Assembly: GCA_902500995.1 (NCBI GenBank)
Contig: CABVSR010000018.1
Span: 43,803 to 87,216 of the forward strand
Reading direction: 5' to 3'
Origin: an uncultured Nitrospira sp.
Lineage (GTDB): Bacteria > Nitrospirota > Nitrospiria > Nitrospirales > Nitrospiraceae
Length of the DNA stretch: 43,414 nucleotides
Part shown: piece after piece, positions 1 through 43,414 of the stretch
How positions within the stretch are numbered: position 1 is the stretch's first letter
Layout of the letters: each line of letters begins with the position of its first letter
Notes under the pieces: generated by a model
What the model was told of the DNA's origin: nothing
The model's database searches: none
What the model saw: the letters and a program-made list of their open reading frames with translations, nothing else
Translations under genes and position numbers: made by a program

Positions 1-313
1 CGTCGATCGCCGCCTGGCCCTGGGCAAAATGAACAGGTGCGTCCATGTGTGTCCCGGCATGCTCCGACAGCGCCACCTGTCCCGTGGCATACCAGGCTTC
101 GGTGGCCGTGCCGCCCCGTTGCATGGAGTCGCGATGAAACGGAGGATTGCCGGGCCATACCTGGGTCCCCTCATCGAACGGGTACGTGAGATCAAGCACT
201 CGTGCTCCCGTCTCGGCGGCATGGGCCCCGTTGATGACCATGAATGGAATCAGCACACAAGCCATCAGTCCTGTCGGCCGGAGCCGGCGAAGCGGTCGCG
301 TCATTGAAGCCAT
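1..313 (-). CDS. Cyclase family protein (kynurenine formamidase-like), secreted, 5' part only
   Basis: The gene reads leftwards and runs off the window, so only about the first 104 codons are visible. The product starts with a basic stretch and a hydrophobic segment ending in NGAHA, a likely signal peptide. The mature part begins LDLTYPFDEGTQVWPGNPPF and contains EHAGTHMDAPVHF, the H-x-G-T-H-x-D-x-P-x-H metal-binding motif of the cyclase/KynB fold. Family members are metal-dependent hydrolases of formamides and related substrates. The signal peptide suggests a periplasmic enzyme, so a role in tryptophan breakdown should not be assumed. An in-frame ATG lies three codons further in. The gene diverges from the RuBisCO-like gene across about 100 bp. 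Confidence 0.85.
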   Translation of the reverse strand, partial: MASMTRPLRRLRPTGLMACVLIPFMVINGAHAAETGARVLDLTYPFDEGTQVWPGNPPFHRDSMQRGGTATEAWYATGQVALSEHAGTHMDAPVHFAQGQAAID

Positions 314-414
314 GATGTCCTCGCCACGTGAGTCGCTGAATGCCGGCGCTTCCCTGCCGGACGCAAATACGCTACCCTCTCCAGCCTCGGCAGCGCAACG
401 GGCAAGGAACCGGC

Positions 415-1548
415 ATGTCTCATCAGTTCCACTTTTCAGGACAACGTTTCTCCGTGGAATACCACATCTACGGATCGATGAATGATGCGCGCCGGCGCGC
501 GGCCTTACTCTGTAACGACCAGACCGTCGAAGCCGCGGACCATGTGATCCCGCCGGGCCTGATCCGGGACGAGCTTCTGGGGCGAGTCCTCAGTGTTGAC
601 CAGTTGAGAGCCGGAGTCTGCCGCGCGGAGCTGACCTTTCCGGTTGAACTCCTGGATGGAACCATGAGCACCCTGTTGCACATGAGCTTCGGCATGGCGG
701 GGTTACAAAGCGGGGTTCGTCTCGCGGGCCTTGCGCTCCCGGATGAGGTGATTGCCAGGATGGCCGGGCCTCGTTTCGGACCACAGGGACTTCGTGCGAT
801 TGTTGAGGTTTCGACGAGGCCCCTCGTCTGCGCCGTGCTGAAACCACTCGGCTTGTCCCCGGAAGCGCTGGCTGAACTGGCCTACGAATTCGCACTCGGT
901 GAAGTGGACCTCATCAAGGACGACCAAAGCCTGGGTGACCATGTCTTCTGCCGCTTCGAGGAACGTGTGACGCGGTGCGCAGAGGCGATTGCCAAGGCCT
1001 CCCGGCAAACCGGCAAGCGCTGTCTCTATGCCCCACACGTGTCCGCCCCCTGGCCGACCCTTCTCGAGCGAGCGTCCCTCGCGCAGCAGGCCGGCGCAGG
1101 TGCGCTGCTGCTCTGTCCCGGCCTGATCGGGTTTGACGCCCTCAGCTCTCTGGCTCGCCTTCCATTTCCGTCACTTCCGCTGATCGCGCATCCGGACTTT
1201 CAAGGCAGCCACTTCGTCAATCCAACGGGCGGTATCGCGCCGGCCCTGCTCTTCGGTCTTTTTCCCAGACTGGCCGGCGCCGATGTGTCGATCTATCCGA
1301 CCTTCGGATTGGACTACCCGATCACACAAGAGGACTGTCGCGCCATTGCCGCCTCCTGCCGGAGTCGCCTTGGTTCCTGTCCCCCCATGTTTCCGACCGC
1401 CGCCGGGAGGATGAACGCCTCGCGTATCCATGAGATGATCGCACTCTACGAAATGGATGTGGTCTTTGTTCTAGGGAGCGACCTGCGCCAGGATCCGACC
1501 CGTATTCGCACCGCCTGCCAGGAATTTATTCAGCTGCTCGGGGCGTAA
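415..1548 (+). CDS. RuBisCO-like protein (form IV)
   Basis: The 377-residue product has the RuBisCO large-subunit architecture: an N-terminal alpha/beta domain and a C-terminal barrel. Recognisable landmarks are AVLKPLGLS, matching the segment with catalytic Lys175, and DLIKDDQSLGDH, matching the segment with the carbamylated Lys201. Key residues are changed: the second Lys of KPKxGLS is missing, the Glu of KDDE is Gln, and the loop-6 Lys and the SGG and GGG phosphate-binding segments are not conserved (PTAAGRMN and LGSDL instead). It therefore should not fix CO2. Known form IV proteins act as enolases or isomerases in sulfur-sugar or tetronate metabolism, but the substrate here cannot be read. 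The ATG at 415 was chosen because AAGGA lies just upstream; an in-frame upstream ATG at 340 lacks one. Confidence 0.88.
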   Translation: MSHQFHFSGQRFSVEYHIYGSMNDARRRAALLCNDQTVEAADHVIPPGLIRDELLGRVLSVDQLRAGVCRAELTFPVELLDGTMSTLLHMSFGMAGLQSGVRLAGLALPDEVIARMAGPRFGPQGLRAIVEVSTRPLVCAVLKPLGLSPEALAELAYEFALGEVDLIKDDQSLGDHVFCRFEERVTRCAEAIAKASRQTGKRCLYAPHVSAPWPTLLERASLAQQAGAGALLLCPGLIGFDALSSLARLPFPSLPLIAHPDFQGSHFVNPTGGIAPALLFGLFPRLAGADVSIYPTFGLDYPITQEDCRAIAASCRSRLGSCPPMFPTAAGRMNASRIHEMIALYEMDVVFVLGSDLRQDPTRIRTACQEFIQLLGA

Positions 1549-1818
1549 CTGCGGCTCCAATCCACCTCGATTCCACACCTCGATGGATACTCTAGATTTA
1601 CCACCTAACTAATTGACAGTGCAGATGTATTACAACCAGCTTCAGCCTCGTTGCCTGGGCTGGTTGACGGCGCATCGCAATGTCTTCCCGAACGATGGCG
1701 CACAAGGCAACAGGCGAAAGTCAGACGCTGCGTCAAGTTTCTTCTGACGCCCGCCGATAGAGACCATAACGCAAAGTACGTATGTACGCCGCGAACCTCT
1801 GTCTGCGTAGGATCAGTG

Positions 1819-3189
1819 ATGGCAGTCGCCAAAACCTCAGACGAAAACAGGAAACTCGACAAGACGGACCAGCTCGAGATCAGTCCGGAGCAGCTTCGCA
1901 TCGGGATGTATGTTGATCTGAATTGCTCCTGGTTCAAACACCCGTTCCCGAGGCGGTCCTTCAAACTGTCCTCCGCCAGCCAGATCACCACCATCAAAGG
2001 GCTCGGTCTGCGCACCGTCGTCGTCTATCCCAGGGAATCAGATCCGGACCCGGATGCCGAGGGCGCTCCCGCCGAGGGCACATCGGCAGACGGCATTTCA
2101 TCCGAAGGCGATCCGACTCTCACCGCCGTTGCGGAAACGGAACTCCCGAATCCTTTCGAGGAAACCGAGGCGGAGACCGCGGCTTCCCTCATCCCATTAG
2201 AGCTTCCGACAGCAGGCGACTACCACCAGGCCGTAGAACTGGCCTCTGAAACCTACCGCCAGCTACTGAGCACCAGCACGCAGATGATGGAAGATCTCTC
2301 GGGTGGATCCGAGGAGGGAATGCGCTCCGCGGAAACGATGATCGGCGGCCTCAGCGCGCTCTTGACCAACACCGACGCCGCCGGCACCGTGGCCAGCGCG
2401 TTCGATCCTGAAGAAGTCGGCGATGCGAGCGTGCTGCATTCGCTCAACGTGGCGACCCTGTCCATGATGGTCGCCCAAAAGTTCGATATCGATCAGGACG
2501 CGCTCAAGATGATCGGCATGGCGGGGCTGTTGCTCGATATCGGCGAGCGGCGCATCCCGCGTCATATTCTAGACATGCGCGGCCGCCGCTCCGAACCGGA
2601 GCCTGTGAAATACCAGCTCCATCCCTATCTTGGGGTGGAAATCTTGCGGGGATTTCCCGGGATTCCCGAGGAAGTGCTGGACGTTGTCCGGAGCCACCAT
2701 GAACGGCTGGATGGCTCCGGGTACCCGGAAAAGCTCAAAGGAGATCAGATTTCACTCCCCACGAGAATCGTCAGCGCCGTCGATCACTACGACACCCTGG
2801 TCAACAGCCGCTACGCAGAAGAAGCGCTCTCGCCGGCTGAGGCCTTGTCCACCATGTACAAACATCAGAAGCAGCTGTTTTCGACTGAAGTGGTGGTGGC
2901 TCTGATCCATACGCTGGGCGTGTATCCGCCGGGCACCGTCGTGTGCCTGTCCAACGGGGCCTTTGGCCTGGTGCTGAACATTAACTTCAAGCATCGCTTG
3001 AAACCACTCGTGCTGATCTTCCATCAGGTGCCGACTGATCCCCAGCATACCGTGGATCTCCTGGCAGAGCGGGACCTCAGCATCCTCCACGCCGTGGCTC
3101 CCGAAGAATTGCCGCGCCCCATGGTGGAATATTTCCGTCTCAAACGGTGGACGGGGTATTTCATTCAATCCAGCATGCGCACCGCCTGA
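1819..3189 (+). CDS. HD-GYP domain protein with degenerate HD site
   Basis: The 456-residue protein has an N-terminal DUF3391-like region (ISPEQLRIGMYVDLNCSWFK), a low-complexity acidic linker, and a C-terminal HD-GYP domain. HD-GYP domains are c-di-GMP phosphodiesterases. HHERLDGSGYP (about residues 293-303), the upstream HSLNVA histidine and SAVDHYDTL are intact. The central metal-binding pair, normally LHDIGK, reads LLDIGE, so a metal-ligand His is Leu (about residue 239) and the following Lys is Glu. The protein may be inactive as a phosphodiesterase and act as a c-di-GMP sensor or scaffold. No receiver or membrane segment is seen. The ATG at 1819 follows AGGA at good spacing; the frame stays open further upstream but looks non-coding. 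Confidence 0.85.
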   Translation: MAVAKTSDENRKLDKTDQLEISPEQLRIGMYVDLNCSWFKHPFPRRSFKLSSASQITTIKGLGLRTVVVYPRESDPDPDAEGAPAEGTSADGISSEGDPTLTAVAETELPNPFEETEAETAASLIPLELPTAGDYHQAVELASETYRQLLSTSTQMMEDLSGGSEEGMRSAETMIGGLSALLTNTDAAGTVASAFDPEEVGDASVLHSLNVATLSMMVAQKFDIDQDALKMIGMAGLLLDIGERRIPRHILDMRGRRSEPEPVKYQLHPYLGVEILRGFPGIPEEVLDVVRSHHERLDGSGYPEKLKGDQISLPTRIVSAVDHYDTLVNSRYAEEALSPAEALSTMYKHQKQLFSTEVVVALIHTLGVYPPGTVVCLSNGAFGLVLNINFKHRLKPLVLIFHQVPTDPQHTVDLLAERDLSILHAVAPEELPRPMVEYFRLKRWTGYFIQSSMRTA

Positions 3190-3253
3190 AGCAATAAGCC
3201 GCTCCTGATCATCTCACTGGCAGCCGCCGGCCGCAGTATGGTATCTCCCAGGC

Positions 3254-5446
3254 ATGGCGCGGCCGCGTGTGCTCCTCATCATTCCCCCGCTGACACAACT
3301 CAACACACCGTATCCCTCGACGGCATATCTCACCGGCTTCCTGCGCTCCCGTGGATATGAGACCGAGCAGGCCGATCTCGGCCTCGACATGATGTTGCGG
3401 CTCTTCTCGCGGCCCGGACTCGAGGAGGCGTTTCGCCGCATCAGAAGCGCCGAAAGTCCTTGGCGCGGAGAAGTGCAGCAGTTCCTGGCCCTCGAGAGCA
3501 GTTACCTCGCAACCATCGAACCGGTCATCGCGTTTCTTCAGGGGAAGGATCCCATGCTGGCGCCCCATCTCGCCCGCCCGGGATTTCTGCCGGAAGGCCC
3601 CCGTTTTGCCGCCGATGGGCGACCGGGACCGGGCGCGTTCGCGACGTCCCCGTCCGACAACGCCAGGCATCGCGCGACGCTCTATATCGAGGATTTGACG
3701 GACCTTCTCCACGAAACCATTGCGCCTTCCCTCTCCTTGAATCGGTATGCCGAACAGATCATGGAGGCGACCTCCTCCTTCGACCGCATCGAAAGGGCTC
3801 TGGCTGAGCCCTTAAGCTTCACCGACGAACTGCTCCTCGAGGCGCTCGGCCCCCTCCTCGCCCGCAGTTCACCCGATGTGGTGGGGCTCACCGTGCCTTT
3901 TCCCGGCAATTTGTTCGGCGCCTTGCGTATTGCGCAAGCGATCAAGGCCCAGCGCCCTGCGACGGCCGTCGTTCTTGGCGGGGGATACGTCAACACGGAG
4001 CTCAGGCGACTCAAGGACCCGCGCCTGTTCCAGTACGTCGACTACGTCACCCTGGATGACGGGGAGCGCCCCTTTCTGTGCCTGCTCGACTTCCTGGCGG
4101 GAGGACGGCCGCAAGCTATGCTCAGGCGGACCTTTGTGCTGGCCGACGGGCTGGTCCTGTTTCGAGACGGCAGCACCGAGCCCGACATCCCGATGCACGA
4201 ACTCGGCATCCCGACCTACAGCGGCCTCCCGCTGGGCCGGTACCTCTCGATTTTGGACAGCCTCAATCCGATGCACCGGCTCTGGTCGGAAGGCCATTGG
4301 AACAAACTGACGGTCGCGCACGGGTGCTATTGGAAGCAGTGCACCTTTTGCGATGTCGGACTGGACTACATTGCGCGCTATGAGATGACGCCGGCCGATG
4401 TCCTCATCAGGCAGATCGATGCCCTCATCCGGGAGACCGGCCAGCGCGGGTTCCACTTCGTCGACGAAGCCGCGCCGCCGGCCGCATTAAAGGCGCTCGC
4501 GCTCCGCCTGCTGGAAACCGGCCAGACCATTTCCTGGTGGGGGAATATCCGCTTCGAGGAGGCCTTTTCACCGGATCTGGCGAGACTCCTGGCGGCATCG
4601 GGCTGCATTGCCCTCACGGCCGGGCTCGAGGCGGCTTCGGACCGCTTCCTCAAGCAGATGAAAAAAGGGATCACCGTGGACCAAACCGCGAGGGTGGCCG
4701 CGGCCTTCCGCCATGCCGGTATCCTGGTCCATGCCTATCTCATGTACGGGCTGCCGGGAGAGACCGTCGCCGACACGGTGGATGCGCTGGAACGAGTGCG
4801 GCAATTGTTTGCGAATAATTTGTTGCAGTCGGCCTTCTGGCACCGCTTCACCGTCACCGCTCACAGCCCGGTGGGGCTCAATCCCTCGGCGGAGGGTCTC
4901 ACTATCCTCGGTCCCGCATTCGAAGGATTTGCCGAAAACGATCTTCGGCATGCCGACCCTCACGTCTCCTGCCCGGACTGGCTGGGCGAAGGCCTCCGCA
5001 CCGCCATTCTCAATTACATCGAACAAGCAGGGCTCACGGTGCCGGTGCAGCACTGGTTTCCGCAAGCGGTGCACCCTCCACGCGTGGCGAAAACGTGGCT
5101 GACCAGGGCGTTGGGCGATGCCGCCCCCGAATCGCTGACGGCCGAGCGGCGCTGCGTGTGGATCGGTGGGAAACCGGTCGTATCGGCCGAAGGCGGCATG
5201 CGCACCAAACTTATCTTACCGACCCGCATGGAGGATTTCTCCATTACCGTCTCCTCGAATCAAGTCGACTGGTTGCTCAATCTGCTGGAGGATGCCACAC
5301 CTGCACCGCAGCGGAGCGGCCGCGACTATCCGCGACTCGCCGACATTCGCGAGCGTTTTCCCCGTACCGGCACGCGTGGATTCGATCGGTTTGCCAAAAC
5401 CGCCGCCTGGCACAACACGCGCCAGGCAGGGTTGCTGCTGATCTGA
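3254..5446 (+). CDS. B12-binding-type radical SAM protein
   Basis: This 730-residue protein opens with RPRVLLIIPPLTQLNTPYPS and LTGFLRSRGYETEQAD, typical of the N-terminal cobalamin-binding-like domain of B12-dependent radical SAM enzymes. SPDVVGLTVPFPGN and AVVLGGGYVNTE belong to the same domain. The iron-sulfur motif is HGCYWKQCTFCDVG (Cys near 358, 363 and 366), spaced C-x4-C-x2-C rather than the usual C-x3-C-x2-C. Radical SAM core features follow, including WWGNIRFEEAFS, GLEAASDRFLKQMKKG and YLMYGLPGET. The substrate is unknown; relatives carry out methylations or rearrangements on lipids, peptides and natural products. The gene stands alone between the HD-GYP gene and the convergent peroxiredoxin gene. 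Confidence 0.87.
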   Translation: MARPRVLLIIPPLTQLNTPYPSTAYLTGFLRSRGYETEQADLGLDMMLRLFSRPGLEEAFRRIRSAESPWRGEVQQFLALESSYLATIEPVIAFLQGKDPMLAPHLARPGFLPEGPRFAADGRPGPGAFATSPSDNARHRATLYIEDLTDLLHETIAPSLSLNRYAEQIMEATSSFDRIERALAEPLSFTDELLLEALGPLLARSSPDVVGLTVPFPGNLFGALRIAQAIKAQRPATAVVLGGGYVNTELRRLKDPRLFQYVDYVTLDDGERPFLCLLDFLAGGRPQAMLRRTFVLADGLVLFRDGSTEPDIPMHELGIPTYSGLPLGRYLSILDSLNPMHRLWSEGHWNKLTVAHGCYWKQCTFCDVGLDYIARYEMTPADVLIRQIDALIRETGQRGFHFVDEAAPPAALKALALRLLETGQTISWWGNIRFEEAFSPDLARLLAASGCIALTAGLEAASDRFLKQMKKGITVDQTARVAAAFRHAGILVHAYLMYGLPGETVADTVDALERVRQLFANNLLQSAFWHRFTVTAHSPVGLNPSAEGLTILGPAFEGFAENDLRHADPHVSCPDWLGEGLRTAILNYIEQAGLTVPVQHWFPQAVHPPRVAKTWLTRALGDAAPESLTAERRCVWIGGKPVVSAEGGMRTKLILPTRMEDFSITVSSNQVDWLLNLLEDATPAPQRSGRDYPRLADIRERFPRTGTRGFDRFAKTAAWHNTRQAGLLLI

Positions 5447-5552
5447 CTTCCTGCCCCTGTCACAGCGATCAACTCCACACAGCGGCTCCCACCTGCCCAC
5501 ACATTACCGAACGGCGCCCCCACAGACTGCCGCTGGTCAGCCGCCAAAACGA

Positions 5553-5587
5553 CAAGAGGAGCCGGCCCGACGGGCCGGCTCCTCTTG
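5553..5587 (-). terminator. Rho-independent terminator of the peroxiredoxin gene
   Basis: A perfect 16-bp stem (CAAGAGGAGCCGGCCC pairing with its complement) closes a 3-nt loop. Read on the minus strand, TCGTTTTGG follows the stem, giving the T tract of an intrinsic terminator. It sits about 30 bp after the peroxiredoxin stop codon. On the plus strand the stem has no T tract, but it could still block read-through from the radical SAM gene. Confidence 0.85.
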
Positions 5588-5617
5588 CTGTGCGCTCGAT
5601 GGCTCCGCGAGCTACGC

Positions 5618-6253
5618 TTACTTGTTGGGTTGCGGGGTCAGACGCAGATAGGGCTTCACCGACTTGAATCCCTTCGGGAACAGGGTCTTGGCTTCGGCAT
5701 CGTTCACCGCCGGGGTGATGATGCAATCCTGCCCGTCTTTCCAATTCACCGGAGTCGCCACTTTGTAATTGGCGGTCAATTGCAGGGAATCCACCACCCG
5801 CAGCAGCTCGTCGAAATTTCTCCCGCAGGACGCCGGATAGGTGAGCATCAACTTGATCTTCTTGTCCGGCCCGATGACGAACACCGATCGCACCGTCATG
5901 CTGTCCAGCGAGTTCGGGTGGATCATATCGTACAGGTTCGCGACCTTCTTCTCGGGGTCTGCGATGATGGGATAGGTCACCGTGCAGTTTTGCGTTTCAT
6001 TGATATCTTTCATCCACCCCCGATGAGAATCCAGGGGGTCCACGCTGATGGCCAGGATTTTCACGCCGCGTTTGTCGAACTCGCCCTTGATCCTGGCCAT
6101 GTAGCCTAATTCCGTCGTACACACCGGGGTATAGTCCTTCGGGTGCGAGAACAGAATCCCCCACCCGTTCCCCAGCCATTCATGAAAATTAACCGTGCCG
6201 TCGGTCGTCTCCGCTGTAAAATTCGGGGCTTCGTCGCCCAATCGTAGTGCCAT
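5618..6253 (-). CDS. 1-Cys peroxiredoxin (Prx6-like)
   Basis: The 211-residue product is a thiol peroxidase that reduces hydrogen peroxide and organic hydroperoxides. The peroxidatic cysteine is Cys45 in HPKDYTPVCTTELG. The length, DPLDSHRGWMKDI and the long C-terminal domain (NYKVATPVNWKDGQDCIITP) match the Prx6 group rather than short AhpC types. The start is fixed by AAGGAGGG a few bases before the ATG at 6253; the frame stays open upstream to 6583 but that part does not fit the family. No reductase gene is adjacent. No signal peptide is seen, so a cytoplasmic location is expected. Confidence 0.95.
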   Translation of the reverse strand: MALRLGDEAPNFTAETTDGTVNFHEWLGNGWGILFSHPKDYTPVCTTELGYMARIKGEFDKRGVKILAISVDPLDSHRGWMKDINETQNCTVTYPIIADPEKKVANLYDMIHPNSLDSMTVRSVFVIGPDKKIKLMLTYPASCGRNFDELLRVVDSLQLTANYKVATPVNWKDGQDCIITPAVNDAEAKTLFPKGFKSVKPYLRLTPQPNK

Positions 6254-6455
6254 GATTTCCCTCCTTGAATATGCGGTCCAGCGTGGTGCGCGATCCGGCG
6301 CATGAGCGCCGGCAATCGCGTAAGAGTACCGTGTCTGAGCGGCGAGGCGCAAGCGAGAAGGCGGGCCAGCATGGATCCAACCAGACAGCAGCACTTCAGC
6401 TCTCAAGTTTCTGCTCCTGCATCCGATAAGGGACACAGGTGCCACAGGAGCTCCT

Positions 6456-6824
6456 ATGGACAACGTCAAGCCACCGGCGACCGGCCTCAAGATTACCAAC
6501 GATCCGATGTACCGTTTACTCCGCGAGGGGTGCATCAAGGAATTTAATGTCAAACGCGCGGCAGGCGAAAAGGTCGACCTCACCCGCTGCGATCTGCGCG
6601 GGCTGGATCTGCGCGGGCTGGAAGTCGACGGGCTGGATTTCAGCGAATGTTATTTCCGGCAGGCGGATCTTCGCGGCATCGATTTTCGCAAGGCCAAGCT
6701 GGAAGGCGCCAGCATCAATGCCGCAAAAATTTCGGGCGTCTACTTTCCGGTCGAGTTGACCGCCAGCGAGATCGAACTGTCGCTGCTGCACGGTACGCGA
6801 ATGCGGTACCAAACCAAGCCCTAG
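6456..6824 (+). CDS. Pentapeptide-repeat protein
   Basis: The 122-residue protein has a central run of A(D/N)Lxx-type pentapeptides: VDLTRCDLRGLDLRGLEVDG, then LDFSECYFRQADLRGIDF and AKLEGASINAAKISG. These repeats normally fold as a right-handed quadrilateral beta helix. The start follows AGGAG. The N-terminal 40 residues (ITNDPMYRLLREGCIKEFN) are not repeats. With only about eight to ten repeat units it is small for the family, and its function cannot be predicted. It converges on the DUF748 gene with only 14 bp between the stops. Confidence 0.8.
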   Translation: MDNVKPPATGLKITNDPMYRLLREGCIKEFNVKRAAGEKVDLTRCDLRGLDLRGLEVDGLDFSECYFRQADLRGIDFRKAKLEGASINAAKISGVYFPVELTASEIELSLLHGTRMRYQTKP

Positions 6825-6838
6825 CCTTCACGAGCCGA

Positions 6839-9781
6839 TCAGCTCCCCGTCAAACTGAGATGAACCTGAATCTGCGGCTTGTCCGATGCCGCCAATTCAG
6901 CTTCGACAAGAAACACCCGCTCGTCCGGCAAATGGCCCTGTTCAATCAGATGCTCACGGATGGCTTTCGCGCGTTCTTGCGCCAGCGAGCGCAATTCTGA
7001 ATCTTCCACCGTCATGGCCGGGAACAGTTCCTGCCGGAGTTCGTCGGCCGTCAACACCCGCTCAACGGATTTTCCTCCAGGGAGATCCTCCCGCTTCGTA
7101 GGCTGCTTGCCCAGTTTCTCCGCATACAGGTCGCTGAGCAGTTCGAACTCACGCGAAGGAGAGGGCGCGACTTGGAGATTTTTCGTCCCCCCTTGCGTAA
7201 ATCGCCGTTGCACGTCGGCCGCAATTTTCTTGAGCCCGATGGCCTGGCGGTCCCGCGCCGGGTCGGCCACTCCTGTCACATCCACGCGGAGGGCCGGCCG
7301 TTCCTGCAAGGCCTTGGCAATCGACTCCAGCTTCCGCTGCTCGGCTTCCTCGAGGACCTCGCTTCCCGCCTGGAATTCCACAAACTGGAGTTCTTCCCCG
7401 CCGCCACCGACAAGCCCGCCTAAGGCTGAGAACGGAGAGGTCACCGCTTTGGTCAACAGATTGACCAGGGCGTTCAGCACCACGCGGCCGTAGCGGAAGT
7501 CCGGTTCATTCAGATCCCCTCGCACCGGCATGTCGATATCGATCCGGCCTCGCCGATCCTTCAACAGGCCCACGGCCAGGCGGACGGGCAACGTAGTGGC
7601 ATCCGGGCTGCCGGTCTTTTCCCCGAACGTCAACTGATCGACCAGCAATTTATTCTCGCCGACCAACTGCTGCTTAGAAATCTGATAGGTGAGATCCAGG
7701 GACAACTTCCCTTTGGTGATAGGATAACCGACGTACTTCCCCGCATAGGGTGATACCGACGACAAGTCCACCCCCTGGAACAAGAACGTCAGATTGGTAA
7801 ACGCCTCTTCGCTCAGCGGATTGATCTGCCCCTTAATCTTCAGCGGGGCGACCTCGTCCACCTTTCCGGCCAACGCCACCTCCGCCTTGGCCATCTGCCG
7901 CGAGGACAGGCCCTTGATCGTGCCGGTCAGGTCCGTAATCCCTGTGGTCACAGTCGGGGCAATCGATTCATCGACGAACATGGCGGAGAAGTTCGTCAAC
8001 TTCACGGTGGCGATTTCAACGGGCGTGGGAGCTGCAGGCTTCTTGGGCGCATCCGTTTTGGCCGCGTCTGAGGCGGGTGCCGACGCCGCATCGGGCGGGC
8101 GCAAGATGTGCGAAAGATTGGTGGTCCCATCCTTGCCCGTCACCAGATGGATTGCCGGATCTCGCAGCGCAATCTCTCCGATCTTCACCGTGGTCGGCAC
8201 CACGTCCAGCGCCATCTTCGTCAGGTTCAGAGCCGTCCAGCCGAGAAACTCCTTCCCCGATACGCGCTCCGCCAGGTGCAGATTGCCGAGCCCTGCTTGC
8301 CCCCGGTATTCCAGCATCGGCTCTGATTCGTGGCGGCTTCGATAGATCAGGTTTCCTTCCATGGCGAAGTCGCCGTCTCTGACCTCCAGTTGAACGAACC
8401 GGTCGAGATAGGGTTGGAACGGCCGCAGGCCGATATGGTCCAGCTTGAGCGACAGCGCAGTGTAAAGAGAATCAAGACGGAGCGTTCCCTTGCTCTCAAA
8501 CGTACCCTGCTGATTGAGCCGGAATCCGGCCGTGAGGGGCAGGTCCCCCTTGAACGGCACCTGCAAATCCTTGAGCGCGATGTGCAAATCATCCAAGACA
8601 AGTTGAACCGGAGCCGCAAGGCTTCGATCCTCAAAGTCCACCTGCGTCTTCGAAACCTCAACCGCCTGCACCGCCACCTTCCACGGCTGGGATGGTTCCG
8701 AAGTGGGCGGCTCCGGCTCAGTGGGCGAGTCCGACGGTGAGGCAACCGGCGCAAACAGCGGCTTGAAGTTGATTACTCCGTCCTGCGCCAGCCAGACGCG
8801 AATCCCTGCGCCGGTCAAGGCCACCGTGCCGATCGCCAGGTCATGCTTCGGCAGGTCCATGCTGATTCCATCGATCGCGAAAGACGGCACCGACAACACC
8901 GGGTCCTGGCTTCCTGCTTCCGATAATCGGAAGTCCGACAGCTGCACCTTCCCGTCGTTGATCCTGAGATTGACGGGCGCGAGGCCGGTATCGAAGTGGT
9001 ACCGGGCCTCGGCCAGCAGGACTCCACCCAGGATATCGAACCGGAACCGGTCGCGTAGGCTGGGCCAAAAGGTCGTCAGGCCGACATGCGACAACGAAAC
9101 ATGGCCGTCCGATTCCAACGGATCGAGGTGCACGGTGCCTTCCCAGGCCAGCACTTCTCCTTCGCCGAATTCCGCCGTGAAGGCATAGGCATTCTCGCCC
9201 CCGCGCCGGCTGCTGAAGTTACGTACCGTGATTTCAATGGGCACAACATCAATGGTGACCGGCTTTTTCTTGGTATCGTCTCGATATTCGATCACCCCGC
9301 GCTGGATGCTCAAGAGACGAATCTCCAGCGGCGGCACCTCTCCCTTCTCGGACTTTTCAGCCGGGGGCGGCGCAGGGTGGCCGGCGTCCTCTGGCGTGCG
9401 AGGCACTAAACCAAGAAGATTGAGCTTGCCGTCAGCTTGTAGATGAACAAGCCCGAACGGGAGTGTCAGCCGAATCTCGTCGAAGACATAAGCGGAACGA
9501 ACCAGCGAGGTCGGTTCGAAATTCACAAACAGTTCGTCGAATCCCAGCATGGGCGTGTGATCCGGCTCCTGAATCTCAAAGCCGGCCAGCCCCACAGAGA
9601 AGGTAAACGGATTGAGGCGGATATCTTCCAGCAAGACCGGGTGGCCCAGACGCTCAGACAAGGCGGGGATGCCATAGGCCTTCACCGCATAGGGCACGGC
9701 GAGAAAGCCCAACAGCGCGTAGAAGGCCAGCAGGCCGATGAGTACGAACAGGACGATGCGATACCGGGAAAGGAACGTCAT
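6839..9781 (-). CDS. DUF748 / AsmA-like envelope protein
   Basis: The 980-residue protein begins with one membrane segment (IVLFVLIGLLAFYALLGFLAVPY) and is otherwise predicted periplasmic. RLNPFTFSVGLAGFEIQEPD and repeated beta-rich modules match DUF748, a relative of the AsmA/TamB bridge proteins thought to support lipid transport or outer-membrane homeostasis. Two Pro/Ala-rich linkers occur (around SPTEPEPPTSEPSQP and ASAPASDAAKTDAPKKPAAP). The C-terminal part (FVEFQAGSEVLEEAEQRKLE, then a VDVTGVADP segment) resembles an OmpA-like helix-strand region. I chose the ATG at 9781; an in-frame ATG at 9799 is possible and neither has a strong ribosome-binding site. tRNA-Arg lies just upstream on the same strand. 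Confidence 0.85.
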   Translation of the reverse strand: MTFLSRYRIVLFVLIGLLAFYALLGFLAVPYAVKAYGIPALSERLGHPVLLEDIRLNPFTFSVGLAGFEIQEPDHTPMLGFDELFVNFEPTSLVRSAYVFDEIRLTLPFGLVHLQADGKLNLLGLVPRTPEDAGHPAPPPAEKSEKGEVPPLEIRLLSIQRGVIEYRDDTKKKPVTIDVVPIEITVRNFSSRRGGENAYAFTAEFGEGEVLAWEGTVHLDPLESDGHVSLSHVGLTTFWPSLRDRFRFDILGGVLLAEARYHFDTGLAPVNLRINDGKVQLSDFRLSEAGSQDPVLSVPSFAIDGISMDLPKHDLAIGTVALTGAGIRVWLAQDGVINFKPLFAPVASPSDSPTEPEPPTSEPSQPWKVAVQAVEVSKTQVDFEDRSLAAPVQLVLDDLHIALKDLQVPFKGDLPLTAGFRLNQQGTFESKGTLRLDSLYTALSLKLDHIGLRPFQPYLDRFVQLEVRDGDFAMEGNLIYRSRHESEPMLEYRGQAGLGNLHLAERVSGKEFLGWTALNLTKMALDVVPTTVKIGEIALRDPAIHLVTGKDGTTNLSHILRPPDAASAPASDAAKTDAPKKPAAPTPVEIATVKLTNFSAMFVDESIAPTVTTGITDLTGTIKGLSSRQMAKAEVALAGKVDEVAPLKIKGQINPLSEEAFTNLTFLFQGVDLSSVSPYAGKYVGYPITKGKLSLDLTYQISKQQLVGENKLLVDQLTFGEKTGSPDATTLPVRLAVGLLKDRRGRIDIDMPVRGDLNEPDFRYGRVVLNALVNLLTKAVTSPFSALGGLVGGGGEELQFVEFQAGSEVLEEAEQRKLESIAKALQERPALRVDVTGVADPARDRQAIGLKKIAADVQRRFTQGGTKNLQVAPSPSREFELLSDLYAEKLGKQPTKREDLPGGKSVERVLTADELRQELFPAMTVEDSELRSLAQERAKAIREHLIEQGHLPDERVFLVEAELAASDKPQIQVHLSLTGS

Positions 9782-9801
9782 GTCAGGAACACATCGCAAG
9801 C

Positions 9802-9878
<77 letters not shown>

Positions 9879-10000
9879 GCGTTGAACCGGTCGGCCTTAT
9901 ACGTGAAAACTTGCTCCGTGGCAAGATTACGTGCGCGCATTAACCTTTGCAATGGGCTTTTTATGACGAAACTTGGGGAGAGCCTGATAAGGGAACCGAA

Positions 10001-10046
10001 CGGCCCCCTACGCGGGTGAAAACCCTTCACGCCGCATGAGGGGCCG
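10001..10046. other. Strong two-part hairpin in an intergenic region
   Basis: CGGCCCC at 10001 pairs with GGGGCCG at 10040-10046. Inside it, GCGG-GTGAA pairs with TTCAC-GCCGC around the loop AACCC, with a small internal loop between the two stems. It lies in the 292-bp gap between tRNA-Arg and the secreted protein gene, about 125 bp after that gene's stop. Neither flank has a strong T tract, so it could be a weak terminator, a small structured RNA or a repeat remnant. I see no gene in the rest of this gap. Confidence 0.4.
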
Positions 10047-10170
10047 CATGATTTTAGGAAGGCATCGGTGAGAGCAGAACAGCTAGCGTGGGGAATGGCC
10101 CTCGCTCATGGCGCTGCCATCCTGCTTACTCCGCCGGCCGTCCTCCCATACAGTTGGCCCATGGGCCGTC

Positions 10171-10734
10171 TCAGTGCATCGCTTTACTGACTTGCTGGAT
10201 GGTGGTTGCGGTCTCGGTGTCGGCGGCTTCGATTTTGACGCTGTCTCCGACTTTGAACCCGCAATCCTCCTTGCCTCCGATTTTAAACCCGGACCCTCGA
10301 GCCACGTCTTCATTGGCCTTCGGATCAGTGGACCCCACCACGTCCTTCAGCTTGCTGGGATCTTTCGAAAGCGCGCCTGGCTCAGACTGCCCTTCCGAAG
10401 GCATCACGACGGAGCCGCCCTTCCCCTGTTTGGCCTGTTTATCCATATGGGGCGTGGGCGCGATTTCTTGATGTTCCTTCGCGCTCTCCTGGCCGGTTGA
10501 CATCTGACTGCCTTTACCGCCGGCACAGATCATGTTTGTGTCCTTCGTCACCCGCAACGTCACATTCTTTCCATGCTCTCCTTGCACCGTATAACGATCG
10601 CCTTCTATCTTTGTGAGTTGGCCGAAGATTTGGCTGTGACCTTCCACCGCCAAAAGCGCGGCCGGCACGGCCATGGCTCCAATTGCCGCAATCGTGAAGC
10701 ATCCTGCCATGATGGTGGATCGATGGGTGTTCAT
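10171..10734 (-). CDS. Secreted hypothetical protein
   Basis: I do not recognise a named family. The 187-residue product has an N-terminal hydrophobic segment (CFTIAAIGAMAVPAALLAVEG) consistent with a signal peptide. A small beta-rich region follows (QIFGQLTKIEGDRYTVQGEH, then KNVTLRVTKDTNMIC), then a charged Gly/Lys/Ser-rich middle, and a C-terminal part with FKVGDSVKIEAADTETATTI. The two VGDxV/GxxxVxxxG-like halves suggest an OB-like or SH3-like beta fold. The start is well supported by AAAGGAGG just upstream of the ATG. It diverges from the Nudix gene. Confidence 0.75.
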   Translation of the reverse strand: MNTHRSTIMAGCFTIAAIGAMAVPAALLAVEGHSQIFGQLTKIEGDRYTVQGEHGKNVTLRVTKDTNMICAGGKGSQMSTGQESAKEHQEIAPTPHMDKQAKQGKGGSVVMPSEGQSEPGALSKDPSKLKDVVGSTDPKANEDVARGSGFKIGGKEDCGFKVGDSVKIEAADTETATTIQQVSKAMH

Positions 10735-10965
10735 GATCGTCCTCCTTTACATATGGTGTTCGATGACCGGTGGGCAGCCTGTCATGTGTTCACCGTACCG
10801 AGAATATGAACCGCGCGCCGCTGGGCATTTCCCTGGAAGCGCAGTAGTGACGAGACGTTTCGCCTTATCCCTACAAGGCACCGTGGCTCTCTGCTACGTA
10901 ATTGCCCGTCGTCAATTTTCCAAGATGTGCTTCACCTGAGACAGGTCGATGGGCTATGGTGGAGC

Positions 10966-11376
10966 ATGGCTGTGCGGAACGTGTCTCTCTTCATCCTCTA
11001 CACCTCGGCAGGACGACTCCTCCTTCAGCATCGCACGCACGATGCGCCTCGACTCCCCGCCCACTGGGCGTTTTTTGGCGGCGGGATCGAAGCAGGAGAA
11101 AGTTCGGCAGAAGCACTGAAACGCGAAGTGATAGAAGAATTGTCCTATCACATCCAACGCCCGCATTTTCTCCTGGCGCAAACCGTGAAACACGGCGAGG
11201 AGGAGAGCACGAAATATGTGTATGTTGAACGATACGAAGACCAACCACTCCGGTTAGGAGAAGGCCAGGCGATGGGCTGGTTTTTCCCGGACGAAACCCA
11301 TGCGTTAAAAATGATCGACCACGACCGTGCCATTATCGAATGCGTGCGCCAGTATCTGCAGGAGCAATCAGGGTGA
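10966..11376 (+). CDS. Nudix hydrolase
   Basis: The 136-residue protein is a Nudix-fold pyrophosphohydrolase. The Nudix box is GGGIEAGESSAEALKREVIEEL followed by SY, close to the consensus G-x5-E-x7-R-E-U-x-E-E-x-G-U with Ser at the last Gly. HWAFFGGG precedes it as expected. The start at 10966 follows GGTGGAG. The substrate could be a nucleotide or a nucleotide sugar; the box does not decide. It stands alone, diverging from the secreted-protein gene. Confidence 0.88.
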   Translation: MAVRNVSLFILYTSAGRLLLQHRTHDAPRLPAHWAFFGGGIEAGESSAEALKREVIEELSYHIQRPHFLLAQTVKHGEEESTKYVYVERYEDQPLRLGEGQAMGWFFPDETHALKMIDHDRAIIECVRQYLQEQSG

Positions 11377-11492
11377 CCAGCCGCAAATAGCCCGGACTGT
11401 CGTATAATGCCCAGCCCAGGCTGCCGATGATCAGACCTTGCCTCTTGTCATCATGATCCAAGCCCTGCCGCACCTTCATCCAGGAGTCCACC

Positions 11493-12332
11493 ATGTCGCC
11501 ACGCAGACGCGCCACGTCCTCTTCCCGGCGAGCTGAACCGAAAGACACCGTGCTCATGTATCCCGGATTTGCCCTCAAAGCCGGAGTCAAAGCTCCTACA
11601 ACAATCCGAGCCGTACAGCGGCGACTGAATCAAATCGGATGCGGACCGATTGCGGTTAACGGCATCTTTGATCGCCGAACGCAGGATGCCGTGCGGCTGC
11701 TGCAAGCCCGCGCTGTGGATGGGCAAGGGCAAGCCCTTAAAATCGACGCAGTGGTCGGTCCACTCACGTGGGCCGCGCTCTTCGGCGCGCACCGGGTGCC
11801 CTCGATCGCCGACACTCCCATTTCCGCGTTGCTGAAGACGACCCTCAGCGTTGCCTCATCACAAGTGGGCGTGATGGAAGATCCGCCCGGTTCGAACCGG
11901 GGTCTTCAAGTAGATGAGTACCTCAACGCGGTGGGATTGGATCCAGCGTCCGGCAGCCATGCCTGGTGTGCCGCCTTCGTCTATTGGTCGTTCAAGCAGG
12001 CTGCGGCTCGTCTGGGAACCGGAAACCCCGCCATTCGCACGGCAGGCGTGTTGGATCATTGGCGAAAAGCCGGACAGGCCGGCGTCACCCGCTTGTCGGC
12101 CGGCGATATCCTTACCGATCTCTCGCTGCTGAAACCGGGCTTGATCTTTGTCATCAACACCGGCGGAGGGCGGGGTCACATGGGCCTGGTGGAAGACTTT
12201 CGCGACGATCGATTGATTACCATCGAAGGGAACACGAATCTCCCCGGCGATCGTGAAGGAGTCGGCGTGTTTCGCCGTCACGGCCGCATGCTTGCGGAGA
12301 TCAACCAGGGTTTCCTCAGTTACACCTCGTAG
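11493..12332 (+). CDS. Peptidoglycan-binding and CHAP-type hydrolase-like protein
   Basis: This 279-residue protein has two parts. Residues about 30-95 form a PG_binding_1-like domain (TTIRAVQRRLNQIGCG, VNGIFDRRTQDAVRLLQAR and VVGPLTWAALFG). Residues about 110-279 form a CHAP/NlpC-type amidase-like domain with the likely catalytic Cys in SHAWCAAFVYWS and His in GRGHMGLVED, followed by TIEGNTN. Such proteins cut peptide cross-links or amide bonds in cell-wall peptidoglycan. No signal peptide is visible; the N-terminus is very basic (MSPRRRATSSSRR), so the export route is unclear. It ends 19 bp before the P450 start, so the two may be co-transcribed. Confidence 0.82.
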   Translation: MSPRRRATSSSRRAEPKDTVLMYPGFALKAGVKAPTTIRAVQRRLNQIGCGPIAVNGIFDRRTQDAVRLLQARAVDGQGQALKIDAVVGPLTWAALFGAHRVPSIADTPISALLKTTLSVASSQVGVMEDPPGSNRGLQVDEYLNAVGLDPASGSHAWCAAFVYWSFKQAAARLGTGNPAIRTAGVLDHWRKAGQAGVTRLSAGDILTDLSLLKPGLIFVINTGGGRGHMGLVEDFRDDRLITIEGNTNLPGDREGVGVFRRHGRMLAEINQGFLSYTS

Positions 12333-12351
12333 CGCTCGGCAGCGCTCATTG

Positions 12352-13737
12352 ATGCAGGATATCGACTCGAAACCAACGTTTGAATTGAAGGATGTGCCGG
12401 GCGGCCTGCCTTGGCTTGGGCACCTGCGCGCCTTTAAGGATCGGCCCTTGCACACGATGTCGGAGTGGTGGTGCCGGTATGGTGATGCGCTGCGGTTTCG
12501 GCTTGGCCCGAAGACCGTCCATCTCTTCAGCCATCCCGCATTGGCCGAGACGGTGCTGCTGTCACAGGCCGACCAGTTCGGCAAGGTCTACGAGGAGCAG
12601 CGTCCCACCGGCCTCGCGCTGGTTCTGGGCAATGGATTGGTGACGAGTTCCGGTGAGGTGTGGAAGCGGCACCGCCGCATCATCCAACCGGTATTCCACC
12701 GCTCCCGCATGGCGGCGATGGCGGATCGGATGGCCCAGGTGGGAGAACAACGCCTCGCCGCCTGGGAGGGCTACGGCGAAGGGCGGGTGGACATCGCCGC
12801 CGAAATGATGCAATTGACGCTGGAAGTGATCTCCCAAACGATGTTCCACACCAGCGTCGCACAGCACATGGACCAGATCAGCCATTCGCTACACGTGAGC
12901 TTGAAATATGCCTTCGACTCATTTCATAACCCGTTGCATTTGCCGGTCTGGGTGCCCACCGCTCGCAATCGCGAGTTTCGTCGAGCCCTGCAATTCATGG
13001 ATAATCTGATCTACGACCTGGTCTCCGCTCGACGCCAGAGCGGAGCGGAATATGACGATCTCCTCAGCCTCTTGCTCCACGCTCGCGATGAGGAAACCGG
13101 CATGGGGTTGAGCGATCAGGAACTCCGGGACGAAGCGCTCACGATCTTTGCCGCCGGGCATGAAACCACCGCCAATGCGCTGGCCTGGACATGGTATCTG
13201 CTGGCCACGCACCCGGAGAAGAAGGCACATTTTCATGCCGAGGTAGACCGGGTGCTTCAGGGCCGCACTCCCACGGCCGAGGATCTACAACACCTCCCCT
13301 ACACGCGGGCAATCTTCGATGAATCGCTCCGCCTGTACCCACCCGTCCCGGCCATCCAAAGGAAAACCCACGCGCCGTCTACTCTGGGTGGATTCACCCT
13401 CCCGGCCCAGGCCATCGTCCTGGTCGGCCTGTACAACTTACACCGGCACCCGGCATTCTGGCCTGATCCGGAACGGTTCCAGCCTGAGCGCTGGCTGGAG
13501 GGCGAACGAACCCCTGCCCGGGGCGCCTATCTCCCGTTCGGTGCAGGCCCGCGCGCTTGCGTCGGAACGCACTTCGCAACGGTGGAAGGGCCGCTGCTGA
13601 TGGCCCTGATCGGAGGTCGTTACGACATGCAATTGGCGCAGGAACAGGTCGAACCGGAGGTCATGGTGACCTTGCGACCGAAGAACGGTATCCGCATGAC
13701 GCTCCACCGGCGTCACAAGACTGGCGCGGCGATGTGA
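12352..13737 (+). CDS. Cytochrome P450
   Basis: The 461-residue protein carries all P450 hallmarks: the oxygen-activation I-helix motif AGHETT (about residue 267), the K-helix ExxR as ESLR (about 324), PERFQPERW, and the haem-binding loop FGAGPRACVG (about 397-406) with its thiolate Cys. It resembles CYP4/CYP102-like bacterial monooxygenases acting on fatty acids or other lipids, but the substrate is unknown. No membrane anchor or fused reductase is present and no ferredoxin gene is nearby. The ATG at 12352 starts MQDIDSKPTFELKDVPGG; the frame stays open upstream but overlaps the preceding gene. Confidence 0.95.
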   Translation: MQDIDSKPTFELKDVPGGLPWLGHLRAFKDRPLHTMSEWWCRYGDALRFRLGPKTVHLFSHPALAETVLLSQADQFGKVYEEQRPTGLALVLGNGLVTSSGEVWKRHRRIIQPVFHRSRMAAMADRMAQVGEQRLAAWEGYGEGRVDIAAEMMQLTLEVISQTMFHTSVAQHMDQISHSLHVSLKYAFDSFHNPLHLPVWVPTARNREFRRALQFMDNLIYDLVSARRQSGAEYDDLLSLLLHARDEETGMGLSDQELRDEALTIFAAGHETTANALAWTWYLLATHPEKKAHFHAEVDRVLQGRTPTAEDLQHLPYTRAIFDESLRLYPPVPAIQRKTHAPSTLGGFTLPAQAIVLVGLYNLHRHPAFWPDPERFQPERWLEGERTPARGAYLPFGAGPRACVGTHFATVEGPLLMALIGGRYDMQLAQEQVEPEVMVTLRPKNGIRMTLHRRHKTGAAM

Positions 13738-13835
13738 GACGCAGTCATGCAGAACCACGTCAGGTGGCAATGTTGGGGGGACGGGATGTGGGAAGCGGAA
13801 AACAAAGCCTGGAAACGGGCTGGAGAGAAAAGGGA

Positions 13836-13904
<69 letters not shown>

Positions 13905-13914
<10 letters not shown>

Positions 13915-14516
13915 ACTGAGTGTTCCGCCATCGACTGTTGCAGCAGTGTCTTCGCTTGCGCGAAGGCGCGGGCCCGATGACTGATTCGATTCTTCACATC
14001 CGGCGGCAATTGCCCCAACGTCTGGCGATATTCCGGCACGATAAAGACTGGATCATAGCCAAACCCATTGGACCCCACGACCGACTCGGCAATGACTCCT
14101 TCCAAGATTCCCTTGGCTGATATGGTCTTGCCGCCTGGAAACGCGAGGGCTGCCACCGTGATAAAACGAGCCTTCCGCTGACCAGTCGGGATTCCATCTA
14201 ACTCCCGCAAGAGCTTGCGGCAATTGTCTTCGTAGGTCGCATGTTCCCCGGCATAACGCGCCGCAAAAACCCCCGGCCGTCCACCCAAGGCATCGACTTC
14301 CAGCCCCGTGTCGTCGGCGACCGCCGGCAACCCCGTGTACCGGGCGATCTCCACAGCCTTTTTCATCGCATTGGCTTCGCAGGTCTCTCCGTCTTCCACC
14401 ACCTCCGGAGCCTCGGGAAAATCATCGAGGGTCCGAATGGTGATATCCAGCCCGCCCAGGAGTGCGACCAGTTCCTGCTTCTTATGCTGATTTCTCGTCG
14501 CCAGCACAATCTGCAT
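13905..14516 (-). CDS. rdgB: XTP/dITP diphosphatase (RdgB/HAM1)
   Basis: The 203-residue enzyme hydrolyses non-canonical purine nucleoside triphosphates (ITP, dITP, XTP) to monophosphates, keeping them out of nucleic acids. Family signatures are LATRNQHKKQEL at the N-terminus, ADDTGLEVDALGGRPGVFAARYAG in the middle and GSNGFGYDPVF, followed by KNRISHRARA near the end. It starts two bases after the rph stop, so the two are almost certainly co-transcribed, a common pairing. The last five codons and the stop run into tRNA-Pro. Confidence 0.96.
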
Positions 14517-14518
14517 GG

Positions 14519-15262
14519 TTAGCTCAACGAGCCGATCAACGACTTCTGTAAGTCCACCAATTCGCGGATGGCGCCCCAGCCCATGTCGAGAAACTCGTCC
14601 ATGTCTTTTTTGTTGAAGGGCGTGCGTTCCGCCGTTCCCTGCACTTCGACATAGTGCCCGGCGCCGGTCATCACCAGATTCAGATCCACTTCGGCATGCG
14701 AGTCTTCTTCGTAGGCCAAATCCACCATGACGTGGCCGCCGACTTTCCCGACGCTGATGGCGGCCAAATAGTCGGTCAGCGGGTTGACCTTGAGCAGGTC
14801 GCGCTTCCTGAGAACGGTCACGGCATCCGCCAGGGCGATGAATGATCCCGTGATAGAGGCCGTGCGCGTCCCGCCGTCGGCCTGAATCACATCACAGTCG
14901 ATCCAGATAGTCCGTTCCCCGAGGCGCCCGGTATCGATGACGGCGCGCAGAGCCCGCCCGACCAGTCGCTGAATCTCCAGGGTGCGGCCGCCCTGTTTGC
15001 CCTTGACCGACTCCCGCGGCGACCGATCATGGGTCGCCCTCGGCAACATGGCATATTCCGCCGTCACCCAGCCGGTGCCTTTGCCTTTGAGAAACGGCGG
15101 CACCTTCTCTTCGACGGACGCCGTGCAAATCACCTTCGTGTCGCCCATTTCGATCAAGACGGAACCTTCGGCATGTTTTGTAAAATTGCGCGTCACCTTG
15201 ACGGGGCGGATTTGATCCCGACGCCGCCCATCAATTCGTCCCAACCCTGCTCCGCTTGTCAT
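14519..15262 (-). CDS. rph: Ribonuclease PH
   Basis: The 247-residue enzyme is a phosphorolytic 3'-to-5' exoribonuclease that trims tRNA precursors. Diagnostic stretches are [70 protein letters not shown] and [20 protein letters not shown]. The start at 15262 follows GGAAGGAG; an in-frame ATG further up is less well placed. A promoter-like sequence lies just upstream. It is functionally apt that a tRNA gene ends the same unit. Confidence 0.97.
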
Positions 15263-15303
15263 GCAGTCGCGCTCCTTCCCGCACAGCCGATCCAAAGGAG
15301 CGG

Positions 15304-15332
15304 ATTATAGTGAAGGGGTGCTCAAAGAGCAA
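15304..15332 (-). promoter_or_regulatory. Sigma70-type promoter for rph-rdgB-tRNA-Pro
   Basis: On the minus strand TTGCTC (15332-15327) is followed after exactly 17 bases by TATAAT (15309-15304), a perfect -10 box. The -10 box lies about 42 bases before the rph ATG. Of the rest of the 457-bp gap up to the response regulator gene, only a lone TATAAT on the plus strand at 15400-15405 stands out, without a convincing -35 box. I see no gene in that gap. Confidence 0.6.
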
Positions 15333-15719
15333 ATCCGCGGACACCGGCGGGGCCGCAGTGTCAAACTGCGTTTCAACTGGTGTTCAGACGATGCCCCTGT
15401 ATAATTCATCCCAATGGCCGGATGGATGTCCGCTCACGACACATTCTCCCCGTCAGGCACGAGTCCCCAGCGTCAAACTTGACAGCAAGCCGTTTCCGCT
15501 CACCAGGGTCGCGGTGGGATTCTGCGCTGAACCGGATGGGTTTTGCACTGTCCAGGCCGTTTACCAGGCTCAGGCCGAGCGCCGAAGAGACATCGTATTG
15601 GTACGGAAGCTGCAAACTCTGAAAACTGCCTTCGCCTGCTTCAGACTTCGGTCGTAGGAACCGATACTGATTCTATCCCCGATCAGCATGAGCGAGCCCC
15701 TAACCCGTGAGCCAGCCAT

Positions 15720-16898
15720 ATGAGCATCCAGAGCCCTAGTGAAGTGACCACGCAACAATCAATTCTCGACAACCGCCATATCCTGATTGTCGACGACGAA
15801 GAGCCGATTCGCCGCCTGCTCGGCTACTTGCTCGAGCCGCACGGGTACCGGGTAACCCTGGCCGGCGAGGCTCGTGAAGCCCGCCAGCGGATGGAAAGCG
15901 GATACTACGCCATGGTCTTGTGCGATGTGAACATGCCCGGCGAATCGGGCATGGATCTCATTCGCCATATTCTCACGCAATATCCCAACACGGCCGTGAT
16001 CATGATCACCGGACTCGACAGCCCCGTCCTGGCCAACGCGGCGCTGGATATGGGCGCGTTCGGCTATATCATTAAGCCGTTCGAAGCCAACGAAGTCCTG
16101 ATCAACGTCGCCAATGCCTTACGGCGGCGCAAGTTGGAAATTGAAAACGCCATGCATCGGGAGAACCTCGAGGAAGTCGTCCGGACCAGGACGATTGCCC
16201 TGCAACAGGCGCTGGAATGGCTGGAACGGAGTGAAAAGGAGCTGCGTCTCTCCCGCGAGGAAACCATTCAACGGCTCGCGATTGCCGCGGAATTTCGCGA
16301 CAGTTCCACCGCGCAGCATATTCAACGGATGAGCCACTATTGCGAGTTACTGGCGCGCCGCTACGGACTCTCCCCTGATCGATGCGATCTCATTCGCACC
16401 GCCAGCCCCATGCACGACATCGGCAAGATCGGCACTCCGGACCATGTGCTGCTCAAGCCCGGCAAGTTCACCCCCGAAGAATTCAAGGTCATCACTCAAC
16501 ATACGGAAATCGGCTACCGGATCCTGGCCGGCTCAGATTCGGATCTCCTGAAAGTCGCCGCGCTCATCGCCTGGACGCATCACGAACGGTACGACGGCAC
16601 GGGCTATCCGCGCGGGATCAAGGGCGAGGAGATTCCACTGGAAGGCAGGATCACGGCGATCGCCGACAATTTCGACGCCCTTACGACACAGCGGGTGTAC
16701 AAACCGGCCTACGACTTCGACCATGCGAAGGAGATCATGCTGAAGGAACGGGGCAAACATTTCGATCCCGACCTGCTCGACATCTTTTTCGATTCCATGG
16801 CTGACGTCAAACGGATCTTCGATCAATTCGCAGACCCGAGATGGCTGATTTCCTCCCGGCATCGCGCCATCACTGACGATCAGGGGGAGGCCGTATGA
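15720..16898 (+). CDS. Response regulator with HD-GYP phosphodiesterase output
   Basis: The 392-residue protein has an N-terminal receiver domain (ILIVDDEEPIRRLL, phospho-acceptor Asp69 in MVLCDVNMPGESG, Lys in IIKPFEANE). A coiled coil follows (about 130-185), then a complete HD-GYP domain: MHDIGKIGTPDHVLLKPG, HHERYDGTGYP and AIADNFDALTTQRVYKPA. It is an RpfG-like regulator predicted to hydrolyse c-di-GMP when its receiver is phosphorylated. No sensor kinase gene is adjacent. Unlike the HD-GYP protein at 1.8 kb, its metal site is intact. Its stop overlaps the next gene's start by 4 bp. Confidence 0.94.
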   Translation: MSIQSPSEVTTQQSILDNRHILIVDDEEPIRRLLGYLLEPHGYRVTLAGEAREARQRMESGYYAMVLCDVNMPGESGMDLIRHILTQYPNTAVIMITGLDSPVLANAALDMGAFGYIIKPFEANEVLINVANALRRRKLEIENAMHRENLEEVVRTRTIALQQALEWLERSEKELRLSREETIQRLAIAAEFRDSSTAQHIQRMSHYCELLARRYGLSPDRCDLIRTASPMHDIGKIGTPDHVLLKPGKFTPEEFKVITQHTEIGYRILAGSDSDLLKVAALIAWTHHERYDGTGYPRGIKGEEIPLEGRITAIADNFDALTTQRVYKPAYDFDHAKEIMLKERGKHFDPDLLDIFFDSMADVKRIFDQFADPRWLISSRHRAITDDQGEAV

Positions 16899-17392
16899 CC
16901 CGTTCCTCACGAAATTGGATCGCCTATTTGTGCGAGAACCTCGCTTCGTCCGGGATGATGCCGACCTGGGAGGCCGCCACCTACCTGACCGACAACCTGT
17001 TCGGAGATAAACCCAACCCGCGGCTGTTGCGCACGACCTGCCCCTATGAAGATACAACGCACCTGCTCCAACGGCTGTACCAACCGCTCGTCGCGGCGGC
17101 CATTCGCGATCTCCCGCTGCCGGCCTCGGCCATGATCCATGTGTTCACGGATGTCAGCCTCACCGGGAAATCGGCCGTGCTGGTCGTCTATTTCCCCGGA
17201 CCCAATCAGCCGCATCACCTCCTGCTGTTGGATGGGGCCAAGGCGTGGGAACTGGTGTTTGACAATTCAGACGAGTTTAATGCCTGGGCGGAAGAACGTT
17301 ACCGTTTGATCAAGGCCGCGCTGGCCGGCGTACCGGCAGGCGTCCCCGTCTCCCCGACTTCGCCTTTACCCCTCGAAGCCGTCAAGAACTGA
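16895..17392 (+). CDS. Hypothetical protein coupled to the HD-GYP regulator
   Basis: I do not recognise this 165-residue protein. It is probably cytoplasmic, with no signal peptide or membrane segment, and has a mixed alpha/beta look (SAMIHVFTDVSLTGKSAVLVV, then HHLLLLDGAKAWELVFDN). Its ATG overlaps the stop of the upstream HD-GYP regulator (ATGA), so the two are translationally coupled and probably work together, for example as a regulator and its partner. The C-terminal 20 residues are Pro/Val-rich and look disordered. Confidence 0.8.
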   Translation: MTRSSRNWIAYLCENLASSGMMPTWEAATYLTDNLFGDKPNPRLLRTTCPYEDTTHLLQRLYQPLVAAAIRDLPLPASAMIHVFTDVSLTGKSAVLVVYFPGPNQPHHLLLLDGAKAWELVFDNSDEFNAWAEERYRLIKAALAGVPAGVPVSPTSPLPLEAVKN

Positions 17393-17409
17393 CGCGAAGA
17401 TAAGAGCAC

Positions 17410-17472
17410 ATGGCTGATGGCTGATAGCAAGGAGCCGGAGCCTTCCTCACCGTTCTCCCTGCCATCGGCCAT
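17410..17472. repeat. Inverted repeat between convergent genes
   Basis: ATGGCTGATGGC at 17410-17421 is the inverted match, with one mismatch, of GCCATCGGCCAT at 17461-17472; the spacer is 39 bp. GCTGATGGCTGATAGC and two copies of TGCCATCGGC nearby make the gap internally repetitive. It lies between the stops of the 165-aa gene and metH. It could act as a bidirectional terminator or be a small repeat insertion. Confidence 0.4.
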
Positions 17473-17499
17473 ACGCAATCTGCCATCGGCTCTTCGTCG

Positions 17500-21183
<3,684 letters not shown>

Positions 21184-21205
21184 GACTCCCTATGTCTTTC
21201 TGTCG

Positions 21206-21236
21206 CCGGGCATCAGGCGTGCGTTGCCTGCGCCGG
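21206..21236 (-). promoter_or_regulatory. Hairpin in the metH leader
   Basis: On the minus strand CAGGC-AACGCAC-GCCTG forms a 5-bp stem with a 7-nt loop, extended by CCGG pairing outside it. It ends about 20 bases before the metH ATG. I could not match it to the SAM, SAH or cobalamin riboswitch consensus sequences I know, so it is only a possible leader structure. Confidence 0.25.
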
Positions 21237-21369
21237 TGACTTGCGTTGGAGCGGCATCATATCGGGAACGCACTTTTTTCAGCAAGCCATGACGGGCTCT
21301 CGCCTTGACATCGATGCCCCCTGCCGATACGATGCCCGACAGTGTCTGGCACGAGCCTGAGTCGATCGT

Positions 21370-22149
21370 ATGGCGCATCAGACAGTCACCCGCCTCATTC
21401 TTGGTTTCATTCTGTGCCTCAGCCTCGTCGGACCGGAACGCCCTCCCCTCTGGGCCGGGCCCTATTTTGAGGACGGGTATCTCGGGCTGACACAAACCGA
21501 ATTGCACGACAAACTCGGCCTCCCCCAGGCGGTGCGGGACCGTAAATCCGCGTTGCGCGTCTTCACCTATTATCCGATCAGCGACTGGGATCAGTACTTC
21601 AAGAAAGTCGCCTCGCCCGAGAACGGAGAAGATGTCTACACGTTCAAGCGCGACGGGGTCGATGTCCGCTATTCCTTCAGCTACACGTTCGACCCCAACG
21701 ATCAGAACGAGCAACGCCCCCTCTTCGTTCGCCTCGTCGATATCGAATTCTCGCCGCCTGTGGCCCTGAGCAGAGTTCCGCAACTCGTGCCGGAATTCAA
21801 ACCACCGGAGGAGGCTGCTGCGCCGGTGTTCCGCTCCAACATCATGTTGCTGTTTTTTTCGGGGAGCCCGTCGTCGGATGCGCGATTCATCGTGCGGGAG
21901 AAGGGCAAGGATGCGCTGGACTGGTCGCTCGCCTTCCAGATGTTTGCCCTGCAGGGGCTGCCCGATCCGCTGACGCCAAAGGCGCCGATCGACCGCCTGG
22001 AGATCAGTACCCAAAGCCTGCCGTTGGTCAAACTGCGGCAGCGCACCACCCATGAACCGGTCCTCAATCCCTACTCCAAAGCCTTCGCGCAGCTGCCGCC
22101 GCCGGCGCCCGCCGTGAAAAAAATTCCTGTGCCTACATATGCGGAGTAG
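21370..22149 (+). CDS. Secreted hypothetical protein with BamE-like motif
   Basis: The 259-residue protein begins with a signal-peptide-like segment (RLILGFILCLSLVGPERPPLWA). Just after it, DGYLGLTQTELHDKLGLPQAV resembles the GMTxxEVxxxLGxP motif of the small BamE/SmpA fold, although the rest is longer and different (SDWDQYFKKVASPENGEDVY, then DVRYSFSYTFD). The C-terminus is Pro-rich (AQLPPPAPAVKK). It is likely periplasmic or outer-membrane associated. Function unknown. It diverges from metH and converges with the DUF4124 gene. Confidence 0.75.
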   Translation: MAHQTVTRLILGFILCLSLVGPERPPLWAGPYFEDGYLGLTQTELHDKLGLPQAVRDRKSALRVFTYYPISDWDQYFKKVASPENGEDVYTFKRDGVDVRYSFSYTFDPNDQNEQRPLFVRLVDIEFSPPVALSRVPQLVPEFKPPEEAAAPVFRSNIMLLFFSGSPSSDARFIVREKGKDALDWSLAFQMFALQGLPDPLTPKAPIDRLEISTQSLPLVKLRQRTTHEPVLNPYSKAFAQLPPPAPAVKKIPVPTYAE

Positions 22150-22155
22150 TCTCGG

Positions 22156-22818
22156 TCACGGAGCCGGTTGTTCGGCTGGCTCCAACTGGCGGGCCGTACG
22201 TTCGTCCTGCGCGCGATAACTCTGTTCGGTCTGGCTCCGCATCCGCCCCAACATATTGTCCACCGGCTGCGTGGCTCCCGATTGAGGAGGCCCGGCAAGC
22301 GCCTCCAGAGAGGGAGTTCCGATCGCCATCACCTGATAAACGGCAGACAGCCCCACCAGGACCAGCAGCAGCTTGCACAAAATTCTGACGGCCGGATTGC
22401 GGCTCACAAACATCAGCGTGAGCAGAACCAGAGATGAAAGACCTGCCACGAGCACGACGGCCGTCTGATGGGCCGTCAATCCCTTGATGGTGCGAGACCC
22501 GACTTTCGCCGCCACGGCACTCAGGATATCGCCGATCACCCCAGAACCTAGAGGGCGCGTGCCGGAGGTGACCGCTGCCTCTGGCACAGGGGCTGGGACA
22601 GGAGCCGACTGGTCCGTACCGGTCATGGTTCGCACCCGTCCCCGGTAGGCGGCCGGTACCTGATCGAGATTGTCGGTCAAGACCGGTTGGCCCTGGGCAT
22701 CGGTATACACATAGAGAGACCCCGCCTCCGCCTCACATCCGGCAAATCCCGCGAGAAAGAACCCCAGCGTAAGCAACCATGCCCCTGCCTGGTTACCTCT
22801 CCGAGCCATGCATCCCAT
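22156..22818 (-). CDS. DUF4124-type membrane protein
   Basis: The 220-residue protein starts with a signal-like hydrophobic segment (WLLTLGFFLAGFAGC); the Cys after FAG could make it a lipoprotein, or cleavage may follow EAEAG. The mature start LYVYTDAQGQPVLTDNLDQVP matches DUF4124, a short domain common at the N-terminus of envelope proteins. Two further membrane segments follow (TAVVLVAGLSSLVLLTLMF and LCKLLLVLVGLSAVYQVMA). The C-terminus is charged and Gln-rich. GGAGG precedes the ATG at 22818 at good spacing. Function unknown. Confidence 0.75.
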   Translation of the reverse strand: MGCMARRGNQAGAWLLTLGFFLAGFAGCEAEAGSLYVYTDAQGQPVLTDNLDQVPAAYRGRVRTMTGTDQSAPVPAPVPEAAVTSGTRPLGSGVIGDILSAVAAKVGSRTIKGLTAHQTAVVLVAGLSSLVLLTLMFVSRNPAVRILCKLLLVLVGLSAVYQVMAIGTPSLEALAGPPQSGATQPVDNMLGRMRSQTEQSYRAQDERTARQLEPAEQPAP

Positions 22819-22945
22819 CCCCCGCCCTCCTACGGTCCTCCGTCAAGCATAGCAGGTCATCAGGCCTGCCCTTGACGGACTGAAAACCTATTGTTTAGCA
22901 TGCAGAGGAATGCGCCCTTTTGCACCCGTTGACGGAAGGATAGTT

Positions 22946-23398
22946 GTGACCGATCAGACGACTTCGGCAAGCCCCCTGTCCCCCCTGCCTCCCGCGGCCG
23001 AGCCAACGCCCTTTATCCGCCAGCGGCCGGTCCGGATCATTATCAACTCATTTCTCGCGCTGTTTGTGGTCTCGCTGATCGCGTTCCGCTTCGTGCCTGG
23101 CTGGCTGGATCCCGACTTTTCGAAACATATCGAAAGCCACCGCGTGATGGTGGGCATGGACCGCAAGCAGGTCCTGGATTCGTGGGGTTCGCCGAATACG
23201 ATGAATGTGACCCATACCAGCGACGGGCTCCGGCGCGAAGAATGGATCTTTGAGGATTGGGAAAGCCCGGCGGTCGTCAAGCACCGCTATCTGTATTTTG
23301 AAGAAGGCAAGTTGATCGGTGGCCACTTTTCAGGGTCCGACGTACGCCTGCCGTTGCCGACCACTCCGGAGCCGGTCAAACCGAAGGGCCACCCTTAG
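22946..23398 (+). CDS. Membrane-anchored BamE-like hypothetical protein
   Basis: This 150-residue protein has one membrane segment (IIINSFLALFVVSLIAFRF) and then a small periplasmic domain: VMVGMDRKQVLDSWGSPNTM, followed by EEWIFED, YLYFEEGKLIG. This GMxxxxVxxxWGxP then strand-strand pattern is typical of the BamE/SmpA fold. I chose the GTG at 22946 because GGAAGGA lies five bases upstream; the in-frame ATG at 22910 has its AGAGGA directly adjacent, too close to work well. Function unknown, probably envelope-related. Confidence 0.75.
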   Translation: MTDQTTSASPLSPLPPAAEPTPFIRQRPVRIIINSFLALFVVSLIAFRFVPGWLDPDFSKHIESHRVMVGMDRKQVLDSWGSPNTMNVTHTSDGLRREEWIFEDWESPAVVKHRYLYFEEGKLIGGHFSGSDVRLPLPTTPEPVKPKGHP

Positions 23399-23445
23399 TC
23401 GTCGAGTCTCGAAGTCTCTGGCCAGACCCCTCTCTGTTCCGTGCG

Positions 23446-23715
23446 TCAATCCGCCTCGTTGCCGGCCTCACGGACTTGTAGAGCCAATCGGCTCAGGAGG
23501 ATTTCCGCCCGTTGCCTGTCCTGTTTCCCAACCATGACACGGCTGCCCAACAGCGCCACACCCGGATAGAGCGCACCGACGTGTTCATGCTGAACGGCGT
23601 AGGGGATGCCATTGCCGTCCAGCAGGCTCCGGATGAGGGCCAGCTCACCGGCATCGGCCGGCTCGCGCAGGGTTACGAGAGGCTGAGACTGTTCAGGGTT
23701 ATGCCGTACCGTCAC
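23446..23715 (-). CDS. DUF2007-type putative signal-transducing protein
   Basis: The 89-residue product matches the small DUF2007 family: LVTLREPADAGELALIRSLL, then GIPYAVQHEHVGALYPGVAL and GSRVMVGKQDRQRAEILLSR. The GTG start at 23715 follows AAAGGG; the frame stays open upstream to 23760. Members have an ACT/ferredoxin-like fold, and their role is not established. It is probably cytoplasmic. Confidence 0.75.
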   Translation of the reverse strand: MTVRHNPEQSQPLVTLREPADAGELALIRSLLDGNGIPYAVQHEHVGALYPGVALLGSRVMVGKQDRQRAEILLSRLALQVREAGNEAD

Positions 23716-23943
23716 GATTGCCCTTTCGGCAGGCCACGTTCTGCATGGACCGGATCGCACTCACCACGACCGGGCATACTCTCCTACAAATCGCGCCTGA
23801 TTCGTTGCAATTCACTCGGATGGTCAATACACTCACAGATAAGCAGAAACACGTTCCGGATACAGCAGTTGGCCACGATTTGACTCAGCTGGCCGCGCGG
23901 AGATCGCCGCCGATGGCCTCGTCGCCGGGCGACGGGGGACGAC

Positions 23944-24228
23944 TTACGGAGTTTCAGTGATTTGGACGCGCCGTTCCTTCCCGGGGCCGCCCGACACCGT
24001 CAGAACGCGTTTCCATTCGCGAACCTGGTAGATGGCCCAGGCCTGCGGCTGATTCTTGTAAAACGCATCCGGGTCTTCGCCTGACGCATTGAGGTAAATA
24101 GGCTCCGTAAACCCTTCTTCCAGCACATAGTCCAACAGACAGTCCGTGGTAAACCCCTTTCCATGCAGGGCCACCTCGGCTAGAAAGTTGAGAATCTCGT
24201 CGGAATCCTGAATGGTGATAGGCTTCAT
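23944..24228 (-). CDS. Small hypothetical protein
   Basis: I do not recognise this 94-residue protein. It starts MKPITIQDSDEILNFLAEVAL and contains FTTDCLLDYVLEEGFTEPIY and AWAIYQVREWKRVLTVSGGP. It looks like a compact soluble alpha/beta protein with no signal peptide or membrane segment. The ATG at 24228 leaves a 47-bp gap to the divergent CADD-like gene; the ribosome-binding site is weak, and an upstream in-frame ATG at 24282 would overlap that gene's start. Confidence 0.65.
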   Translation of the reverse strand: MKPITIQDSDEILNFLAEVALHGKGFTTDCLLDYVLEEGFTEPIYLNASGEDPDAFYKNQPQAWAIYQVREWKRVLTVSGGPGKERRVQITETP

Positions 24229-24275
24229 GTGACCGGTGGCTGATTGTAGCCAGCAGGAATGAAGGAAGGCAAGGC

Positions 24276-25028
24276 ATGGCACAGAAGAGATTGGCGCGCA
24301 CGCAGTTTCTCGAGCGGTTGTTGTCCCTCATGGATCGCAAGCACCATTGGGCCTGGCCGATCATCATGGGTCCCGGCATGACGAAGGCCCAGCTGAAGCT
24401 CCACTACCAGCAGGAGTACCTGGTGTATGTGCGGGACTTCCCGGTCCTCCTGGCCCGCGTGCATGGACAAAACCCGCCTCCGGACGTGCGCCGCATGTTG
24501 GCTGAGAACATTTACGAGGAAGATACTGGAGGCCTCTCCTTCGGCCGGTCCCATCCCGAGCTCTTCAATGAAATGATGCGCGGACTCGGATTCGACAGCC
24601 AGGTATTCTTCAGAGCGAAACTCCTCCCCTCCAGCGCCCGTTATCGCCGGTGGTTGGAGAAAGTCACGGCCAGCCGCGACTGGGTCGTCGGCGCCGCCGC
24701 CCTCGCCGTGTTCGTGGAGGGCAGCATTAAAGACCGCCAGGAAATTCAGGAACCCTCCAAGCCCAAAACCGAGGCCGAGATCGAAGCCTACATCGACGCC
24801 CATCCCCTCATTCGTCATCACAAGATCGACCGCCAGTCTATGGATCTCATCCGCGCGCATCAGAAGGTGGAGGCCGGGCATAGACAAGACGCCTACACGA
24901 TGGTCGTGACCTACGCAGATAGCAGAAGCCGGCAGAATGCCGTGTTGGCCTGTGTCAAGCAGGGGCTGGCGCTCTGGACGGCCTACCGTGACGGCATCGC
25001 CAAAGCCTGCAAATTAGTCAGGCCATGA
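24276..25028 (+). CDS. CADD/TenA/PqqC-like putative di-iron protein
   Basis: The 250-residue protein has the all-helical haem-oxygenase-like fold signature of the TenA/PqqC/CADD group: LKLHYQQEYLVYVRDFPVLL near the start, LAENIYEEDTGGLSFGRSHP, AVFVEGSIKDR, and late LIRAHQKVEAGHRQDAY. The spaced Glu, His, Glu and His-x3-Glu-x2-His residues fit a metal-binding pocket like that of CADD, with Glu replacing the usual Asp. CADD-type proteins in Chlamydia and Nitrosomonas make p-aminobenzoate from their own tyrosine, replacing pabABC; that role is possible but unproven here. Its stop overlaps the next start (ATGA), so the two are coupled. Confidence 0.8.
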   Translation: MAQKRLARTQFLERLLSLMDRKHHWAWPIIMGPGMTKAQLKLHYQQEYLVYVRDFPVLLARVHGQNPPPDVRRMLAENIYEEDTGGLSFGRSHPELFNEMMRGLGFDSQVFFRAKLLPSSARYRRWLEKVTASRDWVVGAAALAVFVEGSIKDRQEIQEPSKPKTEAEIEAYIDAHPLIRHHKIDRQSMDLIRAHQKVEAGHRQDAYTMVVTYADSRSRQNAVLACVKQGLALWTAYRDGIAKACKLVRP

Positions 25029-25921
25029 ACAGTCTGCGATCCACTCACCGGCTGCTGCTGCCGCTGCTTTTCATCATCCTCTGTCTCCATCAGGTGGCTT
25101 GGGCATCGGTCTCGCCGGACGACATGGTGTTGGTTCCGGCCGGGGAATTCTCCATGGGGGCGCCGGCCGACCAAGGCGGCCTACCGGATGAGCAACCGAT
25201 GCGGCTGGTGTACGTGGGCGCCTTCTGGATCGATCGGTACGAAGTCACCAACGCCGCCTATCTGCAATTCGTGGAGGCCACGCAGTACGAAGCCCCGGCG
25301 AACGCCGCCGCCCGTCTGAACCTGTGGGAACAGAGCAAGCCCATCCCGGGCATCGAGCAACATCCGGTCGTCAATGTGAGTTGGCTAGATGCCGTTGCAT
25401 TCTGCCGCTGGGCGAAGAAGCGGTTGCCGACGGAAGCGGAATGGGAAAAGACCGCTCGAGGGACCGACAGGCGAACCTACCCCTGGGGCAACGAGTGGAC
25501 CATCGACCACGCCAACAGCGCAAGCTACTGGGCGGGAAAAACCGTGGAGTTTGCGAACAGCGCGGAATGGGAAGCCTTCTGGATCAAAGGCCAAGGCGCA
25601 GAAATCTCCAAGGCAAAAGGTCTCAAAGGTGAAATCCTCACCCTGCCGGTCGGCAGCTTCCCGGCCGGGGCCAGTCCCTATGGCGTGTTGGACATGGCAG
25701 GCAATGCCGCCGAATGGGTGCAGGACTGGTACAATCCCAACTATTACCGCTCGGCACCACTCACCAATCCTCCCGGACCAGAACGGGGCGCCATCAAAGC
25801 CATGCGCGGGGGTTCCTGGCTGAAGCCGGCGATCAGCTTGCGCACTTCGGATCGCGATTGGGGGACGATGGACAGCCACCCATCCGGGACCGGCTTCCGT
25901 TGCGCCAGAGACAGCTATTGA
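25025..25921 (+). CDS. Secreted formylglycine-generating-enzyme-like protein (no catalytic Cys)
   Basis: The 298-residue protein has a signal peptide (LLLPLLFIILCLHQVAWA) and a full SUMF1/FGE-sulfatase fold: MVLVPAGEFSMGAP, FWIDRYEVTNAAYLQFVEAT, HPVVNVSWLDAVAFCRWAKK, RLPTEAEWEKTARG, YPWGNEWT, GVLDMAGNAAEWVQDWY, MRGGSWLKP and GTGFRCARD. The two catalytic cysteines of true formylglycine-generating enzymes, expected just after RGGSW, are absent, so it should not activate sulfatases. Many bacterial relatives serve as periplasmic ligand-binding or scaffold domains. It is translationally coupled to the CADD-like gene. Confidence 0.88.
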   Translation: MNSLRSTHRLLLPLLFIILCLHQVAWASVSPDDMVLVPAGEFSMGAPADQGGLPDEQPMRLVYVGAFWIDRYEVTNAAYLQFVEATQYEAPANAAARLNLWEQSKPIPGIEQHPVVNVSWLDAVAFCRWAKKRLPTEAEWEKTARGTDRRTYPWGNEWTIDHANSASYWAGKTVEFANSAEWEAFWIKGQGAEISKAKGLKGEILTLPVGSFPAGASPYGVLDMAGNAAEWVQDWYNPNYYRSAPLTNPPGPERGAIKAMRGGSWLKPAISLRTSDRDWGTMDSHPSGTGFRCARDSY

Positions 25922-26085
25922 TCCGTGCCGTTCCGGCGCCGCACCTGGCGTCAGATCATCAGACCCGATTTCCACCCCCTGCCCGATTTTCAGGAGATTC
26001 TAGGTCCCTTGCGCCTCTGCCGCTATACTGCTCGTAACGGCGTTCTCTCTCCACACGGCCTAACATAATCGGTCCTGCAGCCACC

Positions 26086-26835
26086 ATGACACCGCATCTC
26101 CCTCATGCCGCCGACGGCGGCTCCAGATCGCAATTCCGCCTTTTACTGGCAGACGATTCACCTGAATCCCAAGCCTTGATCCGATTGTTTCTCGAGGGAT
26201 CAGCCTGCGAGCTTCATGCCGTCGCAAACGGAGAAGCAGCCGTCGCCTTCTTTCAGTCTCAGCCGTTTGACCTCGTGCTCATCGATCAACACATGCCGGT
26301 CATGGACGGTTTCACCGCGACCCGCCTGATGCGGGCCTGGGAATGTTCGCGTCAACGATCCTCGGCGCCGATTCTGGTCATGACCGCGAATTCATCACCC
26401 GACTCGAAAGCGCTGAGCCAAGCGGCCGGATGCACTGGCCTCCTGCTCAAGCCGCTCACGAGAAAATTGCTTGCCGAGACGTTCCGAACCTATTGTCCGC
26501 CCTCTTCCCATCAAAGCGCGCCGGCACAGCCCGCTCCATCCACCGGGCTCGCAGCAGTCATCGACGAAGAACTCGCGCGACGGCGGCCCCTCTTTCTCGA
26601 CCATCGCCGTGAAGACCTGACTCGCCTTCAGGACGCCATCGAACGGGGGGACAGCGAATTTGTCCGCACCCTGGGGCATCGCATCAAAGGCTTGGCCGGA
26701 TCCTATGGATTTCCCGACATCGGTCTGGCAGGAGCGCAATTGGAGCTCGCGGCCAGAGATCGGGACCTTGCCGCCATGCGCAGGATTGTCGACCAACTGG
26801 CCACGATCCTTTCCCGGGCCGAGCAGGCCGCTTGA
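26086..26835 (+). CDS. Receiver-HPt phosphotransfer protein
   Basis: The 249-residue protein joins a receiver domain (RLLLADDSPESQALI, phospho-acceptor Asp in VLIDQHMPVMDGFTATR, Lys in LLLKPLTRK) to a C-terminal histidine phosphotransfer domain whose active His is about residue 198 in LGHRIKGLAGSYGF. No kinase or DNA-binding part is present. It could pass phosphate between a kinase elsewhere and another regulator. The next gene, 38 bp on, encodes another receiver protein, a natural partner. Confidence 0.9.
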   Translation: MTPHLPHAADGGSRSQFRLLLADDSPESQALIRLFLEGSACELHAVANGEAAVAFFQSQPFDLVLIDQHMPVMDGFTATRLMRAWECSRQRSSAPILVMTANSSPDSKALSQAAGCTGLLLKPLTRKLLAETFRTYCPPSSHQSAPAQPAPSTGLAAVIDEELARRRPLFLDHRREDLTRLQDAIERGDSEFVRTLGHRIKGLAGSYGFPDIGLAGAQLELAARDRDLAAMRRIVDQLATILSRAEQAA

Positions 26836-26873
26836 ACGACGGTCTGTGAACGAGGCAAAGGAAGAGTTCGACC

Positions 26874-27518
26874 ATGAGCATTCTCATCATCGACGATTTT
26901 CAGGAGCAACGGGACCTGCTCCACGCCATCCTTCACCGGGCCGGATTCGGACCGTTGCTTCCAGTAGCCACAGCCCAGGAAGGATTAGATCTGCTGGGGA
27001 TCGGCAAACGTGGCAAACCCGGAAACGGCATCGATCTGGTTCTGATGGATCTCGAAATGCCGGGCATCGATGGATTGGAAGCCTGCCAGCGAATTAGAAT
27101 GGAAGAGCCGCTCCAGGGTTTGCCCATCATCATCATTACGGCGCATACGGCAGAACAGGATATTCAAGCCGCTTACACGGCAGGGGCCACGGACTATATT
27201 CGCAAGCCGGTGATTCCAGCCGAACTGCTGGCGCGAACCGCCACCGCGCTGAGCCTGAAACAGGAAATCGACGCGCGGAAATTACGCGAACAGGAGCTGC
27301 TTGAACGGACCAAGGAACTCGACCATGCCTTCGAGCACATCACCACGCTCCATGGCACGGTGCAGATTTGCGCCAAGTGCAAGCGCGTGAAGACGGATGG
27401 CCCGTACTGGCAACGGGTCGAAGACTACTTACGCCGGCTGGCCCGCTCCACGGTCAAGGAAGCCGTCTGCGACTCCTGCATGTATCAGGCTTACCCCCAC
27501 CTGAAGCGGATGCCTTAG
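26874..27518 (+). CDS. Response regulator with Cys-rich C-terminal tail
   Basis: The 214-residue protein has a receiver domain (ILIIDDFQEQRDLLH, Asp in VLMDLEMPGIDGLEA, Lys in YIRKPVIPAELL), a coiled coil (about 125-160), and a short tail with ICAKCKRVK, YWQRVEDYL and CDSCMY. Four cysteines in two CxxC pairs suggest a zinc or iron-sulfur site; the same tail occurs at the end of many bacterial signalling proteins. No DNA-binding or enzymatic output is seen. The TAG stop at 27516-27518 is the first three bases of an inverted-repeat element, so the present C-terminus may have been set by its insertion. Confidence 0.88.
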   Translation: MSILIIDDFQEQRDLLHAILHRAGFGPLLPVATAQEGLDLLGIGKRGKPGNGIDLVLMDLEMPGIDGLEACQRIRMEEPLQGLPIIIITAHTAEQDIQAAYTAGATDYIRKPVIPAELLARTATALSLKQEIDARKLREQELLERTKELDHAFEHITTLHGTVQICAKCKRVKTDGPYWQRVEDYLRRLARSTVKEAVCDSCMYQAYPHLKRMP

Positions 27519-27694
27519 CCCGGACTATTCATGAACACCCGCTGCGTCGTCCGATCCTCTCGCCCGGCGGGGCTTTTCTCGTTCGGCCTCCTCAACGGAC
27601 TGAAAGTACGCCTGCGTCGGCCTCACCTGCGAGAAGCCCCGGCGGGCTTCGGTCTCGAACGCCTCGCGGAGGCATTCATGAATAATCCGGGCTA
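27516..27694. repeat. 179-bp inverted-repeat (MITE-like) element
   Basis: TAGCCCGGACTATTCATGAA at 27516-27535 is repeated in inverted orientation with one mismatch at 27675-27694. Nested inside, GCCCGGCGGGGCTTTTCTCG (27562-27581) is an imperfect inverted match of CGAGAAGCCCCGGCGGGC (27630-27647), so much of the element could fold into one long stem. It encodes no transposase. It overlaps the stop codon of the response regulator and lies between two convergent genes. I believe related sequences occur in Nitrospira genomes, but that is from memory. Confidence 0.7.
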
Positions 27695-27738
27695 GCAACC
27701 CGTTCAGGACAATCGCCCGCGGCCAGGCGAGAAGACGC

Positions 27739-28407
27739 TCATTTCTTCCCCTGCTCCGCCACGACAAAGGCCACGTCTTCGACCCGCACCACCGGCATGA
27801 TCAGGCCGAGCCCTTCGACCTCGTGAGAAAAATCGTAGACAAGGGATTCCTCCGGGATCAATCTGCCGCACAGCAGCACATCAATCTCGATCCGCTCCCC
27901 GCGCTGCATCCTGGCCTGGAAGTCGCCCGTCGCCGCGCCCGCCGACGCAATCAGCGTCGCCGGAAGGTCTTCATGCTTGAAACGCACCTCACCCCACGCC
28001 GTCCGGATGAATTTCGGCCCGAGTACGACACGAAAGCCCCCCTCCACTTCATCGAAACGCGAAAGTTCGCCCAGCCAGGCGACGATGATCACCCATCCCA
28101 GTGGCGCCTTTCCTTCGCGCAGGGCATCCCGTTGACGATTGAGAGCAAACAGCCGGTCGTCATGGCCCGGGTCGTGATGCCCGTGACCATAGACCTGTGA
28201 CCAGTTTGGAGGGAAACCGTCCAGCGCGGCGAGAAACTCTTCGATCGGCTTAGGATCAAGCAGGAGGTGGCTGTCGGCAGGAAGGCTCTCCAGCGCGGCC
28301 GACAGTGTGTGATGCAATTGATGAGATCCGGCAGCCTCTCCGGCGAAAACCATGGCGGGCATCGCCCAGGCCAGCAGGAGCAATGCCATGGGGAAAGGGG
28401 TCCGCAC
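27739..28407 (-). CDS. Secreted hypothetical protein
   Basis: I do not recognise this 222-residue protein. It has a clear signal peptide (MALLLLAWAMPAMVFAG) followed by a soluble region with SHLLLDPKPIEEFLAALDGF, a His-rich stretch (YGHGHHDPGHDD) and DVLLCGRLIPEESLVYDF. The His cluster could bind metal. I chose the GTG at 28407, which follows AGGAG; an ATG six codons in (28389) has no such site. It sits 19 bp after the next gene's stop and is probably co-transcribed with it. Confidence 0.7.
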   Translation of the reverse strand: MRTPFPMALLLLAWAMPAMVFAGEAAGSHQLHHTLSAALESLPADSHLLLDPKPIEEFLAALDGFPPNWSQVYGHGHHDPGHDDRLFALNRQRDALREGKAPLGWVIIVAWLGELSRFDEVEGGFRVVLGPKFIRTAWGEVRFKHEDLPATLIASAGAATGDFQARMQRGERIEIDVLLCGRLIPEESLVYDFSHEVEGLGLIMPVVRVEDVAFVVAEQGKK

Positions 28408-28426
28408 GTGAAGGGAACTCCTGAGC

Positions 28427-28744
28427 TCAGGCGGCTGAAATCGGCAGGCGGCGAAATAATTCTGCGAGGTCGCGGGTAGCGGGATGATCCCAGGACAATA
28501 TCCCGGCATCGACCAGCACTTGCAGTCGAGGTGTCGGGTCCAATCGAGGCAGGAGCTCAGGATCCAGGGATTGGGACTTCAAGACCTGCGCGTAGGTCCC
28601 GATCCACGACTCCACCACCGCCCGTAATCCGGCATCCGTCGCATTCATCCGACCGAGCCGGACCTCTTGCAACAATTTGATCAACGGGTCCGATTGGAGC
28701 AAGGTGCCGATCGCCCGGCGCATGTGTGCTTCTTGGTCGTCCAT
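28427..28744 (-). CDS. Small hypothetical protein
   Basis: The 105-residue protein is not recognised. It looks mostly helical: MDDQEAHMRRAIGTLLQSDP, LLQEVRLGRMNATDAG, AVVESWIGTYAQVLKSQSL, and a Pro-rich start to LPRLDPTPRLQVLVDAG. An in-frame TTG at 28759 is an alternative start. It lies between the FmdB-like gene and the secreted-protein gene on the same strand, with short gaps, so all three may form one operon. Confidence 0.6.
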   Translation of the reverse strand: MDDQEAHMRRAIGTLLQSDPLIKLLQEVRLGRMNATDAGLRAVVESWIGTYAQVLKSQSLDPELLPRLDPTPRLQVLVDAGILSWDHPATRDLAELFRRLPISAA

Positions 28745-28775
28745 CAATGATCCCGCCAATGATTCCGCGTCACGA

Positions 28776-29003
28776 TTAGTTCATGGAGCAGGCACCGGGG
28801 CCCCGCGGATCTCCGCACGAGCCGCATCCCCCGCCGGAATTCGACACCACAGGCCAGCCGCCCGTTGCGCCCACTCCGAATGCGGAGAATTGTTTATTCA
28901 ATGTTGTCCCCTTGCAGGTGGGACAGACAGGCACCGTCTGTCCCTGCACGAGCAGCTCGAAGCGATGGTTGCATTCCTGGCAGACGTATTCGAAGATGGG
29001 CAT
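28776..29003 (-). CDS. FmdB-family zinc-ribbon protein
   Basis: The 75-residue protein starts MPIFEYVCQECNHRFELLVQ and continues CPTCKG, the paired CxxC zinc ribbon of the FmdB regulatory-protein family. The C-terminus is Gly/Ser-rich with three more cysteines (GGGCGSCGD and ACSMN). Family members are small, widespread and of uncertain role; some are linked to formamidase and amidase regulation. Confidence 0.9.
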   Translation of the reverse strand: MPIFEYVCQECNHRFELLVQGQTVPVCPTCKGTTLNKQFSAFGVGATGGWPVVSNSGGGCGSCGDPRGPGACSMN

Positions 29004-29083
29004 GGGCTGTACTCCTCAGAATGTGCGACATTATAAGAAAGGCCCATACACTTTCGCAATCATCAGCCGACAGGAGTCCACCG

Positions 29084-29338
29084 ATGTGGTCAGAAGATAA
29101 ATCATTCGTGTTTCGTATCAGCCTGGAAGCGCAATTCCCCGACGATTACGACGGCCCGCACGACGAGCAGGCCTGGCTACGCGAGTGGGAACTGCAGATC
29201 AAGCCGGTCCTGATCAAGAACCTGTTTGAGACGCTGCGGGACTACCCCGCCTGGAAATCGCACGTCAGGAATCGCGGAAAATCGCCGACGGAAGAAATTG
29301 AAGTCGCCATGGTCCGCGATTTTTCACCCGCTCCATAA
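29084..29338 (+). CDS. Small hypothetical protein upstream of hemW-like gene
   Basis: The 84-residue protein begins MWSEDKSFVFRISLEAQFPD and includes AWLREWELQIKPVLIKNLFE and EEIEVAMVRDF. The ATG at 29084 follows AGGAG. No known domain is recognised; the pattern is alpha/beta and soluble. It ends 13 bp before the HemW-like start, so the two are probably co-transcribed. Confidence 0.7.
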   Translation: MWSEDKSFVFRISLEAQFPDDYDGPHDEQAWLREWELQIKPVLIKNLFETLRDYPAWKSHVRNRGKSPTEEIEVAMVRDFSPAP

Positions 29339-29351
29339 GGCGCCATCAGCC

Positions 29352-30524
29352 ATGCCCCAGGCGACTGCTCAAGGCCTCTATATTCACGTTCCCTTCTGCC
29401 ATCAGCGGTGCCACTTCTGCGCCTTCTACTTGGAGATCCATCAGGCGCGTGCAGCGGAAGAATTTGTGGCGGCACTGCTGGCGGAATTGCGCCTGTATGG
29501 CGAGAGCGGCTTAATAGGACCGGCCCCGCTGGATTCGATCTATTTTGGCGGCGGCACGCCGACGACCCTCTCCTCCGAACAACTCGCAGTAATCCTGGCA
29601 ACAAGCAGGCAGATCTTCGGTTTGGCTCCGGATGCCGAAGTCACCGTTGAAGCGCATCCGGACTCGGTGACTCAGGCGAGCCTGGCACTGCTCCGGGAAG
29701 CCGGGTTTACCCGCCTGAGCGCCGGCGCGGAATCGATGGACCAAACCGAATTGTCCCGCGTCGGACGTCCCGGGTCTCCCCTGAACACGATCCGCATCAT
29801 GGACGCCGCGCGCGAAGCTGGCTTCACGAACATCAACCTCGATCTCATGTACGGACTGCCCGGCCAGACACTCGACAGTTGGGCAGCCTCATTGCGCCAG
29901 ACGGTCGAGTTGGCTCCGGCACATCTGTCCTGTTATGCCTTGACGGTTGAGGACCACACCCACCTGAAGGCATCGATTCAACGCGGCCTCCTCCCTGCCC
30001 CTGATGAGGAGCTCCAGAACCGGATGGAAGACCTGGCCGAAGAGATGCTCAGCCGGGCGGGGTACCATCGTTACGAAATTTCAAACTATTGCCGCCCCGG
30101 ATTCGCCAGCCGGCATAACCGGCTCCACTGGACCGGCGGGCATTATCTGGGTGTAGGGCCCAGTGCGCAATCCTATGTCGGAGGTCGGCGATTCGGCAAT
30201 GTGAGCGACCTGGCAGGCTACAAAGCAGCCCTGAAGACCGGCCGGCTCCCGGTCTCCGAATCCAACCCTCTCACCCAGGCTGATGAAAGCTGCGAACGGC
30301 TGGTCTTCGGGCTTCGCCTTATCGATGGCATTTCCCTGAGCAAGACAGGCGTCTTGTCATTTCCTGACATCACGCAGGAAGTGGACCACTTGCTGGCCGA
30401 GGACTTGATCGAACGCGAGGGCGATCTGGTTCGACTGACTACCAGAGGGCGACGATACGCCGATACGGTGGCGGTCTCTCTGCTGGCCAGCATAAAGGGC
30501 CGCAACGCGCCTGTATGCCATTGA
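29352..30524 (+). CDS. hemW: HemW-like radical SAM protein
   Basis: The 390-residue protein has the radical SAM cluster motif in HVPFCHQRCHFCAFY (C-x3-C-x2-C). Phe stands before the last motif residue and no fourth Cys follows, which fits HemW rather than HemN. Other landmarks are SIYFGGGTPTTLSSEQ, VEAHPDS, NLDLMYGLPGQT, YALTVEDHTHL, YEISNYCRPGFASRHNRLHW and GVGPSAQSYV. HemW is thought to deliver haem to respiratory enzymes, not to oxidise coproporphyrinogen; many genomes mislabel it HemN. The ATG at 29352 is the first that gives the family N-terminus. Confidence 0.92.
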   Translation: MPQATAQGLYIHVPFCHQRCHFCAFYLEIHQARAAEEFVAALLAELRLYGESGLIGPAPLDSIYFGGGTPTTLSSEQLAVILATSRQIFGLAPDAEVTVEAHPDSVTQASLALLREAGFTRLSAGAESMDQTELSRVGRPGSPLNTIRIMDAAREAGFTNINLDLMYGLPGQTLDSWAASLRQTVELAPAHLSCYALTVEDHTHLKASIQRGLLPAPDEELQNRMEDLAEEMLSRAGYHRYEISNYCRPGFASRHNRLHWTGGHYLGVGPSAQSYVGGRRFGNVSDLAGYKAALKTGRLPVSESNPLTQADESCERLVFGLRLIDGISLSKTGVLSFPDITQEVDHLLAEDLIEREGDLVRLTTRGRRYADTVAVSLLASIKGRNAPVCH

Positions 30525-30576
30525 CATCCGTCCCCGGCAGAGGGGAGACTGAAGCGTCATAAGGAGATTTCTTCCC

Positions 30577-30774
30577 ATGCCCGTGAATATGGATCCCAGC
30601 AAACGTCGCCGCCGCCAACCGGTCGAACCAGCGGCGACCGCCACTGAGCAAGAGACGGCGCAACCCGCACGATTCGGAGAAGACACGGAAGCCGATCGAG
30701 AAAAAGCGATCGCGGAAGCTGAGTTGAAGAATTTGTGGGACGCCACCGAAGTCATCGACATGGATAGTTGGTAA
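30577..30774 (+). CDS. Small charged hypothetical protein
   Basis: The 65-residue product has a basic head (MDPSKRRRRQPVEP), a Thr/Ala/Glu-rich middle and an acidic end (WDATEVIDMDSW). It looks disordered. The start follows AAGGAG at good spacing, which supports it as a real gene. Function unknown. Confidence 0.6.
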   Translation: MPVNMDPSKRRRRQPVEPAATATEQETAQPARFGEDTEADREKAIAEAELKNLWDATEVIDMDSW

Positions 30775-30860
30775 CCCCGCCTGTACGTACCTGGGCAGCG
30801 CGATCTTCGTTTACAGGACTTTCTGCCGGTCGCTACCTACGTACTGATCTCAAGACATCA

Positions 30861-31553
30861 ATGATGTCCTTGCCCATTCGCCATGCCCTGTTTTACCCGT
30901 TTCATCTCTGTGCCCCGGACACGTTGCAGTCCCTGCTCGCTCAATATGACTCGGTCCATTTTCGTGACTACATGGCGCTACGCCTCACCCCATTCATGGG
31001 CACCACGGCCTACCAGGATCGCATGGGAGACGAGCATCCCGACCTCGTCGTCAGCGGCCGCATCGTGCAAGGACATCCGGTCAGCGGCCCGTTGGATGCC
31101 GACGCCGTGGCCGGGATCGATCGCGATTGTGCCGATCCTCAGTGGAGACATCTGTTCCATACTGGATTGACGGATGACCGGCGATTTCAGCGCGGCTTGT
31201 TTGACTTGACCCATGCCATGCGGATCGGATCGACCCTTGTGCCGGGCCCGGCCGCATTGCTCCGCCTGCTCGAACCGCAACGGGCCACTGGCAGTTGCAC
31301 CGTCGCGCTGGTGCAACACTTGGCCCGCTCATCTGCCGACCTGGAGGAGGCCTTTCAATTCGAATATGGCCTTGCGCTGCTGAAGACCGCCGCGGCTCAG
31401 GTCTACACGTTCCGTCTGGCGCGCGAGCACGGACTGGTCCCCGTCACCGACTCCAAAACCCACCATACCTTGCTGAGTCGAACCATGGCCCGGGAAGGTC
31501 TCGACCTCCCGAACGAGTATCTGGTCGCATCACATGCACGCCGAATGGCATGA
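30861..31553 (+). CDS. Hypothetical protein
   Basis: I do not recognise this 230-residue protein. It starts MMSLPIRHALFYPFHLCAPD and has HFRDYMALRLTPFMG, DEHPDLVVSGRIVQGHPVSG, FQRGLFDLTHAMRIGST and KTHHTLLSRTMAREGLD. No signal peptide or membrane segment is visible. Either of two adjacent ATGs (30861, 30864) could be the start; neither has a clear ribosome-binding site. Several His-rich short motifs are present but no known catalytic pattern. Confidence 0.65.
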   Translation: MMSLPIRHALFYPFHLCAPDTLQSLLAQYDSVHFRDYMALRLTPFMGTTAYQDRMGDEHPDLVVSGRIVQGHPVSGPLDADAVAGIDRDCADPQWRHLFHTGLTDDRRFQRGLFDLTHAMRIGSTLVPGPAALLRLLEPQRATGSCTVALVQHLARSSADLEEAFQFEYGLALLKTAAAQVYTFRLAREHGLVPVTDSKTHHTLLSRTMAREGLDLPNEYLVASHARRMA

Positions 31554-31679
31554 CCAGTCGACACGCCCGCGGCAATCCGGTTGTCCTCCGCATGCCGCGC
31601 CGGGTCATCCGGAAAGCGCACGACCGGTTGCACTCGCCCCCGACTCACCTGGTACACTCGGCGCCGAACGAGAGGACCT

Positions 31680-31973
31680 ATGAGCACCCTGACGCCAGTC
31701 ATGACCCCCGATGCCGTCGAGACCACCGATGTCGGCACCGGCGACGACCTCGAAGCCCGCGTGATCGTATTCAACTGCGAGTGCCACACCTACCAGCAAG
31801 TGATCGCGTTATTCTGTAAATGCATTCCGGGAATGAACTCATCCCGAGCCTTCGAGCTGGCATGGCGCATCGATCATGAAGGGCAGGCGACTGTCTATAC
31901 GGGAGCCAGAAAGATCGCGGAAGAAATCGGGCAGAAACTCGCAGCCGGAGGTTTACGGGTGGGTGTGCAGTAG
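31680..31973 (+). CDS. ClpS-like adaptor with altered N-degron pocket
   Basis: The 97-residue protein fits the ClpS fold. A disordered N-terminus of about 25 residues is followed by ARVIVFNCECHTYQQVIALF, RAFELAWRIDHEGQATVYTG, REIAE-like ARKIAEEIGQKL and GLRVGV, aligning with ClpS from VLLLNDD to the last helix. ClpS hands N-end-rule substrates to the ClpA unfoldase. The Asn32 of the binding pocket and His66 are kept, but the two Asp residues of NDD are Cys and Glu (NCE). Binding specificity is therefore likely changed. No clpA neighbours it. Start follows GAGAGGA. Confidence 0.75.
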   Translation: MSTLTPVMTPDAVETTDVGTGDDLEARVIVFNCECHTYQQVIALFCKCIPGMNSSRAFELAWRIDHEGQATVYTGARKIAEEIGQKLAAGGLRVGVQ

Positions 31974-31997
31974 CAGAACGTGAGGCATGCCGCGGCG

Positions 31998-32024
31998 GTC
32001 TGCGCCGACCGGATCGGCGCAGAC
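31998..32024. terminator. Hairpin between convergent genes
   Basis: GTCTGCGCCGA (31998-32008) pairs perfectly with TCGGCGCAGAC (32014-32024) around a 5-nt loop. The plus-strand flank is T-rich only after about 10 bases (TTATTTGCTTCGTTTTTTC). It lies 25 bp after the ClpS-like stop and 6 bp after the stop of the convergent gene, so it probably ends transcription from both sides. Confidence 0.55.
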
Positions 32025-32029
32025 GCAGC

Positions 32030-32377
32030 TTATTTGCTTCGTTTTTTCGGTGCGGCGGACTTCGTAGATTTGGCTTTGGCTGCCGAGACGGTCACGGCGG
32101 CAGGCTTTTTGGAATTTCCCTTCGCGCTGCCGTGAGTCGCCTGTGAAGCTTTCGTGGACTTTGCCGGTGTGTGAGCCGCCTTTTGCTCCTGTGCAGCCGC
32201 CGCTTTGTAATAGGATTTGTTGAGTTTGCTCAGCATATCGCCGTTCAACACGCGCACTTGGTACAACTCGAACAACTTGCTGATGGCTTTCGGGTCGCCC
32301 TTGCGAGCCAGACCCAACAACCGCCGCCGTTGGTTCATTTCTTCTTCTTCAGTATGAGACGCCGCTCGCCGCTCCAT
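32030..32377 (-). CDS. Lys/Ala-rich-tailed hypothetical protein
   Basis: The 115-residue protein has a short folded-looking head (MERRAASHTEEEEMNQRRRL, then LARKGDPKAISKLFELYQVR) and a tail of Lys/Ala/Ser/Thr repeats (AKSTKASQATHGSAKGNSKK, ending AAPKKRSK). Such tails resemble the basic tails of bacterial histone-like proteins and may bind nucleic acid, but a random basic linker is also possible. The ATG at 32377 follows AAAGGAG; an upstream in-frame start is less likely. Confidence 0.65.
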   Translation of the reverse strand: MERRAASHTEEEEMNQRRRLLGLARKGDPKAISKLFELYQVRVLNGDMLSKLNKSYYKAAAAQEQKAAHTPAKSTKASQATHGSAKGNSKKPAAVTVSAAKAKSTKSAAPKKRSK

Positions 32378-32608
32378 AGCGCTCCTTTCAAGGGATACCG
32401 GAAACGTATTGCGCCTGTTCGCCACATTGCCGGATGAAATGCCCATGAGTATAACAGATTCGGCCTAGCCAGTACTACACAAACCTTGGCCCCCTGAGCG
32501 AAATTCTCGCGCCGGACAAAACCGTGGCCGGTGCTGGCCGCGGTTGTGAATGCCTCACCAAGGTCTCTATAATCATTTTTTGTCCACTACGATATAAAGG
32601 AGCCCCCG

Positions 32609-33289
32609 ATGGAACATGCCGCTGCTGCAGCCGATACACAACCGACCGTCGCCGATGATCCCCAGGCTCGCGCCCTCCTCCAAAGAGCCTTTGACAACAC
32701 CGCCCGCTGGCAACCGGATTTTCGAGGGTTTTCAGCCGACCTCACCGTCAACACCAATGGGCAGGTGGTGAGCGGGACCGTCGCGGTCAAGGGCCCGCGA
32801 GAGGTGTCCGTCCAACTGGCCGATGAAGCGCTGCAAAAATGGGCGCAGGAGCAGATCGGTATGATTGCGGTGCACCGGGGCCCCCGCAAGTTCGAAGAGT
32901 CAGACGGGAAACATCGCCTCACGCTGGAAGCCGGCGACGCGCATCCGCTGGGCCGCCGACTCGACATCCATGGCGACGGCATGCAGTCTTTCTATCGCAT
33001 CAAGGACAACCGGATCACCCAGATCAATCGGAAGATGCCGCATGTCGCCTTCACGATCAATGTGGAAGAGAGCAGCACCACACAGGACCAGAAACAACTC
33101 ACCAGCAAATACACGGTGTATTACTTCGCGCCGAAGGACGGCACCCTTCGCAATGTCGAAAGCTTCACGGACACCCATGTGCGTGTCGGAGCCTCGGATC
33201 TGCCGGCCACACGCCGTATCATCTCGTATGAAAACGGTTCCGTGCTGGTTCGGACACTCACCTTCACGAACCACAAATTGTTGGCCTGA
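32609..33289 (+). CDS. DUF3386-type protein
   Basis: The 226-residue protein matches the DUF3386 family, known mainly from cyanobacteria: ARALLQRAFDNTARWQPDFR, GFSADLTVNTNGQVVSGTV, WAQEQIGMIAVHRGPRKFEE and HPLGRRLDIHGDGMQS. No function is established. No signal peptide is seen. Its stop overlaps the ATG of the next gene (TGATG), so the two are coupled. AAAGGAG lies 11 bases upstream of the ATG. Confidence 0.85.
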   Translation: MEHAAAAADTQPTVADDPQARALLQRAFDNTARWQPDFRGFSADLTVNTNGQVVSGTVAVKGPREVSVQLADEALQKWAQEQIGMIAVHRGPRKFEESDGKHRLTLEAGDAHPLGRRLDIHGDGMQSFYRIKDNRITQINRKMPHVAFTINVEESSTTQDQKQLTSKYTVYYFAPKDGTLRNVESFTDTHVRVGASDLPATRRIISYENGSVLVRTLTFTNHKLLA

Positions 33290-33720
33290 TGGATTTGCGC
33301 ACGACATTCCCGCGCAGCATGAAAACGAGGCTGGCCGGCTACGTGCATCTGGCGCGTATGATCGACAAATGCCGCGCGGTCTTGGCGGGAACAGAAGGGG
33401 AATACATCTATCCCTGCCCGATGGATGAACGGCTGCTGGACTATGCCGGTATCACGGCCGAGCAATTTACCGCAGCCGTCAAGGCGAATCCAACCGATGC
33501 CGGGGTGGCGGAATGGCTTCAACGCACCGCCACCCCTCATGACCAGGCGGCACTCGAGGAATGGAACAAGAAGCTGCTGGAACGGGGGCCCAGTTCACCC
33601 GAGAGTGCTGCGAAATTCAGAAAATACCGTGATGCGGTGGACGCATCGCGCACCGACCTCACGGCCTGGTCGGATCTTCAAGATTTGGAAGAGGGCCGGG
33701 TCGTTCCGCGAAGAGCATAA
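33289..33720 (+). CDS. DUF5069-type protein
   Basis: The 143-residue protein starts MDLRTTFPRSMKTRLAGYVH and continues LARMIDKCRAVLAGTEGEYI, the signature of DUF5069. The remainder is helical (GITAEQFTAAVKANPTDAGV, then EWNKKLLERGPSS). Function unknown. It is translationally coupled to the DUF3386 gene, which suggests the two act together. Confidence 0.85.
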   Translation: MDLRTTFPRSMKTRLAGYVHLARMIDKCRAVLAGTEGEYIYPCPMDERLLDYAGITAEQFTAAVKANPTDAGVAEWLQRTATPHDQAALEEWNKKLLERGPSSPESAAKFRKYRDAVDASRTDLTAWSDLQDLEEGRVVPRRA

Positions 33721-33977
33721 TCCCCTCCCCCTCCCATGGATCAGCCTGCATGCACCAGACCACCCATCGCCCCTGAGATCCTGACTGTATCCGATTAGAT
33801 TCCTCTGTATCGGCTCCGATACGCCCCAGGAGCATAGAGGAGGATTTGATTGTAGTAGTGAGAAGTCTTTGCTACATCGAGGCCACATTCATCCAAGCTG
33901 GCACACGAATCGCATGACGGCCTGATGAATTGCGCCTCATCACAACTCTTTTGCAACGTTCCTATGGAGGTACCGAC

Positions 33978-34574
33978 ATGGCTCTCGTGCAACAAAATCT
34001 CGTTCCCGGAACCGGCGACCATCTGATTACCCTCGACACCGACACCAACCTCGAATGGCTCAGCCTGGATGCCACCGCCAATCTATCGTATCTGGACGTG
34101 CTGGGGGGAGTTGGCGGGTACACAACGACCTACGGATTTCGTTACGCCACCGGTCAGGAAATCAGCCTGCTTCACCAGCATGCCGGGATTACCAAGTATG
34201 GTCTGACGCAGGTCGTCCCCTTTCCTCAAAGCAATCATGTCGCCATGGAAACACTCATTGAATTGATGGGAGGGATCGCGCTGAATTCATCGCCGGCGAG
34301 CGGCTCGGTGCTCGTCCAAACTCAAGGCATGATGAAGTTTCGCGGCCCCGGAATCCCGACTCCCGTCACGCCGATGAGCGTCGTGCAGTTGTGGCTGTTC
34401 AAGAACAATCCTGCGAGTTCGTATGCCGACAGCAATCCGGCAAGGCCGGCCGGCACGCGAGTTCCAGAAATCGCTTCCTATCTGGTGCGTAATCGCGTGA
34501 TGCCGCTTGGGAGCCTCTCTCGCGGAAAGTCGAGCAAGGCCGGCAAAACACGCAGCGCCAAAAAGAAGTCCTGA
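33978..34574 (+). CDS. Hypothetical protein with a PEP-CTERM-associated type domain
   Basis: The 198-residue protein has LITLDTDTNLEWLSLDATAN, LSYLDVLGGVGGYTTTYGFR and YATGQEISLLHQHAGI, a pattern I know from secreted proteins that end in a PEP-CTERM sorting signal. Here there is neither a signal peptide nor a PEP-CTERM tail; the C-terminus is instead basic and Lys/Ser-rich (RGKSSKAGKTRSAKKKS). The start follows GGAGG. It may be a cytoplasmic or differently exported variant. The 257-bp gap upstream holds only a small GTATCG/CGATAC hairpin near 33807. Confidence 0.65.
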   Translation: MALVQQNLVPGTGDHLITLDTDTNLEWLSLDATANLSYLDVLGGVGGYTTTYGFRYATGQEISLLHQHAGITKYGLTQVVPFPQSNHVAMETLIELMGGIALNSSPASGSVLVQTQGMMKFRGPGIPTPVTPMSVVQLWLFKNNPASSYADSNPARPAGTRVPEIASYLVRNRVMPLGSLSRGKSSKAGKTRSAKKKS

Positions 34575-34588
34575 TCGACCATTGTTCC

Positions 34589-34623
34589 CGTCCCCTGAAG
34601 CCTGCAAGCGGCTTTAGGGGACG
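34589..34623 (+). terminator. Hairpin after the PEP-CTERM-associated-type gene
   Basis: CGTCCCCTGAAGCC (34589-34602) pairs with GGCTTTAGGGGACG (34610-34623) with one G-T pair, closing a 7-nt loop. It lies 14 bp after the stop codon. There is no T tract after it, so it may slow or protect the transcript rather than act as a classical terminator. Confidence 0.5.
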
Positions 34624-34676
34624 CACCCTCCACCCAAGGCGGCCGTCAGCTCCCCTCCGAACCGGGTCATTCAAGA

Positions 34677-34705
34677 TTGATTTGTCCGCTCGAGAGGCAT
34701 AGGCT
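34677..34705 (+). promoter_or_regulatory. Possible promoter of the Usp gene
   Basis: TTGATT (34677) is followed after 17 bases by TAGGCT (34700-34705). The gap from 34575 to 34882 otherwise holds the hairpin above, and a 27-codon reading frame at 34748 that I could not support as a gene. Confidence 0.3.
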
Positions 34706-34882
34706 TTAGGCCATGCTGGCGTGACAATGATTCGGTTTGAAGCAGCCATGACTCCCGCCGGCACTTTAGCCCCTCTGATTCGAGGGCACCATGTGCTCCA
34801 TTCGGTCCACAGCACCACCCTCTCCTCCTAGAATATCGCAGCCGACAAGACCGTCACGCTCCACCTCAACAATGGTGACACC

Positions 34883-35437
34883 ATGACCACTGCGTCGCGC
34901 GACCAATCCCGTTTTGCGCCGAGGTCCACGTCGAACCGCTCCGCCTCACCGAAGAATCTGCTCATCGCCGTCGATGATTCGAGCGCCACGACCCGCGCCC
35001 TCCATTACGTCGGGGCATTGCTCAGCGAGACGCCCGAGATCACCATCACGCTCTTCCATGTGTTAAACCCCATGCCGCGCGAATTGATGGAACATGGCGG
35101 CTCGGAGAATCCCGACATGGAGCATCAACTCGGCGAACAACTTCGCAAAGACCAGCAAGAATGGATGCACCAGGAAGAAACACTTGAATATCCCATCCTT
35201 GAACGAGCGCTTGAGCGCCTCAAAGAAACAGGATTTCCGACCGAACGGGTCACGCTGAAGCTTGGCTACGCAGGCGATCTCGTCGACACGGTTCTGGATG
35301 AAGTACGCGCCGGGGGATACGGCACCCTCGTGATCACGAAGCGGGGCCAACCGGGTGCCGCGCACCTCTTCAGCAACAACATCGCCGACCGCTTGTCACG
35401 AGATTTGTCCGGAGTCGCTCTGTGGGTCTTGGGATAA
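34883..35437 (+). CDS. Universal stress protein, single domain
   Basis: The 184-residue protein has one UspA domain: KNLLIAVDDSSATTRALHYV, ITLFHVLNPMP, TLKLGYAGDLVDTVLDEVRA and YGTLVITKRGQPGAAHLFSN. The C-terminal Gly-x2-Gly-x9-Gly-Ser ATP-binding motif is not recognisable, so it may not bind ATP. The N-terminal 25 residues (Ser/Arg-rich) are an extension. The long insertion of charged helices around residues 70-110 is seen in other Usp proteins. Confidence 0.88.
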   Translation: MTTASRDQSRFAPRSTSNRSASPKNLLIAVDDSSATTRALHYVGALLSETPEITITLFHVLNPMPRELMEHGGSENPDMEHQLGEQLRKDQQEWMHQEETLEYPILERALERLKETGFPTERVTLKLGYAGDLVDTVLDEVRAGGYGTLVITKRGQPGAAHLFSNNIADRLSRDLSGVALWVLG

Positions 35438-35564
35438 CGCTCCTGCCCATCTTAAGGGCGGTCGATCACAGAAATTATGATGACCTCGACCCGTGGGGTG
35501 AATTCGAAGACCTGCTCGACAAAGAAAGTAAGCTCTCTCCCCACAGAACCGACCGTGCGAGCCT

Positions 35565-35987
35565 TCATGAACTGATGTATTGGTGGAGATATGTGATCAG
35601 CGCCTCTTTTTCCTCCATCAGCAGCGCGACCATATCCCGGAGTGAGACAATCCCGATAAACTCCTCGTTGTCGAAGACCAAGAGATGGCGGCAGCGATGT
35701 TCCTTCATCAGATTCAAGCAATGACTTGCGGTATCCTTCGGACTCACGGTGACCATGTTTTTCGTCATCACATCTTTGATCTTCAGCTTCTCCGGATCTC
35801 GCTTCCGACCGACGACGCGCATCATCAAATCTCGCTCCGTGAACACGCCGGTGATTTTTGAGGCACTCGTGATGAGCACCGATCCGACGAACTCCTCGGC
35901 CATCAATATCGCGGCATCGAGCACGGTGTGATTCTCGTCGATGGTCACCACCCTGTGAACGATTTTCGAGGCAATATTCCACGCCAT
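35565..35987 (-). CDS. CBS-domain pair protein
   Basis: The 140-residue protein is a stand-alone CBS pair. The first unit has VVTIDENHTVLDAAILMAEE and GVFTERDLMMRV, the second DVMTKNMVTVSPKDTASHCL and GIVSLRDMVALLM. Such proteins bind adenosine nucleotides and act as energy or redox sensors for partners. AAAGGAGG precedes the ATG. It lies among stress genes, which suggests a related role. Confidence 0.92.
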   Translation of the reverse strand: MAWNIASKIVHRVVTIDENHTVLDAAILMAEEFVGSVLITSASKITGVFTERDLMMRVVGRKRDPEKLKIKDVMTKNMVTVSPKDTASHCLNLMKEHRCRHLLVFDNEEFIGIVSLRDMVALLMEEKEALITYLHQYISS

Positions 35988-36080
35988 CGCCGCCTCCTTT
36001 CTGTTGAATGCCTGGCCTTGACGCCAAGGACAGGGATCGCGTGACGCCGATGCCCATCGAAACAGGCGTCGGAGCCCTCT

Positions 36081-36938
36081 TTATCGAATGACCAGGATAG
36101 GACAGGTCACTTTATGCAACACCGCATGCGACACGCTGCCGAGCAGGAAATGCTCAAAGCCTCTCCAACCATGCGATCCGACAATCACCAGATCGGCACG
36201 GCCTGCCGATCTGGTAATGCAATGAGCCGGATCACCATGCTCGACTTGCGCGGTGACAGCCGGATAGATGGTTCGCAAGGCGGCCGCAGTTTCGTCCACG
36301 AGCTGCCGAGCAGACTGATCCATTTCAGCCGTCCATTTGTCGTCTCGAAAATCCATGATCGAATCGCCGATGGGAATGGTCGGCACGACGGTCAGGAGGG
36401 ACAACTCTATCGGCTGAGTAAACCGGTGCGCGCTCAACCAGTTGCGCAACTTGAGCGAATCCTCATATCCTTCCACGGTGAGCAACACACGTCGAATGCT
36501 CCCGGGGTCGTCTCTGACCAGCAGGGCCGTGCAGGGGGCATGCAATACCACCCGATGCGAAACGCTGCCTAAGACCAGCTCCGCAAGTCGTCCACGCCCT
36601 TGTGATCCCACTGCCACCAAGTCGGCTTGAGACGAGCGAATCGCCTCCAGCACAACCGGTGCCGGGTTCCCAATCTTGTATACTCGCTGGATGGAAGGAA
36701 CCGTGGCAGGCACCAATGCGCCTGTTTGGTCGAGCAGGCGCTCTCCTGCTGCAACCATCTCCTCTCGCATGGCTCCAGCGCTTTTGCGGCCGAGCGGTTG
36801 CGCGAAGAGCGGATTTTCGAAGGGGCGGAGGTCCACCGCGTGGACGAGGGTCAGCTCCTCGTGGGTAAAGAGCCGGCAGACGACCTTGACGGCGTTGAAA
36901 GACTGCTCGGACCAGTCGACGGCAACGACGGTACGCAT
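36081..36938 (-). CDS. Tandem universal stress protein
   Basis: The 285-residue protein has two UspA domains in tandem. The ATP-binding motifs are visible in both: VGSQGRGRLAELVLGSVSHR in the first and VGSHGWRGFEHFLLGSVSHA in the second, each followed by a C-P/C-T-ILV-type strand. The N-terminus is MRTVVAVDWSEQSFNAVKVV. It is probably an ATP-binding stress protein. It lies on the minus strand upstream of the CBS protein, with a 93-bp gap. Confidence 0.92.
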   Translation of the reverse strand: MRTVVAVDWSEQSFNAVKVVCRLFTHEELTLVHAVDLRPFENPLFAQPLGRKSAGAMREEMVAAGERLLDQTGALVPATVPSIQRVYKIGNPAPVVLEAIRSSQADLVAVGSQGRGRLAELVLGSVSHRVVLHAPCTALLVRDDPGSIRRVLLTVEGYEDSLKLRNWLSAHRFTQPIELSLLTVVPTIPIGDSIMDFRDDKWTAEMDQSARQLVDETAAALRTIYPAVTAQVEHGDPAHCITRSAGRADLVIVGSHGWRGFEHFLLGSVSHAVLHKVTCPILVIR

Positions 36939-37043
36939 CGCAGCTCCCTTGCGGGAAGGCTCGTCACCCGGCGCTCCTGATTGAATGATTCTATACCCGA
37001 GGGTGGTAAGAGACCAGGGGGAGATTCTTAGGGGGTAAGACTG

Positions 37044-37400
37044 CTAATCAGCGTAGCGGAGATCACGGGCATCGGCCAGCGAAAGATAGGCTTCTCCCCA
37101 TTGATGCGGACTCACAAGACTCCATGCTTCATCCGGATCGATCGGTCTGAAACGCAGACCGTACAGCCCTCCATAGACCACATGAGCCAGCCCCGCGCCA
37201 GAATCTTCAATCACCTGAGCATAGGCAACGCAGGGAGGCGTCTGCTGGTGATCACTCCAACCTGTCACCCAATACCATTCGCCGGCAGGGTTCCGATCAT
37301 AGAGCCGGACTTGAGACACCGGTCGAGCGGGTCCGACTTCCTGAAAGCGAGCGAAGACGCTGGTCTCACAATTCTCGTTCGAATCAACTTCTACGATCAT
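37044..37400 (-). CDS. Hypothetical protein
   Basis: The 118-residue protein is not recognised. It starts MIVEVDSNENCETSVFARFQ and contains RLYDRNPAGEWYWVTGWSDH, a Trp/Tyr-rich beta-looking stretch, then VVYGGLYGLRFRPIDPDE. No signal peptide is seen. I chose the ATG at 37400, which follows GAGGA; an in-frame GTG at 37415 is possible. Confidence 0.55.
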   Translation of the reverse strand: MIVEVDSNENCETSVFARFQEVGPARPVSQVRLYDRNPAGEWYWVTGWSDHQQTPPCVAYAQVIEDSGAGLAHVVYGGLYGLRFRPIDPDEAWSLVSPHQWGEAYLSLADARDLRYAD

Positions 37401-37618
37401 AGGGCCGTTCCTCACAAAGTAAATCCCTTCCCAACCCTGCCGACCATCAATTCAAACATATGTCGCTCAGTCATCACCAGCTACGCCACCAGTGAGGACA
37501 CCAACATTGCGCTCGCGCGAGAGATCCAAATCCCGACACACTCCGTAATTCATATGACAGCCCGGCTACTCGGCCTCTTCGTACCCCGCATCTCATACCA
37601 ACGTAAGGAGATTTCGAC

Positions 37619-38005
37619 ATGACATCTGAGAGCATTCCGGCAGTCGTAGAGCAATATTTCGCAGCCATCGGGAAAATGGATGCAGAGTCCTGGGTCAGCT
37701 GTTTTGCCGAGCAGGGAGTAAGTTACGAACCGGGGGTGCCCGTCCCGCTGCAGGGGCATGCGGCGCTGGGCCAGTTCATCCGGGGTGTGCTCGACCTGTT
37801 CCAGACCATCGAGCTGACGGCGGATCATGTGTTCGTCACGGGCAACAGAACGGCCGTCAAATTCACCGGACGCGGGCGCGGCAAAACCGGCCGCGATGTT
37901 GTTATAGAGGGTATCGATGTCTTCGAAGTGAATGAGAAGGGATTGATTCAAACCGTGTGGGGCTACTGGAACCCCGCCGCCATGCTGGCGCAATTACAGG
38001 GGTAA
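37619..38005 (+). CDS. SnoaL/NTF2-like protein
   Basis: The 128-residue protein has the compact NTF2-like fold: VVEQYFAAIGKMDAESWVSC, FAEQGVSYEPGVPVPLQGHA, ALGQFIRGVLDLFQ, TGNRTAVKFTGRG and IEGIDVFEVNEKGLIQTVWG. It resembles SnoaL and steroid-isomerase-like proteins that bind small hydrophobic molecules. AAGGAG lies upstream of the ATG. A possible small gene follows 26 bp on. Confidence 0.85.
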   Translation: MTSESIPAVVEQYFAAIGKMDAESWVSCFAEQGVSYEPGVPVPLQGHAALGQFIRGVLDLFQTIELTADHVFVTGNRTAVKFTGRGRGKTGRDVVIEGIDVFEVNEKGLIQTVWGYWNPAAMLAQLQG

Positions 38006-38031
38006 TCCATGAATACTGCAAGGAGGTCATG

Positions 38032-38145
38032 ATGGGCAGGTCTGAGACAGACATTCTCTTTTCAAGCAAAATGACAAGTAGCATACCGGCCGCTTTCAAA
38101 GCATTCCAGTATGAAACAGAACTCTTGTCACCCTATTTCACCTGA
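38032..38145 (+). CDS. Possible 37-residue protein
   Basis: A reading frame of 37 codons starts MGRSETDILFSSKMTSSIPA and ends LSPYFT. AAGGAGG lies five bases before the ATG, the best ribosome-binding site nearby, which is the main support. It follows the SnoaL-like gene closely and overlaps the end of the convergent HEPN-like gene by 18 bp. No family is recognised. Confidence 0.35.
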   Translation: MGRSETDILFSSKMTSSIPAAFKAFQYETELLSPYFT

Positions 38146-38601
38146 CACCTGATCGTGAATGGCATGAAGTATGTGATGGGCATTTTCTGCTTCCGATTGC
38201 GCCGTCTTAATCTTGCGATCATCGAAATGAGCCTTTTCATGAATCAAGGATTTTCTTGCGACTCGAAATTTCGACACACTGTCCAGAAGTTCTTTGTCCG
38301 CTATGCCAAGAAGGCTGAGCTTATCCTCGTATGCTCTGCGATCATATTCTTTGAATTTTGTCTCTCCAAATCTTGCGACAATGAGCAGATGAGTCAATGC
38401 CTCAAGCCACATTCCTGTAAAAACAATGGAAACCATGGCTTTTTTAAAGCTGGTTTGCCTCGGGTCATAGGATAGTATGTAACCAGCATGTCCCTCCGGC
38501 TTTGGGCGCCGTCCGATTTTCATTGCCTCAATCATCTCCTCGTAAGCCTCATCTGCAATTACCTTGTAAAGACCAACGTTTGTGAAAATGAAATGATTCA
38601 T
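38128..38601 (-). CDS. HEPN-like hypothetical protein
   Basis: The 157-residue protein is largely helical and includes YDPRQTSFKKAMVSIVFTGM, LEALTHLLIVARFGETKFKE, YEDKLSLLGIADKELLDSVS, and KFRVARKSLIHEKAHFDD. The last contains Arg-x4-His (R116, H121), matching the active-site motif of HEPN domains, which are often RNases in toxin-antitoxin and defence systems. Codons here are more A/T-rich than in neighbours, suggesting transfer. The first ATG (38601) lacks a ribosome-binding site; an in-frame TTG at 38619 is an alternative. No MNT or antitoxin partner is obvious. HEPN assignment is tentative. Confidence 0.6.
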   Translation of the reverse strand: MNHFIFTNVGLYKVIADEAYEEMIEAMKIGRRPKPEGHAGYILSYDPRQTSFKKAMVSIVFTGMWLEALTHLLIVARFGETKFKEYDRRAYEDKLSLLGIADKELLDSVSKFRVARKSLIHEKAHFDDRKIKTAQSEAENAHHILHAIHDQVSGEIG

Positions 38602-38610
38602 GAGGGAGCC

Positions 38611-38745
38611 ATGGAGCAAGTGATCGAGCAGCCCAATGTTCTAGAGAAACCCAACCTGGCCAAAATTGAGCCCAAGGACGGAGAAACGAGTATCACGTTT
38701 GCGTATGCGGGGAGCCGGCAATCCGAGGTTTGGGATAATGGATAG
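38611..38745 (+). CDS. Possible 44-residue protein divergent from the HEPN-like gene
   Basis: The reading frame starts MEQVIEQPNVLEKPNLAKIE and ends RQSEVWDNG. GAGGGAG precedes the ATG. After the TAG at 38743 the same frame stays open for more than 240 bases (FLEYPFAVDFLEEPSGLVPV), so it may be a remnant of a longer gene with an internal stop. The stretch to 38987 holds no other clear feature. No family is recognised. Confidence 0.35.
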   Translation: MEQVIEQPNVLEKPNLAKIEPKDGETSITFAYAGSRQSEVWDNG

Positions 38746-38987
38746 CTACTCTTCGTATGGCACCAGATTTCCACAAAATTTCTTGAATATCCCTTCGCAG
38801 TCGATTTCCTGGAGGAGCCGTCCGGGCTGGTTCCAGTTGCGCGCGTCACCGCAGAGCTATCCGCTATTTTTCCGCTTTCCGTAAAGGATGAGATCGGGCG
38901 GGCCTTCCCTGCGCGCATGGGACGAGCACCGTCCTCGTGTGCGCGTTCTGCGAGCAAGAAGGTCTGCTCGATCTCGTCCTTCCCCTC

Positions 38988-39725
38988 CTACTTCCACCCC
39001 TCCCCGCTCATCCCTCCGCCCATGCCGCCGAAATTGCCGCCGAAGCCGCCTTGCCCACTGCCCCAATACTGTCCGCGTCGCAGCCGCGCGTAAGGATGCC
39101 GCAGATCCGGCCGGCTGAGCCACCAGAGAAACCAGAGGGCCCCGCTGGCCGTGGTGACGGTGATCCAGAACCCCAGTCCGCGAAAGTGTGCCTTCTTTGT
39201 GGTGCCGACGCGAATCTCCTGCGAGACCGACGCCAAGGCCACGACCGTGCGATAGAGCCCTTCGTCGAAATGCCCGTTCTTGATCGCCGGGTCGAGATAC
39301 TCATGTCCGACCCGGCCGACCACCTCGCCGCCCATCACCGGAATCATGCGCCGCCCCATGGTCACGGCCGCCTGGCGCTCCTGCACCGCCAACAGAATCA
39401 AGACTCCATGTTCATCCTGGGCTGAGCCGATGCCCCATTTCTGGTAGAGGCCCATCGCATAGTCGTTGGCCGAGGGATAGGGTTTCAGCGTCGGCACGGT
39501 GACCACGACCATTTCGACACCGGTCTTTCGTTCGAGATCCTGGCAGACCGACCTGATCCTGGCGCGCCAGTCCGCTTCGATGACGCCGGCATGGTCGCTG
39601 ACGTAGCCTTGTGGATCGTAGTTGGGAACGGGCTCCCGGGCATCAATCGGCACAACCGCCATGACCAACCAGACTACCCACAGCCCTGCAAGGAGGCGCG
39701 TGACTGCAAGACAGTGCCGTATCAT
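38988..39725 (-). CDS. TPM-domain membrane protein
   Basis: The 245-residue protein has a signal peptide (LLAGLWVVWLVMAVVPIDA), then a TPM domain: PQGYVSDHAGVIEADWRARI, TGVEMVVVTVPTL, AMGLYQKWGIG, DEHGVLILLAVQERQAAVTM, GRRMIPVMGGEVVG. One membrane segment follows (ITVTTASGALWFLWWL), then a Gly-rich tail (GSGQGGFGGNFGGMGGGMSG). TPM domains are extracytoplasmic and in some plants and bacteria repair photosystem or envelope proteins. Its start overlaps the stop of the upstream NTase-like gene (ATGA). Confidence 0.88.
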   Translation of the reverse strand: MIRHCLAVTRLLAGLWVVWLVMAVVPIDAREPVPNYDPQGYVSDHAGVIEADWRARIRSVCQDLERKTGVEMVVVTVPTLKPYPSANDYAMGLYQKWGIGSAQDEHGVLILLAVQERQAAVTMGRRMIPVMGGEVVGRVGHEYLDPAIKNGHFDEGLYRTVVALASVSQEIRVGTTKKAHFRGLGFWITVTTASGALWFLWWLSRPDLRHPYARLRRGQYWGSGQGGFGGNFGGMGGGMSGEGWK

Positions 39726-40486
39726 CGCGGCGCCACCGTCCCGTCCGGCTGGATCAGCTTGATCAATGCGTCGAGGTCCCCCGCATACCGTTCATATAAC
39801 CGCGGGACCTCCACCGGTCCCGGTGAAATGATGCCACGCTTCAGCTCCAGCACATCACCGAGTCCGGTCAGCTCGAGTCCGGTCATGTGGCGAACGGCGG
39901 TGAGCAGCGCGTCCGATTGAAATAACGCCGGCTGTCCGGCCAGCCGCTGCAAGCCGCGCAAACAGGGCAGCAAGGCCGTCAGCGATAACGGCAGCAACAT
40001 GGTGATCGCTTCTTCCGTGCCGCCGCCTTCAATGTACCGCTGCCGCAGCCGCACGAGATTGCCCTGGATCCCCTGTTGCACTTGATAGGCCAAATGTGTC
40101 CGGTCGATATGCAGGCCAATGAACGGATCTCTACCCCAGAGCACGCGATGTTGTTCCTGAATTTCCAGATATTCGAGCGGGAAGGGGGTGCCGGATTTCG
40201 TGAGTTCCGCCTCTGTCAGCAGGAGCGGCACGACAAATTGGTCGCGACTCCAGCGCTTATGGGCCTTGGCGTACCGCTTCATTCCTTCGCGTTCATAGGC
40301 GGACAGCAGCAGCAGCAGATTGAGATTCGAGCGGCCCGGCAAAAACTCGCCGCCCACGGCGCTCCCGTACAGAATGATGCCCTCTAATTGTGGGCCAAGG
40401 AGGGTCCTTGTTTCTTTGACGTATCGCTGGAGAAGTTGCTGAACCTCGGAAGGAATATCAAGCGCGGTCGGTTGAGTCACAAACAC
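39722..40486 (-). CDS. Nucleotidyltransferase-like protein with Asn for catalytic Asp
   Basis: The 254-residue protein starts with a nucleotidyltransferase-like fold: GIILYGSAVGGEFLPGRS then NLNLLLLLS. The Gly-Ser of the motif (G41-S42) is present, but the two metal-binding Asp residues expected in SDIDLL-type segments are Asn (N54 and N56). It is therefore probably catalytically dead. A helical C-terminal half follows (AYQVQQGIQGNLVRLRQRYI, and EEAITMLLPLSLTALLPCLR). It is translationally coupled to the TPM gene, which points to a joint role, for example nucleotide sensing for an envelope protein. Confidence 0.75.
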   Translation of the reverse strand: MFVTQPTALDIPSEVQQLLQRYVKETRTLLGPQLEGIILYGSAVGGEFLPGRSNLNLLLLLSAYEREGMKRYAKAHKRWSRDQFVVPLLLTEAELTKSGTPFPLEYLEIQEQHRVLWGRDPFIGLHIDRTHLAYQVQQGIQGNLVRLRQRYIEGGGTEEAITMLLPLSLTALLPCLRGLQRLAGQPALFQSDALLTAVRHMTGLELTGLGDVLELKRGIISPGPVEVPRLYERYAGDLDALIKLIQPDGTVAPR

Positions 40487-40589
40487 CTCTCCTGTCTCGC
40501 TAGGGAATTCATCTGGCTGAATCGCCTCCTGCTGCCATGACCCGGCAGATAATCCATGCCTAGTACATCGACCACAACAGATTACATCC

Positions 40590-40719
40590 TGACAGGATGC
40601 TCAAAATGGCCGTCCAGCAAGGCCGCAGCCAAGTGAAGAGCCGAGGCGTACCCTCGCGGTACGTTGAGGGTCTGAACGAGGCGAGAACGCCGCTGGCGGA
40701 CGTTTTCAGCATTCTGTCA
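40590..40719. repeat. Palindromic repeat, copy A (about 130 bp)
   Basis: It is bounded by TGACAGGATGC (40590) and the inverted GCATTCTGTCA (ending 40719), one mismatch apart. The centre is CGTACCCTCGCGGTACG, an inverted repeat. Its left 40 bases are identical to copy C. Its right end lies inside the FAD-monooxygenase gene, supplying the last three codons and the stop. Confidence 0.8.
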
Positions 40720-41974
40720 CGCGGGCATTCGGATCCGGCAGGAATCCTGCGGCCATGATCCGATCCACTAATGAGAAGGGCGGTTGGCTTCGTAATCCCG
40801 CCGTGGTCGAAAGCACACGATAACGAAGTCGCGCATTCCGGTCGAGCGTGCGAAACACGCGATCGCGCAGGTAGGCCAGCAGCGGGTTGCCGGTGTTCCA
40901 GAACCGGCATTGTTCATCCGCCAGTCGCTGCAACATCATCACCTGCGGCCGGCGGGCAATTTCAAAAGCGCGCAAGGCTTTCGCAGAAAAGTCGTTCTCC
41001 TTCAGCCAGCGGGGAATGAGATCAGCCACCGTCACCGCATCCACCATCGCTTGCATACGCCCTTGAGAAGCGTGGGGATTCATCGCATGGGCGGCGTCGC
41101 CGATGAGCAACGCGCCATCCGCCACCCATCGATCGGTCCGGACGCGCCCCGTGGGCATGTAGCCGGTCTGGCTCCAATCGACGAGGCCTGGGACGATCCC
41201 TTCCATAGCGGGATCGATCCGGATCCAGGCGCGCCGTAACGCGTCGAGTCCCTGGGCTTTCACGGCTTCATATGAGCCGGCCTTGATCATATAGAAGGCG
41301 TAGACCTGTTGCCCGGCTGCGGGAAATAATCCCAGAATTTCACGCTTCCCGACCAGATACCGCGCCTCATTGAACTCCGGTGGGGCCTTGAGAATGGCAA
41401 TGAGGTAGCTCTGCGGATACCGATAGAGATTCGCTGAAATGCCGAGCGATTCGCGAACCTTGGAAAACGCGCCGTCCGCCCCGACAACCAGTCGCGCGGA
41501 CACTTCCATCGGCTCACCGTGACGAGTCGCGTGCAAGCCGATCACTCGACTGCCGTCGAAGCGGAGTCCGGTGAAGGTGGCATCGTACCAGAGTCCGTCA
41601 GGATTCTGTTTCTCCAACGCATCGAGAATGGCATGGTGCGCGACATTGGGCAGCGTCACCACCGCCCGATTGTATGGAGCGGGCAGGTCACTGTAATCCA
41701 CGGTGCAGAGGCGTTCGCCTCCCGACCGGCAGAAATTGAACCGCTGCACCGATCGAACGGCATGAGTCGGCAACTTATCCAGCAACCCCAGTCGATCGAG
41801 CACCTGCTGGCCGTTCGGCTGCAGAATTTCACCGCGCAGACCCTGTGGCGGTCCGACGGCCCGCTCCACCACCAAGGAGCGCACCCCCTGCTGCGCGAGC
41901 AACAGGGCCAACACGGCGCCGCCGCCGCCCGCGCCGACAATCGCCACATCCGTCTCTATTCTCGCGTGCCCCAT
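40706..41974 (-). CDS. FAD-dependent monooxygenase
   Basis: The 422-residue protein has an N-terminal FAD-binding fold (VAIVGAGGGGAVLALLLAQQ, then VVERAVGPPQGLRGEILQPN) and LIGDAAHAMNPHASQGRMQA, the GDAAH motif of the p-hydroxybenzoate-hydroxylase/UbiH group. Such enzymes hydroxylate aromatic or quinone-like substrates; the true substrate is unknown. The ATG at 41974 follows TAGGGA. Eight bases separate it from the PLD-like stop, so they form one operon. Its last residues (TEC) and stop come from repeat copy A, so the native C-terminus may have been altered. Confidence 0.9.
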   Translation of the reverse strand: MGHARIETDVAIVGAGGGGAVLALLLAQQGVRSLVVERAVGPPQGLRGEILQPNGQQVLDRLGLLDKLPTHAVRSVQRFNFCRSGGERLCTVDYSDLPAPYNRAVVTLPNVAHHAILDALEKQNPDGLWYDATFTGLRFDGSRVIGLHATRHGEPMEVSARLVVGADGAFSKVRESLGISANLYRYPQSYLIAILKAPPEFNEARYLVGKREILGLFPAAGQQVYAFYMIKAGSYEAVKAQGLDALRRAWIRIDPAMEGIVPGLVDWSQTGYMPTGRVRTDRWVADGALLIGDAAHAMNPHASQGRMQAMVDAVTVADLIPRWLKENDFSAKALRAFEIARRPQVMMLQRLADEQCRFWNTGNPLLAYLRDRVFRTLDRNARLRYRVLSTTAGLRSQPPFSLVDRIMAAGFLPDPNARVTEC

Positions 41975-41982
41975 CGAAGTCC

Positions 41983-42525
41983 CTACTCTGTCCAGCCGGC
42001 AAAACGTTCGTGGTCGTTCCACATGGATATAAATTTCTCGCGGACCTTGGCCGTCAGCCGCGCATCGGTGATGACATCGAGCCGCTCATCATTGTACCGG
42101 TTACCGCTCGTGGTGTGGTTCGCCGATCCGGAGGTATTGATCAGATCATCGATGACGGCCTGCTTGAGATGCATCAATGCATCATGCCGGTTGATCCTGA
42201 TGGGCACACCTGCCAATCGCAATGTCTTCACGGCGCTCAGTTGTTTCGGGTCATTGAGACGTTCGCGATCGGTGATGACCCGGACATCGACCCCGCGATG
42301 TTTCGCTTCCACCAATGCCTTCACCACCGGCGGCGCCGTCAATCCGTAGACCGACACGTAAATATAGCTGCGTGCCCGGTCATATAACTGCACCAGATGA
42401 TCGATGGGGCGATCTTCGGGGGCATAGTAGACATCAATCGTGGCGGCCCAGACCGGTAACTGCGGCCAATAGGCCAATCCGACAACCATCAAGGCGATCA
42501 CGGGAAGACAGGTCGGACGACTCAT
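41983..42525 (-). CDS. Secreted single-HKD phospholipase D-like protein
   Basis: The 180-residue protein has a signal-peptide-like start (CLPVIALMVVGLAYW, then PVWA) and one HKD motif in ALMHLKQAVIDD (H119, K121, D126). Single-HKD proteins of this size usually dimerise to form the active site and act as nucleases (Nuc-like) or phospholipases. ITDRERLND and SGSANHTTSGN also match the family. The ATG at 42525 is preferred; the frame stays open upstream through the gap into repeat copy B. Confidence 0.85.
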   Translation of the reverse strand: MSRPTCLPVIALMVVGLAYWPQLPVWAATIDVYYAPEDRPIDHLVQLYDRARSYIYVSVYGLTAPPVVKALVEAKHRGVDVRVITDRERLNDPKQLSAVKTLRLAGVPIRINRHDALMHLKQAVIDDLINTSGSANHTTSGNRYNDERLDVITDARLTAKVREKFISMWNDHERFAGWTE

Positions 42526-42605
42526 GCGTGGCCTAACTAGAAGAAGAGATTCGATGAACACAGGTGAATGTCGATGATTTACACATAAAGCACAGATGGA
42601 TTTCC

Positions 42606-42730
42606 GCAGGATGCTCAAAACGTTCGCCCAGCAAGGCCGCAGCCAATGAAGATCCTCAACGTACCCTTGCGGTACGTTGAGGATCTGAATGACGCGAGAA
42701 CGCCGCTGGCGGAAGTTTTCAGCATCCTGC
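42606..42730. repeat. Palindromic repeat, copy B (about 125 bp)
   Basis: GCAGGATGC (42606-42614) and GCATCCTGC (42722-42730) are perfect inverted ends. The centre is a perfect 15-bp inverted repeat, GATCCTCAACGTACC and its complement, around the loop CTTGC. The arms (CAGCAAGGCCGCAGCC, then GAGAACGCCGCTGGCGG) match copy A. It lies between the PLD-like gene start and the 126-aa gene's stop. Confidence 0.85.
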
Positions 42731-42739
42731 TAGATGGGA

Positions 42740-43120
42740 TCACTCGAGGTCAAAAAGCGTTCGAAAATGGTCGTCGGATTCTTCCCAGGCTTGAGGCGAA
42801 GTCGTGGACAACCACTCACGCAAAAATCCCTTCTGTTCCGGGGTCAACATCTGTTTAATCTGGTGCGTGCGCCCTTGCAGGGGTTGGAGAAACCCGGCGC
42901 GAGTCTTGAAATCCAGCGTGGCCGTCCGCACATACATATTCGTATACATGGTGGGGCGCTCGTCTTCGCCTTCGCCCTGGACCCATACCGAAAGAAATTT
43001 TTCCATCTGCAGCCCGGCGCTATCCAGGGCCGGTTCGGCATCGTCATGAAACAACTCGTTTTCTGATTCTTGTAAGGGAGCCGCCTCATGGGCGCGAAAC
43101 AAGAAATTTTTCTTCCACAT
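42740..43120 (-). CDS. Hypothetical protein
   Basis: I do not recognise this 126-residue protein. It begins MWKKNFLFRAHEAAPLQESE, is acidic in the middle, and contains VRTATLDFKTRAGFLQPLQG, then QMLTPEQKGFLREWL. It is probably cytoplasmic. The ATG at 43120 follows GGAGGG. It is flanked by repeat copies B and C. A promoter-like sequence lies just upstream. Confidence 0.65.
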   Translation of the reverse strand: MWKKNFLFRAHEAAPLQESENELFHDDAEPALDSAGLQMEKFLSVWVQGEGEDERPTMYTNMYVRTATLDFKTRAGFLQPLQGRTHQIKQMLTPEQKGFLREWLSTTSPQAWEESDDHFRTLFDLE

Positions 43121-43143
43121 ACCTACCCTCCAGACGGGCGCAT

Positions 43144-43171
43144 ACTGTAAGCTAGGCGTGGTGAAAGTCAA
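43144..43171 (-). promoter_or_regulatory. Promoter-like sequence for the 126-aa gene
   Basis: On the minus strand TTGACT (43171-43166) is followed after 16 bases by TACAGT (43149-43144). The predicted start of transcription would lie about 17 bases before the ATG at 43120, leaving room for the ribosome-binding site GGAGGG. Confidence 0.5.
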
Positions 43172-43241
43172 GAAAGCGGCCGCCTCTCCCGTACGACTTC
43201 GCAGCAAGCTTCTCGTCGCGACCTGTTGGGGGTCGATCGCC

Positions 43242-43271
43242 TTGACAACACAAGAACGCGTTTGCTAACTT
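43242..43271 (+). promoter_or_regulatory. Possible plus-strand promoter
   Basis: TTGACA (43242-43247) is followed after 18 bases by TAACTT (43266-43271), with TG just before the -10. No gene is visible downstream before the window ends, apart from repeat copy C, so it may serve a gene beyond the edge or be chance. Confidence 0.25.
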
Positions 43272-43360
43272 CTTGAAATTCTTTAGCAGTTTGCTGCACC
43301 GTCACGGTGAGTTCCTTGAAACATGGAACACCCACACTAGGGCACAACACGAATACCCGT

Positions 43361-43414
43361 TGACAGGATGCTCAAAATGGCCGTCCAGCAAGGCCGCAGC
43401 GAACGAAGGGACGA
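43361..43414. repeat. Palindromic repeat, copy C, cut by the window edge
   Basis: TGACAGGATGCTCAAAATGG followed by CCGTCCAGCAAGGCCGCAGC is identical to the left 40 bases of copy A. The rest is outside the window. Confidence 0.85.

Follow-up and report, generated by a model that had tools for sequence, protein, structure and literature searches.

The palindromic repeat found three times toward the right-hand end of the window (the whole 43,414-nucleotide stretch analyzed here, from an uncultured Nitrospira sp.) is, with a probability of about 0.85, a non-autonomous transposon, or MITE, of the IS5 family whose core resembles a selected structured RNA. The element is short, is present in many copies, and carries no transposase gene. 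It is an IS5-type MITE by each sequence test, namely, its ends, its target duplication, an empty site, and its partner family.

Structure, range, and partner transposases of the element

The complete element measures 199 bp and consists of a 76-bp left arm and a 123-bp palindromic core, with inverted ends of 15 to 17 bp. The left inverted end reads CAGGCTGCGGAAAAA(CT), and the right inverted end is the right edge of the core. Flank alignment revealed that the left arm of ~76 bp is common to many copies and begins with the right end in inverted form; in intact copies, the left inverted end lies 75 to 78 bp left of the core. The core's left edge matches the right end only imperfectly: a conserved C takes the place of G at position 10 and creates a C.C mismatch in 31 of 33 copies in the source genome (G000) and in 113 of 127 copies across the order. 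Searching the source genome for the end sequence TARCAGGMTGYKGAAAAA with up to two mismatches returned 80 sites, mostly paired at 202 to 207 bp, against 2 for the reversed control.

The target-site duplications that the first-pass annotation had suggested looking for were also found, as 4-bp YTAR repeats. YTAR follows the core directly in 53 of 123 copies order-wide (1.9 expected) and in 31 of 56 copies in the source genome (0.9 expected). When YTAR is present on both sides, the four-mers are identical in 13/15 cases order-wide and 11/14 in the source genome. This is the reported target motif of IS5 elements (PMC10359306). Furthermore, at locus L027 the 199-bp element lies between CTAA and CTAA in the source genome and in G016, and a precise empty site, with contiguous flanks and a single CTGA, is found at the same locus in five genomes (G044, G011, G009, G018, and G013).

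The copy number proved far higher than the about five copies that the first-pass annotation had set as its lower line. A strict core motif (GGCCGCAG, 42 to 70 bases, GAGAAC, 3 bases, and GCTG) detected at least 52 copies in the source genome and none in the reversed control, and BLAST gave at least 43 matches to the repeat. Across 395 genomes of the phylum, the motif occurred in 128, the highest count in a single genome being 129; 126 of these carriers belong to Nitrospirales, and the only two motif-bearing genomes outside the order (G341 and G248) had one match each. Named carriers include N. defluvii and many Nitrospira metagenome-assembled genomes. The first-pass annotation was thus right that similar sequences occur in Nitrospira, and the family is Nitrospirales specific. 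Three tandem cores with a 131-bp period are found in the source genome at C34:5100-5481 (L256). No earlier description of the family or its sequence was found in the open-access papers searched.

Candidate partners came from the DDE_Tnp_1 loci of the genus. Among them, locus L059 of N. defluvii (G024) contains an insertion sequence (IS) bounded by TTAG-CAGGCTGCGGAAAAA and TTTTTCCGCAGCCTG-TTAG, with ends identical to those of the element. Its transposase frame (L059:848-2171) encodes a 342-aa product assigned to IS5_4 (NF033581, 278.9 bits against a cutoff of 140; PF05598 and PF01609). Related ISs with the same ends, within one mismatch, are present in G069, G141, G064, G001, and G020, and several relatives of the L059 IS have longer open frames, of 374 to 377 aa. 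The 15- to 17-bp ends of the MITE are likewise identical to those of the ISs in L101 to L106. The element thus has in common with this YTAR-duplicating IS5 group both identical inverted ends and the 4-bp YTAR duplication, but it lacks the transposase gene, and its interior is unrelated to the ISs examined. Judged on these autonomous elements, the interior is not a shrunken IS. The source genome yielded no transposase whose ends match exactly; the only DDE_Tnp_1 element there (on contig C45) has diverged ends, CAGTGTGTTGACAAA. A different DDE_Tnp_1 IS, of 327 aa, is present in 14 copies in G004.

Mobilization would take place in trans, with an IS5-family transposase inserting the element at YTAR and duplicating those 4 bp. 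The earlier suggestion of a MITE-like element moved by an enzyme encoded elsewhere is accordingly supported by the inverted ends, the YTAR duplications, the empty site, and the IS5-family ISs of sister genomes.

Copies in the window and their position at gene ends

The window ends at the last base of contig C18. A covariance model (R1) built from 33 copies of the source genome identified exactly three core matches in the window and no fourth, confirming the three palindromic copies of the first-pass annotation. The copies lie where it had placed them, but a complete element (~199 bp) extends farther to the left, with an arm that has decayed in copies A and B.

The core of copy A, of the 123-bp type, occupies positions 40593 to 40716 of the plus strand (132 bits, E = 6e-27) and also belongs to the BLAST family; its right inverted end (40702 to 40716, plus strand) is part of the core. 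A decayed left arm spans 40513 to 40592 on the same strand, its left-end position being estimated from distance and from the orthologues in G009 and G014; the left inverted end is no longer recognizable in the window sequence. The orthologue of this site (A1) in G014 has the long form with a perfect TTAG/TTAG duplication. Copy B has its core at 42607 to 42729 of the plus strand (135 bits, E = 1e-27), with orthologues in 12 other genomes. Its right inverted end (42715 to 42729, plus strand) is again part of the core and is followed by CTAG at 42730 to 42733 (plus strand), which its sequence and the family-wide YTAR excess mark as the right-hand target repeat. Another CTAG, at 42537 to 42540, may be the left partner of this repeat, the left inverted end having decayed. 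Both cores fold far below their shuffles (z = -4.9 for A, folded as DNA, and z = -9.7 for B, folded as RNA). Two recognizable ends with both duplications are absent in A and B, which are decayed copies; the assignment of the family is based on the intact ones.

For copy C, the window contains the first 51 core positions (43364 to 43414, plus strand; 38.6 bits, 3' truncated). The copy stops where contig C18 ends, at base 87,216, which is the last base of the window. Contig C43 opens with the same ~55 bases and contains the whole core (C43:5-127), with a thiS/cysO-like gene after it. The assembly breaks inside copy C, and C18 very probably adjoins C43. The first-pass annotation had seen this copy as cut before its center; the contig end is the cause.

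The neighboring genes lie on the minus strand. An FAD-binding_3 monooxygenase-like gene (40706 to 41974; PF01494) reaches into core A, the right end of which supplies its stop codon and last residues (open reading frame to 40706). A gene for a PLD-like protein (41983 to 42525; PF13091) lies between A and B, and a 126-aa open reading frame (42740 to 43120), which had no Pfam match and is not assigned to a family, stops ~10 bp right of core B.

Insertions that often fall exactly on stop codons explain, on statistical grounds, the location of the copies at gene ends. Among genes running toward the right end, the right YTAR contains the stop codon in 37 of 69 cases order-wide and 15 of 30 in the source genome; the left repeat holds the stop far less often (5 order-wide and 7 in the source genome). 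It is mostly the core side that abuts the gene end, by 38 to 5 order-wide and by 15 to 7 in the source genome. Since YTAR contains TAG or TAA, such insertions spare the neighboring gene.

At site A, the orientation of the element differs among species. Inversion was considered as the cause and dropped, as there are two subsites, each with a fixed orientation: A1 adjoins the FAD gene stop, A2 lies ~100 bp further, and G018 and G006 carry both. At A2, the hairpin center is replaced by another repeat (GTGAAGCGT / CTCGCGAAC type) in G010 and G001 and by yet another sequence in G023 and G013. Repeats of the GTGAAGCGT type also flank several copies in the source genome (L002, L004, and L012).

Two readings would give the element a different kind of mobility. 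The first-pass annotation had described the copies as dividing the region into cassettes, and imperfect palindromes of attC-like length between genes could be taken for integron recombination sites. This view is not supported: the FAD, PLD, 126-aa, and cysO/thiS genes apparently follow one another in the same order in G004, where none of the sites A, B, and C holds an element, so the insertions took place between genes that were already neighbors. The 4-bp duplications also speak against attC-like sites, as does the source genome, where no IntI scored above the cutoff (TIGR02249; best partial match of 80 bits against 265) and the search met only generic tyrosine recombinases; we regard this reading as practically excluded. 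Scarcely more credible is a REP/BIME element mobilized by a RAYT (Y1) transposase, which the same annotation had offered for a repeat that is indeed short, palindromic, intergenic, and present in many copies. PF01797 had no match in the source genome (control genomes did match), and the family instead has target duplications, inverted ends of the DDE type, and IS5 elements that match it, so this idea is already refuted as stated.

RNA-like conservation of the core hairpin

The paired structure of the core is strongly maintained. In a MAFFT alignment of the source genome's copies, compensatory (two-sided) changes occurred in 25 of 41 pairs, and 96.1% of pair cells were paired; none of 500 shuffles had as many compensatory changes, and no shuffle reached the paired fraction. 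Slid control structures decreased the paired cells to 31 to 41% and the compensatory pairs to 4 to 8. Additionally, the inner stems of 127 order-wide copies hold 152 G.T against 43 A.C cells, compared with 25 against 34 in the terminal stem (Fisher p = 6e-7; cells are not phylogenetically independent and were counted without tree correction). Each of the four gene contexts shows the G.T excess, which is weaker among 34 representatives less than 80% identical (inner stems, 47 against 19; terminal stem, 8 against 10). Because a G.T on one strand is an A.C on the other, an excess on one strand points to a single-stranded molecule, most simply RNA. The unpaired motifs GGCCGCAG and GAGAAC are conserved as well, and the core had no Rfam match up to E = 5.

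The core is a hairpin of 123 nt whose internal-loop motifs are conserved. Covariation together with the G.T excess suggests that it is selected for its single-stranded structure, most likely as RNA of the strand read in the CAGGATGC-to-GCATCCTG orientation. Gene orientation relative to this putative RNA strand is mixed, which makes a single cis role for all copies unlikely. The alternative first proposed for the repeat, a structured RNA or a binding site at gene ends, is supported in part: covariation and strand-asymmetric G.T cells argue for a selected RNA structure, and stop-codon insertion explains the position, while the RNA function itself is inferred.

Resident copies, possible functions, and significance

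Comparison of 22 congeneric stretches around the FAD gene indicated that individual copies are old. Within-site identity is 90.1% at B (13 genomes) and 88.8% at C (18 genomes), values biased upwards insofar as copies without recognizable similarity would be missed; B and C of the same genome are 81% identical, and the 4-fold sites of the FAD gene are 53.5% identical between the same genomes. The flanks left of the core are less conserved than the B and C copies, and the nearest neighbor of a B or C copy is the same site in 30 of 31 cases. The best guard against the upward bias is site D, between cysM and moeB (L291:1304-1428 on C43 of the source genome; orthologues L269 to L290), which holds one or two copies in 21 of the 21 genomes where it was delimited. 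In G004, the site D copy is the only one of the family found in the genome (L288, C1:598200-605400); apart from it, the family was either lost there or never acquired.

At site D, about 5 to 12 bp separate the end of the element from the moeB/thiF start codon. The 5' base of the hairpin carries a purine-rich, Shine-Dalgarno (SD)-like stretch, and the hairpin may bridge this stretch and the moeB start codon. Two element subtypes are found there, alone or as tandem pairs; in the pairs, a copy of the cysM C-terminal end separates the two. Copies B, C, and D, around the FAD/PLD and cysO-cysM-moeB genes, appear to have persisted for as long as the genus has existed, under purifying selection, and because of this retention, their action in cis is probable. 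Resident copies would act as hairpins in transcripts at gene borders, influencing stability, attenuation, or translational coupling, a mechanism to which we give even odds. More tentative is the proposal that a previously undescribed structured RNA, specific to Nitrospirales and carried as cargo between IS5-type ends, was recruited as a standing intercistronic regulatory hairpin; at site D, it may bridge the SD-like stretch and the start codon, and G004 has kept only that copy.

Other explanations of the hairpin fit parts of these data. It could belong to a purely selfish MITE, maintained only in moving master copies (for instance, as an aid to transposase synapsis or replication, or as a way to evade host control) while resident copies decay neutrally. 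Recent copies are indeed 93 to 96% identical, many left arms and left ends have decayed, and a G.T excess equal in every gene context is what a property of the family, rather than of the site, would produce. However, the B and C copies are vertically inherited and far more conserved than 4-fold sites, and site D is occupied in all delimited genomes, including the one where it is the sole copy found, so we consider this reading rather improbable. Bidirectional intrinsic terminators spread by transposition seem somewhat less probable still. The A-tract, GC stem, and T-tract layout on both strands would suit them, as would copies kept beside stop codons with the core side mostly abutting the gene end. 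Nevertheless, the T-tract pairs with the A-tract inside the stem, a terminator/promoter scan does not call the cores, and the strand that shows the RNA-like excess of G.T is antisense to the genes that the cores abut. Moreover, site D is situated 5 bp ahead of moeB, inside what appears to be a cysO-cysM-moeB operon. Bacterial palindromes are also corrected by DNA-level events such as template switching, quasi-palindrome correction, and cruciform extrusion. The arms are long and close together, and hairpin-templated DNA repair could also yield covariation in a palindrome without selection on RNA. Such correction should treat both strands alike, in contrast to the G.T bias of the inner stems that the terminal stem does not share, and it should have erased the unpaired GGCCGCAG and GAGAAC motifs and the C.C mismatch, which are kept; among these three explanations, it is the one we hold least likely.

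A mobile element with a selected RNA-like core, the reading that we favor, has partial counterparts in other bacteria. ERIC/IRU elements are ~127 bp in size. They are intergenic imperfect palindromes that affect transcripts at gene 3' ends (PMC10969869); compared by description rather than by sequence, the element here differs from them in its left arm, YTAR duplications, and candidate autonomous ISs. The Correia elements of Neisseria are MITEs of ~200 bp with more than 100 copies, and their hairpin transcripts are cleaved by RNase III (PMC10969869). They resemble the present family as many-copy MITEs of similar size with a hairpin, a likeness of description and not of ends or target, but their host is different, and the present family extends over a whole order and shows covariation. 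QMITE2 of Coxiella, located mainly in 3' untranslated regions (PMC10969869), is alike in its gene-end position, by description only and in a different host.

On these sequence comparisons, the family is an unusual IS5-type MITE, with a core not derived from an IS, a conserved RNA-like structure, an order-wide range, and copies long retained at fixed positions. The usual view of MITEs is that they are young by-products of insertion sequences and in decay, and the family described here departs from it. It also provides a practical mask for the annotation and assembly of Nitrospira genomes, as illustrated by the contig break inside a copy. Finally, nitrifiers, in which gene regulation is poorly understood, become a setting where one can test at what point a MITE turns into a regulatory RNA.
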